Of a DNA stretch of 64,000 bases, positions 1 through 64,000 are shown one piece after another; position 1 is the stretch's first letter; each line of letters starts with the position of its first letter. Source of the DNA: Geminicoccus roseus DSM 18922. Its GTDB lineage: Bacteria; Pseudomonadota; Alphaproteobacteria; Geminicoccales; Geminicoccaceae. The notes under the pieces are model-generated. The model worked only from the letters and a program-made list of their open reading frames with translations, searched no databases and was not told where the DNA came from. A program made the translations under genes and the position numbers. Where the stretch lies: contig NZ_KE386572.1 of NCBI RefSeq assembly GCF_000427665.1, positions 4,588,373 to 4,652,372 of the forward strand. The letters are read 5' to 3'.

Positions 1-1036
1 TTCCGCCGGCGATCTCCACCAGCGTCGGCAGGAGATCGACCAGCGAGACAGCCTGTGCGACCCGGCGCGGCCCGAACAGAAACGGCGCATGCACCAGGAG
101 CGGCAGCCTGGCCGACGGCTCGAACCAGCTCATCTTGTACCACAGCCCGCGCTCACCCAGCATGTCGCCGTGGTCCGAGGTCAGCAGGATCACGCTCCGC
201 TCCAGCCGGCCGGTTTCCTCCAGCGTCTGCAGGAGCAGGCCGAGCTGATGGTCGACATAGGCGATCGAGGCGTAATAGCTCCGCCGCGCCCGCCGGATCA
301 TCTCGTCGGTGATCGGCATCTCGTCCATCGCCGAAACGTGGCGCAGCCGGGCCGAGTGAGGATCGAGCGGGACGTCATCGGCCCGGGTCACCGGCAGGTC
401 GATCTCGTCCAGCGGGTAGAGGTCGACATATTCCGGCCGCTGCACGTAGGGATCGTGCGGATGGGTGAGCGAGACCATCATGAACAGGGGCCGCCCGTCC
501 TCCGACCGCGCCACGTCGAACAGCTCACGCCGCGCGGCGTGGATCACCTCCTCGTCGTAGTCGAGCTGGTTGGTCCGAAACGCGGTGCCGGCGTCCCGGA
601 CATTGACCATGTTATGGTACCAAGACGGCCGCTTCTCCGGATGCTCCCAGTCCGGCGTCCAGCCATAGTCGGACGGGTAGATGTCGGTGGTCAGGCGCTT
701 CTCGAACCCGTGCAGCTGATCCGGGCCGCAGAAATGGGTCTTGCCGGAGAGCACGGTGCGGTAGCCCAGCAGGCGCAGATGATGGGCGATGGTGGGCGTG
801 TCGGCGGGGAAGTCCGAGGCATTGTCATAGGCTCCGATCCGCTGGGGCAACGCTCCTGCGAGCATCGAGAACCTTGAGGGCGAGCATAGCGGCGAGTTGC
901 AGTAATTCGCCGAAAACACCACGCCTTCACCGGCAAGACGATCGATGTTCGGCGTCCGGACCAAGCTGTGACCATAGATCGGCAGCCATTGCGCGGCGAG
1001 CTGATCCACCTGGAACAGGATGATGTCCGGCGACAT
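1..1036 (-). CDS. betC: Choline-sulfatase, 3' end beyond window
   Basis: Sulfatase expected to hydrolyse choline-O-sulfate to choline and sulfate, feeding glycine-betaine synthesis or sulfur supply. The visible 345 residues begin MSPDIILFQVDQLAAQW (metal-binding Asp region) and carry the sulfatase signature CSPSR near residue 55, whose Cys is converted to formylglycine. Stretches specific to the choline-sulfatase branch follow: YDNASDFP, GKTHFCGPDQLHGFEKRL, TDIYPSDYGWTPDW, then SLTHPHDPY and TSDHGDMLGERGLW. The ATG at 1036 is preceded by GGAAGAA. The C-terminus lies left of the window, so the gene is partial. No betaine genes (betA/betB) or transporter are visible on the right-hand side. The subfamily call rests on recognised motifs; a related phosphonate or aryl sulfatase is less likely. 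Confidence 0.88.
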   Translation of the reverse strand, partial: MSPDIILFQVDQLAAQWLPIYGHSLVRTPNIDRLAGEGVVFSANYCNSPLCSPSRFSMLAGALPQRIGAYDNASDFPADTPTIAHHLRLLGYRTVLSGKTHFCGPDQLHGFEKRLTTDIYPSDYGWTPDWEHPEKRPSWYHNMVNVRDAGTAFRTNQLDYDEEVIHAARRELFDVARSEDGRPLFMMVSLTHPHDPYVQRPEYVDLYPLDEIDLPVTRADDVPLDPHSARLRHVSAMDEMPITDEMIRRARRSYYASIAYVDHQLGLLLQTLEETGRLERSVILLTSDHGDMLGERGLWYKMSWFEPSARLPLLVHAPFLFGPRRVAQAVSLVDLLPTLVEIAGG

Positions 1037-1531
1037 GGGCGTTCTTCCGGGAGCTGTCGGGAACGCCAGGATGGCACGCCGCCCTGGTCCGGCAAATGGC
1101 GCTCGAGCGGTCGCGGAATGGCCGCGCCCACTTGTCGCCCCATACCCCGACATTGGTTGGTCGCAGGGTCCGCCGCTCCCTGGGTCAGGCCGCACACAAG
1201 GCACGTTGTCGCCCCAGAAAGGCCAAGGTCATGGCAGGGCTGCTGCTGCGCCGGACATCCCCAGACTGGCGGCAGTGGCCGGCCAGGCGATGCTCAGGGC
1301 AGGGGTGCCACAGTTCCTGTGGACAATCCAAAGGCACCACCAGGGTCGCATCCGCGTCCATGGTGGCGCCTCGATCGGGATCGGTTCTGTGCACCCACCA
1401 AAGCGAGGTGCGACCGTCTGGTGCCAGAAGGCGGAGCGGAGCCGGGCGATCGGAGTTCAGGATCTAGGCCCGGAGGATGAAGGCTCCACCAGATCAAGTT
1501 GCCGGCAGGCCACGGCAACATGATTCCCGGA
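1037..1531. other. Unexplained stretch without a recognisable gene
   Basis: About 495 bp upstream of betC. Short open frames exist on both strands, as expected at this GC content, but none gives a protein with recognisable motifs or a convincing ribosome binding site. It must hold the betC promoter. It could be a decayed gene; I see no inverted repeats or transposase remnants. Confidence 0.4.
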
Positions 1532-2050
1532 TCAGCTCGCGACCCTGTGGTCGGCATGCATGTAAGCGTTCAGATCATCGAGAGCGCTGTCCAGCATGAA
1601 CATGATCCGCGCCTCGCCATAATCGTAGAACACGTCGTTGGGGTCGGTGGAGACCTGCCGCCGCAGCCGCTCGACCGCCAGGCGGAACACGGTCTCGACC
1701 CCCTCGAGCGACTTGTGCCGAAAGGAGATCAGCTGGTTCTCGATCTCCTCGATCTGCTGGTCGATTCGTTCCATGGTCTGCTCGATCTCGCCGATTCCGT
1801 TCTGCTGCTCGGTGGCGGAGATCTCGGAGACCATCGTCTCGATCTCGCGGGCCGACATGCCTGCCAGCTTGAGAGGTTCGATCGTCCACTCCGGCAGAAT
1901 GCTGCGCATGCGGTCCTGCCGCTCGGCAAGCTCATCGCGCTGGCGCTGCAAGTCGTTGATGCGACGCACCAGAAGCATGTTGTTCACGATCACGGTCATA
2001 TGCATCCACCCCCGTCCAAAGACGCGCCGGTCTTCTATGATCTTTTGCAT
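1532..2050 (-). CDS. Hypothetical coiled-coil protein
   Basis: 172-residue protein that I do not recognise. Residues about 28-110 are rich in Glu, Gln, Arg and Ile in a heptad-like pattern (for example LQRQRDELAERQDRM and IEQTMERIDQQIEEIENQL), which predicts a long coiled coil. The C-terminus (VFYDYGEARIMFMLDSALDDLNAYMH) looks helical. There is no signal peptide or membrane segment. An alternative start is the Met at residue 16 or 18 (MHMTVIVNN). It stands alone beside an AT-rich spacer that is unlike the surrounding sequence, which suggests an acquired gene. The coding call rests on ORF integrity and non-random composition only. Confidence 0.55.
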   Translation of the reverse strand: MQKIIEDRRVFGRGWMHMTVIVNNMLLVRRINDLQRQRDELAERQDRMRSILPEWTIEPLKLAGMSAREIETMVSEISATEQQNGIGEIEQTMERIDQQIEEIENQLISFRHKSLEGVETVFRLAVERLRRQVSTDPNDVFYDYGEARIMFMLDSALDDLNAYMHADHRVAS

Positions 2051-2359
2051 GTTCTTGATGTTGCTTCATGAAAATGATGTCAACAAAACGGTATTCTGAC
2101 AAATAACGGCAGGTGTTGATCGAAATATCTCTAAAATTTGACGGATATACCTGAATAACCGTAGCAGCTCGACTAATCGGTTATGCAAACCATTGAAATT
2201 ACGAGGTTATTCGGCAAGGGTCCTTCGCGGCTCACCTCATGCGCGAGCCCGGCAACCTCTCAAGTCGTGGCCTAGCTCCCGAGAAGCAAAATTCGAGGGT
2301 GGACGAGCACGGAAGTCTGAACGTATTTTTATCTCCATCACGCAGGTTTTGTTGCGCCA
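2051..2359. other. AT-rich intergenic region
   Basis: Roughly 300 bp with clearly lower GC than the rest of the window, best seen at 2060-2220. It separates the coiled-coil gene from the DUF502 gene and must carry both divergent promoters. On the minus strand a TTGACA-like hexamer (complement of 2078-2083) lies about 30 bp upstream of the coiled-coil ORF, without a convincing -10 box. No RNA gene was recognised. Confidence 0.45.
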
Positions 2360-3094
2360 ATGCCACAAGCCAACCGCGATTCGGGATCTGGAGCCAACCG
2401 CCTCACGATGCATCATTCCCGCCAGCCTCTCGGTGCGCGGCTTCGGAACTGGCTTCTCGCCGGGATGATCGTCACCGCACCGCTCCTGATCACTGCCTAT
2501 GTCGTGTGGCAGGTGGTGGACTTCTTCGACGGCTGGATGAATTCCATCCTTCCGTCCCAATGGAATCCGGAAACGTACCTCCCGTTCAGTCTGCCCGGGG
2601 TCGGCCTGCTGATGGCGATGGCCATCCTGGTGCTGATCGGCTGGTCGACGGCCGGGTTGATCGGCCGGACCGTGGTACGGTGGGGGGAACTGCTGCTGGC
2701 GCGGATGCCGGTGGTGCGGTCGATCCATGCTACGCTCAAGCAGCTGTTCGAGACCCTGTTTGCCCAGCAGGCCAAGGCCTTCCGCGACGTGGTGATGGTG
2801 GAATTCCCCACCACCGGCCAGTGGTCGGTCGGGTTCATGACCGGCGAGGCCCCAGGCGCCCTGGTCGACGAACTCGAGGGGCCGCATGTGTCGGTGTTCG
2901 TGCCGCTCACCCCGAACCCGACCTCGGGCTTCATCATCTTCGTGCCGCGCAGCCGGATCAAGGTGCTGGCGATCACCGTCGACGAGGCCTTCAAGCTGAT
3001 CCTGTCGTTCGGCATCGTCGGGGGCGGGCGGACGCCGCCGCCGTCACCCGCCATCGAGGAGCCCGAGAGCATCCGTACGCCGGAACAGGTGTAG
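2360..3094 (+). CDS. DUF502 family membrane protein
   Basis: 244-residue inner-membrane protein of the DUF502 family, whose function is unknown. The first transmembrane segment is near residues 30-52 (NWLLAGMIVTAPLLITAYVV) and the second near 75-97 (GVGLLMAMAILVLIGWSTAG). Family-typical motifs follow: ARMPVVRSIHATLKQ, then a cytoplasmic domain with VPLTPNPTSGFIIFVPRS. A Met at residue 17 (MHHSRQPLGARLRNW) is a plausible shorter start at 2408, because the first 16 residues look unstructured. The 3' end overlaps the convergent recG by 51 bp. DUF502 genes are commonly found near recG in alphaproteobacteria. Confidence 0.85.
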   Translation: MPQANRDSGSGANRLTMHHSRQPLGARLRNWLLAGMIVTAPLLITAYVVWQVVDFFDGWMNSILPSQWNPETYLPFSLPGVGLLMAMAILVLIGWSTAGLIGRTVVRWGELLLARMPVVRSIHATLKQLFETLFAQQAKAFRDVVMVEFPTTGQWSVGFMTGEAPGALVDELEGPHVSVFVPLTPNPTSGFIIFVPRSRIKVLAITVDEAFKLILSFGIVGGGRTPPPSPAIEEPESIRTPEQV

Positions 3095-5152
3095 CAGCAG
3101 GCGCAGCGCCCGGCCGCGCTCGCTGGCGAGGCCGGGATCGTCGGCCAGCGAGCGGCGGGCCGATGCCGCCGCCAGCGGCACCAGATCCGCATGCCGCTGC
3201 AGATCGGCCAGGCGCAGGTTCGGCACGCCGCTCTGGCGATCGCCCAGGATCTCGCCCGGGCCACGCAGCCGCAGGTCCTCCTCGGCCAGCACGAAGCCGT
3301 CATTGGTCGCGCGCAGCGCCGCGAGCCTGCTTTTCGCCGTGGCCGACAGAGGCGGCCGCCAGAGCAGGACGCAGGCGGAGGCGCCGCTGCCCCGGCCGAC
3401 CCGGCCCCGCAGCTGGTGCAGTTGGGCCAGGCCGAACCGCTCGGCGGCCTCGATCACGATCAGGGTCGCCTCGGGCACGTCGACCCCGACCTCGATGACG
3501 GTGGTGGCGACCAGCAGCGGCGTCTCGCCCTGGGCAAACGCCCGCATCGCCAGATCCTTGGCATCGTCTTTCAGGCGGCCGTGCACGAAGCCGACCGCCC
3601 CGCCGAACATCGCCCGCAGCTCCTCGACCCGCGCCTCCACGGCGGCCTGATCCTCGCGCTCGCTGACCTCGACCAGCGGGCAGACCCAGTAGACCCGCTC
3701 CCCGCGGTCCAGGCGGCGCCGGACCGCCGAATAGATTTCCTCGATGCGGTCGACCGGCACGGCGGCGGTGGCGATCGGCTGGCGGCCGGGCGGCCGGTTC
3801 GCGATGATGCTGGTGGCGATGTCGCCATAGGCGCTCATCGCCGCGGTACGCGGGATCGGCGTCGCGGTCATCAGCAGCAGGTCGACGGCGTGGCCCTTGG
3901 AGCGCAGGGTCAGGCGCTGGCGCACCCCGAACCGGTGCTGCTCGTCGACCACCGCCAGCGCCAGGTCGGCGAAGACCGCATCGTCCTGCAGGAGCGCATG
4001 GGTGCCCACCACCAGGGCAGGCTCGCCAGAGCGGAGACGCTCCAGCAAGCGGGCGCGCTCCTTGCCCTTGATGCGGGCGGCCAGCAGCAAAGGCTGGATG
4101 CCCAGCGGCTCAAGCATCCGGGCGAGGCTGCGGGCATGCTGGGTCGCCAGCACCTCGGTCGGCGCCATCAGCGCGGCCTGATGGCCGGCCTCCAGCGCCG
4201 CCAGCATCGCCTGCACGGCGACCAGGGTCTTGCCGGCGCCGACATCGCCCTGCAGGAGGCGCAGCATGGCGCTGGGGGCGGCCATGTCCGCCAGGATCTC
4301 CGCCACCGCGGTCCGCTGCTCGCCGGTCGGCTCGAACGGCAGTGCTGCCAGCAGCCGCGCCTGCAGGGTGCCGTCGCCGCGGATCGACCGGCCGGCCGCC
4401 CGTTCCCGGCTGCGGCGCGCGATCAGGAGGCCCAGCTGGCCGGCCAGCAGCTCGTCCATCGCCAGCCGCGCCAGCGCCTTGTCGTCCGGGCCGGCATGGG
4501 CGGCCCGCAGCGCCTGGTCGAGCGGCGGCCAGCCGGCGGCGCGCAAAAGATCGGGCTCGTGCCATTCGGCGAGCGGCGCGAGCTTGGCCTGAGCCCGGCG
4601 CAGCAGGCCGCGGATGGTGCCTTGGTGCAGGCCGTCGCTGGACGGGTAGACCGCCAACGGCCGGCCCGCCTCCTCCGGCCGCAGCGTGTCGGGGTGCGCC
4701 ATCTGCCAGCGCTCGGCAAAGCGCTGCAGCCGGCCCTGCACCACGCGCTCGGCGCCGAGCGGGAAGCGCTCCTCGATCATCCGCTGCACCGCGCCGAAGA
4801 ACACGAGGTCGATGTCGCCGGCCGGTCCGGTCGCGGCCACCCGGAAGGGACGGTTCCCGGACGGGGGCGGGTGGTGGCCGGCGATCCGGACCAGGAGCGT
4901 GCGCGTACACCCCTCGTCCAGCGGCGTCAGCTCCATCGCCGGACAGGTGTCCAGGAAGGAGGCGGGCAGGTGGGTCAGCAGGTCGAGCACCACCGGATCG
5001 GCGCTGCCGAGCAGCCGTGCCAGGCGGCGCTCCAGGGCGGGGCCCACCCCCTGCAGGCCGCGCACCGGCGCGAACAGCGGCAGCAATGCCGCCGGCCGCT
5101 CGTGCGTCGGCGCGACGACGGCATGCGCGCCCTCCTTGGAACCGTCCATCAT
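3044..5152 (-). CDS. recG: ATP-dependent DNA helicase RecG
   Basis: Branch-migration helicase that reverses stalled replication forks and processes Holliday junctions. The N-terminal wedge/OB region begins LFAPVRGLQGVGPALERRL. The helicase core has Walker A GDVGAGKTLVAV, DEQHRFGV (motif II), LLMTATPIPRT (motif III) and QLRGRVGRG (motif VI), with the RecG tail LRLRGPGEILGDRQSG. From the ATG at 5152 the protein has 702 residues, which is normal for RecG. The same frame stays open far upstream (antisense to mfd), so the start is a judgement: ATGs at 5149, 5152 and 5203 are all possible. The 5203 start would leave only 11 bp to the divergent sdhE. Confidence 0.95.
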   Translation of the reverse strand: MMDGSKEGAHAVVAPTHERPAALLPLFAPVRGLQGVGPALERRLARLLGSADPVVLDLLTHLPASFLDTCPAMELTPLDEGCTRTLLVRIAGHHPPPSGNRPFRVAATGPAGDIDLVFFGAVQRMIEERFPLGAERVVQGRLQRFAERWQMAHPDTLRPEEAGRPLAVYPSSDGLHQGTIRGLLRRAQAKLAPLAEWHEPDLLRAAGWPPLDQALRAAHAGPDDKALARLAMDELLAGQLGLLIARRSRERAAGRSIRGDGTLQARLLAALPFEPTGEQRTAVAEILADMAAPSAMLRLLQGDVGAGKTLVAVQAMLAALEAGHQAALMAPTEVLATQHARSLARMLEPLGIQPLLLAARIKGKERARLLERLRSGEPALVVGTHALLQDDAVFADLALAVVDEQHRFGVRQRLTLRSKGHAVDLLLMTATPIPRTAAMSAYGDIATSIIANRPPGRQPIATAAVPVDRIEEIYSAVRRRLDRGERVYWVCPLVEVSEREDQAAVEARVEELRAMFGGAVGFVHGRLKDDAKDLAMRAFAQGETPLLVATTVIEVGVDVPEATLIVIEAAERFGLAQLHQLRGRVGRGSGASACVLLWRPPLSATAKSRLAALRATNDGFVLAEEDLRLRGPGEILGDRQSGVPNLRLADLQRHADLVPLAAASARRSLADDPGLASERGRALRLLLHLFRRTDALGLLDGG

Positions 5153-5214
5153 CTCCGCTAGACCGCTCGCCTCCGGCGCGTCACCCACTATGTCCACCCG
5201 CATCGTCCAAAGGC

Positions 5215-5487
5215 ATGCGCATGACCGAGACGACCGAAGATCGCAAGAAGCGGCTGCACTACCAGAGCCATCACCGCGGCCAGGTGGAGAACGACCTGCT
5301 GCTCGGCCGATTCGCGCGACGGCATCTGGACAGACTGGAGGGCGAGCGGCTGGATGCCTATGAGAACCTGCTCGCCGAGGCGGACGTGGACATCTGGGCC
5401 TGGGTAACCGGCATGCAGCCTCTGCCGGCCCGGCACGACAACGAGGTCTTCGCGCTCCTGCGCGCGGAGGCCGAAGGGAAAAGCTGA
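5215..5487 (+). CDS. sdhE: FAD assembly factor SdhE
   Basis: Small DUF339/SdhE protein of about 90 residues that promotes covalent attachment of FAD to the succinate dehydrogenase flavoprotein. It shows the family pattern: RKKRLHYQSHHRG (the RGxxE-type motif is here RGQVENDLLLGRF), LDAYENLLAEADVDIWAW and a Trp-containing C-terminal helix. ATGs at 5215 and 5221 are both in frame. It is followed after 4 bp by mfd and lies divergent from recG, an arrangement common in alphaproteobacteria, so sdhE and mfd are probably co-transcribed. Confidence 0.9.
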   Translation: MRMTETTEDRKKRLHYQSHHRGQVENDLLLGRFARRHLDRLEGERLDAYENLLAEADVDIWAWVTGMQPLPARHDNEVFALLRAEAEGKS

Positions 5488-5491
5488 TCCG

Positions 5492-8983
<3,492 letters not shown>

Positions 8984-8987
8984 GGGA

Positions 8988-9005
8988 GGGCGCCGGCAGG
9001 CGCCC
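8988..9005 (+). terminator. Hairpin just after mfd
   Basis: A perfect 7-bp stem (GGGCGCC/GGCGCCC) with a GGCA loop starts 4 bp after the mfd stop. There is no T tract, so it may slow or protect transcript ends rather than act as a strong intrinsic terminator. Confidence 0.35.
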
Positions 9006-9013
9006 ATGCGCCG

Positions 9014-9345
9014 CTCGGGTTCGTTCGTGCAAAAACACGACGGGACGTTGGCCGGTGCTGCCTGGGCGGGACGCGGCTCTCGGGTTCGTTTGTGCAGCTC
9101 GGTGATCGGCAGGCGGCACGCCGGGGAGAACCGGGGCTCGGGTTCGTTCGTGCAAAAACGGCGGGACGCCGGCCGGCGCTGCCCGGGCGGGACGCGGTTC
9201 TCGGGTCCGTTCGTGCAAATCGGTGATCGGCAGGCGGCACGCCGGGGAGAACCGAGGCTTGGGTTCGTTCGTGCAAAAACATTGGGACGTTGGCCGGTGC
9301 TGCCCGGGCGGGAAGCGGTTCTCGGGTTCGTTTGTGCAGATCGGC
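9014..9345. repeat. Six-core alternating intergenic repeat array
   Basis: Six copies of a GGGTTCGTTYGTGCA core begin at 9014, 9079, 9137, 9200, 9258 and 9321 (one copy has GGGTCCG). Spacing alternates 65/58/63/58/63 bp, so the array is really a 121-123 bp unit made of two half-units. Half-unit A continues with AAAAAC, a GGGACG-type block and a GGGCGGGA block. Half-unit B continues with a GGTGATCGGCAGGCGGCACG block and GCCGGGGAGAACC. Both strands are open through parts of it, but the frames encode only low-complexity text (TNEPE or HERTR), so I treat it as non-coding. Confidence 0.85.
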
Positions 9346-9496
9346 GGACGGGCGTGAGTGATGCGCCCTTCCGGGTGCCGGAGAGGCGGAAGACGCTTTG
9401 GTGGTTCGGCGGCAAGGGGCATCGGGACCATGACCTCTTCGGAGGTATGGATGATACCAGAACCAGGCTGATAGTCCTACACCTGGGCCGGGCCGG
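9346..9496. other. Spacer after repeat array, no gene seen
   Basis: About 150 bp between the last repeat core and the stop of the next, convergent gene. No further repeat copy, RNA gene or terminator with a T tract was recognised. Confidence 0.4.
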
Positions 9497-11548
9497 CTAG
9501 CTGCGGCCCTCGCGCCACCAGGCCAGGACGGTGGTGCCCAGCAGCAGGACCAGGGCCAGCCAGGGCGGCATCAGCGGCACCAGCTCGGTGCGGGTGACGC
9601 GGTAGGCGGCGTGGTCGACCAGGCCCATCCAGCCGCGGCCGGCGGTCTGGCGGCCCTCGCCGACCCGGCGGATGTCGGGGACCGGCTGATCGGCGATCCA
9701 GGTGACGGTGCCGCCGGTGGCGCGTACCACCGGGGCCAGCGGCTCGGCGGTGGCGGTGACCGCCTCGCCCTCGATCCGCGCGACCGGGCGGGGCGAGGCG
9801 AAGGCGACATGCTCGCCATCGTCGATCCGCCAAAGCCCGCCTTCCTCGGCGTCGATCTCGGTGCGGGCCACCCCGGTCTCGTCGGGCACCAGGGTCAGGC
9901 GCTGGATGGCGCCGGACGGGGCGGTGACGGTGATCTCGCGCGGGATCCCGGCCAGGGAGTGACGCTCGATGGCGAGCCGGCGGTCCGCGCCGCTCGCCTC
10001 CAGGTCCTCCTCCTCCAGCTCCGGCTCCTTCATCAGCCAGTGCACCAGGCGGCGCAGCAGCAGGCTCTGCGGGCCACCGCCCTCGTAGCCGCGCGCCCAC
10101 AGCCAGGCATGGTCGGACAGCAGCTGGGCGACCCGGCCCTCGCCCTGGCGCTTGAGCAGCAGGAGCGGCTGGTCGGCGGCGCCGGCCAGCACCACGCTGG
10201 CATCGGCCGGGTCGACCGGGACCTGGCGGAACCAGCGGCCCCAGCGGCGACCATCGGCGTCCAGGCCGCGGGTGACCGGGTGGCGGCGGCCGAGCTCGGT
10301 GATGGTGGGGGTGTAGGGCAGCTCGATCACGTCGCCGGTGGGCGCACCGGGCAGGACCCGGGCCAACGGCGTGCGGAACAGCGAGGAGGAGCCGGCGAAC
10401 TCCGGGCCGGCCGCCTCGAGCAGCGCCCCGCCGCGCTCCACCCAGGCGGCGACATTGTCCAGGTAGATCGAGGGCAGCAGGCCGCGCCGGGCGTAGCGGT
10501 CGAAGATCACCAGGTCGAACTGGTCGAGCTTCTCCTCGAACAGCTCGCGCGAGGGAAACGCGATCAGGGCCAGCTCGCGGATCGGGGTGCCGTCCTGCTT
10601 TTCCGGCGGGCGCAGGATGGTGAAATGGACCAGGTCGACGGAGGCGTCAGCCTTGAGCAGGTTCCGCCAGACCCGCAGGCCCGGATAGGGCTGGCCGGAG
10701 ACCAGCAGGACGCGCAGGCGGTCGCGCACGCCGTTCACGAACACCACCTGGCGGTCGTTCTGGGCGGTGATCTGGTTCTCCAGCGGGTCGACCTCGATCT
10801 CCACCGCGGCCTCGCCGCCACGCTCCAGCCGGAACGGCACCTCGGCGCTCTCGCCCGGCACCAGCGCGGTGCGGGTCACCACCTGGCCGTCGATCGACAG
10901 GCGGACCGGCACCGGGTCGCCGTTCTGGCCGGGCTCGTCCTCGACCCGAAGGGTCATGGTCTGCGGCTCGCCGACCATGGCGTAGGTGGGCGCGCGCTCC
11001 ACCACCAGCCGGCGGTCGCGCTCGCCCTCCCGCCCGGTCAGCAGGACATGCAGGGGGGCGTCCAGGCCGAGGCTGGCCGGGTCGGCCGGCACGTCGTGGA
11101 CGCGGCCGTCGGTGACCACCACCACGCCGGCCAGGCGCTGCCGGTCGATCTCGCCCAGCGCCCGCTCCAGCCGGTCGAACAGGGCGGTGCCGCGGTCCGG
11201 ATCGGCCTCCAGGGTCACCTCGCGGACATCCAGGTCCTCGGCCTCGGCGAAGCGCTCGCGCAGCGCCGCCAGCGCTTGGTCGGTGCGTAGCGCGCGGTCG
11301 TCGATCTCCTGGCTGGGGGTGCGGTCGGCGACCAGCAGCAGTTCGTCGGGCAGCCGGTCGCGCTGCTCGGCGATGATCGAGGGGCCGAGCAGGGCGGCCA
11401 GGATCACCGCCAGGGCGAGGGCGCGCCAGCCAAGCCCCGAGGAGCGGCGCCAGGCTCCCAGCGCCAGGACCAGCAGGCCCAGCAGGGCGCCCAGCGCGAT
11501 CACCGGCCAGGGCAGCAGGGGGTCGAACACGAGGTCCACGCCGGTCAT
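9497..11548 (-). CDS. Large membrane protein, last gene of MoxR operon
   Basis: 683-residue membrane protein. Two N-terminal transmembrane segments (VIALGALLGLLVLALGAW; ALALAVILAALLGPSII) precede a VWA-like region (VVVVTDGRVHDVPADP). The middle part resembles the class I glutamine-amidotransferase-like domain of such proteins (VLLVSGQPYPGLRVWRNLLK; AAWVERGGALLEAAGPE). A C-terminal transmembrane helix (WLALVLLLGTTVLAWW) ends it. Proteins of this kind sit beside MoxR, DUF58 and DUF4159 genes in many alphaproteobacteria; their function is unproven. Its start overlaps the DUF4159 gene's stop by 4 bp, so the two are co-translated. Confidence 0.8.
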   Translation of the reverse strand: MTGVDLVFDPLLPWPVIALGALLGLLVLALGAWRRSSGLGWRALALAVILAALLGPSIIAEQRDRLPDELLLVADRTPSQEIDDRALRTDQALAALRERFAEAEDLDVREVTLEADPDRGTALFDRLERALGEIDRQRLAGVVVVTDGRVHDVPADPASLGLDAPLHVLLTGREGERDRRLVVERAPTYAMVGEPQTMTLRVEDEPGQNGDPVPVRLSIDGQVVTRTALVPGESAEVPFRLERGGEAAVEIEVDPLENQITAQNDRQVVFVNGVRDRLRVLLVSGQPYPGLRVWRNLLKADASVDLVHFTILRPPEKQDGTPIRELALIAFPSRELFEEKLDQFDLVIFDRYARRGLLPSIYLDNVAAWVERGGALLEAAGPEFAGSSSLFRTPLARVLPGAPTGDVIELPYTPTITELGRRHPVTRGLDADGRRWGRWFRQVPVDPADASVVLAGAADQPLLLLKRQGEGRVAQLLSDHAWLWARGYEGGGPQSLLLRRLVHWLMKEPELEEEDLEASGADRRLAIERHSLAGIPREITVTAPSGAIQRLTLVPDETGVARTEIDAEEGGLWRIDDGEHVAFASPRPVARIEGEAVTATAEPLAPVVRATGGTVTWIADQPVPDIRRVGEGRQTAGRGWMGLVDHAAYRVTRTELVPLMPPWLALVLLLGTTVLAWWREGRS

Positions 11549-14319
11549 TGGCCAAGGCGCTCCAGAAGGGCGGGCACATGCACCTGGTCGGTCTTGTAGT
11601 TGCCGGTCAGGGCGTACATCACGACGTTGACGCCGACCCGGCGCGCCATCTCGCGCTGCTCCTCACCGCCGGGCGTCACCGGCAGGAGCGCCGTGCCGTA
11701 GCGGTCGACCGCCCAGGCCCCGGCAAAGTCGGAGGCGCCCACGATGATGGTGGAGACGCCGTCGTTGACCTGGCTGCGCGGGTTGTCGACCCACAGGGTG
11801 CGGGCGGCGAAGCGGCCGGGAAAATTCGGCAGCAGGTAGAAGGATTTCCCCAGGGCATGGCCGGCATCGACCGGGCTCAGCGGCGGCAGGTCCAGTTCGG
11901 CGAAGATCGCGGCCAGCCGGTCGGCGCCCGGGCCGGCCTCGTCGGCCATGGTCCGCTGGGCGTCGGCGGTGTCGAACAGGATCATGCCGCCCTGGCGCAG
12001 ATAGTCGCCGACCTTGCGCACCGCCGCCTCGGACAGGTCGGGATGCTCGGGCGGGACCGGCCAGTACAGCAGCGGGTAGAGCGCCAGGTCGTCGCTCTCC
12101 ACGTCCACCGGCAGGGGCTCCTCGGGCTCCACCGAGGTGCGGTCGCGCAGCACCAGCGACAGGCCTTCCAGCCCCGCCGCCGACAGCTCGTCGACCTTGG
12201 CGATCCCGGTGCGCACCCAGGCCAGCCGGGTCACCTCGGTGGCCTCCATGGCGCGGGCATCATCGCCCGGGGCGCTCTCCTGGGCCCGGGCGGGAGCGCC
12301 CGGCAGCGCCAGGCACAGCAACGCCAGGACGGCGGCGGTGCCGGCGACGGCGACCTGGCCCGGCCGCCGCCAGGGCAGCAGCCCGCGCAGCATCATGGTC
12401 GCCACCAGGTCGAGCAGGGCCAGCAGGAAGGCCGCGGCCAGGAGCCAGGGGCCGAGCTCGGTCTCGCTGGACGGTCCGACCCGGATCTCCGGCACGCCCA
12501 GGAGCGGCCCGTCGACCGCCTCCAGCGGCGGCAGGTTCTGGGAGACGTCCAGGGCCTGGCGCGGGATCTCGGTGTCGCCCGGCTGCAGCTCGACCGGCGA
12601 CCAGAAGCCGGGCGGGGTGGCGGCGGTGGCGCGGATCTCGCCGAAGCCGGCGGCAGGCACCGCCTCCATCCCGGGCGGCGGCGCCGCGAGCAGGCCGGGG
12701 CCGGTCAGGAGGGACAAAAGGCGCAGGTTGCCGCTGGCCCGCTGCTCGTCGCCGCGCCCGAGCGCGGTCAGCCGGCGCAGCATGTCCACGAACAGGCCGG
12801 ACAGCGGCAGGTCGGACCAGCTGGGATCGGCGGTGCTGTGCACCAGCACCAGCCAGCCATCGTCGCGGCGGGCCCCGGTGACCAGCGGGGTGCCGTCGGC
12901 CAGCGCCGCCAGGATCGCGTCGGTCAGCTCCGGGCCAGGCCGGGCCAGCACCTGGCGGCGCACGGTGACGTCGTCGGGCACCGCCAGGCCGGCGAACGGC
13001 CCGTCGGTGGGAAACGGCGCCAGCTTCAGCGGCTTCTCCCAGGTGAGCGCCCCGCCCAGCTGGCGGTCGCCGGTGCGCAGCGGCACCGGGACCAGCGGGT
13101 CGTCGCCGGCGGCGAGCCTGGGCCCGGCGAAGCGGACCAGCACGCCGCCGCTCCGGATCCACCCGGCCAGGGCGGCGCGGTCCTGGTCGGTCAGGGTGGC
13201 GGCGTCGGGCAGCACGATCGCGGCGGGCTCGCCCTCGATCAGCCCGGCCACGGCGCCGCGGCGGACCTCGGCATAGGGGCCGAGCGCCCGCTCGATGTAC
13301 CAGGTCTCGGCCAGGAGCGGCTGGTCGGTGCCCTCGTCCGGGGGCGCCACGATGCCGACGCTGCGCCGGCGCCAGCGCTCGTCCACCAGCACCACCTCGC
13401 CGGCACCCCGGCGGCCCTCGATCTCCAGCCGCTCGACCTGGTTGCGCAAATCGATCGGCAGCTGCAGGACGCCCGAGGCGCTTCGTCCATCGCCCGCGAT
13501 CGGCGCGTCGACATGGGCCAGCACCTCGCCCTTGCCGGCAAGCGCCAGCACCCGCAGCGGCCGCTCCTGGCCGGTGGCGGCGGCACGCTCGACGCTGAAC
13601 GCCAGGCCAGGCGCCGTGGGATCGCCCGGGCGCAGCAAAAGCGGCGCGTCGCCCTGCTCCGGCAGAACCAGGCGCACGGGGGCCAGGGCGCGCAGGCGCT
13701 CGGCCAGGGTGACGGCGGCGGCCTGGCCCTCGGGCCCGGGCGCGATCCCGTCGGAAAACCACCAGACCGCCGCCGGCAGGTCCTGCAAACCGGCCAGCGT
13801 CGCCAGGGCCGCCTCCCGGTCGACCGGCCAGCCGGCCGGGCCGCGCCGCTCCAGCTCGGCCTGGGCGTCGGCGGCGGTGGTGGCGAGCAGCTGCAGGCCG
13901 GCTTCGCTTCCGGCGGTGCGCAAGAGCAGGACCGGGCGGTCCTCGCGTCTGGCCGAGATCAGCACCCGCTCGACCGCGTCCAGCATCCGCGGCCAGCCGG
14001 GTGCTGCGCCGAAGCCGTCATCGACCACCAGCAGCAGCGGGCCGGGACGGCCGGCGCCGGGCACCGGCTGCAGCACCGGGCCGGACATGGCCAGGATCAG
14101 CAGGGCCGCGATCAGGGTGCGCAGGGCCAAGAGCCACCAGGGCATCCGGGCGGAGGTCTTTTCCTCGTCCGGAATCCCCAGCAGCAGGCGGATGGGTGGA
14201 AAGTAGCGTTTCCTGGGGCTCGGCGGAATCACCCGCAGCAGCAGCCAGATCGCCGGCAGCGCCACCAGGGCGGCCAGCAGCAAGGGCTGGGCGAAGGCGA
14301 GGGAACCGAGCCAGGGCAA
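11545..14319 (-). CDS. BatA/DUF4159 domain membrane protein
   Basis: 924-residue protein. It starts with the BatA-type N-terminus (LAFAQPLLLAALVALPAIWLLLRV, then PPSPRKRYFPPIRLLLGI and a second helix LLALRTLIAALLILAMSGPV). Further helices occur near residues 640-700 (LLAAAFLLALLDLVATMML; AGTAAVLALLCLALPGAPARA). The C-terminal ~200 residues are a DUF4159 domain (LAWVRTGIAKVDELSAAGLEGL; ALYPLLYWPVPPEHPDLS; GMILFDTAD). Members of this cluster are thought to work with a MoxR ATPase in envelope or stress functions; the precise role is unknown. It follows the DUF58 gene after 3 bp. Confidence 0.85.
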   Translation of the reverse strand: MPWLGSLAFAQPLLLAALVALPAIWLLLRVIPPSPRKRYFPPIRLLLGIPDEEKTSARMPWWLLALRTLIAALLILAMSGPVLQPVPGAGRPGPLLLVVDDGFGAAPGWPRMLDAVERVLISARREDRPVLLLRTAGSEAGLQLLATTAADAQAELERRGPAGWPVDREAALATLAGLQDLPAAVWWFSDGIAPGPEGQAAAVTLAERLRALAPVRLVLPEQGDAPLLLRPGDPTAPGLAFSVERAAATGQERPLRVLALAGKGEVLAHVDAPIAGDGRSASGVLQLPIDLRNQVERLEIEGRRGAGEVVLVDERWRRRSVGIVAPPDEGTDQPLLAETWYIERALGPYAEVRRGAVAGLIEGEPAAIVLPDAATLTDQDRAALAGWIRSGGVLVRFAGPRLAAGDDPLVPVPLRTGDRQLGGALTWEKPLKLAPFPTDGPFAGLAVPDDVTVRRQVLARPGPELTDAILAALADGTPLVTGARRDDGWLVLVHSTADPSWSDLPLSGLFVDMLRRLTALGRGDEQRASGNLRLLSLLTGPGLLAAPPPGMEAVPAAGFGEIRATAATPPGFWSPVELQPGDTEIPRQALDVSQNLPPLEAVDGPLLGVPEIRVGPSSETELGPWLLAAAFLLALLDLVATMMLRGLLPWRRPGQVAVAGTAAVLALLCLALPGAPARAQESAPGDDARAMEATEVTRLAWVRTGIAKVDELSAAGLEGLSLVLRDRTSVEPEEPLPVDVESDDLALYPLLYWPVPPEHPDLSEAAVRKVGDYLRQGGMILFDTADAQRTMADEAGPGADRLAAIFAELDLPPLSPVDAGHALGKSFYLLPNFPGRFAARTLWVDNPRSQVNDGVSTIIVGASDFAGAWAVDRYGTALLPVTPGGEEQREMARRVGVNVVMYALTGNYKTDQVHVPALLERLGQ

Positions 14320-14322
14320 CGG

Positions 14323-15225
14323 TCAGGCACTCCCGGCATGGGGCAGGGCCAGGGCCTGCCACAGGGCGACCAGGGCGGTGGTGGCCGGCTGGTCGGTCCG
14401 GTGCACCAGGTGGATCCAGCCGCGCCGGCGCGCTTCCTCGGTCAGGCTGGCGCGATGGGCCTGCCAGACCGCGCGGTAGCGGGCGCCCAGCTGGGTGGCG
14501 TTCTCGACCATGCGCTGCCCGTCGCCCTCCAGGCCCTCGACCAGCATCCGGCCGTCATAGGGAAAGGTCTCCTCGGCCGGGTCGACCACCTGCACCAGGA
14601 CGCCGTGCACCCCGGCGGCGACCCTGGGCTGCAGCCAGGCGCGCAGCTGCTCGGGCCGCTCCAGGAAGTCGCCGAACAGCACGGCGCGGGCATGGCCGGG
14701 GATCCGGGCCTGGGGCAGGTGCTCGGCCGGGTCGAGGCGGGCGCTGGTGGAGAGCGCGCGCAGGATCCGGCCGGGGATGGTCTTGCCGGTCACCGCCCGC
14801 TCGTCCTGGCCGAGCACGCCGACCCGCTCGCCGCCACCGGCCAAGAGGTCGCCCAGCGCGATCATCAGCACCGCGGCGCGCTCCAGCTTGCGCGGGACCG
14901 CCTTGGTGGAGCGGAACGCCATGGACGGGCTCTGGTCGCACCACAGCCAGGCGGCCTGGGCGGCTTCCCATTCGCGCTCGCGCAGGAACAGCCGGCCGCC
15001 GCGGGCGGACTGGCGCCAGTCGATGCGCTGGGCCGGGTCGCCCGGCTGGTAGGCGCGGAACTGCCAGAAGGTCTCGCCCGGGCCGGCGCGGCGGCGGCCG
15101 TGGACGCCCTGCACGATCCCGGCGGCGATCCGGCGGGCCTCCAGCTGCAGGGCGGGCAGGCGGGCCGCCAGGGACGCCGCCTCGGCGCGCTGCTGGAGCG
15201 GCTCGCGCAGCGGCTCAGAGCGCAT
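14323..15225 (-). CDS. DUF58 domain protein
   Basis: 300-residue protein with the DUF58 signature near residues 55-75 (FRAYQPGDPAQRIDWRQSAR), followed by a VWA-like fold (WLWCDQSPSMAF resembles a degenerate MIDAS DxSxSM). DUF58 proteins are the usual partners of MoxR AAA+ ATPases. Its ATG overlaps the end of the moxR-type gene by 11 bp, and the DUF4159 gene follows after 3 bp, so all four genes from 16216 down to 9497 form one minus-strand operon. Confidence 0.9.
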   Translation of the reverse strand: MRSEPLREPLQQRAEAASLAARLPALQLEARRIAAGIVQGVHGRRRAGPGETFWQFRAYQPGDPAQRIDWRQSARGGRLFLREREWEAAQAAWLWCDQSPSMAFRSTKAVPRKLERAAVLMIALGDLLAGGGERVGVLGQDERAVTGKTIPGRILRALSTSARLDPAEHLPQARIPGHARAVLFGDFLERPEQLRAWLQPRVAAGVHGVLVQVVDPAEETFPYDGRMLVEGLEGDGQRMVENATQLGARYRAVWQAHRASLTEEARRRGWIHLVHRTDQPATTALVALWQALALPHAGSA

Positions 15226-16216
15226 GGGCGACCAGACGGGAGATCAGCTCGTCAGCATCCACCCCCTCGGCGCGGGCGGCGAAGCTGGGCGCGATGCGGT
15301 GGCGCATCACCGGGCGGGCCAGCGCCCGCACGTCCTCCACCGAGGGCGCCATCCGCCCGTCCAGCAGGGCGCGGGCGCGCACCGCCAGCGCCAGCGCCTG
15401 GCTGGCGCGCGGGCCGGCACCCCAGGCCAGCAGCCGGTCGAGGTCGGGCAGCACCCCGCTGCCGGGCCTGGCGGCGCGCACCAGCCGCAGGATCGCGTCG
15501 ACCACCTGGTCGCCGATCGGCAGGCGGCGCACCAGGCGCTGCCACTGGTCCAGCGCGCGGGTGTCGGCCACCGCCGGGGCGACCGCCTCGGTGCCGCCGG
15601 TGGTCACCAGCACCATGCGCCGCTCGGCGGCCTCGCTCGGGTACTCCACGTCGATCTGCAGGAGGAAGCGGTCGAGCTGGGCCTCGGGCAGGGGGTAGGT
15701 GCCTTCCTGCTCCACCGGGTTCTGGGTCGCCAGCACGTGGAACGGGCGCGGCAGGTCGTGGTCGTCGCCGGCAACCGTCACCCGGCGCTCCTGCATCGCC
15801 TGGAGCAGGGCGGCCTGGGTGCGCGGGCTGGCGCGGTTGATCTCGTCGGCCATCAGCAGCTGGGCGAACACCGGGCCGCGGATGAAGCGGAACGAGCGCC
15901 GCCCGTCGACCGCCTCGTCCAGCACCTCGGAGCCCAGCACGTCCGACGGCATCAGGTCGGGGGTGAACTGGACGCGCTTCTGGCTCAGGCCCAGCACCAC
16001 GCCCAGGGTCTCCACCAGCCGGGTCTTGGCGAGGCCCGGCACGCCCACCAGCAGGCCATGGCCGCCCGCCAGCAGCGTCACCAGGGTCTCCTCGACCACC
16101 CGCTCCTGGCCGTACACGACCGTGGCCACCGCTTCCTTGACCCGGGCCAGGCTCTCCACCGCGGCCTCGACCGCCTGGACCGCCACCTCCTCGCCGGGTT
16201 CGTTCACCACGCTCAT
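15215..16216 (-). CDS. MoxR-family AAA+ ATPase
   Basis: 333-residue AAA+ ATPase of the MoxR family, a chaperone-like ATPase that activates VWA-domain partners. Walker A is the atypical GVPGLAKTRL typical of MoxR; Walker B is LLMADEINRASPRTQAALL; sensor 1 is VLATQNPVEQEGTYPLPEAQLDRFL. The ATG at 16216 (MSVVNEPGEE) is preceded by GGGGAAC. Upstream in-frame starts exist but would add Arg-rich sequence lacking domain features. This is the first gene of the four-gene operon with DUF58 and DUF4159. Confidence 0.93.
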   Translation of the reverse strand: MSVVNEPGEEVAVQAVEAAVESLARVKEAVATVVYGQERVVEETLVTLLAGGHGLLVGVPGLAKTRLVETLGVVLGLSQKRVQFTPDLMPSDVLGSEVLDEAVDGRRSFRFIRGPVFAQLLMADEINRASPRTQAALLQAMQERRVTVAGDDHDLPRPFHVLATQNPVEQEGTYPLPEAQLDRFLLQIDVEYPSEAAERRMVLVTTGGTEAVAPAVADTRALDQWQRLVRRLPIGDQVVDAILRLVRAARPGSGVLPDLDRLLAWGAGPRASQALALAVRARALLDGRMAPSVEDVRALARPVMRHRIAPSFAARAEGVDADELISRLVAHAL

Positions 16217-16452
16217 CCGTTCCCCATCCCGAGAAGTGGCATCCGCCCCGGTCCCGTCCGCGAGGATCCGGCGCGGCCTGGCATCGCCGGCCATCCAGCC
16301 GCCGGCATCGATCCGCCGGCATCGTCGGGACGGCGGCCGGACTTGCCCGCTGCCCCGCACCCATCACACATAGACCCACAGGATCGGGCTTTCCACCTCC
16401 ACGCGCATTGCCGTAGCCATGGGGTGGTTCGCGAAAGGAAAGGACGGGGATC

Positions 16453-17049
16453 TTGGCGCAATCTGGGGAAGCGGAACCGGAGCAGGCGGGCGGGGGCGGG
16501 CCGCCGTCCGGCGGGGAAAGGGCGCTGCCCGATTGCGGCGATCTGGACATGCGGATCGCCGCCGACGGCAGCTGGTACCACCAGGGCGGCCGGATCGGCC
16601 GGACCCAGCTGGTGAAGCTGTTCGCCGGAGTGCTGCGCCGGGAGGAGGACGGCAGCCACTGGCTGGTCACCCCGGTGGAGCGCTGCCGGGTGGCGGTGGA
16701 GGACGCGCCATTCTTGGCGGTGGAGGCGCTGGCCGAGGGGGAAGGCCAGGCCCGCCGGCTGCGCCTGCGCACCAACATCGACCAGTGGATCGAGGTCGGC
16801 GACGCCCACCCGCTGCGGATCGGCCAAGCCCATGATGGGCAGCTGCGGCTCTATGCGGCGGTGGAGCGCGGCCTGGAGGCGGCGCTCGCCCGGCCGGTCT
16901 GGTACCAGATCCTCGACCTGGCGCTGGCCGACAGCGAAACCGCGGCGAACGAGGCGGCAACGAGCCGCGGCGGGCAGGGGGAGGCGATCGGGCTGTGGGC
17001 CGGCGGGCGCTGGTTCGACCTGTCGCCGCTGGCCGGAGCGCCGGATTGA
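16453..17049 (+). CDS. DUF1285 domain protein
   Basis: 198-residue DUF1285 protein of unknown function. Conserved features include MRIAADGSWYHQGGRIGRTQLVKLF, DGSHWLVTPVERCRV, VEDAPFLAVE, RTNIDQWIEVG and a C-terminal WYQILDLAL segment. The frame starts with TTG at 16453, preceded by GGACGGGGA; there is no ATG before the conserved core. It overlaps the next gene by 4 bp. DUF1285 next to moxR, nudix and cca genes is a conserved alphaproteobacterial arrangement. Confidence 0.87.
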   Translation: MAQSGEAEPEQAGGGGPPSGGERALPDCGDLDMRIAADGSWYHQGGRIGRTQLVKLFAGVLRREEDGSHWLVTPVERCRVAVEDAPFLAVEALAEGEGQARRLRLRTNIDQWIEVGDAHPLRIGQAHDGQLRLYAAVERGLEAALARPVWYQILDLALADSETAANEAATSRGGQGEAIGLWAGGRWFDLSPLAGAPD

Positions 17050-17696
17050 GCGCGCCGCCCGAGGACCTGGCCGCGGTCTGGCGCGACCCGGAGGAACTGC
17101 GCCGCCGGCTGGATCACGCCGCCCCGCTGCACCGGCGCCTGGAGCTGACGCTGCATCGCGGCGACGACGGCCACGAGATCCTGCGCCCGCCGGGCCTGCC
17201 CCGGGAAGCGGCGGTGCTGGTGGGCCTGGTCGAGCGCAGGAACGGGCCGTTTTTGCTGCTGACCACGCGCGCCGCCCATCTGCGCCACCATGCCGGCCAG
17301 GTCAGCTTTCCGGGCGGGCGGGTCGAGTCGTCGGATCCGGACGCGGCCGCGGCGGCGCTGCGCGAGGCGGAGGAGGAGGTCGGCCTGCCGCCCGCCAACG
17401 TGCGGGTGCTGGGCGAGCTTCCGCCCTACGATACGGTGACCGGGTTCCGGATCCAGCCGGTGGTGGGCTGGATCCGCCCGCCGGCCGCCTGGATCCCCGA
17501 TCCTTTGGAGGTCGCCGACGTGTTCGAGATGCCGCTGGGCTTCGTGCTCAACCTCGCCAACCACCGGCGCGAGCGGCGGATGCGGGATGGCCGGATGCGC
17601 GAGTACTGGACGCTGCCGTTCGACGGCCGCCATGTCTGGGGGGCCACCGCCGGCATCATCGTGAACTTCGTCCGCCTGCTGCACTGGCGACCATGA
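17046..17696 (+). CDS. Nudix CoA pyrophosphatase
   Basis: 216-residue Nudix hydrolase probably cleaving CoA and derivatives to 4'-phosphopantetheine and 3',5'-ADP. It has the CoA-specific motif (LTTRAAHLRHHAGQVSFPGG) immediately before the Nudix box (GGRVESSDPDAAAAALREAEEE, then VGL). The start chosen is the TTG at 17046 overlapping the DUF1285 stop. A frame-compatible start at 16995 exists but lies inside the upstream gene. The stop overlaps the cca start as ATGA. Confidence 0.9.
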   Translation: MSAPPEDLAAVWRDPEELRRRLDHAAPLHRRLELTLHRGDDGHEILRPPGLPREAAVLVGLVERRNGPFLLLTTRAAHLRHHAGQVSFPGGRVESSDPDAAAAALREAEEEVGLPPANVRVLGELPPYDTVTGFRIQPVVGWIRPPAAWIPDPLEVADVFEMPLGFVLNLANHRRERRMRDGRMREYWTLPFDGRHVWGATAGIIVNFVRLLHWRP

Positions 17697-18952
17697 ACAA
17701 ACCGCCCCGCCTTGCCGCACCCTGGCTGACCCTGGCGCCGACCCGGCGGGTGATGGCCGCGCTGGAGGAGGCCGGCGGCCGCGCCTGGTTCGTGGGCGGC
17801 TGCGTGCGCGACAGCCTCCTGGCCGGGGACGCGGTCGATCCCGGCCTGGACATCGACATCGCCACCGACCTGGTCCCGGACCGGGTGATGGCCCTGGCCG
17901 GCGCCGCCGGCCTGAAGGCGGTCCCGACCGGGATCGAGCATGGCACCGTCACCCTCATTGTCAACGGCCGTCCGTTCGAGGTCACCACCTTGCGCCGCGA
18001 CCTGGAGACCGACGGCCGCCGCGCCCTGGTGGCGTTCGGCACCAGCCTGGAGGAGGACGCGGCCCGGCGCGACTTCACCATCAACGCCCTCTACGCCCAG
18101 GCCGATGGCCTGGTGGTCGACCCGCTGGGCGGGCTGGCCGACCTGGCAAGGCGCCGGGTGCGCTTCGTGGGCGATCCGGACCGGCGGATCGTGGAAGATT
18201 ACCTGCGGGTGCTGCGCTTCTTCCGCTTCCACGCTCGGTTCGGCGGCAGCAGCCCCGATCCCGAGGGATTCCAGGCCTGCGTGCGCCACCGCGACCGGCT
18301 GGGCAGCCTGAGCGCCGAGCGGGTGGCGCGCGAACTCCTGAAGCTCCTGGTGGCGCCGAACGCCCTGGCGAGCCTGCGGGCGATGCGGGACGGCGGCATC
18401 CTGGCGGCGCTGGATCTGCGCGGCGCCGTGCCGGAGGGGCTTGAGGCCCTGCTGCGCGCCTGGCCGGCCAGCGACGCCCTGGTGCGGCTGGCGGCGCTGT
18501 TCCGCCAGGAGGAGCCAGCGCCGGGGCAGGGCATTGCCCTGGCCGGCCGCCTCCGCCTCTCCACCGCCGAGCGCGACCGGCTGGAAGCGATGCTGGGCCT
18601 GCCGCTGCCGGCGCTGGAGGAGGACCCGGCCGAGCGGGCGCGCGGCTGGTACCGGGGGGGCTCGGCGACGCCCTGGCGGGACCGCTTCCTCCTGGCGGCG
18701 GCCCTCCATGGCCTCACGCCGGACCAGGTCCAGCCGCTCGTGGACGGCGCCGCCGCCTGGGTGCGGCCGCGCTTCCCGCTCAGCGGCGCGGACGTGCTGG
18801 CGCTGGGGGCGCCGCCCGGCCGGGCGGTGGGGGTGCTGCTGCGCCAGGTGGAGGCATGGTGGCTGGCGCGGGACATGCTTCCGGACCGGCAAGCCTGCCT
18901 GGATGAACTAAGATCGCGTTACCGGGTTGACGAACTTCTCCAGCCCCCCTAA
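17693..18952 (+). CDS. cca: CCA tRNA nucleotidyltransferase
   Basis: 419-residue class II CCA-adding or poly(A)-polymerase-like nucleotidyltransferase that completes or repairs tRNA 3' ends. Visible motifs are GGRAWFVGGCVRDSLLAG (motif A, G-loop), DIDIATDL (catalytic DxD), RRDFTINALYAQADG, DPLGGLADL and EDYLRVLRFFRFHARFG. The ATG at 17693 overlaps the preceding stop, so it is translationally coupled to the Nudix gene. A tRNA gene follows 17 bp downstream. Confidence 0.93.
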   Translation: MNKPPRLAAPWLTLAPTRRVMAALEEAGGRAWFVGGCVRDSLLAGDAVDPGLDIDIATDLVPDRVMALAGAAGLKAVPTGIEHGTVTLIVNGRPFEVTTLRRDLETDGRRALVAFGTSLEEDAARRDFTINALYAQADGLVVDPLGGLADLARRRVRFVGDPDRRIVEDYLRVLRFFRFHARFGGSSPDPEGFQACVRHRDRLGSLSAERVARELLKLLVAPNALASLRAMRDGGILAALDLRGAVPEGLEALLRAWPASDALVRLAALFRQEEPAPGQGIALAGRLRLSTAERDRLEAMLGLPLPALEEDPAERARGWYRGGSATPWRDRFLLAAALHGLTPDQVQPLVDGAAAWVRPRFPLSGADVLALGAPPGRAVGVLLRQVEAWWLARDMLPDRQACLDELRSRYRVDELLQPP

Positions 18953-18969
18953 TCACCCGGCACGGCCGT

Positions 18970-19043
18970 TGGGGGATAGTTCAACGGTAGAACGACCGGC
19001 TCTGACCCGGTTAATCCTGGTTCGAATCCAGGTCCCCCAGCCA
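18970..19043 (+). tRNA. tRNA-Gln (anticodon CTG), CCA encoded
   Basis: A 74-nt cloverleaf. The acceptor stem TGGGGGA (18970-18976) pairs with TCCCCCA (19033-19039), followed by discriminator G and genomically encoded CCA. The D arm contains GTTCAACGGTAGAAC, the anticodon loop is CTCTGAC (anticodon CTG) on an ACCGG/CCGGT stem, and the T arm is CCTGGTTCGAATCCAGG. It reads CAG codons. Confidence 0.95.
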
Positions 19044-19161
19044 GCCTCCCTCCCTGTTTCCCCACCAGATCGAGCTGATGCCGACCCGCGTGCCTTTTCG
19101 GCAGGCCGGGCGATCGCGTGCGTCCACAAGCCAGCCGGAGCGGGTGCGGCCTGAAACGGAA

Positions 19162-19187
19162 ACGGCCGCCGGCATCCCGGCGGCCGT
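19162..19187 (-). terminator. Strong hairpin downstream of ABC operon
   Basis: A perfect 11-bp stem (ACGGCCGCCGG/CCGGCGGCCGT) with a 4-nt loop. Read on the minus strand it lies 28 bp after the substrate-binding protein stop and is followed by a T-richer tract (TTCCGTTTCAG), consistent with an intrinsic terminator. Confidence 0.6.
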
Positions 19188-19214
19188 CTCGGCACCATCC
19201 AGTGCCGCCAGGGC

Positions 19215-20306
19215 TCAGCCCTGCATGATGTCCTTGAACTTCGCGAACCACTCGCTCTCGTTCTCGACCTGGACCTTGGTCGGGATCGAGATCAGCCGGG
19301 CGAAATCCTCCGGGGTGGTCGGGTAGGCCGGGTCGCCCACCAGGTCCGCCGGCGGGGTCAGGCCCGGCACCATGCCCGGCAGGCCCAGCGCCGCGCACCA
19401 GACCTGCTGCGCCTCCTTGGACAGGGCGAAGTTCACGTATTCCTTGGCCCAGTACAGCTCGTTCTCGGGAAGGCCCTTGGGCACCCACAGCCCGTCCGTG
19501 TCGACCTTGGCGCCTTCCTTGGGCACGGTCCAACTCACCGGGATGCCGTTCTGCTTGGCCTCCCGGGCGTTGCTGATGATCGTGCAGGCCAGGTCGATCT
19601 CGCCGTTCTGGAACCAGGTGGTGAAGTCGGGGTCCTCGCCCAGGAGCGGCTCATTCTGCTTGACCTTGGCGATGAAGTCCCAGGCCGGCTGCATGTTGCC
19701 GGGGATGTCGGCGACGCTGCCGCCGCCGGCGACCTGCGCCGGGAAGTGGAAGCCGATCCCGTCGTCGTAGAGCGCGATCCGGCCCTTGTGCTTGGGATCG
19801 GCCATCTCCTGCCAGCTGTCCGGCGGCCCGTCCGGGAAGGCCTCGTCGGCATAGGCCATCACGTAGACATAGGAGTAGGTGTTGACGATCGGCACCCCGT
19901 CCAGCCCCTTGGGACGGGCGCCCTCGAACGCCCCGGCCAGGTTCGGCAGCCCGGACAGGTCCTCGGTCACCCCGCGCAGCGCCGACTTGGTGGCGTTGAC
20001 GGTGGTGTCCCAGTTCACGTGGATCGGCGGCACCCGGTTCTGCGCCACTGCCTGCCAGATCTTGGGCTGGATCTCGTTGTCCTCGGTGAGGTCGTGGCGG
20101 ATCTTAATGCCGGTGGCCTCGGTGAACGGCTGGCTGACGCCCTTGTCCAGCGCGTCGACCCAGACGCCGCCCCAGGCGCGCACGATCAGCTCGGCCGGCT
20201 TTTCCGGCTCGGCCTGGGCAAAGCCGATCCGCGGCAGGAGGGCGGCACCCGCCAGGGCGCCAGCACCCCCCAGCAGCCCGCGGCGTCCGGTTCGATAGAT
20301 CGTCAT
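19215..20306 (-). CDS. ABC transporter substrate-binding protein, PotD-like
   Basis: 363-residue periplasmic solute-binding protein of the spermidine/putrescine (family 1/PotD-like) type. The N-terminus has a Tat-like signal (TGRRGLLGGAGALAGAALL, cleavage near FAQA). The mature part shows the two-lobe binding-protein layout: LIVRAWGGVWVDALDKGV, YSYVYVMAY, PDSWQEMADPKHKGRIALYD and WVPKGLPENELYWAKEYVNFAL. The ligand cannot be fixed from sequence: polyamine, amine or related. It overlaps the ATPase gene by 4 bp. No permease gene lies on either side. Confidence 0.85.
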   Translation of the reverse strand: MTIYRTGRRGLLGGAGALAGAALLPRIGFAQAEPEKPAELIVRAWGGVWVDALDKGVSQPFTEATGIKIRHDLTEDNEIQPKIWQAVAQNRVPPIHVNWDTTVNATKSALRGVTEDLSGLPNLAGAFEGARPKGLDGVPIVNTYSYVYVMAYADEAFPDGPPDSWQEMADPKHKGRIALYDDGIGFHFPAQVAGGGSVADIPGNMQPAWDFIAKVKQNEPLLGEDPDFTTWFQNGEIDLACTIISNAREAKQNGIPVSWTVPKEGAKVDTDGLWVPKGLPENELYWAKEYVNFALSKEAQQVWCAALGLPGMVPGLTPPADLVGDPAYPTTPEDFARLISIPTKVQVENESEWFAKFKDIMQG

Positions 20307-21385
20307 GCGTTTCCCCCTCGTTGATCGGCCGGGAACAGCAGCATGTCCTCCGGGCTCCAGGTGATCCTGATGCTGCGACCGGCCATGAAGGATCCCCGGT
20401 CGAGCTGCGAAAAGTCGAAGAGCTGCATGCGCGCGTCGCCAAGCTCCGGCAGGCGCACCCCCAGGACCCGGCGGTCACCCTCGAAGATCGCCTCCTCCAG
20501 GATCGCGACATGGCCGCCCTCCTGGCAGACCCGCACCCGCTCGGCCCGCACCGCCAGGTCGACCGGCGCGCCCGGCACGAGATCGATCGCCGGGGCGCGG
20601 GCCTGCAGGTCCTGGCCGCCGACCCGCACGCTGGCGTGGCCGTCGGGCCCGCGGCCGACCAGCTCGCCGCGCAGAAAGTTGGTCAGGCCCAGAAAGCTCG
20701 CCACGAACCGATCGGCCGGGCGGCCGTAGGTCACGTCGGGGGGCGCGTCCTGGCGGACCCGGCCGCCCTCCATCACGATCACCCGGTCCGACATGACCAG
20801 GGCCTCGCGCTGGTCATGGGTCACGTTGATGGTGGTGACGCCCAGCTCCTGCTGGATCCGCCGGAACTCCAGCTGCATCTCCTCGCGCAGCTTGCGGTCC
20901 AGGGCGGCCAGCGGCTCGTCCAGGAGCAGCAGGTCCGGCTCGAACACCAGCGCCCGTGCGATCGCGACCCGTTGCTGCTGGCCGCCGGACAGCTGGTGGA
21001 TCCGCCGCTGCCCGAGCCCGCCGAGCTTCACCAGCTCCAGGTAGCGCTCGACCCGCTCCGGGATCTGGTCTTTCGGGAAATGCCGCATGCGCAAGGGATA
21101 GGCCACGTTCTCCGCGGCGGAGAGGTGCGGGAACAGCGCCAGCTTCTGGAACACCATGCCGACCTTGCGCCGGTAGGGCGGCAGGTTCTCCACCGGCACG
21201 CCATGCACCTCGATGCGGCCCTCGTCCGGCACCAGGAAGCCGGCGATCGCCCGCAGGATCGTGGTCTTGCCCGAGCCGGACGGGCCCAGCACGGTCAGGA
21301 ACCGGCCCCGCTCCAGCTGGAACGACACGTCCTGGCACGCCACCGCCCCCGCATAGCGCTTGGTCACCCCCGCGACCCGGACCAT
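20303..21385 (-). CDS. ABC transporter ATP-binding protein, PotA-like
   Basis: 360-residue import ATPase with Walker A GPSGSGKTT, Q-loop MVFQKLALFPHLS, signature LSGGQQQR, Walker B LLLLDEPLAALD and H-loop NVTHDQREAL. A C-terminal TOBE regulatory domain follows (about residues 280-345), as in PotA, UgpC and FbpC. The ATG at 21385 (MVRVAGVTKRY) is preceded by GGCGAGG; longer starts to 21469 are possible but unsupported. Translated ahead of, and overlapping, the binding-protein gene. Two inner-membrane permeases are expected but absent here. Confidence 0.9.
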   Translation of the reverse strand: MVRVAGVTKRYAGAVACQDVSFQLERGRFLTVLGPSGSGKTTILRAIAGFLVPDEGRIEVHGVPVENLPPYRRKVGMVFQKLALFPHLSAAENVAYPLRMRHFPKDQIPERVERYLELVKLGGLGQRRIHQLSGGQQQRVAIARALVFEPDLLLLDEPLAALDRKLREEMQLEFRRIQQELGVTTINVTHDQREALVMSDRVIVMEGGRVRQDAPPDVTYGRPADRFVASFLGLTNFLRGELVGRGPDGHASVRVGGQDLQARAPAIDLVPGAPVDLAVRAERVRVCQEGGHVAILEEAIFEGDRRVLGVRLPELGDARMQLFDFSQLDRGSFMAGRSIRITWSPEDMLLFPADQRGGNA

Positions 21386-21630
21386 GACCTCGCCCGCCTG
21401 CACCAAGATGCCCGTCCTCCGGCTCTGCTCTTCGTGGGGATGCTGTAATGCCGTGGCCAGCCCGCGCAAGCCTCGCGCGGGCCAAAGCCCGGTTGCAGGG
21501 CAGGGAGCGCCCGCCGCTTGTGGGCGGGGCGATCGGGTCCTAGCCTGATCATCCGGGCCCCTCGCCGACGGCAGGGGCCGGTACGGGGAATATGGCCCGC
21601 AGGCCGGGCCCGGGATCAGGGGGGAGCGAG

Positions 21631-22587
21631 ATGCAGCTGACCGGGATCCACCACCTGACCGCGGTGACCGCGGATGCCAGGGGCAACCACGCCTTCTACA
21701 CCGGCACGCTCGGCCTGCGGCTGGTGAAGAAGACGGTCAACCAGGACGACGTGCGCGCCTACCACCTGTTCTATGCCGACGGGATCGCCGCGCCCGGCAC
21801 CGATCTGACCTTCTTCGACTGGCCGGTCAGTCCGCATGCGCCCGGGACCCGCAGCCTGGTCCGCACCGGCCTGCGGGTGGCCGGTGAAGCCGCGCTGGCA
21901 TGGTGGCGGGACTGGCTGGCCGAGCGGGGCGTGCCGCAGGGCGAGATCGCCTTAAGGGACGGCCGCGCGACGCTGGACCTGCTGGACCCGGAGGGCCAGC
22001 GCCTGTCGCTGGTCGACGACGGCGGTGCCGGGCCGGCGCATCCCTGGCAGGCCAGCCCGGTCCCGGCGGGGCACCAGATCCGCGGGCTGGGCCCGGTGGC
22101 GATGAGCGTGCCCGACCTGCGGCCGACCGATCTCCTGCTCACCCAGGTCCTGAACATGCGCGAGGAGCGCAGCTACCAGGGGCCGGGCAGCGGGCCGGAG
22201 GGCGGCCAGGCGCCGACTCATGTCTATGCCATGGGCGAGGGCGGCCCGGCCGCCGAGCTGCACGTGCGGGTCGAGCCGGGCCTGCCGCCGGCGCAATCGG
22301 GGGCCGGCTCGGTCCACCACCTGGCCTTCCGGATTCCCGACCGGGACTACGACGCCTGGGTGGAGCGGCTGCAGCGGCTGCGGATCCCGTCCAGCGGCCC
22401 GGTCGACCGCTATTATTTCCGTTCGCTCTACCTGCGCGAACCGAACGGCGTGCTGTTCGAGATCGCCACCGACGGGCCGGGCTTCGCCGCCGACGAGCCG
22501 CTCGACCGGCTGGGCGAGACCCTGGCCCTGCCGCCGTTCCTGGAGCCGCGCCGCGCCGAGATCGAGGCGGGTCTGAAGCCGCTCTGA
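21631..22587 (+). CDS. Ring-cleaving dioxygenase, glyoxalase superfamily
   Basis: 318-residue vicinal-oxygen-chelate protein resembling hydroquinone or catechol ring-cleaving dioxygenases (LinE/MhqO type). It has two tandem VOC modules. Metal-binding candidates are the His pair in GIHHLTAV (residues 5-6), the His in SVHHLAF of the second half, and Glu in VLFEIATDG. The sequence KTVNQDD and the region around [17 protein letters not shown] are typical of this subfamily. The ATG is preceded by GGGGGGAGCGAG. Monocistronic, divergent from the ABC pair. The substrate is not determinable. Confidence 0.82.
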
Positions 22588-22688
22588 CCCGCTGCGGCTG
22601 CCGCCTTCGCCGCTCCCGAAGGCGCCCGGACGCGGCAGGATGGTCCCGGCGGCGCCTGCGAGAGCCGGAGCCGTCTCCGAAGGGGACC

Positions 22689-23141
22689 TCACGGCGCCCG
22701 GGCTGTCTTGAGCGCCGCCAGTTCCTCGGCGGAGCGCTGCTGGCGGGCTAGGTATCCGGCGCGGGCCGTGTGGCGCTGCTCCTCCAGGACCAGCTCGACC
22801 TGGCGGCAGCCCAGCAGATCCCGGGCGGCCTGATCCTCCAGCTCCTGGCGCAGTTCGCGCAGCCGGCCGATCTCGACGGCCAGCGCCTGGCCATGCCGGC
22901 GGCCGGCTTCCAGCAGGCAGCCGCGCAGCGCCAGCTGGCCGCCTTCCGTCATGGCTTCCCCGACCCCGGTCCCGTGCCCGGCCAGGGCAGGGCTGGCCCA
23001 GATCTCCGCCGCCGCGGCCTCGGCCGCGGCAAGGGCCCGGCCTGCCTCCGCCAGGGAGCGGCGTGTCCCGTCCAGGCCGATCCGGCGCAGGCGCGCCAGC
23101 ACCTCCAGGCCCGGCCCTCCGGAACTCGGCCGCCGGCTCAT
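22689..23141 (-). CDS. FliJ-like flagellar export protein
   Basis: 150-residue, almost entirely helical protein rich in Ala, Arg, Gln and Glu with coiled-coil character (LAEAGRALAAAEAAAAEIW; RLRELRQELEDQAARDLL). It has no recognisable domain, but its position immediately after fliI, with a 4-bp ATGA overlap, matches FliJ, the small coiled-coil stalk that works with the FliI ATPase. The assignment is therefore contextual. Start ATG at 23141 (MSRRPSSGG). Confidence 0.55.
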   Translation of the reverse strand: MSRRPSSGGPGLEVLARLRRIGLDGTRRSLAEAGRALAAAEAAAAEIWASPALAGHGTGVGEAMTEGGQLALRGCLLEAGRRHGQALAVEIGRLRELRQELEDQAARDLLGCRQVELVLEEQRHTARAGYLARQQRSAEELAALKTARAP

Positions 23142-24604
23142 GCCTGGACGGCCGGCAGGCCGCAGCCGAGTGCCTCGGCCAGCTCCTCGAACGCCCGGCC
23201 GGGCCGCCACGGCTCGTCCGCCTCCTGGCGCAGCAGGGCCTCCAGGGCCGGGCGGCGCAGGATCGCCTCGTCGATCTGCGGGTCGGTCCCGCCGCGATAG
23301 GCACCGAGCTGGATGAGCTCGGCCATGTCGGCATGGGCGCGCATCAGGCCGCGGGCCTGGGCCACCAGCTCGCGCTCGTGCGGGGCGTAGCAGCCCGGGG
23401 CTGCGCGGGAGACCGAGCGCAGCACGTCGATTGCCGGGAACCGGCCGGCCTCGGCGATCCGGCGCGACAGCATGACATGGCCGTCCAGGATGCCGCGCAC
23501 CGCGTCGCTGACCGGCTCGTCGTCGTCGTCGCCTTCCACCAGCACGCTGAACAGGCCGGTGATGGTCCCCTGGCCGCTTCCGGGACCGGCCCGCTCCAAA
23601 AGGCGCGGCAGCTCGGCGAACACCGAGGCCGGGTAGCCGCGGGTGGCCGGCGCCTCGCCGGCGGCGAGATAGATCTCGCGCAGCGCCATGGCGAACCGGG
23701 TGACGCTGTCGACCAGGCAGAGCACCTGCAGGCCCTGGTCGCGCAAGGCCTCCGCCACCGCCATGGTCAGATAGGCGGCGCGCCGGCGCAGCATCGCCGG
23801 CAGGTCCGAGGTCGCGGCCACCACCACGCTCTTCCGGCGCCCGTCCTCGCCGAGCGTGCGCTCCAGGAACTCGCCGACCTCGCGGCCCCGCTCGCCGATC
23901 AGCCCGATCACCAGGGCGTCGGCATTGCTGTGCCGGGCGATCATCGACAAAAGGGTCGACTTGCCGACGCCGGATCCGGCGAAGATCCCCAGGCGCTGGC
24001 CCTGGCAGCAGGGCGTGAACAGGTTGATCGCCCGCACCCCCAGGTCCAGGCGCGGCCCCAGCGGCCGGCGTCCGAACGCGGCCAGGGCGCGCGCCTGCAA
24101 GGGATAGGGCCAGTCACCCTCGGGCAGCGGTCCCTGCCCGTCCAGGGGGTGGCCCATCGGGTCGACGACCCGGCCGAGCCAGCCCGCCGAAGGCCGTACC
24201 TCGCCGAGTGCCGGGTCCGGCCGCACCCGTGCGCCGAACCGGATGCCGCCCAGTTCCTCGAACGCCACCAGCCGCACCCCGTCCGCGCCGAAACCCACCA
24301 CTTCGGCCAGGATCGCGTCGTCCGGATCGAACAGGCCGCCGCCGGCGCTGCCCGGGCGCCGCTCGATCCGGCAGACCTCGCCGATCCCGACCCGATCGTT
24401 CAGGCCTTCGGCGACCAGGCTGCCCGCCAGGCAGCGCCGCACGCGTCCGCCTTGCAGCGGCGCGGCCGCCACCGCCATGGCCTGGCGGAAACGGGCGACC
24501 GCAGCGCCCTCGCAGCCGACATCCTGGTGAATATTTCGCGTTACTTGCTCGCCCAGGATGTAATCTTCCGGTCCATGCACTTTTTCGTAGCCCCGCCTCG
24601 GCAA
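23138..24604 (-). CDS. fliI: Flagellum-specific export ATPase FliI
   Basis: F1-beta-like ATPase energising type III export of flagellar subunits. Walker A GIFAGSGVGKSTLL, Walker B-like QVLCLVDSVTRFAMALREI, and FliI/YscN features RVVDPMGHPLDG, VVVAATSDLPAMLRRRAAY, TRGYPASVFAELPRLLERAG, GTITGLFSVLVEGDD and DGHVMLSRRIAE. Length to the farthest ATG is 488; the first ~45 residues do not look typical, so an internal start near MAVAAAPLQ is possible. It overlaps the FliJ-like gene and is divergent from ctrA, with a CtrA box in the shared spacer. YscN-type secretion is less likely given this context. Confidence 0.88.
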   Translation of the reverse strand: MPRRGYEKVHGPEDYILGEQVTRNIHQDVGCEGAAVARFRQAMAVAAAPLQGGRVRRCLAGSLVAEGLNDRVGIGEVCRIERRPGSAGGGLFDPDDAILAEVVGFGADGVRLVAFEELGGIRFGARVRPDPALGEVRPSAGWLGRVVDPMGHPLDGQGPLPEGDWPYPLQARALAAFGRRPLGPRLDLGVRAINLFTPCCQGQRLGIFAGSGVGKSTLLSMIARHSNADALVIGLIGERGREVGEFLERTLGEDGRRKSVVVAATSDLPAMLRRRAAYLTMAVAEALRDQGLQVLCLVDSVTRFAMALREIYLAAGEAPATRGYPASVFAELPRLLERAGPGSGQGTITGLFSVLVEGDDDDEPVSDAVRGILDGHVMLSRRIAEAGRFPAIDVLRSVSRAAPGCYAPHERELVAQARGLMRAHADMAELIQLGAYRGGTDPQIDEAILRRPALEALLRQEADEPWRPGRAFEELAEALGCGLPAVQA

Positions 24605-24683
24605 CCCATGGTTGTCTTCGCTTCGTCAGCCGGTCGGTCCGCAGGAACGGGCCGGCAACGGGATGGAAGATAGCGCGGCTCCA

Positions 24684-24698
24684 TTAACAGAGATTTAA
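24684..24698. promoter_or_regulatory. CtrA-binding box
   Basis: TTAA (24684-24687), seven bases, then TTAA (24695-24698): an exact match to the TTAA-N7-TTAA recognition sequence of CtrA. It lies 63 bp upstream of the ctrA ATG and 80 bp upstream of the fliI start, so it could serve autoregulation and flagellar control. No genome-wide frequency was computed, but TTAA is rare in DNA of this GC content. Confidence 0.75.
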
Positions 24699-24760
24699 GA
24701 AAGCCGCGGTAGATTGGCATTCCAGGGACGGAAACTGTCCGTGGTTCGTTGGAGAAGACG

Positions 24761-25453
24761 ATGCGTGCTCTGGTGATCGAGGACGATCCGGTTTCCGCCA
24801 AGCTCGTCGAGAGCGCGCTGACCGGCGAGAACATCGTGATCGAGCCGGCCGAGCGCGGCGAGGACGGGATCGAGCTGGCCAAGCTCTATGATTTCGACAT
24901 CATCGTCCTGGACCTGCGCCTGCCGGACATGGACGGGCACGAGGTGGTGCGCCGCCTGCGCGCCGCCCGCGTCCAGACGCCGATCCTGATCCTGTCGGGC
25001 AAGAGCGAGATCGACGAGAAGGTCCGGGGCCTGTCGACCGGGGCCGACGACTACATCACCAAGCCGTTCGCCCGCGCCGAGCTGCTGGCCCGCATCCAGG
25101 CGGTGGTGCGCCGCGCCAAGGGCCACAGCGAATCGGTGATCACCACCGGCCGGATGGTGGTCAATCTCGACACAAGGCTGATCGAGGTCGACGGGATGCG
25201 CCTGCACGTCACCGCCAAGGAATACAGCATCCTGGAGCTGCTCTCCCTGCGCAAGGGCACCACCCTGACCAAGGAGATGTTCCTGGATCATCTCTATGGC
25301 GGGATCGACGAGCCCGAGCTGAAGATCATCGACGTGTTCATCTGCAAGCTGCGCAAGAAGATCGCCGCCGTGACCGGCGGCGAGCACTATATCGAGACGG
25401 TCTGGGGACGCGGCTACGTGCTCAAGGAGGCGGAGCTGGCGCGGTGCGCGTGA
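24761..25453 (+). CDS. ctrA: Cell-cycle response regulator CtrA
   Basis: 230-residue OmpR/PhoB-type response regulator. The receiver domain starts [20 protein letters not shown], with phosphoacceptor Asp in [16 protein letters not shown], conserved Ser and Lys in ILILSGKSE and YITKPF. The C-terminal winged helix contains [33 protein letters not shown] and [13 protein letters not shown], and the end ([11 protein letters not shown]) matches CtrA. The ATG at 24761 follows GGAGAAG. In alphaproteobacteria CtrA controls cell cycle, motility or gene-transfer agents. A perfect CtrA box lies upstream. Confidence 0.95.
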
Positions 25454-25563
25454 CGGCTGCGCCGCTGCGCGGCCGCCAGGGGACGCTGATCCTCAAGGCG
25501 GCCGGCGGCAGGACCGCCGCCATCGCCCGGGCAGCGCCGCCGCGGCCGGCCGCCGGCTCCGCG

Positions 25564-26664
25564 TCAGCCCTGAACGAGGCTGCCGACCCGCTCCAGCGAC
25601 GTCGGCAAAGCGTGGCCGTACTGCTTGCAGAGCGGCGCCACCAGCCGCTCGACCTCGGCCCGGCCGAGTTCGTCCATCAGCGCGCAGGGCGGCCGGCCGA
25701 ACTTCAGGGCCTCGCGGGCGCCGTGGTCGACCTCGGCGGGCGTCGCCACCCCCTCGTCCAGTTCCTCCAGGACCGGCAGGAATGCGCCGGCGCGCAGCCG
25801 GTCGCCCACCAGCCGGGCGGTGTCCGGGTCGACCGCGCCCGCCGGCTCGATCGTCCAGGACGCCTCGGCGTCGCCGGTGACCGTCATCGAGCGGGCCGGC
25901 GCGTAGAACGGCCCGAGCGGCGCCAGGTTGCGGATCGCGTGGAGATTGATCCGCGGCTTGACGATGTTCATCACCATGAACGGGCCGGCGGCCACGCCCA
26001 GTGCCTCCTTGGCGATCTGGTCGATGGCGCCGGGTGCGGCCACGCCCTCGTCGACCAGGCGCGCCGCTTCGTTGGTGTAGGGGCAGAAGAAGCGGTTGAT
26101 GCAAAAACCCCATTGGTCCTTGCAGGCGAGCGGCTGCTTGCCGGTCCGGCGGGTGAACGCCAGCGCCGTCTCGATCGCGGCCTCGCCGGTGTGCTCGCCC
26201 CGCACGACCTCCACGATCGGGTTGACCTGGGCCGGGCTGAAATAATGCAGGCCGAGGAAGCGCTCGGGGTAGGTCACCGCCCGGGCCAGCTCGGACACCC
26301 GCAGGCAGGAGGTGTTGGTGGCGATCAGGGCGTCGGCGCGGACCACCGCGGCGATCTTGCCGAGCACCTCGTTCTTCAGCGCCATGTCCTCGAACACCGC
26401 CTCGATCACCAGGTCGCACTCGGCCAGCCCTTCCAGGGCGGCCGCGACCTTGAGGCGTGCGCCGGCGGCCTCGGCCTCGGCCGGGGCGAGGCGCTTCTTC
26501 TCGACGGCGCGGGCATAGAAGGACCGGGCCTGCTCGAGCGCGGCAGCGGCGGCCCCGGCGCGCGCGTCGATCAGGACCACATCCACCCCGGCCTGCGCGG
26601 TGGCGGTGGCGATGCCGCCGCCCATCGTTCCTGCACCGACGATGCCGATCCGGGTGATGCTCAT
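25564..26664 (-). CDS. 3-hydroxyacyl-CoA dehydrogenase
   Basis: 366-residue NAD-dependent dehydrogenase for L-3-hydroxyacyl-CoA, as in fatty-acid or butyryl-CoA metabolism. The Rossmann fold starts IGIVGAGTMGGGIATATAQAG. The catalytic region contains ATNTSCLRVSELA, GLHYFSPAQVNPIVEVVRG (His-Glu dyad), CKDQWGFCINRFFCPYTNEA and a C-terminal 3HCDH domain. It is longer than typical Hbd (about 285 residues) through an extra C-terminal half-domain. Stand-alone gene; no thiolase or enoyl-CoA hydratase adjoins it. Confidence 0.88.
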   Translation of the reverse strand: MSITRIGIVGAGTMGGGIATATAQAGVDVVLIDARAGAAAAALEQARSFYARAVEKKRLAPAEAEAAGARLKVAAALEGLAECDLVIEAVFEDMALKNEVLGKIAAVVRADALIATNTSCLRVSELARAVTYPERFLGLHYFSPAQVNPIVEVVRGEHTGEAAIETALAFTRRTGKQPLACKDQWGFCINRFFCPYTNEAARLVDEGVAAPGAIDQIAKEALGVAAGPFMVMNIVKPRINLHAIRNLAPLGPFYAPARSMTVTGDAEASWTIEPAGAVDPDTARLVGDRLRAGAFLPVLEELDEGVATPAEVDHGAREALKFGRPPCALMDELGRAEVERLVAPLCKQYGHALPTSLERVGSLVQG

Positions 26665-26802
26665 GGTCGGGACTACCTCGCTAGGTTCTCGCTGAGGCAG
26701 CCCTCTAGACCTACGCCGGCCCGCGCGGAAGGGGGGTGGCCGGGCAGCGGCCGGGGAGACCGGTCGGCGCGACCCGGCTCCGCCGCATTGTTCCGCCCCG
26801 GT

Positions 26803-28032
26803 TCAGGCCGCCCGGGCGGTGCGGCGCGGATCGGCCGAACCGGCGCCGCGCGTCTTCAAGACGGTCACGATCGAGGCCAGCGAGATCAGGGCGATCGTCC
26901 AGAACGCCGCGCGCGCCATGCCATGGTCGAGCAGGTAGCCGAACAAGGGCGCGCTCGCCAGGGCGCCGGCGTTGAAGCCGATCGTGACGAAGCCGAACAC
27001 CCGGCCGGACGCGCCGGGCGGGGTGATCTGCTTGACCATGAGGTCGCGCGCCGGGCTGACCGCGCCGCCGAACAGACCGGCCAGGAGAAACAGGATCTCG
27101 ATGGTCCAGAGCCGCACCGGCAGCACCGCCAGGGCGATCGCGGCCAGCGCGATGCTGGCGAAGCACAGCGCCACCACCAGGCCGTGGCGGCGGGTGCGGT
27201 CGGCGACCTGCCCGCCGATCAGCACCCCCACCGCCGAGGCGGCCAGATAGAGCAGCACCGGCAGCCCGGCGGCTTCGAAGCCGATCTCCGGCAGAAGGTC
27301 GAGGATCGAGGTGCCGAAATTGCCGAACCCGCCCTGGCCGGCCGCGATCAGCGCGAAGAACAGGAACGCCATCGCCACCGGCCAGCTGGCGAACAGGGCG
27401 AGGGTGCCGCTGGGACGGACGGTCCCGGCGGTGCCGGCCGACCGCTCGTCCGCCAGCACGCGGCGGCAGGCGACCAGCACCAGGGCGAAGCCCAGCCCGG
27501 CGAGCGAGGTCCAGCCCAGCGCCGCCTGCCAGCCGAACCAGCTGGTGAGCGGCAGCAGGAGGGCCGGGGCGGCGGCGAAGCCCAGATAGCCGCCGAAGGT
27601 GTGGATCGCGTAGGCGCGGCCCAGGCGCTCCGGGCTGACCCTGGCCGCCAGAATCGCGTAGTCGGCCGGGTGGTAGACGGCGTTGCCGAGCCCGGCCAGC
27701 ACCATCAGGCCGAGAAACGGCCAGAAACCGGGTGCCACCGCGACCAGGCCGATGCCCAGGGCGAAGGCGACCTGCCCGGCCAGGAGCGGCCAGAACGCCC
27801 CATAGCGATCGACCACGACGCCGACCGGCACCTGGGCCAGGGCAGTGGCGAGGTTGAGCACCGCCAGGCCGATCCCAAGCTCGGTATAGCTCAGGCCGAG
27901 CCCGCCGGTCAGGACCGGGAACAGGGGCGGCAGGGCGAGAATATAGAAATGCGCAAAGAAATGCCCGACCCCGATGACCGACATCACCTCGAGATCGCGC
28001 CGTCCCCGGACCGGGACCGCTGCCGTCGCCAT
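26803..28032 (-). CDS. MFS transporter
   Basis: 409-residue major facilitator superfamily protein with about 12 hydrophobic segments. The N-terminal half shows LGIGLAVLNLATALAQVPVG and the loop-2/3 pattern VVDRYGAFWP; GNAVYHPADYAILAARVSPE resembles the fosmidomycin-resistance (Fsr) branch. Substrate unknown. Monocistronic; a 138-bp spacer separates it from the 3-hydroxyacyl-CoA dehydrogenase on the same strand. Confidence 0.85.
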   Translation of the reverse strand: MATAAVPVRGRRDLEVMSVIGVGHFFAHFYILALPPLFPVLTGGLGLSYTELGIGLAVLNLATALAQVPVGVVVDRYGAFWPLLAGQVAFALGIGLVAVAPGFWPFLGLMVLAGLGNAVYHPADYAILAARVSPERLGRAYAIHTFGGYLGFAAAPALLLPLTSWFGWQAALGWTSLAGLGFALVLVACRRVLADERSAGTAGTVRPSGTLALFASWPVAMAFLFFALIAAGQGGFGNFGTSILDLLPEIGFEAAGLPVLLYLAASAVGVLIGGQVADRTRRHGLVVALCFASIALAAIALAVLPVRLWTIEILFLLAGLFGGAVSPARDLMVKQITPPGASGRVFGFVTIGFNAGALASAPLFGYLLDHGMARAAFWTIALISLASIVTVLKTRGAGSADPRRTARAA

Positions 28033-28218
28033 CGGATTGCTGGCACCAAGATTGTGATTGCGGCTGCCAGCATGGCGGGTCGCGGCACGGAAGGCCAGAC
28101 CGCAGCCGGGAAGCGCCTTGCCGGAGACGGGTTCTCAGCGGCGGAATTTTCTGCGACTACCCGGGCCGGTCGGGGTGGGCCCGGCCGATCTTTGAATCAT
28201 GTGAATGAAGGTGCGGGT

Positions 28219-28767
28219 GTGACGACCAGAAGAGCTCTCGTCCTTGGCGCGGCCGCTCTGGGCGCGCATCTGGCAACCAGCGGCGCGGAGGCCCGGGACT
28301 TGGACAATACCCTGATCATCGAGTTGGCGACGGGCAAGGTGACGGTCGAACTGCGGCCGGACCTGGCACCGGACCATGTCGCCCGGATCAAGGAGCTGGC
28401 GAACGAGGGCTTCTATGACGGGATCGTGTTCCACCGCGTGATCCCGGGCTTCATGGCCCAGACCGGCGACCCGACCGGCACCGGCACCGGCGGCTCGAAG
28501 AAGCCCAACCTGAAGGCCGAGTTCTCCAAGGCGCCGTTCGAGCGCGGCACGCTGGGCATGGCGCGCAGCCAGAGCCCGAACAGCGCCAACAGCCAGTTCT
28601 TCATCTGCTTCGACCGGGCGGACTGGCTGGACGGCCAGTACACCGTGTTCGGCAAGGTGGTGGACGGCATGGATCTGGTCGACCGGATCGCCAAGGGCGA
28701 GCCGCCGGCCAATCCCGACAAGATGGTCAAGGTCTACCTGGCCTCGGCGGCTCCCGCCGGCAACTGA
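28219..28767 (+). CDS. Peptidyl-prolyl cis-trans isomerase, cyclophilin type
   Basis: 182-residue cyclophilin, probably exported. The GTG start at 28219 gives a Tat-like signal (TTRRALVLGAAALGAHLATSG, processed near AEA); an in-frame GTG at 28201 is an alternative. The catalytic cyclophilin core is complete: FHRVIPGFMAQTGDPTGTGT (active-site Arg), GMARSQSPNSANSQFFICF, WLDGQYTVFGKVVDGMDLVD. It would fold periplasmic proteins. AAGGTG upstream may serve as ribosome binding site. Monocistronic. Confidence 0.9.
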   Translation: MTTRRALVLGAAALGAHLATSGAEARDLDNTLIIELATGKVTVELRPDLAPDHVARIKELANEGFYDGIVFHRVIPGFMAQTGDPTGTGTGGSKKPNLKAEFSKAPFERGTLGMARSQSPNSANSQFFICFDRADWLDGQYTVFGKVVDGMDLVDRIAKGEPPANPDKMVKVYLASAAPAGN

Positions 28768-28890
28768 GCGGCGGCCGGTCCGGTCCGGCGGAGGGCCTGC
28801 CTCCGAGCAGCCTTGCGCCGGTGCCGGCCGACCCCGTCCGCCCCTGCCGGCCTGGTCCGGACCCAATGGTCGCGCCCCGTTTGCTGTGAG

Positions 28891-29889
28891 ATGTCATCCA
28901 TGGCCGTGCTGGTCACCGGCGTTGCCGGGTTCATCGGTTTCCACGTCGCCCAGGCCCTGCTGGACCGGGGCGAGGAGGTGATCGGCGTCGACATCGTCAA
29001 CGCCTATTACGACCCGAGCCTGAAGGAGGCGCGGCTGCGGCAGATCGAGGGCCGCGACGGCTACCGGTTCGTGCGGGCCGACATCGCCGAGCTGGAGCAG
29101 ATCCGGGCGATCGCCAAGGAGAACGCCGAGCGGATCACCGGGGTGGTGCACCTGGCCGCCCAGGCCGGGGTGCGCCATTCGCTGACCGCCCCCTTCGACT
29201 ATGTGCGCTCCAACCTGGTCGGGCACATGGTGATGCTGGAGGTGGCGCGCCACGACCTGCCGAACCTGAAGAGCTTCGCCTATGCGTCCAGCAGCTCGGT
29301 CTATGGCGGCAACGACAAGATCCCGTTCTCGGTGGACGACCAGGTCGACCGGCCGGTCTCGCTCTATGCCGCGACCAAGCGCGCCGACGAGCTGATGTCC
29401 TATGCCTACAGCCATCTCTACGGGCTGCCGCAGACCGGCCTGCGCTTCTTCACGGTGTACGGGCCCTGGGGCCGGCCGGACATGGCCGCCTACATCTTCG
29501 CCGACGCGATCGCCAAGGAGCGGCCGATCACGCTGTTCAACCATGGCGACATGAAGCGCGACTTCACCTATATCGACGACATCGTGGCCGGCGTGCTGGC
29601 AGCGCTGGACCGGCCGCCGGAGCCGGACGCGCAGGGGGTGCGCGCCAGGGTCTACAACCTGGGCAACAACCAGCCGAACGACCTTCGGACCTTCGTGCGG
29701 ATCCTGGAGCGCGAGATGGGCCGGGACGCGGTGGTGAAGCTGGCGCCGATGCAGCCGGGCGACGTCCCCGCCACCTTCGCCGACATCGAGGCCAGCCGCC
29801 AGGACCTGGGCTTCCAGCCGGTCACGCCGCTGGAAGAGGGCCTGCCGAAATTCGTCGCCTGGTACAAGCGCTACCACGGGGTGAACTGA
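28891..29889 (+). CDS. UDP-glucuronate 4-epimerase family protein
   Basis: 332-residue extended short-chain dehydrogenase/epimerase. NAD-binding VTGVAGFIGFHVAQALLDRG, then GVDIVNAYYDPSLKEARL, typical of UDP-glucuronate epimerases making UDP-galacturonate. Catalytic Ser region YASSSSVYGGNDKIPF and YAATKRADE (YxxxK), TVYGPWGRPDMA and DMKRDFTYIDDIVAGV complete the family pattern. ATGs at 28891 and 28900 are both usable. The product would supply polysaccharide or LPS synthesis. The IS graveyard begins 80 bp downstream, so any original downstream partners may have been lost. Confidence 0.9.
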   Translation: MSSMAVLVTGVAGFIGFHVAQALLDRGEEVIGVDIVNAYYDPSLKEARLRQIEGRDGYRFVRADIAELEQIRAIAKENAERITGVVHLAAQAGVRHSLTAPFDYVRSNLVGHMVMLEVARHDLPNLKSFAYASSSSVYGGNDKIPFSVDDQVDRPVSLYAATKRADELMSYAYSHLYGLPQTGLRFFTVYGPWGRPDMAAYIFADAIAKERPITLFNHGDMKRDFTYIDDIVAGVLAALDRPPEPDAQGVRARVYNLGNNQPNDLRTFVRILEREMGRDAVVKLAPMQPGDVPATFADIEASRQDLGFQPVTPLEEGLPKFVAWYKRYHGVN

Positions 29890-29968
29890 GCCAGCGAGCC
29901 GGCGCCCTGGGCGGCCATGCACGGGCGGCGCCCGGAGCTTTCGAGGTTGCTGCCAGCGGTGGCCTTCT

Positions 29969-30889
29969 GGGCCCTGTCAGCTCTTGAGCCAGTCGAGAGC
30001 TGCGGCGAGGCAGAGGACGCCCATGAAGGCGTGGGCGGTCTTCTCGTAGCGGGTGGCGATCGTCCGCCGCTCCTTGAGCCTGGCCCGCAAGCGCTCGACC
30101 CATCGGGAGCGCTGCTCTCGGTCAGTTGCGGTAGGTCCAGGAGGGGCAGGCCACCGGCGCCTCGTGCGGTTGGGCAGGGATACCGGTCGGCTGCCCCTCG
30201 GCGGTGTGCCGACCGGTGATCCTGGGGAGATCGGATCAGCCTTCTGCCGAAGGCTGATGGTTTCAAACGCGCCCGCGCAAGGCATGGCTGGCATAGCCGT
30301 GATCCGCCACTACCCGGCGTGGTACGCCCGGCAGACGTTCCAGCAGGCCGATGGCCTGAGGCGGTTCGCGGGCCTGTCCAGGTGCCAGGCTGAAGGCAAC
30401 AGCCCGGCCGGAACCGTCGGCGATCACGCAGGCCTTGGTGCCATGGCCGCCACGAGATCGGCCAGGAGCTTCACCCGCAGGGCGCCGGGTTCCGCCGCCC
30501 CTTTTCGAGCAGCACCGGCCGCTTGCCGGCGGGCCCGGATGTTGCTGCCGTCCAGAAAAGGCCATGCCCAGCTGCACGCCTAGCTCTCAGGGCCATTGCC
30601 AGAAGCCGCTCTCGCATGCCGGGCTTGCCCCAGCGCATGAAGGTCTGCGCCGCCATCCGCCATGATCCGCCAGCAGGCCGCAGGCTGCGCCACTTCGCGC
30701 CATGCTGGCAGCGCCAGATGATCGCCTGTGCGTCTCAGATCGTGATGCTGCGACCTGCGGTGCGGGCGGCAGGCCTCGATCAAGGGTGCCAGCATCGCCC
30801 ATCGCGGATCTGTCGGCACGCCCGCCATCCACCATCCCATCCGCCGCTCATGCCGCAGATGGGGGAAGTGATCAGGAGCTGACGGGCCC
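29969..30889 (-). mobile_element. IS5-family element, inactive
   Basis: A 921-bp element bounded by imperfect terminal inverted repeats: GGGCCCTGTCAGCTCTTGA at 29969-29987 and the inverse of GGGCCCGTCAGCTCCTGA at 30872-30889 (one base missing, one mismatch). Contents are a frameshifted transposase. No clear target duplication was seen. Confidence 0.8.
29977..30840 (-). pseudogene. IS5-family transposase, frameshifted
   Basis: Transposase-like text is spread over several minus-strand frames, in order: MGWWMAGVPTDPRWAMLAPL and EACRPHRRS (from ATG 30840), MAAQTFMRWGKPGMRERLLA (about 30656-30590), MQLGMAF... through HGTKACVIADGSGRAVAFSL and LPGVPRRVVADHGYASHAL (about 30577-30280), and finally the tail SRWVERLRARLKERRTIATR...KTAHAFMGVLCLAAALDWLKS ending at 29977. 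Order and content match an intact IS5-type DDE transposase, but at least three frameshifts break it. It could only be used if supplied in trans. Confidence 0.85.
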
Positions 30890-31016
30890 TGGTCGACCTG
30901 AGCGGCTTGGCCTGGGGCACGAACAGGTCGTGCGGCAGCGGAACCGGTCGGGCGAGGAGGCCGACCAAGACTGCGAAGGGGAAGCATCCATCCGGGACGA
31001 AGATCAATGTGCAGCG

Positions 31017-32082
31017 CTAGCTGTTCGGTCCCAGGGTGTAGTGGGTCGGATCTGCGGTAAATCTGGCCGGCTGTTCGGTCCAGGTCTTGCAGATGAACTC
31101 GTAGGGCGTGAGGCCGCGCAGGCTCTTCAGGCGCCTGGCGTGGTTGTAGGCGTCGAGGAAGAGCTGCAGGTGGTGCCGGAGCTCGTCGTGGCTGCCATAG
31201 TGGTAGCGTCGGACGGTGGCATCCTTCAGCGTCCGGTTCATCCGCTCCACCTGACCATTGGTCCATCGATGGCCAGCAGGCCATCGATCCGACTCCTGCA
31301 GGGACCGCAGGCAGGAGCCTGCGGAGGGGGTGTGCCGGCTTGGTGGTGCGGTGCTCGATGCCGTGCTGCTCGCAGGCATGGTCGAAGGCGTGGACCAACC
31401 AGACGCGCGGCTCGCCCTTGGCGGCCCAATAGGCTTCCGCAGCGGCCTCGGCCACCGTGTTGGTGGGCGTACGGTCGACGAACTGGGTGCCGTTATCGGT
31501 GAGCACCGTGTGGATCCGGTACGGCACCGCCGCGACCAGGGCGTGGAGGAAGTCGGCAGCGGCTCGGCGGGTCGCCCGCTCATGTAGCTGGGCGAAGGCG
31601 AACTTGGAGGTCCGGTCGACGGCGACGAACAGGTAGAGCCGGCCCTGCTCGGTATGCATCTCGGCGATATCCAGATGGAAGAAGCCGATTGGATAGGCCT
31701 TGAAGCGGGAGCGCTGGGGTCTGACGCCATCGACCTCCAGTAGCCGGGCGATGCCATGCCGCTGCAGGCAGCGGTGTAGTGATGATCGGGTCAGGTGCGG
31801 CAGGGTCGGCTGCAGGGCGTAGAGGCAGTCGTCGAGGGGTAGGAGCGTGTAGCGTCGGAAAGCGACGATGACCGCTTCGTCCTCGACACTCAGCACGGTG
31901 GACCGCGCTGTCTTCGGTCCCATCGGCGAGTCGGTGGTGCAGGTCCGCCTGCGCCACTTCTGCACGGTGGTCGGACTGATGCCGTAGCGCCTGGCCAGTG
32001 CTCCTACGCTCGCTTCACTAGCTTGGATCGCGCGACGCACTGCCTCTGTCGTCGTGGCGCGGCCGTGAAGAACCTGGCCCAT
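31017..32082 (-). pseudogene. IS481-family transposase, interrupted
   Basis: From ATG 32082 the frame reads MGQVLHGRATTTEAVRRAIQ (helix-turn-helix), then the DDE catalytic core FFHLDIAEMHTEQGRLYLFV, FAFAQLHERATRRAAADFL, HTVLTDNGTQF and GIEHRTTKPAHP. There it breaks. The expected continuation TNGQVERMNRTLKDATVRRY and LDAYNHARRLKSLRGLTPYE, ending THYTLGPNS at 31017, is in another frame. The break coincides with 61-62 extra bases at 31266-31327. Apart from that insertion the gene looks full length (about 335 codons), so inactivation seems recent. Confidence 0.88.
31266..31327. repeat. Double-hairpin insertion inside IS481 transposase
   Basis: Extra DNA of 61-62 bp between the codons for KPAHP and WTNGQ of the transposase. 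It contains two perfect hairpins: a 10-bp stem ATCGATGGCC/GGCCATCGAT (31265-31288, loop AGCA) and an 8-bp stem CCGCAGGC/GCCTGCGG (31305-31324, loop AGGA). It resembles a small palindromic mobile element (REP- or RUP-like). Origin unknown; the exact borders are ambiguous by one base. Confidence 0.7.
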
Positions 32083-32226
32083 AGCGCGTCCTTCCAGCAC
32101 GGCTGTTCAAGTGTAGATGCCGTAACGGGCCCACGCTGGCTCTGACTGGCGGGCCGGCTGTCCCTCAGAGTGATGGCGTGTGCGGGGTCCGCACGGGTCG
32201 GCCCCAGGCATCATCGAGGGACAGCC

Positions 32227-33253
32227 ATGGAGCATGATGCCGGGATCGACGTGTCGCTGGAACGGAGCAGCGTGTGCGTGGTCGACCGCAGCGGCCGGAT
32301 CATTCGCGAGGCCAAGGTAGCGAGCGAGCCGGAGGCGCTGGTCGGCTTCTTCGGCCAGCTCGGCCTGCCGCTGGTCCGGATCGGGCTGGAGGCGGGGCCG
32401 CTCTCGCAGTGGCTGCACGCCGGGCCGACGGCGGCCGGGTTCGAGGCGGTGCTGCTGGAGACCCGGCACGTGAAGGCGGCGCTTTCGGCCATGATCGTGA
32501 AGACCGATCGCAAGGACGCCCGCGGCATCGCCCAGCTCTTGCGCATGGGCTGGTTCAGGCCGGTGCACCGGAAGTCTCCCGATGCCCAGGAGGTCCGGGC
32601 GTTGCTGGTCGGCCGCAAGCTCCTGCAAGCCAAGCTGCGGCCTGCAAGCCAAGCTGCGGGATGTCGAGCTCAGCATCCGCGGCATCCTGCGCGGCTTCGG
32701 GCTCAAGGTGGGCGAGGTCAGCAAGGGCCGGTTCGCTGCCAAGATCAACGAGCTGGTCGCTGGCCACGAGATGCTGGAGACAGTTGCCGGCGCGATGCTG
32801 CAGGCGCGCGAAGGTTTGCAATCCGAGTTCATGCGCCTGCACCGGCGGATGCTGGCCATCGTACGTGGCGATGCGGTCTGCCGACGGCTGATGACGGCAC
32901 CCGGCGTGGGCGCCTTGGTGGCGGTCACGTTCAAGACCGCCGTCGATGATCCGGAACGGTTCCACACTGCCAAGGCGGTGGGGGCTCACTTCGGGCTCAC
33001 GCCGAAGCGGTACCTGTCGGGCGTGACCGATGTGAGCGGCGGGATCAGCAAGGTCGGGGACGCGATGGTGCGCACTGCCCTCTACGAGGCGGCCAACGCG
33101 ATGCTGACCCGGACTGTCCGCGTCTCAACCCTCAAGCGCTGGGCCCTTGAGGTTGCCAAGCGACGCGGCACGAAGCGGGCCAAGGTGGCCTTGGCCCGCA
33201 AGCTGGCCGGTGTTCTCCATCGCATGTGGGCGAACGGCACCGACTTCCGCTAG
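32227..33253 (+). pseudogene. IS110-family transposase, frameshifted
   Basis: From ATG 32227: MEHDAGIDVSLERSSVCVVD (first acidic residue of the DEDD site), GLEAGPLSQWL, KTDRKDARGIAQLLRMGWF. The frame is lost after RALLVGRKLLQAKLR at about 32640 and resumes one frame over with RDVELSIRGILRGFGLKVGE, MTAPGVGALVAVTF, HFGLTPKRYLSGVTDVSGGI and GDAMVRTALYEAANAML to the stop at 33253 (transposase_20 domain). The cause is an exact 19-bp tandem duplication; removing one copy would restore a single frame of about 335 codons. Confidence 0.92.
32622..32659 (+). repeat. 19-bp tandem duplication breaking IS110 transposase
   Basis: CCTGCAAGCCAAGCTGCGG occurs twice with no bases between (32622-32640 and 32641-32659). 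Nineteen is not a multiple of three, so the duplication shifts the transposase frame. Confidence 0.95.
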
Positions 33254-33603
33254 GACAAGGAGGCTGCCGCGTAGCAGCGCACCAAGAAGAGCAGGTTTGG
33301 GACGGGGCCGAGCGGTCCCGTTCCTTCGAGGTCCCGTCGCCGGGACGCAGGAACCGGTGAGGCCGGGGGTAGTGCTGTGGGCGCTCAGCCTGGGTGAACC
33401 ACGCGCCTTAGATTGGCCCACCGGCTCCTTTCTGACCGCATGATGTGGCGGCCCTGATGCCGACCACGGACGGAAGCATGAGACCGGCGACAGGATGATC
33501 GCTCGGGGGACTTGACGCCCAACGGCCCATTACGGAAGCACTACACCCTGGGACCGAACATCTAGGTTAGCGGGGAGCGGCAGGACCGAGGGGCTTCGGG
33601 ATG
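33254..33603. other. Inter-IS DNA with IS481 tail-like fragment
   Basis: No gene. The first ~290 bp look like the non-coding 3' part of the IS110 element. At 33539-33560 a 22-base match in opposite orientation to the 3' end of the IS481 copy appears (CACTACACCCTGGGACCGAA, then CA), encoding HYTLGPN on the plus strand and then a stop. It may be the last relic of a second IS481 copy. Confidence 0.5.
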
Positions 33604-34430
33604 GCGATGGCGGATCCTCGGTTCTGCAATCCGCGGGGGTGGATCGTGCGGTGGCAGCGGGCAGCAGCGCAGGCCAGGCGGCGGCGCGGTTCGTGATCAA
33701 CCCTTTGGCGGCCATCTGGCGGATACAGCGGGTGCGCCGCACCGGAAGCACCGCGTTGACCAAGCTCCTTGGCTGTCGGTGTTTGATACCGGCTGCCCCT
33801 GGGGACGTCTTGCGGATGGCGGCGCGCACGCCGGACAACGCCCTGGCCGAGGATGCAGGCGGAACTGGCCGGGTTGAGGGTGGGCGCTGCCGTGTCGACC
33901 CTCCACCGCATCTTTCGGCGCCCTGGCCTGCGGCCCGACAGAAGAGCCCCAGAGCGGTGGAGCCGGTTGGTCCGGATCAGGACGCGCCGTTGTTGTCGCG
34001 GGCGGACCGGACAGTGCTATCTGGATGTCGGTCGTTTCTGTTCCTGGACGCTCGATTGCCAGCGGCGATCTGGGCGGCCGCCACTCACACAAGGCCTGGG
34101 AAGCCTCCACCTCGATCGCTGGCCGGCGCCAGAGGGGCATCACCGCCCGCCTGGTGCTGAACGGGTCCAAGAACGGCAGGGCGTTTCGGCCGGTATCGGC
34201 TGTTTCTCGCCTTTGTCCTGGCTTTGGGTGACATCGGGGCGCTCGACCATCGGGTCGCTTCCCAAGGGCATGGGCGCCAGGCGGCGATCGCTGCTGTCGG
34301 CGTTGGTCCTCGCTGCCTGCCGCCGCAGCCCCTACCTGAACCGGTCCGAACGGGGGGCTGCCAGGTTCGAGGCCGCGCGGCGCAGGACAGCCACGTGGAT
34401 CCGGCTGCGGTGCCATGGAGGATGAAGCCG
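33604..34430 (+). pseudogene. IS630-family transposase relic
   Basis: Transposase text survives in alternating frames: DRAVAAGSSAGQAAARFVIN and IQRVRRTGSTALTKLLG (helix-turn-helix, about 33639-33780), AELAGLRVGAAVSTLHRIFR (about 33856), then SIAGRRQRGITARLVLNGSK and NGRAF (corresponding to family text LVLDGPxNGRAF, about 34110-34190), and KGMGARRRSLLSALVLAAC followed by a degraded PYxPxxNPIE region at about 34265-34360. Many frameshifts and stops. Ends and inverted repeats were not found. Confidence 0.75.
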
Positions 34431-34432
34431 TT

Positions 34433-35323
34433 CTACGCCGAGCAGACCTCCCGGACGCATGACCGCAGCCAGCGATGGGCCGGATCGGCGTCCAGGCGCG
34501 GGTGCCAGAGCAGGGACACCGTGATCTCGGGCACGGGGAGGGGCAGCGGGAAGCTGTGCATGCCCGCCCGCAGGTTGCCGGTGTGCCGCTCGGGCACGCT
34601 TGCGATCAGGTCGGAGCCGCGGGCGAGCGCGAGCGCCGCCGCGAAGCCGCCGACCAGGGTGGCGACCTGCCGCGCCAGCCCCAGCTGTTCCAGCGCCTGA
34701 TCCACAGGTCCCAGGGCAAGGCCGCGCCGCGACGCTGCGACATGCCGGCCGGCAGCGAAGCGCTCAGGCGTGATCCGGCCCTGGCCCAGGGGGTGCCCGG
34801 CGCGCACCACGCCCAGGAAGCGGTCGCGGAACAGGGCCTGCGCCCGCACCTCCGGCCCGGTCGCAGCACCAACCACGCCGGTCTCCAGGTCGATGCTTCC
34901 ATCGCGCAGCCCGGCGCTGTCCCGCTCCGTCTTCGCGACGAAGTGAAGCCGCACGCCGGGCGCCTCGCGCCCGACCCGCGCCACGAGGCCCGGCCCGAAA
35001 TTCTCCACGAAGCCTTCGCTGGTGCGCAGCGTGAAGGTGCGGGCCAGCCCTGCCAGGTCGAGCGTCCCGACCGGGCGCAGCACCGCCGCCGCGTCCTCGA
35101 CCAGCCGGCCGACCCGGTCGCGCAGCTCCAGGGCGCGGGGCGTGGGCACCAGGCCGCGCCCGGCCCGGACCAGCAGCGGGTCGCCCATCGTCTCCCGCAG
35201 GCGGGCCAGCGTCCGGCTGGTGGCCGAGGGGCTGAGCTGGAGCCGCCTGGCGGCGCGCGCCACGCTGCCCTCGGACAGGAGGACATCCAGGGCGACCAGC
35301 AGATGGAGGTCGGGAAGCGCCAT
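34433..35323 (-). CDS. LysR-family transcriptional regulator
   Basis: 296-residue LysR-type regulator. The N-terminal winged helix-turn-helix reads DLHLLVALDVLLSEGSVARA, ARRLQLSPSATSRTLARLRE; the rest is a periplasmic-binding-protein-like effector domain (residues ~95-290). It is divergent from the neighbouring MFS pump gene, with 146 bp between the two starts, so it most likely controls that transporter in response to its substrate. The gene ends just beside the IS630 relic, but its own C-terminus looks complete. Confidence 0.9.
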   Translation of the reverse strand: MALPDLHLLVALDVLLSEGSVARAARRLQLSPSATSRTLARLRETMGDPLLVRAGRGLVPTPRALELRDRVGRLVEDAAAVLRPVGTLDLAGLARTFTLRTSEGFVENFGPGLVARVGREAPGVRLHFVAKTERDSAGLRDGSIDLETGVVGAATGPEVRAQALFRDRFLGVVRAGHPLGQGRITPERFAAGRHVAASRRGLALGPVDQALEQLGLARQVATLVGGFAAALALARGSDLIASVPERHTGNLRAGMHSFPLPLPVPEITVSLLWHPRLDADPAHRWLRSCVREVCSA

Positions 35324-35469
35324 GGGCGAAGCCTAGCACGGGCCGATGCCGATGTGGCGTCGAATGCACGGACAGACTGCAAACGATGCGCCTTCCGCCA
35401 TGCCAAAGGCCGGCTCACCTTCGCTCAAGGGCGATCCCCTTTTCGGGACGCGGCAAAGCGGGGCATGCG

Positions 35470-36909
35470 ATGAAGCCGGCGATCTTGGTGGCGGAACAGG
35501 AGGCAGTCGGGAGGGCGGCTGGACCCGGCCAGCTGCGCTGGGCGCTGGCCGGCCTTTGCTTGTCGATGCTGCTGCCGGCACTCAGCACCAGCATCGCCCA
35601 GGTGGGCCTGCCCGCCCTGGCACGCTCGTTCGACGCCTCCTTCCAGCATGTCCAGTGGGTCGTGCTGGCCTATCTTCTCGCGATCACGACCCTGATCGTC
35701 GGGGCCGGGCGCCTGGGCGACCTTGCCGGGCGCAAACGGCTGCTGCTCGCCGGGATCCTGCTGTTCACAATCGCCTCGGCGGCCTGCGGCATGGCTCCCA
35801 CGCTGGGAGCGCTGATCGCGGCCCGGGCCATGCAGGGCGTGGGTGCGGCGATCATGATGGCCCTGACCATGGCGCTGGCCGGCGGGATCGTCCCGAAGGC
35901 GCAGTCCGGAAGCGCCATGGGGCTGCTGGGTGCGATGTCCGCAGTCGGTACGGCTCTCGGTCCCTCCCTCGGCGGGTTCCTGATCGCCGGCCTGGGCTGG
36001 CGCGCCTTGTTCCTCGTGACCGTTCCCTTAGGCATCCTGGCCCTGGGTGCCGCATGGCTGAGCCTGCCGGACGAGCGGCCTGGCCGGGAAACGGCGCGCA
36101 CCGGGTTCGACATCGCCGGCACGGTGCTGCTGGGCAGCGCGCTTGCCGCCTATGCCCTCGCCATGACGATCGGGCGCGGCCAATTCGGCCTGCCCAGTCT
36201 AGCGCTCCTGCTGGGGGCGGCCCTGGCCGGCTGGCTCTTCGTCCGGGCCGAAGGGCGCACTGCGTCGCCGCTGATCCGGCTGCCGATGTTCCGCAATCCC
36301 GTGCTGCGGGCGGGGCTTGCCATGAGCGCGCTGGTCGCCACCGTGATGATGACCACCCTGGTGGTCGGGCCCTTCCATCTGGTGAGCGGGCTCGAGCTGG
36401 ATGCGGCTTCGGCGGGACTGGCGCTGACAACGGGGCCGCTGGTCGCCGCGCTGGTGGGCATCCCGGCCGGGCGGTTCGTGGATCGCCTGGGCGCGCCGCG
36501 CATGACCGTCCTGGGCCTTGCCGGGATGACGGCCGGTTGCTGCGCCCTGGCCCTGCTGCCGGCGGACCTGGGTGTTGCCGGCTATGTCCTGCCGGTCGTG
36601 GTGGTGACTGCCGGCTATGCGCTCTTCCAGACGGCGAACAACACGAGCGTCATGGCGGAAGCGGGCCTGGACCAGCGCGGGGTCGTCTCCGCCCTGCTCA
36701 ACCTGTCCCGCAACCTCGGCCTCATCACCGGCGCCTCGGTCATGGGCGCCGTGTTCGCCCTGGCCTCGGGCGCGACCGCGATCACGGCGTCCCAGCCCGC
36801 TTCCGTCGCTGGCGGCATGCGCATCACCTTCGCGGTGGCGGCCCTGCTGGTCCTGGTGGCGCTGGTCCTGGCGTTGGCGACCGCCAGGCGCACCAGGGGC
36901 GTGCAGTAG
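35470..36909 (+). CDS. MFS multidrug transporter, DHA2 type
   Basis: 479-residue inner-membrane protein with about 14 hydrophobic segments, typical of drug:H+ antiporters of the EmrB/QacA branch. Motif A is RLGDLAGRKRLLLAGI after helix 2; motif C-like sequence MSAVGTALGPSLGGFLIAGL lies in helix 5, diagnostic of exporters; ALTMALAGGIVPKAQSG follows helix 4. ATG 35470 (MKPAILVAEQ) is preferred; an upstream in-frame ATG at 35386 would add an Arg/Pro-rich tail. It lies divergent from the LysR gene, its probable regulator. Substrate unknown. Confidence 0.9.
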   Translation: MKPAILVAEQEAVGRAAGPGQLRWALAGLCLSMLLPALSTSIAQVGLPALARSFDASFQHVQWVVLAYLLAITTLIVGAGRLGDLAGRKRLLLAGILLFTIASAACGMAPTLGALIAARAMQGVGAAIMMALTMALAGGIVPKAQSGSAMGLLGAMSAVGTALGPSLGGFLIAGLGWRALFLVTVPLGILALGAAWLSLPDERPGRETARTGFDIAGTVLLGSALAAYALAMTIGRGQFGLPSLALLLGAALAGWLFVRAEGRTASPLIRLPMFRNPVLRAGLAMSALVATVMMTTLVVGPFHLVSGLELDAASAGLALTTGPLVAALVGIPAGRFVDRLGAPRMTVLGLAGMTAGCCALALLPADLGVAGYVLPVVVVTAGYALFQTANNTSVMAEAGLDQRGVVSALLNLSRNLGLITGASVMGAVFALASGATAITASQPASVAGGMRITFAVAALLVLVALVLALATARRTRGVQ

Positions 36910-36930
36910 CGGGCCGGCTGCCCCCTGGCC

Positions 36931-37686
36931 TCAGGCCGGCCAGGCGGCGGCCAGGGCCAGGAGGCAGGCGGTTTCGCAGAGCTGCTCGGTGCCGCCCACC
37001 GTGTCGCCGGTGAAGCCGCCCAGGCGGCTTCGGGTCCAGCGCTCGGTGGCGGCGAAGGCCGAAGCGGCGGCGAGGAGGGCTGCCAGGGCAGCGGCGGGGG
37101 AGGAAGTGGCCAGGGCCAGGAGGGGGATGAGGCCCAGCAGGGCGGCAAGGCCGGCGCGGGCGGGTGCCACCCGGCCGCTGGCTGCACCCAGGCCGTCGGG
37201 GCGGGCGGGGTGCTGCAGGGCCATCAGGACAGCCATGGCGGCGCGCGACAGGCAGGCGGCGGCGAGGAGGGCGGCGGCGACCCTGGCCGGGGCCTGCAGG
37301 CTGGCCAGCGAGGTGGCGCGCAGGGCGACCGTGACCAGGAGGGCCAGGGTGCCATAGGTGCCGATCCGGCTGTCGCGCATGATCTCCAGGGCGCGGGCGC
37401 GCGGCGCATGGCCGCCCAGGGCGTCGAAAAGGTCGGCCAGGCCGTCCTCGTGCAGCGCGCCGGTGACCGCGATGGTGGCGGCCAGCGCGAGGATCGCGGC
37501 GGGCAATGGCGGCAGGCCGGCTGCATCGGCCAGGGCGTAGGCCAGGCCGCCGATCGCCCCCACTGCCAGGCCCGCCAGCGGGAACGCCCAGGCGGCCCGG
37601 GACAGGCCTTGCATGCCGTGGCTCGCAGGCGCGCGGACCGGCAGGCGGGTCAGGAACTGCAGCGCTGTCTTGACGTCGTCGAGCAA
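36931..37686 (-). CDS. cobS: Adenosylcobinamide-GDP ribazoletransferase
   Basis: 251-residue cobalamin-5'-phosphate synthase (CobS/CobV), a membrane enzyme joining AdoCbi-GDP and alpha-ribazole. Family landmarks: LDDVKTALQFLTRLPV at the start, ALHEDGLADLFDALGGHAP (metal-binding region), EIMRDSRIGTYGTLALLV and GGFTGDTVGGTEQLCE near the end. Several membrane helices. The start is the TTG at 37686 because the conserved N-terminus begins there and no ATG precedes it closely. Divergent from cobT, so the two nucleotide-loop assembly genes share one 106-bp promoter spacer. Confidence 0.93.
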   Translation of the reverse strand: MLDDVKTALQFLTRLPVRAPASHGMQGLSRAAWAFPLAGLAVGAIGGLAYALADAAGLPPLPAAILALAATIAVTGALHEDGLADLFDALGGHAPRARALEIMRDSRIGTYGTLALLVTVALRATSLASLQAPARVAAALLAAACLSRAAMAVLMALQHPARPDGLGAASGRVAPARAGLAALLGLIPLLALATSSPAAALAALLAAASAFAATERWTRSRLGGFTGDTVGGTEQLCETACLLALAAAWPA

Positions 37687-37754
37687 GTCTTGTGTCCGTG
37701 CGGCCGGTCGGCGGGCGTGCAACCTGCCCGCGCGGCCACGGCCGGTAAATCCTC

Positions 37755-37772
37755 CAGGGCGCTTCCGCCCTG
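37755..37772. promoter_or_regulatory. Hairpin in cobS-cobT spacer
   Basis: A perfect 7-bp stem CAGGGCG/CGCCCTG with a CTTC loop, ending 20 bp before the cobT ATG. It could sit in the cobT leader. I could not find the other conserved parts of a cobalamin riboswitch around it. Confidence 0.3.
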
Positions 37773-37792
37773 GGCGGATCCAGCGAGGCGGG

Positions 37793-38797
37793 ATGGACAT
37801 GGCGGACGCGATCCTCGACGTGGCGGACCTTCCGGAGCCGGATGGGGAGGCCAGGGCGCTGGCGGCAGCGCGGGAAGCGGTGCTGACCAAGCCCGCCGGC
37901 GCGCTCGGCCGGCTGGAGGAGGTGACCGCGCACCTTTGCGCCTGGCAGGGCCGCCATCCGCCCAGGCTGGAGCGGGTCGAGATCCACGTGTTCGCCGGGC
38001 GGCACGGCGTCACGGCCCAGGGCGTCTCGGCGTATCCTGCCAGCGTCACCGACCAGATGGTGCGCAACTTCCGGGACGGCGGTGCGGCGATCAACCAGCT
38101 GGCGCGCCAGGCCGGCGCCCGCCTGGCGATCCACGACCCGTTCCGCCACTGGACCACCGGCGACTGGTCGGAGAAGGAGGCGATGGACCGGGCGGAGATC
38201 GCGACCGCCCTTGCCGCCGGTGCCAGGGCGGTGGGCGAGGAGGCCGACCTGATCGCGGTGGGCGAGATGGGGATCGGCAACACCGCCACCGCGGCGGCGG
38301 TCTGCGCCGCCCTGTTCGGCGGCCGGGGAGCGGAATGGTGCGGGGCCGGCACCGGGCTGGACGCGGAGGGGGTGCGCCGCAAGGCGGAGGTGATCGACCG
38401 GGGCCTGGCCCGGCATGCGGCACGGCTGGACGACCCGCGCGAGGTGCTGCGGGTGCTGGGCGGGTTCGAGCTGGCCGCCATGGCCGGCTGCATCCTGGAG
38501 GCGCGCAGGCGGCGGGTGCCGGTGATCCTGGACGGCTTTGTCGCGGGCGCTGCCGCGGCCGTGCTGTTCCGCCTGGAGCCAAAGGCGATCGAGCATTGCC
38601 TGGCCGGCCATGTCTCGGCCGAGCATGCCCATCGCGCGCTGCTGGGCCGGCTCAAGCTCACGCCGCTTTTGGACCTGGACATGCGGCTGGGCGAGGCGTC
38701 GGGGGCGGCGCTGGCCATCCAGGTGGTGCGGGCGGCGGTCGCCTGCCATGCGGGCATGGCGAGCTTCGACGACGCGGGCGTGGACGGCCGGCTGTGA
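37793..38797 (+). CDS. cobT: Nicotinate-nucleotide--DMB phosphoribosyltransferase
   Basis: 334-residue CobT/CobU-type enzyme that makes alpha-ribazole-5'-phosphate from dimethylbenzimidazole and nicotinate mononucleotide. Recognisable stretches: LTKPAGALGRLEEVTAHLCA (substrate loop), FAGRHGVTAQGVSAYPASVT, MVRNFRDGGAAINQLARQ, GEMGIGNTATAAAVCAAL, CGAGTGLD, LGGFELAAMAGCILEA and the C-terminal LLDLDMRLGEASGAALA with catalytic Glu. ATGs at 37793 and 37799 are equally usable after GAGGCGGG. The stop is 3 bp from the convergent cobB stop. Confidence 0.95.
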   Translation: MDMADAILDVADLPEPDGEARALAAAREAVLTKPAGALGRLEEVTAHLCAWQGRHPPRLERVEIHVFAGRHGVTAQGVSAYPASVTDQMVRNFRDGGAAINQLARQAGARLAIHDPFRHWTTGDWSEKEAMDRAEIATALAAGARAVGEEADLIAVGEMGIGNTATAAAVCAALFGGRGAEWCGAGTGLDAEGVRRKAEVIDRGLARHAARLDDPREVLRVLGGFELAAMAGCILEARRRRVPVILDGFVAGAAAAVLFRLEPKAIEHCLAGHVSAEHAHRALLGRLKLTPLLDLDMRLGEASGAALAIQVVRAAVACHAGMASFDDAGVDGRL

Positions 38798-38800
38798 GCC

Positions 38801-40117
38801 TCACTCGGCCCGGTCGACCAGGTGGATGAAGCTGCCGCAGATCCGCCCGATCGCGCAGCCGGCATCGGCCAAAATGTTGGCCCTGGCGTCGGTCAGGCCG
38901 AACAGGCGCGGGCCGCGCGCCTCCAGCTCGGCGGCATAATGGAACTCGTGCGCCCGCCAGGCAGCACCGGGCAGCCCCAGCGGCGAGGAGCGCCGGCCGA
39001 CCGCGCGGCGGTAGCCCAGATGCAGGCGGGGTGCGGCGAAGCTGGTGACCACCGGCAACAGGCCGGCCATGGCGTGCGCCGTGCCCGCCCGGTCGACCAG
39101 CGTCTCGCCCAGCGCCATGTAGCCGCCGCACTCGCCATAGATCGTGGCCCCCCTGGACGCAGCAGCGCGCAGGCCGCGCCGGAAGGACTGAGCGGCGGCG
39201 AGCTTGCCGGCATGAAGCTCGGGATAACCGCCCGGCAGGTAGACCGCGTCGGCGCCGGGGTCGGGGGCCTGGTCGGCCAGCGGCGAGAACGGCAGGATCT
39301 CCACGCCGCGCGCCCGCCAGCCCATCAGGGTGGAGGGATAGACGAAGGCGAAGGCGTCGTCCTCGGCCACCGCGATCCGCTGGCCCAGCGGGTTCAGCGG
39401 CGCCACCTTGTAGGTCAGCGCCGACACCACCGGGAAGCGCGCCAGCCGGATCAGGCGCGGCAGGTCGAGATGGCGCTCCACCAGGCGGGAGGCGCGGTCC
39501 AGCCGGCTCTCGATCCCGGCGATCTCGCGGGCCTGGACCAGGCCGAGATGGCGCCCGGGCAGGCGCAGCGCCTCGTCGTCGGGCAGAAAGCCCAGGATCG
39601 GCAGGGCGAAGCGGGCCTCGCAGGCCTCGCGCAGTAGGCGGGCATGGGTGTCGGTGCCCACCCGGTTGAAGATCACCCCGGCCACCACGACGTCCTCGCG
39701 ATGGTCGCGGAAGCCCTCGATCAGGGCGGCGGCGGACGCACCCATGCCCTTGGCGTCGACCACCAGGATCACCGGCACCGCCAGGGTCGCGGCCAGGTCG
39801 GCGGTGGCGCCGGTGCCGTCGGCGGCGCCGTCGAACAGGCCCATCACGCCCTCGCCGACCAGCAGGTCGACCTCGTTGCCGGCCTGCTCCAGGATCGAGG
39901 TCTGGGTGGAGACCCGCATCGCCCAGGGATCGATGTTGACGCAGGGGCGCAGGCTGGCTGCCGCATGGAAGGCCGGGTCGATATAGTCCGGCCCGACCTT
40001 GAACGCTCCGACGGTCTGGCCGCGGCGCACCAGCGCGCGCAGGATCGCCGCCGTGATGGCGGTCTTGCCGGAGCCCGAGGCGGGGGCGGCGATCAGAAGG
40101 GTGGGCGCGGACGTGAT
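38801..40117 (-). CDS. cobB: Cobyrinate a,c-diamide synthase, non-standard start
   Basis: 438-residue ATP-dependent amidase (CobB/CbiA) that uses glutamine to amidate the a and c carboxylates. N-terminal P-loop domain LLIAAPASGSGKTAITAAIL, then FKVGPDYIDPAFHA and GEGVMGLFDGA; C-terminal class I glutaminase with nucleophile Cys in YGECGGYMALGE. The reading frame contains no ATG, GTG or TTG near the expected N-terminus. The codon aligning with the usual initiator is ATC at 40115-40117, with GGAGAAG ideally placed in front. The frame remains open upstream, opposite cbiD. The start is therefore uncertain, the identity is not. Confidence 0.92.
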   Translation of the reverse strand: MTSAPTLLIAAPASGSGKTAITAAILRALVRRGQTVGAFKVGPDYIDPAFHAAASLRPCVNIDPWAMRVSTQTSILEQAGNEVDLLVGEGVMGLFDGAADGTGATADLAATLAVPVILVVDAKGMGASAAALIEGFRDHREDVVVAGVIFNRVGTDTHARLLREACEARFALPILGFLPDDEALRLPGRHLGLVQAREIAGIESRLDRASRLVERHLDLPRLIRLARFPVVSALTYKVAPLNPLGQRIAVAEDDAFAFVYPSTLMGWRARGVEILPFSPLADQAPDPGADAVYLPGGYPELHAGKLAAAQSFRRGLRAAASRGATIYGECGGYMALGETLVDRAGTAHAMAGLLPVVTSFAAPRLHLGYRRAVGRRSSPLGLPGAAWRAHEFHYAAELEARGPRLFGLTDARANILADAGCAIGRICGSFIHLVDRAE

Positions 40118-40171
40118 GGGCTTCTCCAGGCGCTGCCGGACACCGGCAGGATAGGGGCAGGATAGCGGACC

Positions 40172-41275
40172 GTGGCGATGGAACCGAGGGCTGGCGAACC
40201 GAAGGAGCTTCGACGCGGCTGGACGACCGGCACCTGTGCCACCGCCGCCGCGAAAGCGGCGTTCAGCGCGCTGGCAGGCGCCGGCTTTCCCGACCCGGTG
40301 ACGGTGTCGCTGCCGCGCGGCGGCACCGTCAGCCTGAAGCTCGCCGATGCCCGCCTGGGCGACGATGACGTGTTCGCCGCCGTGGTCAAGGATGCCGGCG
40401 ACGACCCGGACGTCACCCATGGCTGCCGGGTCGAGGTCCTGGTCCGGCGCGGCCCGCCCGGCAGCGGGATCGTGTTCCGGGCGGGCGAAGGCGTTGGCAC
40501 GGTGACTCGGGCGGGGCTGCCGGTGCCCCCTGGCGAGCCCGCGATCAATCCGGGGCCACGCGCGATGATCACGACGGCGCTGGAGGAGGTGGCGGCTTCC
40601 ACCGGGATGCCGGCCGACGTCGTGGTGACGGTCGGGATCGAAAACGGGGAGGCGATCGCGCGGAAGACCTGGAACCCCAGGCTCGGCATCGTGGGCGGCC
40701 TGTCGATCCTGGGCACCACCGGGATCGTGGTGCCGTTCTCTTGCTCGGCCTGGATTCATTCGATCCACCGGGGCGTCGACGTGGCCAGGGCCGCCGGGCT
40801 CGCCCATGTGGCGGCGTCCACCGGCTCGACCTCGGAAGCCGCGGTGCAGGCGCGCTACCGCCTGCCGGACTTCGCGCTCCTGGACATGGGCGACTTTGCC
40901 GGCGGCACCCTGAAATATTTGCGCGCCCACCCGATCCCGCGTTTGAGCCTGGCCGGCGGGTTCGCCAAGCTCACCAAGCTGGCCCAGGGCGGCCTGGACC
41001 TGCATTCCTCGCGCAACCCCATGCGGCCCGACGCGCTGGGTGCCTTCCTCCACGCGGCAGGCGCGCCGGACGAACTGGTCGCCAAGGCGGCGCAGGCCAA
41101 CACCGCCCTGGAACTGCTGCAGGAGGCCGACCGGATCGGCTTTCCGCTGGCGGCCAGGGTGGCGGCCCGTGCCCGCGAGGTGGCGCAGGAGACGGTCGGG
41201 CCCGCGGTGGCGGTGGAGGTGCTGGTCTATGACCGCAAGGGGAAGGAGATCGGGTGGGCGCCCGGCTGGTCCTGA
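40172..41275 (+). CDS. cbiD: Cobalt-precorrin-5B C1-methyltransferase CbiD
   Basis: 367-residue C1-methyltransferase of the cobalt-early corrin pathway. Family signature at the N-terminus: ELRRGWTTGTCATAAAKAAF, then GIENGEAIARKTWNPRLGIV, GGLSILGTTGIVVPFS (SAM-binding region), LLDMGDFAGGTLKYLRAHP and NPMRPDALGAFL. The start is GTG 40172 or ATG 40178. It overlaps cobK by 22 bp and lies divergent from cobB with a 54-bp gap. Its presence, in place of CobF, indicates the anaerobic-type route. Confidence 0.93.
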   Translation: MAMEPRAGEPKELRRGWTTGTCATAAAKAAFSALAGAGFPDPVTVSLPRGGTVSLKLADARLGDDDVFAAVVKDAGDDPDVTHGCRVEVLVRRGPPGSGIVFRAGEGVGTVTRAGLPVPPGEPAINPGPRAMITTALEEVAASTGMPADVVVTVGIENGEAIARKTWNPRLGIVGGLSILGTTGIVVPFSCSAWIHSIHRGVDVARAAGLAHVAASTGSTSEAAVQARYRLPDFALLDMGDFAGGTLKYLRAHPIPRLSLAGGFAKLTKLAQGGLDLHSSRNPMRPDALGAFLHAAGAPDELVAKAAQANTALELLQEADRIGFPLAARVAARAREVAQETVGPAVAVEVLVYDRKGKEIGWAPGWS

Positions 41276-42000
41276 TCCTGGGCGGCACGGCGGAGGCAGC
41301 CGGGCTGGCCCGGACCCTGGCCGGTCGCGAAGACTGGCGGCCGCTTACCTCGCTGGCCGGGCGCACCAGCCGGCCGGGCCAGATCGCGGGCGAGGTCCGC
41401 ACCGGCGGCTTTGGCGGCATCGAGGGGCTCGTGGACTGGCTGGTGCGGCACCGGCCGGCGGCGCTGGTCGACGCCACCCATCCGTTCGCCCGGCAGATGC
41501 CGCATCATGCCAGGGCGGCCTGCGCGCTTGCAGCTGTGCCGCGGCTGCGCCTGCTGCGTCCGGCCTGGCCAAGAACCGCAGGTGACCGCTGGATCGAGGT
41601 CGAGAGCGTGGACGAGGCGGTGCGGGTCCTGCCGAGGCTCGGCCGGACCGCGTTCCTGTCGACCGGCCATGAGGGGCTGGCGGCGTTCGCCGGCCTCATG
41701 CCCGCCATGCGGCTGGTGGTGCGCACCATCGAGCCGTTGATGGATGTCCCGGACAGCGTCGTGGCGATCCGGGGGCGGCCGCCGTTCACGCCCGACGGCG
41801 AGACGGAACTGCTGCGCCGGCACGGGATCGACGTGCTGGTGAGCAAGATGGCGGGCGGGGACGCCACCGTGGCCAAGATCGAGGCGGCGCGCGCCCTGGC
41901 GCTGCCGGTGGTGATGCTGGCGCGGCCGGCCCTACCCGACGGGCCGCTCGTCCACGACGTCGAGGACGTTGTCCGCTGGCTGGCCGGCCTCGGGGCGTAG
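41254..42000 (+). CDS. cobK: Precorrin-6A / cobalt-precorrin-6A reductase
   Basis: 248-residue NADPH-dependent reductase of the corrin ring (CobK/CbiJ). Recognisable: [74 protein letters not shown] and [20 protein letters not shown] (family YxxxKNxGG-like segment). Start GTG at 41254 after AAGGGGAAGGAG. It is coupled to cbiD by a 22-bp overlap, and its 3' end overlaps the convergent cobM by 69 bp. Confidence 0.92.
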
Positions 42001-42741
42001 CACGTGGGTGTGGTCGGCGGCGTAGAGGCGGCTGTCGGCGAACTCGCCCGGATCCAGCACCCTGCCCACCATGATCAGCGCGGTACGGGTCAGGCCCAGC
42101 CCCTTCACCCTGGCGCGGATGTCGCCCAGCGTGCCGCGCACGATCTGCTGGTCCGGCCAGGTCGCCCGGTAGATCACCACCACCGGCATGTCCTCGCCCA
42201 GGACCGGGACGAGGCTGCGCACGACGTTGACCAGGTTGTTGATCGAGAGATGGATCGCGAGGGTGGCGCCGGTCTTGGCGAAGGCGGCCAGGTCTTCGCC
42301 CTTTGGCATCGCCGAGGCGCGCATCGCGGTGCGGGTCAGGATCACCGACTGGGCGATGCCGGGCAGGGTCAGCTCGGTGGCGAGTTCGGCGGCGGCGGCG
42401 GCGAAGGCCGGGACGCCCGGGGTGCTGGTGAACGGGATGCCTAAGGCTTCCAGGCGGCGGATCTGCTCGGCGATGGCGCCGTAGATGGAGGGGTCGCCGG
42501 AATGGACCCGGGCGACGTCCTGGCCGCGCGCGTGGGCGGCTTCCATCAGGGCGATGATCTGGTCGAGATGCAAAGGTGCCGTGTCGACCACCTCGGCACC
42601 GTCGGGTGCGGCCTCGACGATGGCGCGCGGCACCAGGGAGCCGGCATAGAGGCAGACCGGGCAACGCCTGATCAGCTCCAGGCCCCGGACGGTGATGAGG
42701 TCGGCGGCACCGGGGCCGGCGCCGATGAAATGCACGGTCAT
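41932..42741 (-). CDS. cobM: Precorrin-4 C11-methyltransferase
   Basis: 269-residue SAM-dependent uroporphyrinogen-type methyltransferase (CobM/CbiF). N-terminus [36 protein letters not shown] is characteristic of Cob[21 protein letters not shown] binds [23 protein letters not shown] and the region [11 protein letters not shown] complete the fold. Last gene of the minus-strand operon beginning at cbiX; its ATG overlaps the cbiG-cobJ stop by 4 bp. Confidence 0.95.
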
Positions 42742-44537
42742 GACGAGGACTTCCGATCGTAGCCGCGGGGCGTGAGGACCAGCGCGCGGCCGGAAGGCAG
42801 GGTGACCTGCCGGGAGTTGGAGGAGCCGACCAGGACCAGCGAGAGCATGTCGACCTGCTCGGGATCGAGCGCTTGCAGCGTCGTCACCTCGATCGCCTCC
42901 TCGGACCGGCCGAGGCTGCGGGCGATCGCCACCGGGGTCGAGGCCGGGCGGTGCGCCAGCAGGATCGCTTTCGCCAGGGGCAGGAGGTCGCGGCGGCGGC
43001 GGCTGACCGGGTTGTAGAAGGCGATCACGAAGTCGCCTTGCGCCGCGGCATGCAGGCGCCGCTCGATGTCCGGGCGGGGGGTGAGCAGGTCGGACAGCGA
43101 GATCGCGCAGAAATCATGGCCGAGCGGCGCGCCCAGCCTGGCCGAGGCGGCCTGCATCGCGCTGATCCCGGGGGCGACCACCAGCTCGATCCTGGCCCAG
43201 GCGGGATCGGCGGGCGCCTCCAGGAGTTCCACCAGCGGCGAGGCCATGGCGAAGATGCCGGCGTCGCCGGAGCAGACCAGGGCGACGTCCCGGCCGGTGG
43301 CGGCCAGCGCCAGCGCATGGCGGCAGCGCGCCTCCTCCTCGCCCAGCGCGAAGTCGTGGCGGACCGCGTGGCCGATCCGGTCGGCGACCAGGTCCAGATA
43401 GAGGCCGTAGCCGACGATGTCGGTGGCGCGCTCCAGGAGCTGCTCGGCCTCGTGGGTGCGCCAGGCGCGCTGGCCGGGCCCGACCCCGATCACCGCCAGC
43501 CGGCCGCGGGCCTGGCCCAGGGTGGCCGGGTCGAGCGGGGCAGCCGCCAGCGCCACCGCGCAGGTGACCCGCTCGCCGCGGCGCTTCTCGACCAGGAGCC
43601 GGCCGGCCGTGCCCGCGGCGGCCAGGGCGGCACCCTCGGCCACGCCGTAGCAGCCGACCTCGCGGAACACGATCTCCGAGCGCGACGACAGTCGGTCGGT
43701 CTCCGCGAGCAGCCGTTCGGCCGGGAAGAACCGGGCCGGCACGCCCAGGCGCGCCGCCAGCGCCGCCAGCGCCGGCTCGTCGGCCTTCAGGTCGATGGAC
43801 GCGATGCAGGCGATCGATCGGGGCGCAAGGCCGGCCTCGTCCAGCGTCGCCAGGACATGGTCCACCAGCAGATCGGCCGGGGCGTTGCGCTCGCAGCCGA
43901 CCCCCAGCACCAGGGTCCTCGGGTGCCAGGTCAGGCAGTGCGGTGCGGGGGGACGTGCCTCGTGAGTGAGGGCGATGGTCCAGGAACTGGCCGGATCGGT
44001 GCGCAGGTCGGCGAGACCGGCCTGTCCGGCCAGTCCCTGCGGGTCGTCCAGCGCCACCGCGCCGTCTTCCAGGAGATGCGCGGTGATCGGCTTGGCCGGG
44101 CCCGGATCGGCGCAGGCGAAGCCCGGTGGCGGCTCGTCCAGGGCGACGCCCAGGCTGAGGTCGCCGGCGGTGGTGACGGCAGCCTGGCCGCCGATCCTGG
44201 CCGCGATCTGCCGGGCAAGGGCATTGGCGCCGCGATGGCCGCCCAGGAGCGGCACCACCACCGAGCCGTCCTCGGCGACCGCCAGGAGCGGCGGCTCGGC
44301 GCGCTTGTCGGCGAGCGCCGGGGCGGCCGCCCGGATCGCGATGCCGGCAGCACCGATCAGGATGGTCGGGACGTTCTGCCGGTAGAGGGCCAGGATCTGG
44401 TCGGTGGCCCGGACGAAGCGCTGGTCGGCCGGGGCGGCGCAGCCGGCCGGAGCGTGGATCTTGGCACCGGGCAGGACGGCTGCGACCTGCTCGGCCAGGC
44501 TGCGGCTGCGAGCGCCCAGGATGACGATCGCGGTCAT
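42738..44537 (-). CDS. cbiG-cobJ: CbiG-CobJ fusion protein
   Basis: 599-residue bifunctional protein. The N-terminal ~340 residues are CbiG (cobalt-precorrin-5A hydrolase, opening the delta-lactone): [72 protein letters not shown] and [20 protein letters not shown]. From about residue 350 it is CobJ/CbiH (C17-methyltransferase, ring contraction): [47 protein letters not shown] and [14 protein letters not shown]. The two activities act on nearby intermediates, so fusion is logical. CbiG is a marker of the cobalt-early route. ATG at 44537; overlaps cobI and cobM by 4 bp each. Confidence 0.95.
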
Positions 44538-45232
44538 CGTGCCTCGCGGGGATGGCGGGTGAGGATCAGGGCGAAATAGGGCAGGCGTTCCTCGGCCACC
44601 TGGTGGAGCGGGCGGACCGCTTGCTCCGGGCGGCCGACCTCGGCCACCACCAGGGCCCGCCCCGCAAGGCCGGCCTCTTCCAGGAGCAGGCGGATCCGCG
44701 GCAGGTGGCGGCCGACCTTCAGGATGGCGACGCTGTCGGCTGCCGCCAGGGCTGCGCGCAGCCGCGCGTCCGGGGCGGTGGCCGGCAGGACGGCCAGGAT
44801 CTCGTCGCGCAGGGCCAGGGTGTGGCCGGCGCTGGCGGCCGACGCGGCGATCGACGTGATGCCCGGCACGATCGTGACCGGGACCCGGCCGACCAGGCGG
44901 TCCAGGATCGCCACGAACGAGCCGTAGAGCAGCGGATCGCCCTCGCACAAAAAGCCCACGCCGTGGCCCTGCGCGATCTCGGCCTCGATCCGGCCGGCCA
45001 GATCGTCATAGACCGGCCGGGCCGCCTCGGGGGCGAAGCGCATCGGCATGTCGACGGACAGTTCGCGCACGCCAGGTCGGATCAGCCCGGCGGCGATCCG
45101 GCGTGCCCGGCTAGGGCGGCCGTCGGCACCGATATGGGCCAGCACCGGCAGGGCGCCGATCAGCCGGGCGGCTTTCAGCGTCACCAGCTCCGGGTCGCCC
45201 GGCCCCACGCCGATGCCGAACAGGCCGGTCAC
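44534..45232 (-). CDS. cobI: Precorrin-2 C20-methyltransferase
   Basis: 232-residue SAM-dependent methyltransferase (CobI/CbiL). GLFGIGVGPGDPELVTLKAA at the N-terminus, then GFLCEGDPLLYGSFVAILDR and [20 protein letters not shown]. The SAM-dependent C20 step is the first committed methylation of the corrin branch. The GTG start at 45232 overlaps the cobL stop (GTGA), fitting tight coupling in the operon. Confidence 0.95.
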   Translation of the reverse strand: MTGLFGIGVGPGDPELVTLKAARLIGALPVLAHIGADGRPSRARRIAAGLIRPGVRELSVDMPMRFAPEAARPVYDDLAGRIEAEIAQGHGVGFLCEGDPLLYGSFVAILDRLVGRVPVTIVPGITSIAASAASAGHTLALRDEILAVLPATAPDARLRAALAAADSVAILKVGRHLPRIRLLLEEAGLAGRALVVAEVGRPEQAVRPLHQVAEERLPYFALILTRHPREAR

Positions 45233-46434
45233 GGCCTGATCCAGGACCACTGGGTGACCGGGTTCAGGGCCCGCCAGGCGATGGCGCCGCCGACCTTCTG
45301 GGCGCGGGAGACGTTGAGGCGGGCAAGCTCGCCGCCGCGCGCGGCATGCACGGCGAGGAGCGCCGCCTCGCCGTTCACGGTCACCGCGTTGGCGACCAGC
45401 CGGCCGCCCGGAGGCAGGCGGCCGGCCAGCAGGTCGAGCAGGCCGGGCGTGGCGACGCCGCCGCCCAGGAAGATTGCGTCGGGCGGCGGCAGGCCGTCCA
45501 GGGCGGAGGGTGCCGCGCCCTCGACCACCAGCAGTTCCGGGGTGCCGAGCAGTTCGGCGTTCTGCCGGATCCGGGCGACCCGCTCCGGCTGGCGTTCGAT
45601 CGCGACGGCGCGGGTGCCGGGCTGGGCGCGCAGCCACTCGATCGCGATGGCGCCGCTGCCGGCACCGACGTCCCACAGGCGCTGGCCGGGCAGGGGCGCC
45701 AGCCTGGCCAGGGAGGCGGCGCGGACCTCCTGCTTGGTGATCTGGCCGTCATGGAGGAAGGCGTCGTCGGGCAGGCCCGGCACCAGCGAGCGGACCGGGC
45801 GGTCGCAGGGCGGCACTTCCAGGCCGACCACCACCAGGTCGCGGAAGCTGCCGGCCAGGGTCTCGTCCAGGTCCAGGTCCGAGACCCGCTCCTCGGGCCC
45901 TCCCAGATGCTCCAGGACGCGCAGCCGGGCCTGGCCGAAACCGTGCGCCCGCAGCAGCGCCGCGATCCGTGCGGGGCAGTTCCGGTCGGCGCACAGGATC
46001 ACCAGGCGGCGGCCGGGCTGCAGCCAGCGGGCCAGCCGGGCGATCGGGCGGCCGTGGATGGTCACCACCTCGGCCTCGGCCAACGACCAGCGCAGGCGGG
46101 CGCAGGCCAGCTGCATCGAGGCCACGCCCGGGACCACAGTGACCGCGTCGCCGCCAAAGCGGGCGACCAGCCGGCGCGCCACGCCGAACCATAAGGGATC
46201 GCCCGAGGCCAGCACCACCACGCGGTGGCGCTTCAGCCCGGACAGGTGCTCGATGGTGGGATCGAGCGGGATCTGCCAGGGCAGGCGCGGACGTGGGTCG
46301 TCGCCCAGCATCGACAGGTGGCGGCTGCCGCCGATGAACAGGTCGGCCTTCGCCACCAGGTCCGCCGCCTGCGGGTTCAACGCACCGATCCCATCCTCGC
46401 CGATGCCGACGATCGAGAGCCAGGGGGCGCTCAT
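45229..46434 (-). CDS. cobL: Precorrin-6Y C5,15-methyltransferase, decarboxylating
   Basis: 401-residue fused CbiE-CbiT enzyme. The N-terminal half is a tetrapyrrole methylase (LSIVGIGEDGIGALNPQAAD; VVLASGDPLWFGVARRL; TVVPGVASMQLACARLRWSL). The C-terminal half is a Rossmann methyltransferase/decarboxylase (LPGQRLWDVGAGSGAIAIEW; DAIFLGGGVATPGLLDLL). Together they methylate C5 and C15 and decarboxylate the ring C acetate. Overlaps cobH by 4 bp and cobI by 4 bp. Confidence 0.95.
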   Translation of the reverse strand: MSAPWLSIVGIGEDGIGALNPQAADLVAKADLFIGGSRHLSMLGDDPRPRLPWQIPLDPTIEHLSGLKRHRVVVLASGDPLWFGVARRLVARFGGDAVTVVPGVASMQLACARLRWSLAEAEVVTIHGRPIARLARWLQPGRRLVILCADRNCPARIAALLRAHGFGQARLRVLEHLGGPEERVSDLDLDETLAGSFRDLVVVGLEVPPCDRPVRSLVPGLPDDAFLHDGQITKQEVRAASLARLAPLPGQRLWDVGAGSGAIAIEWLRAQPGTRAVAIERQPERVARIRQNAELLGTPELLVVEGAAPSALDGLPPPDAIFLGGGVATPGLLDLLAGRLPPGGRLVANAVTVNGEAALLAVHAARGGELARLNVSRAQKVGGAIAWRALNPVTQWSWIRP

Positions 46435-47057
46435 CCGGCCCCCACCAGGCAGGCGTTGAGGGCGGCGGCGGCCATGGCGCTGCCGCCGCGCCGACCCAGC
46501 ACGGTGACGAACGGGATGCCGAGTTCCGCCTCAACCAGGGCCTGCTTGCTCTCGGCCGCGCCGACGAAGCCCACCGGCGTCGCGATGATCGCGGCTGGCC
46601 GGGCGGCGCCCTGCCGCAGGTCGTCCAGGAGCTGGAACAGCGCGGTGGGCGCGTTGCCGATCACCACGACAGCGCCGTCCAGATGCGGCCGCCAGCGGGT
46701 CACCAGCGCGGCCGAGCGGGTGGTGGCCATGGCGGCGGCGGCATCGGCCAGGGCGGGATTCTCCAGGCCGCACACGATCCGGGTCGCTGCCGGCAGCCGG
46801 TCGGCCAGGAAGCCGGCGGCGACCATCCGGGCATCCACGAGGATCGGCCGTCCGTCCCTCAAAGCCGTTCCGGCGGCGGTCGCGGGATCGCCCCCGGCGC
46901 GCAGGTCGTCCGCCAAGTCGACCATGCCGCAGGCATGGATCATCCGCACCGCGATCGGCCGCACCGGCTCGGGCAACCGGTCCAAATGGGCTTCGGCGCG
47001 GATGGTGGCGAACGAGCGCCGGTAGATCTCCGCCGGATCCTTCAGCCAGTCGCTCAT
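46431..47057 (-). CDS. cobH: Precorrin-8X methylmutase
   Basis: 208-residue CobH/CbiC that migrates the C11 methyl group to C12, giving (hydrogeno)cobyrinic acid. Typical: DPAEIYRRSFATIRAEA, VRMIHACGMVDLADDLR (catalytic His), GRPILVDARMVAAGF, VVIGNAPTALFQLLDDL and GFVGAAESKQAL. Second gene of the cbiX-led operon, overlapping both neighbours by 4 bp. Confidence 0.96.
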   Translation of the reverse strand: MSDWLKDPAEIYRRSFATIRAEAHLDRLPEPVRPIAVRMIHACGMVDLADDLRAGGDPATAAGTALRDGRPILVDARMVAAGFLADRLPAATRIVCGLENPALADAAAAMATTRSAALVTRWRPHLDGAVVVIGNAPTALFQLLDDLRQGAARPAAIIATPVGFVGAAESKQALVEAELGIPFVTVLGRRGGSAMAAAALNACLVGAG

Positions 47058-48073
47058 CCGGTCCGGCGCGTCCCGCCGTCCTTGTCCAGGGACACGACCT
47101 TCTGGTCCGCCGGCTCGTGCGGATGGTCGTGATGGTGATGGCCATGGCCGTGGCCATGATGGTGATGATGATGGCCGTGATGGTGGTGGTGATCGGCGTC
47201 GGTGCCGATCCCCTCGACATGGTGATGGTGGCTTTCCTGCGGCGCGCCCTGGTCCGCCTCAAAGCCCAGGATCTGGGTGCGGTACTTGCAGAGCTGGCAG
47301 TTCATCTGGGTGTCGCCCTGGCCGACCCCCTCGATCCGGTCGACGAAGGTCTCGACCACCAGCGGGTGGTCGTTCAGGTACCCGGCCTCGATCACCTCGA
47401 CCTCGGGATGCAGGGCGGCCACGGCCCGGGCCTGCTCGTAGATCCGCTGCACCAGCACGCCGGTGAACAGGAAATAGGGGAACACCACGATCCGCTTGTA
47501 GCCCAGCCGGATCGCCCGGCGCAGGGCCTCGTCGGTGCGCGGGTGGGCCACGCCGGAATAGCCGGTCTCGGCATGGCCGAAGCCCATGCCCTCCCAGAGC
47601 ATCCGCGTGACCTTGGCGACGTTGCCGTTGGCGTCGCTGTCCGAGGTGCCGCGGCCGACCACCAGCAGCAGGGTCTCGGCCCGGACGATCTCGTCGGACG
47701 CCATGGCCAGCGCCGCCTCGATCCGGTCGGCGGCGGCGCGCAGGAGCTTGCCGTCGATGGCGAGGTCGCGGGCCATGGTCACGGTGACGTCCGGGTTCTC
47801 CGCCGCCCAGGTGTTGAGCACCGAGGGGACGTCGTTCTTCACGTGGCCGGCGGCGAACAGCATGGCGGGCATCGCCCGGATCTCGGTGACGCCCTTCTCC
47901 TTCAGCCGGTCCAGCCCGTCGCGGATCACCGGGCGGGCGAACTCCAGGTAGCCGGCCTCGACCGGCCGGTCGGCATAGTGCCGCTTGAGGTGGGCCACCA
48001 GGGCGGCGAACTCGTGGGTGGCCTCCACGTCGCGCGACCCGTGACCGCAGACCATCACGCCGATCCTGCTCAT
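47054..48073 (-). CDS. cbiX: Sirohydrochlorin cobaltochelatase, long CbiX type
   Basis: 339-residue chelatase inserting cobalt at the start of corrin synthesis. Two CbiX repeats: MVCGHGSRDVEATHEFAALV with GYLEFARPVIRDGL, and LLVVGRGTSDSDANGNVAKV with FPYFLFTGVLVQRIYEQA. After the catalytic part come MNCQLCKYR (MxCxxC, the [4Fe-4S]/redox motif of long CbiX) and a tail with 35 or more His residues, interspersed with Gly and Asp, suited to binding cobalt. The ATG at 48073 has GGCGAGGA upstream; MGEDGMS at 48088 is an alternative. First gene of the operon to cobM. Confidence 0.94.
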   Translation of the reverse strand: MSRIGVMVCGHGSRDVEATHEFAALVAHLKRHYADRPVEAGYLEFARPVIRDGLDRLKEKGVTEIRAMPAMLFAAGHVKNDVPSVLNTWAAENPDVTVTMARDLAIDGKLLRAAADRIEAALAMASDEIVRAETLLLVVGRGTSDSDANGNVAKVTRMLWEGMGFGHAETGYSGVAHPRTDEALRRAIRLGYKRIVVFPYFLFTGVLVQRIYEQARAVAALHPEVEVIEAGYLNDHPLVVETFVDRIEGVGQGDTQMNCQLCKYRTQILGFEADQGAPQESHHHHVEGIGTDADHHHHHGHHHHHHGHGHGHHHHDHPHEPADQKVVSLDKDGGTRRTG

Positions 48074-48191
48074 GCCGTCCTCGCCCATGATGATGATGCT
48101 TGCGCTTGCGAACGTCGGCGGTGGATAGCAGCGTCGCCGTCCGGTCGCCACTGGCCTGCAGCGACGGAATCATCGTGGAAGCGGCATCGCC

Positions 48192-49178
48192 TTGCTGGTC
48201 GATCATCCCGAACGCCTGCTCGCCTGGCTGACGCTGGCCCTGCTGCTGGACGCAGTGCTGGGCGACCCGCCCTGGCTGTGGCGGCGCCTGCCGCATCCGG
48301 TGGTGCTGATCGGCCGGGCGATCACCCGGCTGGAGCGACTCCTGCTGGACGAGGCGGCCCCGCCGGCCAGGAAGCGGCGCCTGGGTGCCCTGCTGGTCGC
48401 CCTGATGGTGGCGGGCGCGTTCGGGCTGGGGCTGGCGGTTCACCTGATCGCCGCCGGGATCCCGCATGGCTGGCTGGTCGAGGCGCTGCTGGGCGGGGTG
48501 ATGCTGGCGCAGCGCTCGCTGCACGACCATGTGCTGGCGGTGGCGCGGGGGATGGACCAGGGCATCGAGGCGGCTTGCCGGGCCGTGTCGATGATCGTGG
48601 GCCGCGATCCCGAGCGCCTGGACAGCCCGGCGGTCGGCAGGGCGGCGATCGAATCGGCGGCGGAGAACTTCAGCGACGGGGTGATCGCACCCCTGGTCTG
48701 GGCGCTGCTGCTGGGGCTGCCGGGGCTGCTGGCCTACAAGGCCATCAACACCATGGACAGCATGATCGGCCACAAGAGCCCGCGCTACCTCGAGTTCGGC
48801 CGCGCGGCGGCAAGGCTCGACGACCGGGTGAACCTGCCGGCGTCGCGGCTGTCGGCCGTCCTGGTGATGCTGGGCGCGCTGCTGTTGCCCGGTGCCGCGC
48901 CCGGGGCGGCGTGGCGGACGGTCCGCCGCGACGCCCGGCTGCACCGCTCGCCGAACGCGGGATGGCCGGAGGCGGCGTTCGCCGGCGCGCTGGGCATCCG
49001 GCTGTGCGGCCCGCGCAGCTATGGCGGGGTGCCGTCGGTGGCGCACTGGATCGGCAGCGGCCGGGCGGAGGTGACGGCCGGGGACGTCCGGCGAAGCCTG
49101 GTGCTGCTCTGGCTGGCATGGGCGGTCGCGGCGGGCGCGGTCGGGGCCGGCTGGTGGGTGCTCGCCGCCGGATCATGA
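48192..49178 (+). CDS. cbiB: Adenosylcobinamide-phosphate synthase CbiB/CobD
   Basis: 328-residue membrane enzyme attaching the aminopropanol (phosphate) arm to adenosylcobyric acid. Motifs: LALLLDAVLGDPPWLWRRLP, HPVVLIGRAI, AAENFSDGVIAPLVWALLLG, AYKAINTMDSMIGHKSPRYL and PSVAHWIGSG. It begins with TTG at 48192 (GGAAG just upstream), since no ATG fits the conserved N-terminus. Divergent from cbiX with a 118-bp spacer. Confidence 0.93.
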   Translation: MLVDHPERLLAWLTLALLLDAVLGDPPWLWRRLPHPVVLIGRAITRLERLLLDEAAPPARKRRLGALLVALMVAGAFGLGLAVHLIAAGIPHGWLVEALLGGVMLAQRSLHDHVLAVARGMDQGIEAACRAVSMIVGRDPERLDSPAVGRAAIESAAENFSDGVIAPLVWALLLGLPGLLAYKAINTMDSMIGHKSPRYLEFGRAAARLDDRVNLPASRLSAVLVMLGALLLPGAAPGAAWRTVRRDARLHRSPNAGWPEAAFAGALGIRLCGPRSYGGVPSVAHWIGSGRAEVTAGDVRRSLVLLWLAWAVAAGAVGAGWWVLAAGS

Positions 49179-49334
49179 CCTCCTGGCGCTTGCCCGGCTG
49201 CACCCGGCGCCGGGCCGACGGTCCCGCCTGAGCCGGATTGAAGACCAAATGGCGCCAGAGGCGTGATGGCGCCGCCTTGCGGAGCCAGCTTGCTCGCTGG
49301 ATGAACCGCCGCCCCCCAATGACCTGGAACGGGT

Positions 49335-50744
49335 TCAGCCCGCCACCGGGTGCCGGTGGGCGGCTTCGGCGATCACCGGGGGCAGGCGGCAGCCGGGCGG
49401 GTGGCGCCGGCTCAGCCAGAACCTTTCCAGCTCGATGGCCGGCATCGGCCGGGCATGGTGGAAGCCCTGGATCCGGTCGCAGCCGATCCGCTCCAGCGCC
49501 GCCAGCTGGCCGGCATCCTCCACGCCTTCCGCGACCACCTCGATCCCCAGCCGGTGGGCCAGCGCCACCACCGACCCGGCGATCAGCCGGCCGGGCGTCT
49601 CGCCCGGACAGCCGCCGAGGAAGCAGCGGTCCAGCTTGAGCTCGTCCACGGCAAAGCCGGCCAGGTAGGCCAGGGACGAATGGCCGGCGCCGAAATCGTC
49701 GATCGAGATGCGCACGCCGGCCGATTTCAGCCGCTCGATGGTCCGCGCGGTCGCCTCGACGTCGCGCACCAGCAGGCCCTCGGTGATCTCGAGCGTCAGG
49801 CTGGCCGGGTCCAGCCGGGCCTGCTCCAGCACCAGGCAGACCTCGTCGTAGATCTCGGGGTAGGTGAACTGGATCGGCGACACGTTGACCGAGACGTCTA
49901 CCGTCCCGAGGGGCCCCGCCGCCCAGCGCGCCGCCTGGCGGCAGGCAGCGAGCAGCGCCAGCCGGCCGATCGGCAGGATCAGGCCGTTGTTCTCGGCGAT
50001 CGGGACGAACTCGGCCGGCGAGACCGGCCCGAAGGCCGGATGGTTCCAGCGCAGCAGGGCTTCGGCCCGGGGCCGCCGCTCGCCGCGCAGGGCAAGCTGC
50101 GGCTGGTAGACCAAGTGCAGCTCGCGCTGGGCCACCGCGTGCCGCAGGGCCTGGCCCAGCGCATGGGCGCGCCGGCGCCGCTCGGCGGTGCCCGGGCGGT
50201 AGGGAAGATAGCGCCGGCGGCAGCCGGGATCGTCGTCGTCCAGCGCGATGCGGGCATACGCCAGAAGGTCGGCCGCGCGCGGGACCGGCGTACCGTCCTC
50301 GCCGCCGCCGCAGGCGGCGCCGATCCGCACCCGGCAGACAAGCTCCTGGCCGTCATGGCGGACCGCCCGCTCCAGCCGGGCGGCCAGGGCCTCGGCGCGC
50401 CAGGCCAGCTGGCTGGGCCCCGGTGCGGGGTGGAGCAGGAGCAGGAACTTGTCGCCGCTCAACCGGGCCAGCCGGTCCGGCGCCTGCGCGGCGTCGCGCA
50501 GCTGTTCGGCAGCGGCCGCCAGCACCGCGTCGCCGGCGCCCCGGCCCCAGACCTCGTTGATCGAGCGCAGGTCGCTGAGCTCGACGCAGAGCACTGCCAC
50601 GGCGGCGTCTCCGGCAACGCCCTCCAGCAGCGTGGCCAGCACGCGCTCGGCGTCGTCGCGCCCGGGCAGGCCGGACGGCAGCGGCAGGGGCGTTCGAGAA
50701 GGAGGAGGGAGGGTCGGCACCAGCGCATGTCCGGTCGGCTTCAC
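49335..50744 (-). CDS. GGDEF-EAL protein with degenerate GGDEF
   Basis: 469-residue cytoplasmic-looking protein. Residues ~30-170 form a GGDEF-like domain whose signature is RLSGDKF, so cyclase activity is unlikely. Residues ~190-450 form a full EAL domain: VYQPQLALRGERRPRAEALLRW (EAL Glu), SVNVSPIQF, LEITEG, ISIDDFGAGHSSLAYL, LKLDRCFL, VVAEGVEDAGQ and IQGFHHARPM. All catalytic residues I can recognise are present, so it should hydrolyse c-di-GMP. No sensory or membrane domain precedes it. GTG start at 50744. It sits between cbiB and cobQ, with no obvious link to cobalamin. Confidence 0.88.
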   Translation of the reverse strand: MKPTGHALVPTLPPPSRTPLPLPSGLPGRDDAERVLATLLEGVAGDAAVAVLCVELSDLRSINEVWGRGAGDAVLAAAAEQLRDAAQAPDRLARLSGDKFLLLLHPAPGPSQLAWRAEALAARLERAVRHDGQELVCRVRIGAACGGGEDGTPVPRAADLLAYARIALDDDDPGCRRRYLPYRPGTAERRRRAHALGQALRHAVAQRELHLVYQPQLALRGERRPRAEALLRWNHPAFGPVSPAEFVPIAENNGLILPIGRLALLAACRQAARWAAGPLGTVDVSVNVSPIQFTYPEIYDEVCLVLEQARLDPASLTLEITEGLLVRDVEATARTIERLKSAGVRISIDDFGAGHSSLAYLAGFAVDELKLDRCFLGGCPGETPGRLIAGSVVALAHRLGIEVVAEGVEDAGQLAALERIGCDRIQGFHHARPMPAIELERFWLSRRHPPGCRLPPVIAEAAHRHPVAG

Positions 50745-50770
50745 TGCCTCCCGTTCTACGCCAGGCTTGC

Positions 50771-52255
50771 TTAACGGCCCGTTAACGCTGGCGGCGCTGC
50801 CGCCTGCAGCAACCGGTCCAGGTCCAGGCAGCTCTCCAGATGGGCGGCCAGGACGTCCAGGGCCGCCTCGACCCGGCGGCCCGCGTCCAGGGTCGACCGG
50901 ACCTCGGGGTTAAGGCTGCGCAGGTAGCGGCCGCGCCAGGCGTCATTCGCGAGCAGGCCGTGCAGGTAGCAGCCTGCTACCCGGCCGTCCGCCGACACCG
51001 CACCGTCCGGGCGCCCCTCGATCCGCAGCATCGGCCGCGCCGTGGCAGGTCCTTCGCTGCGGCCCAGATGGATCTCGTAGCCGCGCAGCTCCGTGCCATC
51101 CGTCCAGTCGCTGGCCCGGACCTCGCGCACGGTCTTGTCGCGCTCGAAGGTGGTGGCGAGGTCGAGCAGGCCCAGGCCTGCCACGGTGGCGGGCGGGCCT
51201 TCCAGGCCCAGCGGGTCGGCGATGGTGCGGCCCAGCATCTGGTAGCCGCCGCATAAGCCTAAGACCCGGCCGCCGCGGCGGACATGGGCCAGGATGTCGA
51301 TGTCCCAGCCCTGAACGCGCAGGAAGGCCAGGTCGGCGATGGTGGACTTGGAGCCCGGCAGGAGCACCAGGTCGGCTTCGGCCGGGATCGGGCGGCCCGG
51401 CTCGACGATAAGCAGCCGCACCGCCGGCTCCTGGGCCAGCGGATCCAGGTCGTCCAGGTTGGAAAGGCGCGGCAGGCGGGGCACCGCCACCAGGATCGGG
51501 GCATCGGGACGGGCGCGGGCGATCTCCGAGAGGCCCAGCATGTCCTCCTTCGGCAGGTCGCCGGCGGCCTCGCACCAGGTCACCGTGCCGAAGCTGGCAA
51601 GCCCGGTACGTTCCGCGAGGATCGGCAGGGCGCTCTCGAACAGGCCGGGATCGCCGCGGAACTTGTTGACCAGGTAGCCCCGGACCAGGGCGCGCTCGGC
51701 TGTCTCCAGCAGTTCCCAGGTGCCGACCAGCTGGGCGATCACCCCGCCGCGCTCGATGTCGCCCACCAGCACCACCGGCACGCCGGCCGCCTGGGCGAAG
51801 CCCATGTTGGCGATGTCGCCGGCGCGCAGGTTGACCTCGGCCGGGCTGCCCGCACCCTCGACCAGGACGAGATCGGCCTCGTCCGCCAGGAGCCGGAAGC
51901 TGTCCAGGACCCTGGGCAGCAGCAGGGCTTTCATCCGGTAGTAGTCGCGGGCGGCGGCGGTGGCCTCCACCCGGCCCTGGACCACGACCTGGCTGCCGCT
52001 GTCGGTCTGCGGCTTGAGCAGCACCGGGTTCATGTGCACCGACGGGGCCACGCGGCAGGCCCTGGCCTGCAGCGCCTGGGCCCGGCCGATCTCGCCGCCA
52101 TCCGCGGCCGGGGCCGCGTTGTTGCTCATGTTCTGCGGCTTGAACGGCCGCACCTTGAGGCCGCGCCCGGCAAAGGCGCGGCACAGGCCGGCCACCATCA
52201 GGGACTTGCCCGCGTTGGAGCAGGTCCCCTGGATCATCAGCGCCCTGGCCGGCAT
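50771..52255 (-). CDS. cobQ: Cobyric acid synthase CobQ
   Basis: 494-residue glutamine-dependent amidase (CobQ/CbiP) that amidates the b, d, e and g side chains. N-terminal P-loop domain: [40 protein letters not shown] and [15 protein letters not shown]. Middle: [21 protein letters not shown]-terminal glutaminase with nucleophile Cys in [14 protein letters not shown] and YLHGLLAND near the end. The ATG at 52255 is 8 bp after cobO, so they form one unit (hyi-cobO-cobQ). Confidence 0.95.
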
Positions 52256-52263
52256 GGGCGGGC

Positions 52264-52872
52264 TCAGAACTCGATGCCAGCCTGCGCCTTGATGCCGGCC
52301 CGAAACGGGTGCTTGACCAGCTGCATCTCGGTGACCAGGTCGGCCGCCTCGATCAGTTCCGGCTTGGCGTTGCGGCCGGTGATCACGACGTGCAGGTCCG
52401 GACGCTTGTTCCGGAGCGTCTCCAGCACCTCGTCCATCGGCAGGTAGTCGTAGCGGAGTGCTATGTTCAGTTCGTCCATGACGACCATCCGCACCTCCGG
52501 ATCGGCCATCATCTCCTTGGCGGCGTCGAACGCGGCCCGGGCCAGCGCGATGTCCTTCTGGCGGTCCTGGGTCTCCCAGGTGAAGCCCTCGCCATGGGCC
52601 ACGAAGCGCAGCTGGTCGGCGAACTTCTCGAAGATCACCCGCTCGCCGATCTCGCGGGCACCTTTGACGAACTGGACGATCCCGACCTTGTAGCCGTGGC
52701 CCAGGCAGCGCAGCACCATGCCCCAGGCCGCCGTCGACTTGCCCTTGCCGGTGCCGGTGTGGACGACCACCAGGCCCTTCTCCTCGGTCTTGGAGGCGTA
52801 GAGGGCGTCCTTCGCGGTCTTGATCTTGGCCTTCTTGGCGGCGTGGTCCTGGTCGATGGTCGCCTCGCTCAT
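52264..52872 (-). CDS. cobO: Cob(I)yrinic acid a,c-diamide adenosyltransferase
   Basis: 202-residue CobA/CobO/BtuR-type adenosyltransferase adding the 5'-deoxyadenosyl ligand. P-loop [70 protein letters not shown] and [22 protein letters not shown] at the end. ATG 52872 ([10 protein letters not shown]). The start overlaps the hyi stop by 4 bp, and cobQ follows after 8 bp. Confidence 0.95.
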
Positions 52873-53663
52873 GCGCCGGTTCCCTTGATGCCGTAGGGGG
52901 CCGCCCAGCCGAGGCCGTCCTCGGTGCGCCCGCGAGGACGGTACTCGCATCCGACCCAGCCGGCATAGCCGACCCGGTCGAGGGCCGCGAACAGATGCGG
53001 GAAGTTCAGCTCGCCATCATATGGCTCGTGGCGGTCGGGGACGCTGGCGACCTGGACGTGGCCGACCTGGGCGACCTGGCCCTCCAGGCGGCGGGTCAGG
53101 TCGCCCTCCATGATCTGGCAGTGGTAGAAGTCCATCTGCACCTTGGCGTTGATGGCGCCCGAGCGCTCGATGATCCGGCGCGCCTGGCCCTGGTAGGAGA
53201 GGAAGTAGCCCGGCATGTCGCGCTGGTTGATCGGCTCGATCACCACCGTGATCCGCTGGCCGGCGCAGGCCTTGGCGACCGCGGCGAGGTTGGCGGCAAA
53301 CGTCGCCTCCAGCTTCTCGTCCGGGACGTCCGCCGGCTTGATCCCGGCCATCAGATGCACGGTCTTGCAGTCCAGCGCCTCGGCGTAGAGCAGCGCCTTC
53401 TCCACGCCGGCCATCAGCTCCTTCTCGCGCCCGGGCAAACAGGCCGTGCCGCGCTCGCCCTCCGCCCAGTTGCCGGGCGGCATGTTGAACAGCGCCTGGG
53501 TCAATCCTGCGCCCTTGAGGGCCGACGCGACCTCGTCGACCGGGAACTCGTAGGGGAACAGGAACTCCACGCCCTTGAAGCCGCAGGCGGCAGCGGCGGC
53601 GAAACGGTCCAGGAAGGCATGCTCGTTGAACATCATGCTCAAATTGGCGGCAAAACGCGGCAT
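52869..53663 (-). CDS. hyi: Hydroxypyruvate isomerase
   Basis: 264-residue TIM-barrel isomerase (AP endonuclease family 2 fold) interconverting hydroxypyruvate and tartronate semialdehyde. Conserved: [63 protein letters not shown] (metal-binding Glu), [14 protein letters not shown] and [21 protein letters not shown] 53663 has GGGAGG ahead. It is translationally coupled to cobO by a 4-bp overlap although metabolically unrelated; no glyoxylate carboligase or tartronate semialdehyde reductase adjoins it. Confidence 0.9.
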
Positions 53664-53739
53664 CTGATGTGCCTCCCGGACGCTGTTCATCTTCGGCGTG
53701 AGCTAGCCTTAGGCGCTGGTCGCGCCAAGATAAACGGTC

Positions 53740-54534
53740 ATGAGACGACGCGCCTTCCTGGCAGCACTGGCCGCCGGCCCGGCGGCGGCGAGCGACGCGC
53801 TGGAAACGGTGCAGGAGCTCCACCGCGACCAGCTGGCCGGGCTCGGCGACTGGTCGGAGCGGCCGGGGCTGGGTGTGGCCTGGCGGCCAAGCGACGTGCC
53901 GCCGGGCTGGCGGCCGTTCTCGGTTGGCCGCTGGATCTGGACGATCGAGGGCGGCTGGTACTGGCAGGGCGACCTGTTGTTTTCCCGGATCGCCGAGCAT
54001 CGCGGCCGCTGGCGGCGCCTGGAGGGTGCCTGGTGGTGGCTGCCGGGCAGCCGGTTCGAGCCGGCGCCGGTGGCCTGGGGGCAGGCGGAAGAGGAGCGGA
54101 TCGCCTGGGCGCCGCTGCCGACCGGCGGGCGGAGCGTGGAAGGCTGGTCGGTGCTGCCGGTGGCGGCCCTGGCCGACCCGGCCCCCCCGATCCGGCCGGC
54201 CCCGGCCGACCTTTCCATCTCGCGCACGGCGCCGCCGGACCCGCGATGGGTGGAGGCCGCCAGCGGCCGGCCGGTGGTCTCGGCGAGTCTCGCTGATCTG
54301 GCCGATCCGGCCGACGTGCGGGCCTGGTTCGCCACCGACACCCGCTCGCTGCGCGGCATCGCCGACCCGGCCCCGCTGCTGTCCGGCCCGGCCCCGGCCA
54401 TGCCTTCGACCAGCGGGCCGGTCGGCGCCGACGACGCGGCCGAGGCGTTCGCGCGCCAGCACCGCCAGGACCTGCGCCAGAGCGAGCGTCTGCGCGAACG
54501 GGACCGTCAGCGCGAGCGCGACCTGGTGCGCTAG
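53740..54534 (+). CDS. Trp-rich exported protein, DUF6600-like
   Basis: 264 residues with a short signal sequence (MRRRAFLAALAAGPAAAS). Residues ~55-130 are Trp-rich with the pattern GRWIWTIEGGWYWQGD, RGRWRRLEGAWWWLPGSRFE, APVAWG and IAWAPLP, recalling DUF6600-type domains (GRW-WT-GW-W ... WAPLP). The middle is Pro/Ala-rich and the C-terminus is a charged, Arg/Gln-rich coiled coil (FARQHRQDLRQSERLRERDR). Function unknown; likely periplasmic. It is divergent from hyi by 76 bp and convergent with the PfkB gene 4 bp away. Confidence 0.6.
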   Translation: MRRRAFLAALAAGPAAASDALETVQELHRDQLAGLGDWSERPGLGVAWRPSDVPPGWRPFSVGRWIWTIEGGWYWQGDLLFSRIAEHRGRWRRLEGAWWWLPGSRFEPAPVAWGQAEEERIAWAPLPTGGRSVEGWSVLPVAALADPAPPIRPAPADLSISRTAPPDPRWVEAASGRPVVSASLADLADPADVRAWFATDTRSLRGIADPAPLLSGPAPAMPSTSGPVGADDAAEAFARQHRQDLRQSERLRERDRQRERDLVR

Positions 54535-54538
54535 GCGG

Positions 54539-55435
54539 TCAGGGCTGCTCGCGCAAAAACGCCTCGACCTCGGCCAGGGTGGGGGCGCCCGGCCCGCCGC
54601 CCTTGCGGGTGCATTTCACCGCGGCGGCGGCAGCGCCCAGCCGCAGCGCCGGCTCGATGGCGCTGCCCCGGGCCAGGGCGTAGGCGAAGCCGCCATGGAA
54701 GACGTCGCCGGCACCCAGCGTGTCGACCACCTCGACCCGGAACGCCGGCATCCGCCGCAGGACGCCGTCCTCCAGCCAGGCCATGCCGTTCTCGCCGAGC
54801 GTCACCCCGACCCAGCCGCCATGGCGCTCGGAAACCGCGCGCAGGCCGGCCTCGGGATCGTCCAGCCCGGTCAGGCTGCGCAGGCCCTGGCGGCTGAACG
54901 CGACGTGGCTGGCCAGATCCAGGATCTCGCGGCTGCCGGTCTTCGGGTTGACGTCGAAGTCGACCACGCCCGGGATGCCGCGCTCCTTGGCGGCGCGCAA
55001 AGCCGGGATCGCCGCCACCGGGTAGATCGTGTCGGCCAGCACCGCACTGAAACGTTCCATGTCGGGGATGCGGCTCGGTGGCGCCTCGTGCAGGCGCGGG
55101 TCGGTGTAGTTGACGATCTGGCGCTCGCCGCCCGGATCGACCGCCACCGCCGAGAAGGACGAGATCCCGCCCGGCAGGACGTCGACGCTCTCCACGTCCA
55201 GGCCCGCGGCGCGGAACCCGTCCAGGATCGTGCCGCCGACCCGGTCGTCGCCCACCCGTGAGAGCAGCGCCGCCTGGCCGCCCAGCCGGATCGCCGCCAG
55301 CCCGCCGATGGCGGCGGGCCCGCCGATCGCCTCGCTCAGGCCGTGGCCCAGCATCTTCTCGCCGCCGCTCGGCAGCTCGTCGACCTGGAAGATCACGTCG
55401 AGCACCAGCACGCCGACGCACAGGATCGCGGTCAT
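54539..55435 (-). CDS. PfkB-family carbohydrate kinase
   Basis: 298-residue ribokinase-fold sugar kinase. N-terminus ILCVGVLVLDVIFQVDELPS, then GGPAAIGGLAAIRLGGQAAL; the C-terminal PfkB signature is VVDTLGAGDVFHGGFAYAL with catalytic Asp. The anion hole GAGD is intact. The sugar substrate is not predictable; ketohexokinase- or sulfofructose-kinase-like members look similar. ATG 55435. Located 10 bp after the HAD phosphatase gene on the same strand, so probably co-transcribed with it. Confidence 0.87.
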   Translation of the reverse strand: MTAILCVGVLVLDVIFQVDELPSGGEKMLGHGLSEAIGGPAAIGGLAAIRLGGQAALLSRVGDDRVGGTILDGFRAAGLDVESVDVLPGGISSFSAVAVDPGGERQIVNYTDPRLHEAPPSRIPDMERFSAVLADTIYPVAAIPALRAAKERGIPGVVDFDVNPKTGSREILDLASHVAFSRQGLRSLTGLDDPEAGLRAVSERHGGWVGVTLGENGMAWLEDGVLRRMPAFRVEVVDTLGAGDVFHGGFAYALARGSAIEPALRLGAAAAAVKCTRKGGGPGAPTLAEVEAFLREQP

Positions 55436-55445
55436 CAGGAAAGCC

Positions 55446-56321
55446 TCACCAGGTGGTTCGATGGATCGCGTAGAGCGGGCTGGTCTCGTAGCGCTCGGCC
55501 AGTTCGCGCACGCGCACCGCCAGCCGGTCGGCCGGCAGATCCTCGGGGAAATGGTCGGCATGGATGCCCTGCATCACGAAGCAGGAATCCATGCCCATGC
55601 CGACCGCGCCGGCGATGTCATGCTCCAGGCTGTCGCCGACGCACAGGATCCGGGCAGGGTCGACCCCGGCCAGCACCTCCAGGCAGGCCTCGTAGATCGG
55701 CCGGTTCGGCTTGCCGAAATAATAGACCCGGCCGCCCAGCTCCTCGTAATGCGCGGCGATCGTGCCGGGCGCGATCAAGAGGCCGTCGGCGCTCACCGCG
55801 ATCCGGTCCGGGTTGGAGCAGATCATCGGCAGGCCCAACTCCTGGGCGGAAGCGAGCAGCGGCGCGTAGTCGTCCAGGGTCTTGGGCGGGCTGTCGACGC
55901 CGGCGAGATACACGAAGTCGGCCTGGGCCGGATCGCTGGTGAGGGTGAGCCCCAGATCCTCGACGACCTCGAAATCGTTGTCGCGGGTGATCAGCACCGC
56001 CCGGTGGCCGAGATCGTGCAGGCGCGGGTCCTTGCGGCCGCGCAGGCCCAGCCAGGCCGCCTCGCCGGAGGTGATCAGCCCGTCATAGCTGTCCGGGGGG
56101 AACCCCATCTCGTCCAGCCGCTCGCGGTTCATCCGCGCCCGCCGGCCGCTGTTGGTCAGAAGGCAGATCTTCTTGCCGCCCTCGCGCATGGTCCGCAGGG
56201 CGTCGACGACGCCCGGATAGGGAGCCTTGCCGTTGTGCAGCACGCCCCACTGGTCCAGAATGAAGGCATCGTATTGCTCGGCGATGCTGCCGAGCCCCTC
56301 CAGGATTCGGGGCTCGCTCAT
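55446..56321 (-). CDS. HAD-superfamily hydrolase, TIGR01459 type
   Basis: 291-residue HAD subfamily IIA phosphatase (NagD-like). Motif I is DAFILDQWGVLHNGKAPYPG (here DQWG where NagD has DxDG/DMDG); motif II ICLLTNSGRRARMNRERLDE; cap region FVYLAGVDSPPKTLDDYAPL; motif III YFGKPNRPIYEACLEVLAG and motif IV ILCVGDSLEHDIAGAVGMGM. Phosphatase for a small sugar or nucleotide phosphate is plausible. It is upstream of the PfkB kinase and divergent from an SDR gene. Confidence 0.88.
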   Translation of the reverse strand: MSEPRILEGLGSIAEQYDAFILDQWGVLHNGKAPYPGVVDALRTMREGGKKICLLTNSGRRARMNRERLDEMGFPPDSYDGLITSGEAAWLGLRGRKDPRLHDLGHRAVLITRDNDFEVVEDLGLTLTSDPAQADFVYLAGVDSPPKTLDDYAPLLASAQELGLPMICSNPDRIAVSADGLLIAPGTIAAHYEELGGRVYYFGKPNRPIYEACLEVLAGVDPARILCVGDSLEHDIAGAVGMGMDSCFVMQGIHADHFPEDLPADRLAVRVRELAERYETSPLYAIHRTTW

Positions 56322-56358
56322 GGGTCTGGGCTCCAGGAAAAGCAGTAAGGGACGACAG

Positions 56359-57123
56359 GTGACAGGCGGTTACGACGGGTTCGGACTGGGCGGCAAGCGC
56401 GTTCTGGTGACGGGCGGCTCGATCGGCATCGGGGCCGCGGCGGCGAAGGCGTTCGCCGAGGCGGGTGCCAAGGTCGCGATCCACTACAACAAGAACAAGG
56501 AAAAGGCGGAAGCGCTGGCGTCCGAGATCGGCGGCGCGCCGGTGTTCGGCGGCGACTTTTCCAAGACCGAGGGCGTGACCTCGGTGATCGAGGCGGCCAT
56601 CCAGAAGCTGGGCGGCCTGGACGTGCTGGTCAACAATGCCGGCCACATGGTCGGCCGCTTCGCGCTCAACGAGAGCGACGACGAGGCCTATGACCGGATC
56701 ATGGACCTCAACGCCCGCTCGGTGATGACCGCCACCCGCGTGGCGATGCCGGCCCTGCTGCAGAGCAAGGGCAACATCGTCAACACCAGCTCGATCGCGG
56801 CCCGCAACGGCGGGGCCGCCGGTGCCGCGCTCTATGCCAGCGCCAAGGGCTTCGTGTCGTCCTACACCAAGTCGATCGCCACCGAGTTCGCCACCCAGGG
56901 CATCCGGGTCAACGCGGTTTCGCCGGGCGTGATCGCCACCTATTTCCACGACATCTACTCGACGCCGGAGCGGCTGGAGCAGACCCGCCAGCGCATCCCG
57001 ATGCAGCGCCTGGGCGTCAGCGAGGACTGCGCCGGCGCCTTCCTGTTCCTGGCCTCGAACAAGCTCGCGGCCTACGTCACCGGCCAGGTGATCGAGGTCA
57101 ACGGCGGCCAGCTGATGCCGTGA
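56359..57123 (+). CDS. Short-chain dehydrogenase/reductase
   Basis: 254-residue classical SDR with NAD(P)-binding VLVTGGSIGIGAAAAKAFAE, NNAG motif (LDVLVNNAGHMVGRF), catalytic Ser in VNTSSIAARNGG and YASAKGF (YxxxK), then INVSPG-like IRVNAVSPGVIATYF. Related to 3-oxoacyl-ACP reductases; substrate unknown. The GTG start at 56359 follows AAGGGA. Its stop overlaps the next start as GTGA. Confidence 0.9.
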   Translation: MTGGYDGFGLGGKRVLVTGGSIGIGAAAAKAFAEAGAKVAIHYNKNKEKAEALASEIGGAPVFGGDFSKTEGVTSVIEAAIQKLGGLDVLVNNAGHMVGRFALNESDDEAYDRIMDLNARSVMTATRVAMPALLQSKGNIVNTSSIAARNGGAAGAALYASAKGFVSSYTKSIATEFATQGIRVNAVSPGVIATYFHDIYSTPERLEQTRQRIPMQRLGVSEDCAGAFLFLASNKLAAYVTGQVIEVNGGQLMP

Positions 57124-57464
57124 CCGATTCGCGGCTGACGCCCGACCAGGCCGAGCTCGTGAAGGTGGCGCGCGCCACCTTCGTCGAGGAACTGCTGCCG
57201 CTCTTGCCGGCGGACAAGCGCCTGACCGGGCTGATGGTCGCGAACGCGCTCGCGATCGCCCTGCGGATGATCGAGCATCCGCAGGGCGACGAGGGCGGTG
57301 TTCCGGAACTTTGCGCGGAAATTCGCGCCGGTGGGCATGACGAGGATGACGCAGGCAGGTTGCGTGCCCATCTGATCAAAAGGACCCTGGCCCGGCTGGC
57401 GCTGAGCAACCCGAAGCAGCTGGCCCAAGCCGAGCTCGCCCTGACCGGGGACGGGCGGTCCTAG
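57120..57464 (+). CDS. DUF6285 domain protein
   Basis: 114-residue protein of the DUF6285 type, seen beside acyl-CoA metabolism genes. VARATFVEELLPLLPADKRL and TGLMVANALAIALRMIEHPQ are its conserved helices; DHAGRLRAHL-like and ALSNPKQLAQAE near the C-terminus. GTG start overlapping the SDR stop, and indolepyruvate ferredoxin oxidoreductase begins 24 bp after its stop, so the three genes form one operon. Function unknown. Confidence 0.75.
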   Translation: MTDSRLTPDQAELVKVARATFVEELLPLLPADKRLTGLMVANALAIALRMIEHPQGDEGGVPELCAEIRAGGHDEDDAGRLRAHLIKRTLARLALSNPKQLAQAELALTGDGRS

Positions 57465-57487
57465 GAAGCACCAGGGAGAGTTCGAGG

Positions 57488-60400
57488 ATGACGGACCTGC
57501 AGACGGTCGGCCTCGACGACAAATATCTGAAGCCGTCGGGGCGGGTGTTCCTCACCGGCGTCCAGGCGCTGGTGCGCCTGCCGCTGGAGCAGCGCCGGCG
57601 CGACCAGGCGAGCGGGCTGAACACCGCCGGCTACATCTCCGGCTATCGCGGCTCGCCGCTCGGCCAGTACGACCAGCAGCTCACCCGAGCGAAGAAGCTG
57701 CTCGACGAGCACCATGTCGTCTTCCAGCCGGGCGTGAACGAGGACCTGGCCGCCACCGCCTGCTCCGGCACCCAGCAGATCGGCCTGGACGGCGAGCACA
57801 AGTATGATGGCGTGTTCGCCATCTGGTACGCCAAGGGCCCTGGCGTCGACCGTTCCGGCGATGCGCTGCGCCACGCAAACCTGTTCGGCACCGCCGCCCA
57901 TGGCGGGTTCCTGTGCCTGCTGGGCGACGACCATACCTGCGAGAGCTCGACCACGGCGCACCAGTCCGAGCCGGCGATGATCGACCAGATGATCCCGGTG
58001 CTGAACCCGGCCAGCGTGCAGGAGATCCTGGACTACGGCCTGCTCGGGATCGCGATGTCGCGCTATTCCGGCGCGCTGGTGGCGCTGAAATGCGTGCACG
58101 ACACGGTGGAGAGCACGGCCTCGGCCGAGATCGACCCGCAGCGCCTGCCGATCGTCGTGCCGGATGACTTCCCGCTGCCGGAAGGCGGGCTCAACATCCG
58201 CTGGCCGGACGCGCCGCTCGCCATGGAGGAGCGGCTGCACCGCTTCAAGCTGGAAGCAGCGAAAGCGTTCGCGCGCGCCAACCGTATCGACCGGCTGGTG
58301 ATGGGCGGCGAGGATGCCTGGCTGGGCGTCGCCGCCACCGGCAAGGCCTGGCTGGACACGCTGCAGGCCCTGGACGACCTGGGCATCGACGAGGCGCGGG
58401 CCAAGGCGCTGGGCCTGCGGGTCTACAAGGTCGGCATGAGCTGGCCTTTGGAGCCGCGCGGCATGGAGGCGGCGGCGCACGGCCTGTCGCGGCTGATCGT
58501 GGTCGAGGAGAAGCGGCCGCTGGTGGAGGAGCAGGTCCGCTCGCTCCTGTACGGCCAGCCGAACGCCCCGCAGATCGAGGGCAAGCACGACCGGATGGGC
58601 GGCAGCCTGTTCCCGTCCTGGGGGGCGATCAACTCCAACCAGGTGGCGCTGGCGATCGGCCGCGCGCTCCTGGAGCGGAGCGACGATCCCGAGCTGGCGG
58701 CCAGGGTCGCCGAGGTCGAGGCGCGGGTCCGGGTGGTCACCGAGAACCCGGCCATGCTGCGGCTGCCCTATTTCTGCCCGGGCTGCCCGCACAACACCTC
58801 GACCCGGGTGCCGGAGGGCAGCAAGGCCCGGGCCGGCATCGGCTGCCACTACATGGCGCAGTGGATGGACCGGGACACCGCCCGCTTCACCCAGATGGGC
58901 GGCGAGGGCGCCTCCTGGCTGGGCGAGGCGCCGTTCTCGACCCGGCCGCACATCTTCCAGAACATCGGCGACGGCACCTTCTACCATTCCGGCTCGCTGG
59001 CGATCCGGGCGGCGATGGCGGCCAAGGCCAACATCACCTTCAAGATCCTCTACAACGACGCGGTCGCGATGACCGGCGGCCAGAAGATGGAGACCGCCAA
59101 CCTCGACGTGGCCGAGGTGACCCGCCTCTTGCACGCCGAGGGGGTGACCGAGATCCACGTCGTCACCGACGAGCCGGACAAGTACCCGCAGGGCTACGAC
59201 ATGGCCCGCGGCGTGACCGTCCACCACCGCGACGAACTGGACGCGCTGCAGCGCCGGATGCGCGAGATCCCCGGCGTCACCGCGATCATCTACGACCAGA
59301 CCTGTGCTGCCGAGAAGCGCCGCCGGCGCAAGCGCGGCGAGTTCCCCGACCCGGACAAGCGGGTGGTGATCAACGAGCTGGTCTGCGAAGGCTGCGGCGA
59401 CTGCGGCGTCCAGTCGAACTGCGTGGCGGTGCAGCCGGTCGAGACCGAGTTCGGCCGCAAGCGCCATATCGACCAGTCCGCCTGCAACAAGGATTTCTCC
59501 TGCCTGAAGGGCTTCTGCCCGTCCTTCGTCACCGTCGAGGGCGCGGTCCTGAACAAGGGCGAGCGGGCGGCGGCCAAGCCCGCCGAGATCGACCTGCCGG
59601 AGCCGGCGCTGCCGGCGATCGAGGGCAGCTACGGGATCGTGGTGACCGGGATCGGCGGCACGGGCGTGGTGACCATCGCGGCCCTGCTCGGCATGGCGGC
59701 GCATCTGGAGAACAAGGGCGTCGCCGCGATCGACATGATCGGGCTGGCGCAGAAGGGCGGGGCGGTCCTTTCCCACCTCAAGATCGCGAACCGGCCGGAC
59801 GAGATCGGCTCGCCCCGGATCGCGGCCGGCGGCGCCAGGCTGCTGCTGGGCTGCGACCAGGTGGTGGCGGCGAGCAAGCCGGCGCTGGCGACGATGCGGG
59901 AAGGTGTGAGCCGGGCGGTGGTGAACCTGGAGCAGACGTTCACCGGCGACTTCACCCGCAACGCCGACTTCTCCTTCCCGGGCGAGCGGCTGCGCCGCTC
60001 CATCATCAAGGCGACCGGCGAGGGCCATGCAACCTTCGTCGACGCCAGCAGGATCGCCACCGCCCTGATGGGCGACAGCATCGCCACCAACCTGTTCATG
60101 GTCGGCTTCGCCTGGCAGCAGGGCCTTCTGCCGCTCGGCCTGGACGCCCTGATGCGCGCCATCGAGCTGAACGGCGTCGCGGTGCCGATGAACCAGGCGG
60201 CGTTCACGCTCGGCCGCCGCGCCGCCCACGACCTGGACGGCGTGCTGGCGGAGATGGCGCCGGCGCCGAATGCGCCGGTGGCGCGCAGCCTGGACGAAGT
60301 GATCGAGCGCCGCATGGCGTTCCTCACCGACTACCAGGACCGCGCCTATGCCGAGCGCTACCAGCGCCTGGTGAAGCGGGTGCGCATGGTGGAGCACACC

Positions 60401-60946
60401 AAGCTCGGCACCAGCCAGCTGGGCGAGGCCGTCGCGCAGAATTTCTTCAAACTGATGGCGTACAAGGACGAGTACGAGGTCGCCAGGCTGTGGACGCACC
60501 CGTCCTTCGAGGCGCAGCTCGGCCGCGAGTTCAAGCAGGCGGGCCGGCTGACCTTCCACCTGGCGCCGCCGATCATGGCCAAGCGCGACGAGGCGGGACA
60601 TCTGAAGAAGACCACGTTCGGGCCGTGGATGATGCAGGCCTTCCGGGTGCTCAAGCACTTCAAGCGGCTTCGCGGCACCAGCCTGGATCCGTTCGGCAAG
60701 ACGCCCGAGCGGCAGACCGAGCGCGCCCTGATCGACCAGTACGAGCGGCTGGTCGAGGAACTCCTGGCCGGGCTGACCGAGCAGAACCACGGCCTGGCGG
60801 TGGAACTGGCCAGGATCCCGGAGAAGATCCGCGGCTACGGCCACGTCAAGGAGCGCCACCTGACGGAAGCGAAGCGGCGCGAGGCGGACCTTTTGGAGCG
60901 GTTCCGGGCCAAGCCCGAGCAGCCGGTGCTGGTGGCGGCGGAGTAG
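57488..60946 (+). CDS. Indolepyruvate ferredoxin oxidoreductase (fused)
   Basis: 1152-residue thiamine-pyrophosphate enzyme that oxidatively decarboxylates 2-oxo acids from aromatic (or branched) amino acids to acyl-CoA, using ferredoxin. Order: IorA-like N-terminal TPP/transketolase region (AGYISGYRGSPLGQYDQQLT), FCPGCPHNTSTRVPEGSKAR (Cys pair), GIGCHYMAQWMDR, TPP motif IGDGTFYHSGSLAIRAA with NITFKILYNDAV, a ferredoxin-like cluster CEGCGDCGVQSNC plus CNKDFSCLKGFCPSF (about residues 635-680), then the IorB/gamma domain GIVVTGIGGTGVVTIAALLG. The oxygen-tolerant one-piece form is known from aerobic proteobacteria. ATG 57488 is preceded by GGGAGAG. Confidence 0.93.
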   Translation: MTDLQTVGLDDKYLKPSGRVFLTGVQALVRLPLEQRRRDQASGLNTAGYISGYRGSPLGQYDQQLTRAKKLLDEHHVVFQPGVNEDLAATACSGTQQIGLDGEHKYDGVFAIWYAKGPGVDRSGDALRHANLFGTAAHGGFLCLLGDDHTCESSTTAHQSEPAMIDQMIPVLNPASVQEILDYGLLGIAMSRYSGALVALKCVHDTVESTASAEIDPQRLPIVVPDDFPLPEGGLNIRWPDAPLAMEERLHRFKLEAAKAFARANRIDRLVMGGEDAWLGVAATGKAWLDTLQALDDLGIDEARAKALGLRVYKVGMSWPLEPRGMEAAAHGLSRLIVVEEKRPLVEEQVRSLLYGQPNAPQIEGKHDRMGGSLFPSWGAINSNQVALAIGRALLERSDDPELAARVAEVEARVRVVTENPAMLRLPYFCPGCPHNTSTRVPEGSKARAGIGCHYMAQWMDRDTARFTQMGGEGASWLGEAPFSTRPHIFQNIGDGTFYHSGSLAIRAAMAAKANITFKILYNDAVAMTGGQKMETANLDVAEVTRLLHAEGVTEIHVVTDEPDKYPQGYDMARGVTVHHRDELDALQRRMREIPGVTAIIYDQTCAAEKRRRRKRGEFPDPDKRVVINELVCEGCGDCGVQSNCVAVQPVETEFGRKRHIDQSACNKDFSCLKGFCPSFVTVEGAVLNKGERAAAKPAEIDLPEPALPAIEGSYGIVVTGIGGTGVVTIAALLGMAAHLENKGVAAIDMIGLAQKGGAVLSHLKIANRPDEIGSPRIAAGGARLLLGCDQVVAASKPALATMREGVSRAVVNLEQTFTGDFTRNADFSFPGERLRRSIIKATGEGHATFVDASRIATALMGDSIATNLFMVGFAWQQGLLPLGLDALMRAIELNGVAVPMNQAAFTLGRRAAHDLDGVLAEMAPAPNAPVARSLDEVIERRMAFLTDYQDRAYAERYQRLVKRVRMVEHTKLGTSQLGEAVAQNFFKLMAYKDEYEVARLWTHPSFEAQLGREFKQAGRLTFHLAPPIMAKRDEAGHLKKTTFGPWMMQAFRVLKHFKRLRGTSLDPFGKTPERQTERALIDQYERLVEELLAGLTEQNHGLAVELARIPEKIRGYGHVKERHLTEAKRREADLLERFRAKPEQPVLVAAE

Positions 60947-61040
60947 GCGGCATGGCGAGGCGGCCGGCGGCCGCCTCCTCGTAACGCTTGGCGTGCGGCG
61001 GCACTGCCGCTGCGCGCATCCCCCAGGGTCTCGTCCCCGC

Positions 61041-61514
61041 TTATCCGGGATCGCGAACCGGTTTGGGCACGCGACCCTGCCGGCGCCCAGCCTGCACGGG
61101 GCGCTCCATCCGGCCGCCGGCCCTTCTGGCGGACACCGACGTCAGCAGCTTGCGGAAGCTCGGGCACTGCAGGTGCGACGGGGCCGGGCAGTCGGCGACA
61201 TGACGGATCGCGTCCCGCAGCACCCGAAGGCTGGCAATCTGGCGGCCCAGTTCTTCGGCCTTCGCATGGAGGTTCGCGCGGGGAATGTTCAGCGCCTCGT
61301 CTTCCCCGAACATTCCCGCGATCTCGGCGAGCGAGAAGCCCCCGGCCTTCCCAAGCTCGATCAGCGCGAGCTTCAGGAGCACGCCCGGATCGAACTGCCG
61401 CCGCAGCCCGTGCCGCCCCAGCGGCCGGATCAGGCCGACCTCTTCATAGTAGCGGAGTGTCGAGGCAGGCACGCCAGAGCGCCTGGCTACCTCGCCGATA
61501 TCCATCATGGTCAT
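61041..61514 (-). CDS. MerR-family transcriptional regulator
   Basis: 157-residue MerR-type activator. The N-terminal winged helix reads MDIGEVARRSGVPASTLRYY, EEVGLIRPLGRHGLRRQFDP. The dimerisation helix follows, then a short C-terminal segment with CPAPSHLQCPSFRKLL, whose Cys/His could bind a metal or sense oxidants. ATG 61514 has GAGG six bases upstream; 61508 and 61505 are alternatives. It is divergent from an MFS pump, and a MerR-style promoter lies between. Confidence 0.88.
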   Translation of the reverse strand: MTMMDIGEVARRSGVPASTLRYYEEVGLIRPLGRHGLRRQFDPGVLLKLALIELGKAGGFSLAEIAGMFGEDEALNIPRANLHAKAEELGRQIASLRVLRDAIRHVADCPAPSHLQCPSFRKLLTSVSARRAGGRMERPVQAGRRQGRVPKPVRDPG

Positions 61515-61516
61515 GC

Positions 61517-61547
61517 TTGACCTCAAGTTGGCTTGAACTTGTAGCGT
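61517..61547 (+). promoter_or_regulatory. MerR-type promoter/operator
   Basis: TTGACC (-35, 61517-61522), a 19-bp spacer, then TAGCGT (-10, 61542-61547). The spacer holds the inverted repeat TCAAG-N4-CTTGA (61523-61536). Overlong 19-bp spacers with a dyad in the middle are the hallmark of MerR-regulated promoters; it would drive the pump gene at 61584. The -10 is weak. Confidence 0.6.
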
Positions 61548-61583
61548 GGAACGCTGCGATGATCGAGCCAAGGAGACAGAGGC

Positions 61584-62801
61584 ATGGGCGAGACGGAAAC
61601 CGCAGGGCGGCGGGCACTCTGGTGCGACGGCCGGGCCGTGGCGCTGCTGATGGCGGCCTCGCTGACCGTCATGGCGAACGCCACGATCAGCCCGGCACTT
61701 CCCGCCCTGGAACGTCTCTTCGACGGCGACCCGAACGCCGCGATCCTGACCCGCCTGCTCGTGCCGGCGCCCTCATTGATGGTCGCGCTCGTCGCCCCCT
61801 TCGCCGGCCTTCTGGCGGACCGGCTCGGCAGGAGACGCCTGCTCCTTGGCGGCGTGCTCCTCTTCGTCATCTCCGGCTCGGCCGGGCTCCTCCTGCCCGG
61901 TCTGCCGACCATCTTCGCAAGCCGCCTTGTGCTCGGGATTGCGGTGGCCCTCGTGATGACCGCGCAGACAGCCTTGATCGGCGACTATTTCGGGGGGCAG
62001 CAGCGCAGCGCCTTCGCCGGGCTGCAGATCTCGGCGCGCAATTTCGGCGGGTTCCTGTTCATCTCGCTGGCTGGCTGGATGGCGCTCTTCTCGCCCCGCG
62101 CGCCGTTCGCGATCTACGCACTGCCGCTAGCCTTCGTCCCGCTCATGTGGCGGTTCATCGTCGAGCCAACCTCGCCAGCGAACTTACGTGACGCCGCGGT
62201 CGTGGCAGGGGGCAAGGCACATCGCGGATGGCTTCCGGCCTTCATGGCGCTGCTGCTTCTCCAGTCCGTCACGAACATGCTGTTCTTTCTGATGCCGACG
62301 CAGCTGCCCTTCCTGTTCGACGCTCGGGGCATCAACAGCGCTGTCATGACCGGAACGGCCCTGGGTGTGCTGACCCTGGCCGGCGGTTGCCTTGCCCTTC
62401 TCTATGCCCGCATCGAAGGTTGGATCGGCCATGGTGGCGTCTTCGCCGTCGGCTACGGCGCCATGGCCCTTGGTTTCCTCCTGCTGGTCCTCTCGGAAGC
62501 CGTGCCCGTCTCGCTCGTCGGTACGGCGATGATCGGCAGCGGCTACGCCCTGGTCTCCCCGGAGTTTGTTCCGCTGGCGCTCGGGATGGCGCCCGGATCG
62601 CGCCGAGGGCTGGCGGGCGGGCTGCTGACGGCCTCGATCTTCATCGGGCAGTTCGTGTCGCCGCTGATCAGCACGCCCTGGATCGGAAGCGTCGGATATG
62701 AAGGCGTGTTCCTGGGCGCCGCTGGTCTGCTCGCCGCCATGGCGACGGTCGCAGCGGGGATTCGATGGGCGCGGCAGGCACCATCGCTTTCGGCGCGATA
62801 G
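61584..62801 (+). CDS. MFS transporter regulated by MerR protein
   Basis: 405-residue major facilitator with about 12 membrane segments: MAASLTVMANATISPALPAL, APFAGLLADRLGRRRLLLGG (motif A), SRLVLGIAVALVMTAQTALI and NMLFFLMPTQLPFLFDARGI. Likely an efflux pump. The ATG follows a strong AAGGAG. The neighbouring divergent MerR gene probably switches it on in response to the exported compound. Confidence 0.9.
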   Translation: MGETETAGRRALWCDGRAVALLMAASLTVMANATISPALPALERLFDGDPNAAILTRLLVPAPSLMVALVAPFAGLLADRLGRRRLLLGGVLLFVISGSAGLLLPGLPTIFASRLVLGIAVALVMTAQTALIGDYFGGQQRSAFAGLQISARNFGGFLFISLAGWMALFSPRAPFAIYALPLAFVPLMWRFIVEPTSPANLRDAAVVAGGKAHRGWLPAFMALLLLQSVTNMLFFLMPTQLPFLFDARGINSAVMTGTALGVLTLAGGCLALLYARIEGWIGHGGVFAVGYGAMALGFLLLVLSEAVPVSLVGTAMIGSGYALVSPEFVPLALGMAPGSRRGLAGGLLTASIFIGQFVSPLISTPWIGSVGYEGVFLGAAGLLAAMATVAAGIRWARQAPSLSAR

Positions 62802-62854
62802 GCGGATGGAACTTGGGCGGGCCTGGAGCGCGCCCTGGCGGCGGCTGAAGGCAG

Positions 62855-63508
62855 TCAGCCCGCTCGGAAGGCGCGCATGTGGAAGCCGGCATGGGGCCGG
62901 GTGTAGGCGTGGTTGCGGCCGACCGGGCAGGCGCGCCTGGCCAGGCAGCCGCCCATCATGCAGTCCTGGCCGCTAAGCGTGCTTAAGTGCGCGCGGCAGG
63001 CGGTGACGTCGTAGCGGCCGGGCTGGAAGGCATCGACCGGGCAGGCGGACAGGCAGGGCCGGGCGGCGCAGGTCAGGCACGGGCTTTGGCCCGGCTCGAC
63101 CGGGGCGATCTCCAGTTGTTCTTCGACCAGCAGTGCGCCGCGCAGCGCCGTCCACAGCCCGAAGGTCTCGTGGACCAGCAGGCCCAGCGGCGAGATCGAG
63201 AAGCGCCGGTCGGCGCGGATCGCCCAGCGCTGGAAGGGGTGGAAGGGCGGGCCGTCGAACGGGAACAGGGCCTGGACACCTAGGTCCTCGGCAATCTGGC
63301 CCAGCACCCGGCGGGTCCAGCTGTCCAGGGGCTGCGGGCCGCGCATCTCCGGGCTGGCCTGGAGGTGCGGGTAGAGGGCGCTGCCGATGTTGCCGACCAT
63401 CAGCACCGTCCCGGGCGCGCCCGGCACCTGGTCCCCGGCCTCCGGATGGAAGCCGCCCAGGAGAGCCAGGCCATCGCCTTCCAGGCGGCTGGCGACCGTC
63501 TCGATCAT
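62855..63508 (-). CDS. 4Fe-4S ferredoxin-like protein
   Basis: 217-residue protein with a C-terminal iron-sulfur region: SPCLTCAARPCLSACPVDAF (CxxC...CxxxCP) and CRAHL plus CMMGGCLARRACPVGR (second cluster set). The N-terminal ~130 residues (GGFHPEAGDQVPGAPGTVLM; LDSWTRRVLGQIAEDLG; FPFDGPPFHPFQRWA) are related to ferredoxin/reductase proteins of the QueG region but lack the cobalamin-binding part, so I do not assign epoxyqueuosine reductase. ATG 63508 overlaps the uracil-DNA glycosylase stop by 4 bp. Confidence 0.75.
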   Translation of the reverse strand: MIETVASRLEGDGLALLGGFHPEAGDQVPGAPGTVLMVGNIGSALYPHLQASPEMRGPQPLDSWTRRVLGQIAEDLGVQALFPFDGPPFHPFQRWAIRADRRFSISPLGLLVHETFGLWTALRGALLVEEQLEIAPVEPGQSPCLTCAARPCLSACPVDAFQPGRYDVTACRAHLSTLSGQDCMMGGCLARRACPVGRNHAYTRPHAGFHMRAFRAG

Positions 63509-64000
63509 GCCGGCTCCGGCGCCAGGAGGTGGCTGGCCCGGGCACGCAGGTCGGGGACCACCTGGTCGGCGAACCAGGGGTTGGCCTGGAACCAGCCGAT
63601 GTTGCGCGGGCTCGGATGGGGCAGGGGGAAGAACGGCGGCGGCGCCTCCCGCCAGTCCCGCACCGTGCGGGTGAGGCCGCTGCGCGCCTGCAGGTAGCGG
63701 CGCTGGGCATAGGCGCCGACCAGCAGGACCAGGCGCAGGCCGGGCATCAGGCGCAGCAGCCGGTCGTGCCAGGCCGGGGCGCATTCCCTTTGCGGCGGCA
63801 GGTCGCCGGAGCGGCCCTTGCCGGGATAGCAGAAGCCCATCGGCATCACCGCGATGGCGGGATCGGCGTAGAAGCGGGTGCGGTCGACACCCAGCCAGGC
63901 GCGCAGCCGGTCGCCCGACGGGTCGTCCCAGGGCAGGCCGGAGGCATGCACCCGGCTGCCGGGTGCCTGGCCCACGATCAGGATCCGCGCCGATGCCTTC
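63505..64000 (-). CDS. Uracil-DNA glycosylase family protein, 5' end beyond window
   Basis: The C-terminal ~165 residues are visible, reading in from the right edge: ILIVGQAPGSRVHASGLPWD (glycine-rich active-site loop), DPSGDRLRAWLGV, MPMGFCYPGKGRSGDLPPQR, CAPAWHDRLLRLMPGLRLVL and LPHPSPRNIGWF (the HPSP family motif). It should excise uracil or related bases, or be a paralogue in the same fold. The start codon is outside the window. The stop overlaps the Fe-S protein start by 4 bp, coupling the two. Confidence 0.85.
   Translation of the reverse strand, partial: KASARILIVGQAPGSRVHASGLPWDDPSGDRLRAWLGVDRTRFYADPAIAVMPMGFCYPGKGRSGDLPPQRECAPAWHDRLLRLMPGLRLVLLVGAYAQRRYLQARSGLTRTVRDWREAPPPFFPLPHPSPRNIGWFQANPWFADQVVPDLRARASHLLAPEPA

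Follow-up and report, generated by a model that had tools for sequence, protein, structure and literature searches.

The window, the whole stretch of 64,000 nucleotides from Geminicoccus roseus DSM 18922 to which plain coordinates refer below, belongs to a genome of 5.70 Mb in five contigs (G000) and carries on its minus strand an IS481-type transposase gene that is interrupted by 61 bp of extra DNA. The insert occupies 31267-31327, directly 3' of the tetranucleotide CCAT, and its limits are set by 102 copies and by unoccupied relatives. The 5' part of the host gene lies at 31328-32100 and its 3' part at 31017-31265, a Pfam rve match (3.1e-14) falls in 31333-31851, and the host frames on both sides are otherwise open. 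The features of the locus are the following.

31263-31266, plus strand: CCAT tetranucleotide, left flank directly 5' of the element, not duplicated; CCAT in 60 of 71 standard-length copies
31267-31327, plus strand: 61-bp three-hairpin element; covariance model 86.6 bits, length 61 in 71 of 102 copies, empty and filled sites
31265-31288, plus strand: hairpin 1, 10 bp, loop AGCA at 31275-31278; DNA fold and covariation
31294-31304, plus strand: hairpin 2, 3-nt loop; 3 bp in the DNA fold, 4 with a T-G pair in the model
31305-31324, plus strand: hairpin 3, 8 bp here (7 modelled), loop AGGA at 31313-31316; fold and covariation
31324-31327, plus strand: right-end tetranucleotide GAGG; GAGG in 45 of 71 copies, AAGG in 10, GCGG in 6
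31017-32100, minus strand: IS481-type transposase (rve core), the frameshifted host; open reading frames, Pfam rve, open frames on both sides
30196-30256, minus strand: second, more divergent copy; 39.9 bits, E 5.8e-9, CCAT at 30257-30260

The initial annotation of this DNA placed extra sequence between the codons for KPAHP and WTNGQ, and the open reading frames and flanking frames bear this out, the insertion point in the minus-strand gene lying after the former and before the latter. It also held that the insert alone explains the frameshift, which agrees with a length of 3n+1 and with the open flanks. Of the limits it gave (31265-31327) the end stands and the start moves, since 31265 is the A of CCAT and the element begins at 31267. 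Both hairpins that it described, of 10 bp with an AGCA loop and of 8 bp with an AGGA loop, are present; a third, small one lies between them, and the two outermost A-T pairs of hairpin 1 take in the AT of the flanking CCAT. Intact IS481 relatives carrying the insert in a continuous frame, which would have contradicted that annotation, were not seen in L105 and L115, two other IS481 copies occupied at the same site. An IS5-like transposase remnant, identified by eye among the open reading frames, has the second copy of the window at its end, and a split IS110-like transposase, likewise recognised by eye, adjoins the interrupted gene at 32226-33253 on the plus strand.

Copies and fold of the element

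The 61-bp insert is one copy of a repeat family that is non-autonomous, mobile, without coding capacity and found mainly in Geminicoccaceae. The first DNA search of the window genome returned two more copies (84 and 77% identity), both in frames read as other transposases, and the covariance model revealed 26 copies in this genome, 36 in that of a congener (G001), and 32 (G013), 12 (G025) and 6 in three genomes of another genus, with fewer elsewhere; among the 31 genomes of the order, 14 carry matches at E<=0.01 and 11 of these, referred to below as strong carriers, at E<=1e-5. The search of the genome and its relatives that had been proposed earlier thus finds a recurring structure, and the possibility raised there that no other copies exist does not hold. 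Across 385 genomes of the class, under strict filters that lose weak matches, only the window genome and one weak match of 34.2 bits were recovered, the latter (L141, G211:C1:4891959-4892037) possibly by chance.

An exact pattern of the left half matched 19 stretches in public genomes: 14 in Geminicoccaceae records, 2 in one Rhodospirillales MAG and 1 each in a MAG labelled Alphaproteobacteria, a MAG labelled Chloroflexia and a Halobacteriales record. For the Rhodospirillales, Alphaproteobacteria and Chloroflexia records the model confirms full copies at 83-90 bits, and the taxon labels of MAGs outside Geminicoccaceae may be wrong. The Halobacteriales match (L055, 36.6 bits), in which by eye most of the right half is missing, may be due to chance. 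Viral contigs gave no match to the one exact left-half pattern, and no description of the 61-bp family was found in the part of the literature that was searched. For comparison, 102 copies were collected with their surroundings at E<=1e-4, 27 from the window genome, 37 from G001, 32 from G013 and 6 from G011. Clusters within 350-520 bp occur in G001, with four copies at C1063:837-1358, four at C172:11933-12392 and three at C220:6758-7107, the copies of the first two clusters lying in both orientations.

The insert folds as DNA with an energy of -25.3 kcal/mol, against -15.8 (sd 2.5) in 200 shuffles, one of which was as good. The three helices fit 17 aligned copies from three genomes with 94.9% of cells paired; both sides have changed in 15 of 22 pairs of these copies, and the covariation score of 0.531 compares with 0.183 in shuffles (0 of 500 as good) and at most 0.124 in slid controls. 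All five modelled pairs of hairpin 2 show changes on both sides, the outermost modelled one being unpaired in 10 of the 17 copies, and owing to this covariation the small middle hairpin (31294-31304) is firm. A chance palindrome is ruled out by the further copies, the covariation and the shuffles.

Watson-Crick pairs fill 1328 of the 1491 cells in the 71 standard copies, the rest being 42 G-T, 35 A-C and 86 other combinations. In an RNA fold, G-U would be far better tolerated than A-C; since G-T and A-C mismatches are about equally rare, the fold of the element is probably one of DNA rather than RNA. The loops of hairpins 1, 2 and 3 mostly read AGNA, GNA and AGNA in these copies, that of hairpin 2 being GAA, GCA or GGA in 56 of 71, and GNA triloops are very stable in DNA. 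An RNA family was considered and rejected, no Rfam match having been found over any element in 6 loci (E<=5).

Removal of the insert from the RNA, or hopping of ribosomes over it, would leave the transposase functional, and mitochondrial bypassing elements and tiny introns are precedents for it. The presence of the element in genes and in conserved motifs, its maintained structure and a window host open on both sides would suit this account, which we nevertheless regard as very improbable: copies lie in both orientations to the host gene (27 antisense and 11 sense, n=38; p 0.07 when set against how often CCAT occurs on each strand), the covariation and mismatches are DNA-like, up to four copies cluster in ~520 bp, and several hosts contain stops. 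Translational bypass and splicing were both rejected on the orientations, the mismatches and the stops. The ratio pN/pS among the flanks of 14 pairs was 0.21-0.69, a range biased low by the choice of the lowest-ratio frame.

Ends, unoccupied sites and shorter relatives

The length after CCAT is exactly 61 nt in 71 of the 102 copies and runs from 44 to 78 in the rest. In 69 sites, left from 99 after removal of similar flanks, base preference ends sharply, on the left with CCAT and on the right with GAGG and one further G or C; no longer target motif, that is, no base preference beyond CCAT and GAGG plus one base, and no flank repeat of the kind left by target duplication appeared in these 69 sites.

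Unoccupied relatives also show insertion without target duplication. At an IS630 site the empty L090 has ATTGTCCAT/CACCACC (it reads AGATTGTCCATCACCACC) and L077 has the same sequence, its CCAT and CACCACC separated by 61 bp. The FLAI site of IS481 is empty in L090, with CTGGCAAT/CGACC, and filled in L105, with CTGGCAAT-61-CAACC, the longer reads being TTCCTGGCAATCGACCGC for L090 and CTGGCAAT-61-CAACCGC for L105. At an IS5 site the open relative L177 has an empty CCAT where L070, L103, L104, L106, L110 and L071 are filled, L104 and L106 with one base more after the element than the empty L177 predicts. A comparison with IS481 copies for target duplications had been suggested at the outset, and none were seen at the empty and filled sites.

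The tetranucleotide of the empty sites is CCAT at the IS630 DNL and IS5 sites, CAAT at the IS481 FLAI site, and CCAC, CCAG or CCAA at the TNGQ site, which is that of the window copy and where filled copies read CCAT. Of the four copies that fill the IS630 PDFN site, three have CCAT and one has CCGT, against CCGAT, longer by one base, in the empty ones; CCAT also stands there in L068, which comes from a different genome and has a different stem sequence. The mismatches at the TNGQ and PDFN sites suggest that the flanking tetranucleotide may in part be brought by the element, replacing similar sequence.

Further palindromic inserts, recognised by eye, follow a CCAT or CCGT in these IS481 genes as well: ~46 bp in L115 (about 805-870) and L146 and 45 bp, a multiple of three, in L102 (about 452-505). 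Their order of hairpin, GATCC linker, small hairpin and hairpin with an end in GG or AG is like that of the 61-bp element, and these inserts suggest a wider group with a short form. The L105 pseudogene contains two further hairpin-like inserts of ~29 and ~24 bp.

Host genes and recurrence at one base

A Pfam scan covered sixty flanking frames, which were picked by coding score and length, some loci contributing several. Transposase or IS-associated models matched 38 of them, five below the curated cut-off (L070:5333, L078, L112, L127 and L129), other families matched 3 and no family 19, which makes 38 of the 41 frames with any match. The three others were NADHdh, a CcmH TPR protein and DnaJ: the first lies beside L086, the second at a distance of 90 bp from L120 and the third 215 bp away from L134, copies that match the model at 24.4, 26.7 and 41.3 bits. 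At least eight host groups are represented (DDE_Tnp_1/DUF4096, rve/HTH_21, DDE_3, IS110, Mutator, IS66, DUF772 and IstB), with a weak IS1595 match as a ninth, the assignment of Pfam models to IS families being partly our assumption. A control of 20 random CCAT sites, one per 15-kb sample of the window genome's chromosome, gave 0 transposases, 17 other families and 3 frames without a match. Selection would remove insertions from needed genes, and the host bias alone is therefore no proof of targeting.

Furthermore, the same base is occupied in separate host lineages. The TNGQ site is filled in L087, L105 and L115, whose aligned elements are 85-90% identical, and empty in L102, L146 and L090; free gaps in the element alignment put an estimated floor of ~0.65 on the identity of unrelated sequence. 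In a tree of these six IS481 copies, made from alignments, each filled host groups with an empty one (supports 1.0, 0.95 and 0.99), host identities outside the inserts being 0.865 for L087-L102, 0.857 for L105-L090, 0.749 for L115-L146 and 0.593 for L087-L105. To explain this tree, one base must have gained the element three times or lost it precisely three times, or gene conversion must have acted between distant copies; gene conversion between host copies could spread the element to the same base. Elements with stems that differ by eye are found at two occupied sites, L068 at the IS630 PDFN site and L054 at the site of L079:2726. The full copies L054 (MAG labelled Chloroflexia) and L068 (MAG labelled Alphaproteobacteria) lie, by eye, in transposase-like frames.

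The kinship of copies bears on whether each site received one old insertion that was inherited with its host IS, the elements staying similar through structural constraint or gene conversion. Shared ancestry is clear in L076/L077, L070/L103 and L075/L080, L105 and L115 have two occupied sites in common, and two neighbouring flanks of L105 and L107 are very unequal in identity, a pattern expected after recombination. Such inheritance is unlikely as the general account given that, among the six IS481 copies compared, three filled ones each have an empty nearest relative and that the open IS5 relative is empty where six others are filled. Of 15 pairs whose site-alike, ungapped flanks are both below 0.70 identity, 10 have elements 0.82-0.95 identical and 5 elements 0.63-0.79 identical, against a mean of 0.66 over all pairs; these pairs are not independent, and ungapped flanks overstate host divergence where indels occur. 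Three pairs with L114:832 have flanks (0.81-0.87) more alike than their elements (0.70-0.73), again ungapped. Among pairs with both flanks below 0.42 identity no two copies are more than 93% identical; recent jumps are thus not seen, and the activity does not look fresh.

Placement in transposase genes could also be the work of a guided or homing system that in effect silences transposons. The transposase share of matched frames (38 of 41 against 0 of 20 at random sites) would fit it, as would insertion in the putative catalytic motifs WTNGQVER, RRWVVER, MDNL and NPIE, which we take to be catalytic, and arrival at the same base in separate lineages, also by elements with other stems (L068, L054). 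We consider such a system improbable, since the flanks hold no motif beyond CCAT, models of TnpB-type, reverse transcriptase and Y2 proteins find no match in G000, G001 and G013, and insertions elsewhere may simply have been lost by selection. It is doubtful, with a modest chance of holding, that the family represents an undescribed class, a site-directed, gene-less, homing-like hairpin element in conserved motifs of transposases of many IS families that acts as a genome-wide transposon brake.

Movement, candidate enzymes and known systems

The element is real, multi-copy and has been mobile in the past, and it is probably a single-strand hairpin element. That it is non-autonomous and moved as folded single-stranded DNA by a trans-acting enzyme is the reading we hold with somewhat better than even confidence. 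In this scheme the enzyme would recognise the element in its folded single-stranded form, cut it next to the CCAT that flanks it and behind its own terminal GAGG, and join it to a different CCAT, much as Y1 (HUH) transposases cut REP sequences and as IS200/IS605 ends are handled. In the window, an IS481 transposase is disabled by the insertion.

Y1 transposase genes are present in 6 of the 31 genomes, 4 of the 11 strong carriers (G000, G009, G019 and G025) and 2 of the 20 others (Fisher p 0.15), and none was found in the strong carriers G001 (100% complete, 36 copies), G013, G011, G021, G010, G015 and G020. The REP-associated transposase that the initial annotation proposed to look for therefore does not clearly track with the element. 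The Y1 gene of the window genome (L096, G000:C5:3244952-3245275) encodes a protein of 283 aa, presumably RAYT-like by its start; its 3.3-kb locus contains no copy of the element, and ten Y1 loci gave only one weak element match (15.6 bits, L097). Models of Y2, the TnpB-type zinc ribbon and reverse transcriptase found no match in G000, G001 and G013; G001 is in 1150 contigs and G013 is 86% complete, so that absence of the enzyme is not final. As candidates, Y1, Y2, TnpB and reverse transcriptase do not fit the carriers as a set.

An autonomous parent with separated ends was rejected as well: 56 of 58 left-half matches in five genomes lie within full copies, one, at G025:C248:2283, is a palindromic left half with no right half after it (a truncated copy, one of 57 palindromic matches), and one, at G000:C5:210722, is not palindromic and is a chance match. 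By replication strand, the window genome's own copies divide by eye into ~13 and 8 of 21, with the origin and terminus placed by skew and KOPS in 20 samples and with six of the 27 copies omitted (three on contig C1, two near the terminus, one weak match); the count is uninformative because the hosts move.

The surprising parts are the placement in transposase genes and the recurrence at one base. REP-type miniature hairpins lie mostly between genes and are linked to a Y1 transposase, whereas the present ones lie mostly in transposase genes, occupy the same base in separate lineages, and are found with four enzyme families unmatched in two of the three richest genomes. Naming the enzyme or host machinery would bear on the spread of transposase-less repeats such as the CGTC REPs, and if the placement is directed, it would be a way for a genome to disable insertion sequences that was not known before.

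The likeness to REP/RUP-type elements drawn in the initial annotation stands for a miniature, palindromic, multi-copy structure with precise insertion; membership of either group is not supported, the element departing from REP in tag, location and enzyme. An ordinary REP sequence moved by a RAYT is an unlikely identity, even with hairpins that have a fixed tetranucleotide beside the foot, multiple copies without target duplication, and one Y1 gene in the window genome, which we take to be RAYT-like, next to the Y1 counts of 4 of 11 and 2 of 20. The element bears no GTAG or CGTC tag (left CCAT in 60 of 71, right GAGG in 45 of 71 copies), has three hairpins in 61 bp and is not mainly extragenic, and no Y1 gene was found in G001, G013, G011 and G021 and no copy beside that of the window genome. 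REP/RAYT systems, as described in PMC3733652, share with the element short DNA hairpins in many copies with a tetranucleotide at the hairpin foot, some of them in genes. REPs are mostly intergenic, whereas the frames flanking the element are 38 of 60 transposase or IS-associated, 3 other and 19 without a match; the CCAT flank, the GAGG end and the lack of a linked RAYT at ten Y1 loci set it apart as well. The same paper lists CCTC as a variant of the CGTC tag and describes alphaproteobacterial CGTC REPs as lacking a dedicated transposase and carrying AT pairs at the foot of the stem as well as a CCA-like tail (PMC3733652). GAGG is CCTC in reverse complement, which makes a distant relation to the CGTC REPs possible; 364 kb of the window and chromosome samples contained 0 hairpins that combine a CGTC, TGTC or CCTC tag with AT at the foot of the stem.

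With the IS200/IS605 family, following the scheme set out in PMC6006769, the element shares its position mostly 3' of a fixed tetranucleotide, insertion without target duplication, hairpins close to both ends and a final tetranucleotide that is conserved. The insertion pattern holds at the DNL and FLAI sites, and at the TNGQ and PDFN sites if the tetranucleotide has changed or is borne by the element. Unlike IS200/IS605 elements, it has no autonomous partner among the sequences searched, Y1 is absent from 7 of the 11 strong carriers, and its hairpin starts inside the flanking tetranucleotide.

DDE-type MITEs are likewise short non-autonomous inserts; unlike them, the element shows no target duplication, and no terminal inverted repeat is apparent in the consensus ends, where CC and GG at the very ends could pair. 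RmInt1-like group II introns arrive repeatedly at one transposase-gene site as the element does, from which they differ by its 61 bp and by the lack of a reverse transcriptase match in the three richest genomes. Rickettsia palindromic elements are palindromic inserts inside alphaproteobacterial protein genes, and their insertion is in-frame, whereas the 61-bp element shifts the frame. Their hosts are varied genes (PMC3733652), and the matched hosts of the present element are mostly transposases.

Both the IS200/IS605 and the REP mechanism involve tetranucleotides at hairpin feet and single strands (PMC6006769). While shown to be a member of neither, the element is by analogy most like IS200/IS605 ends and REP sequences in its mechanism.
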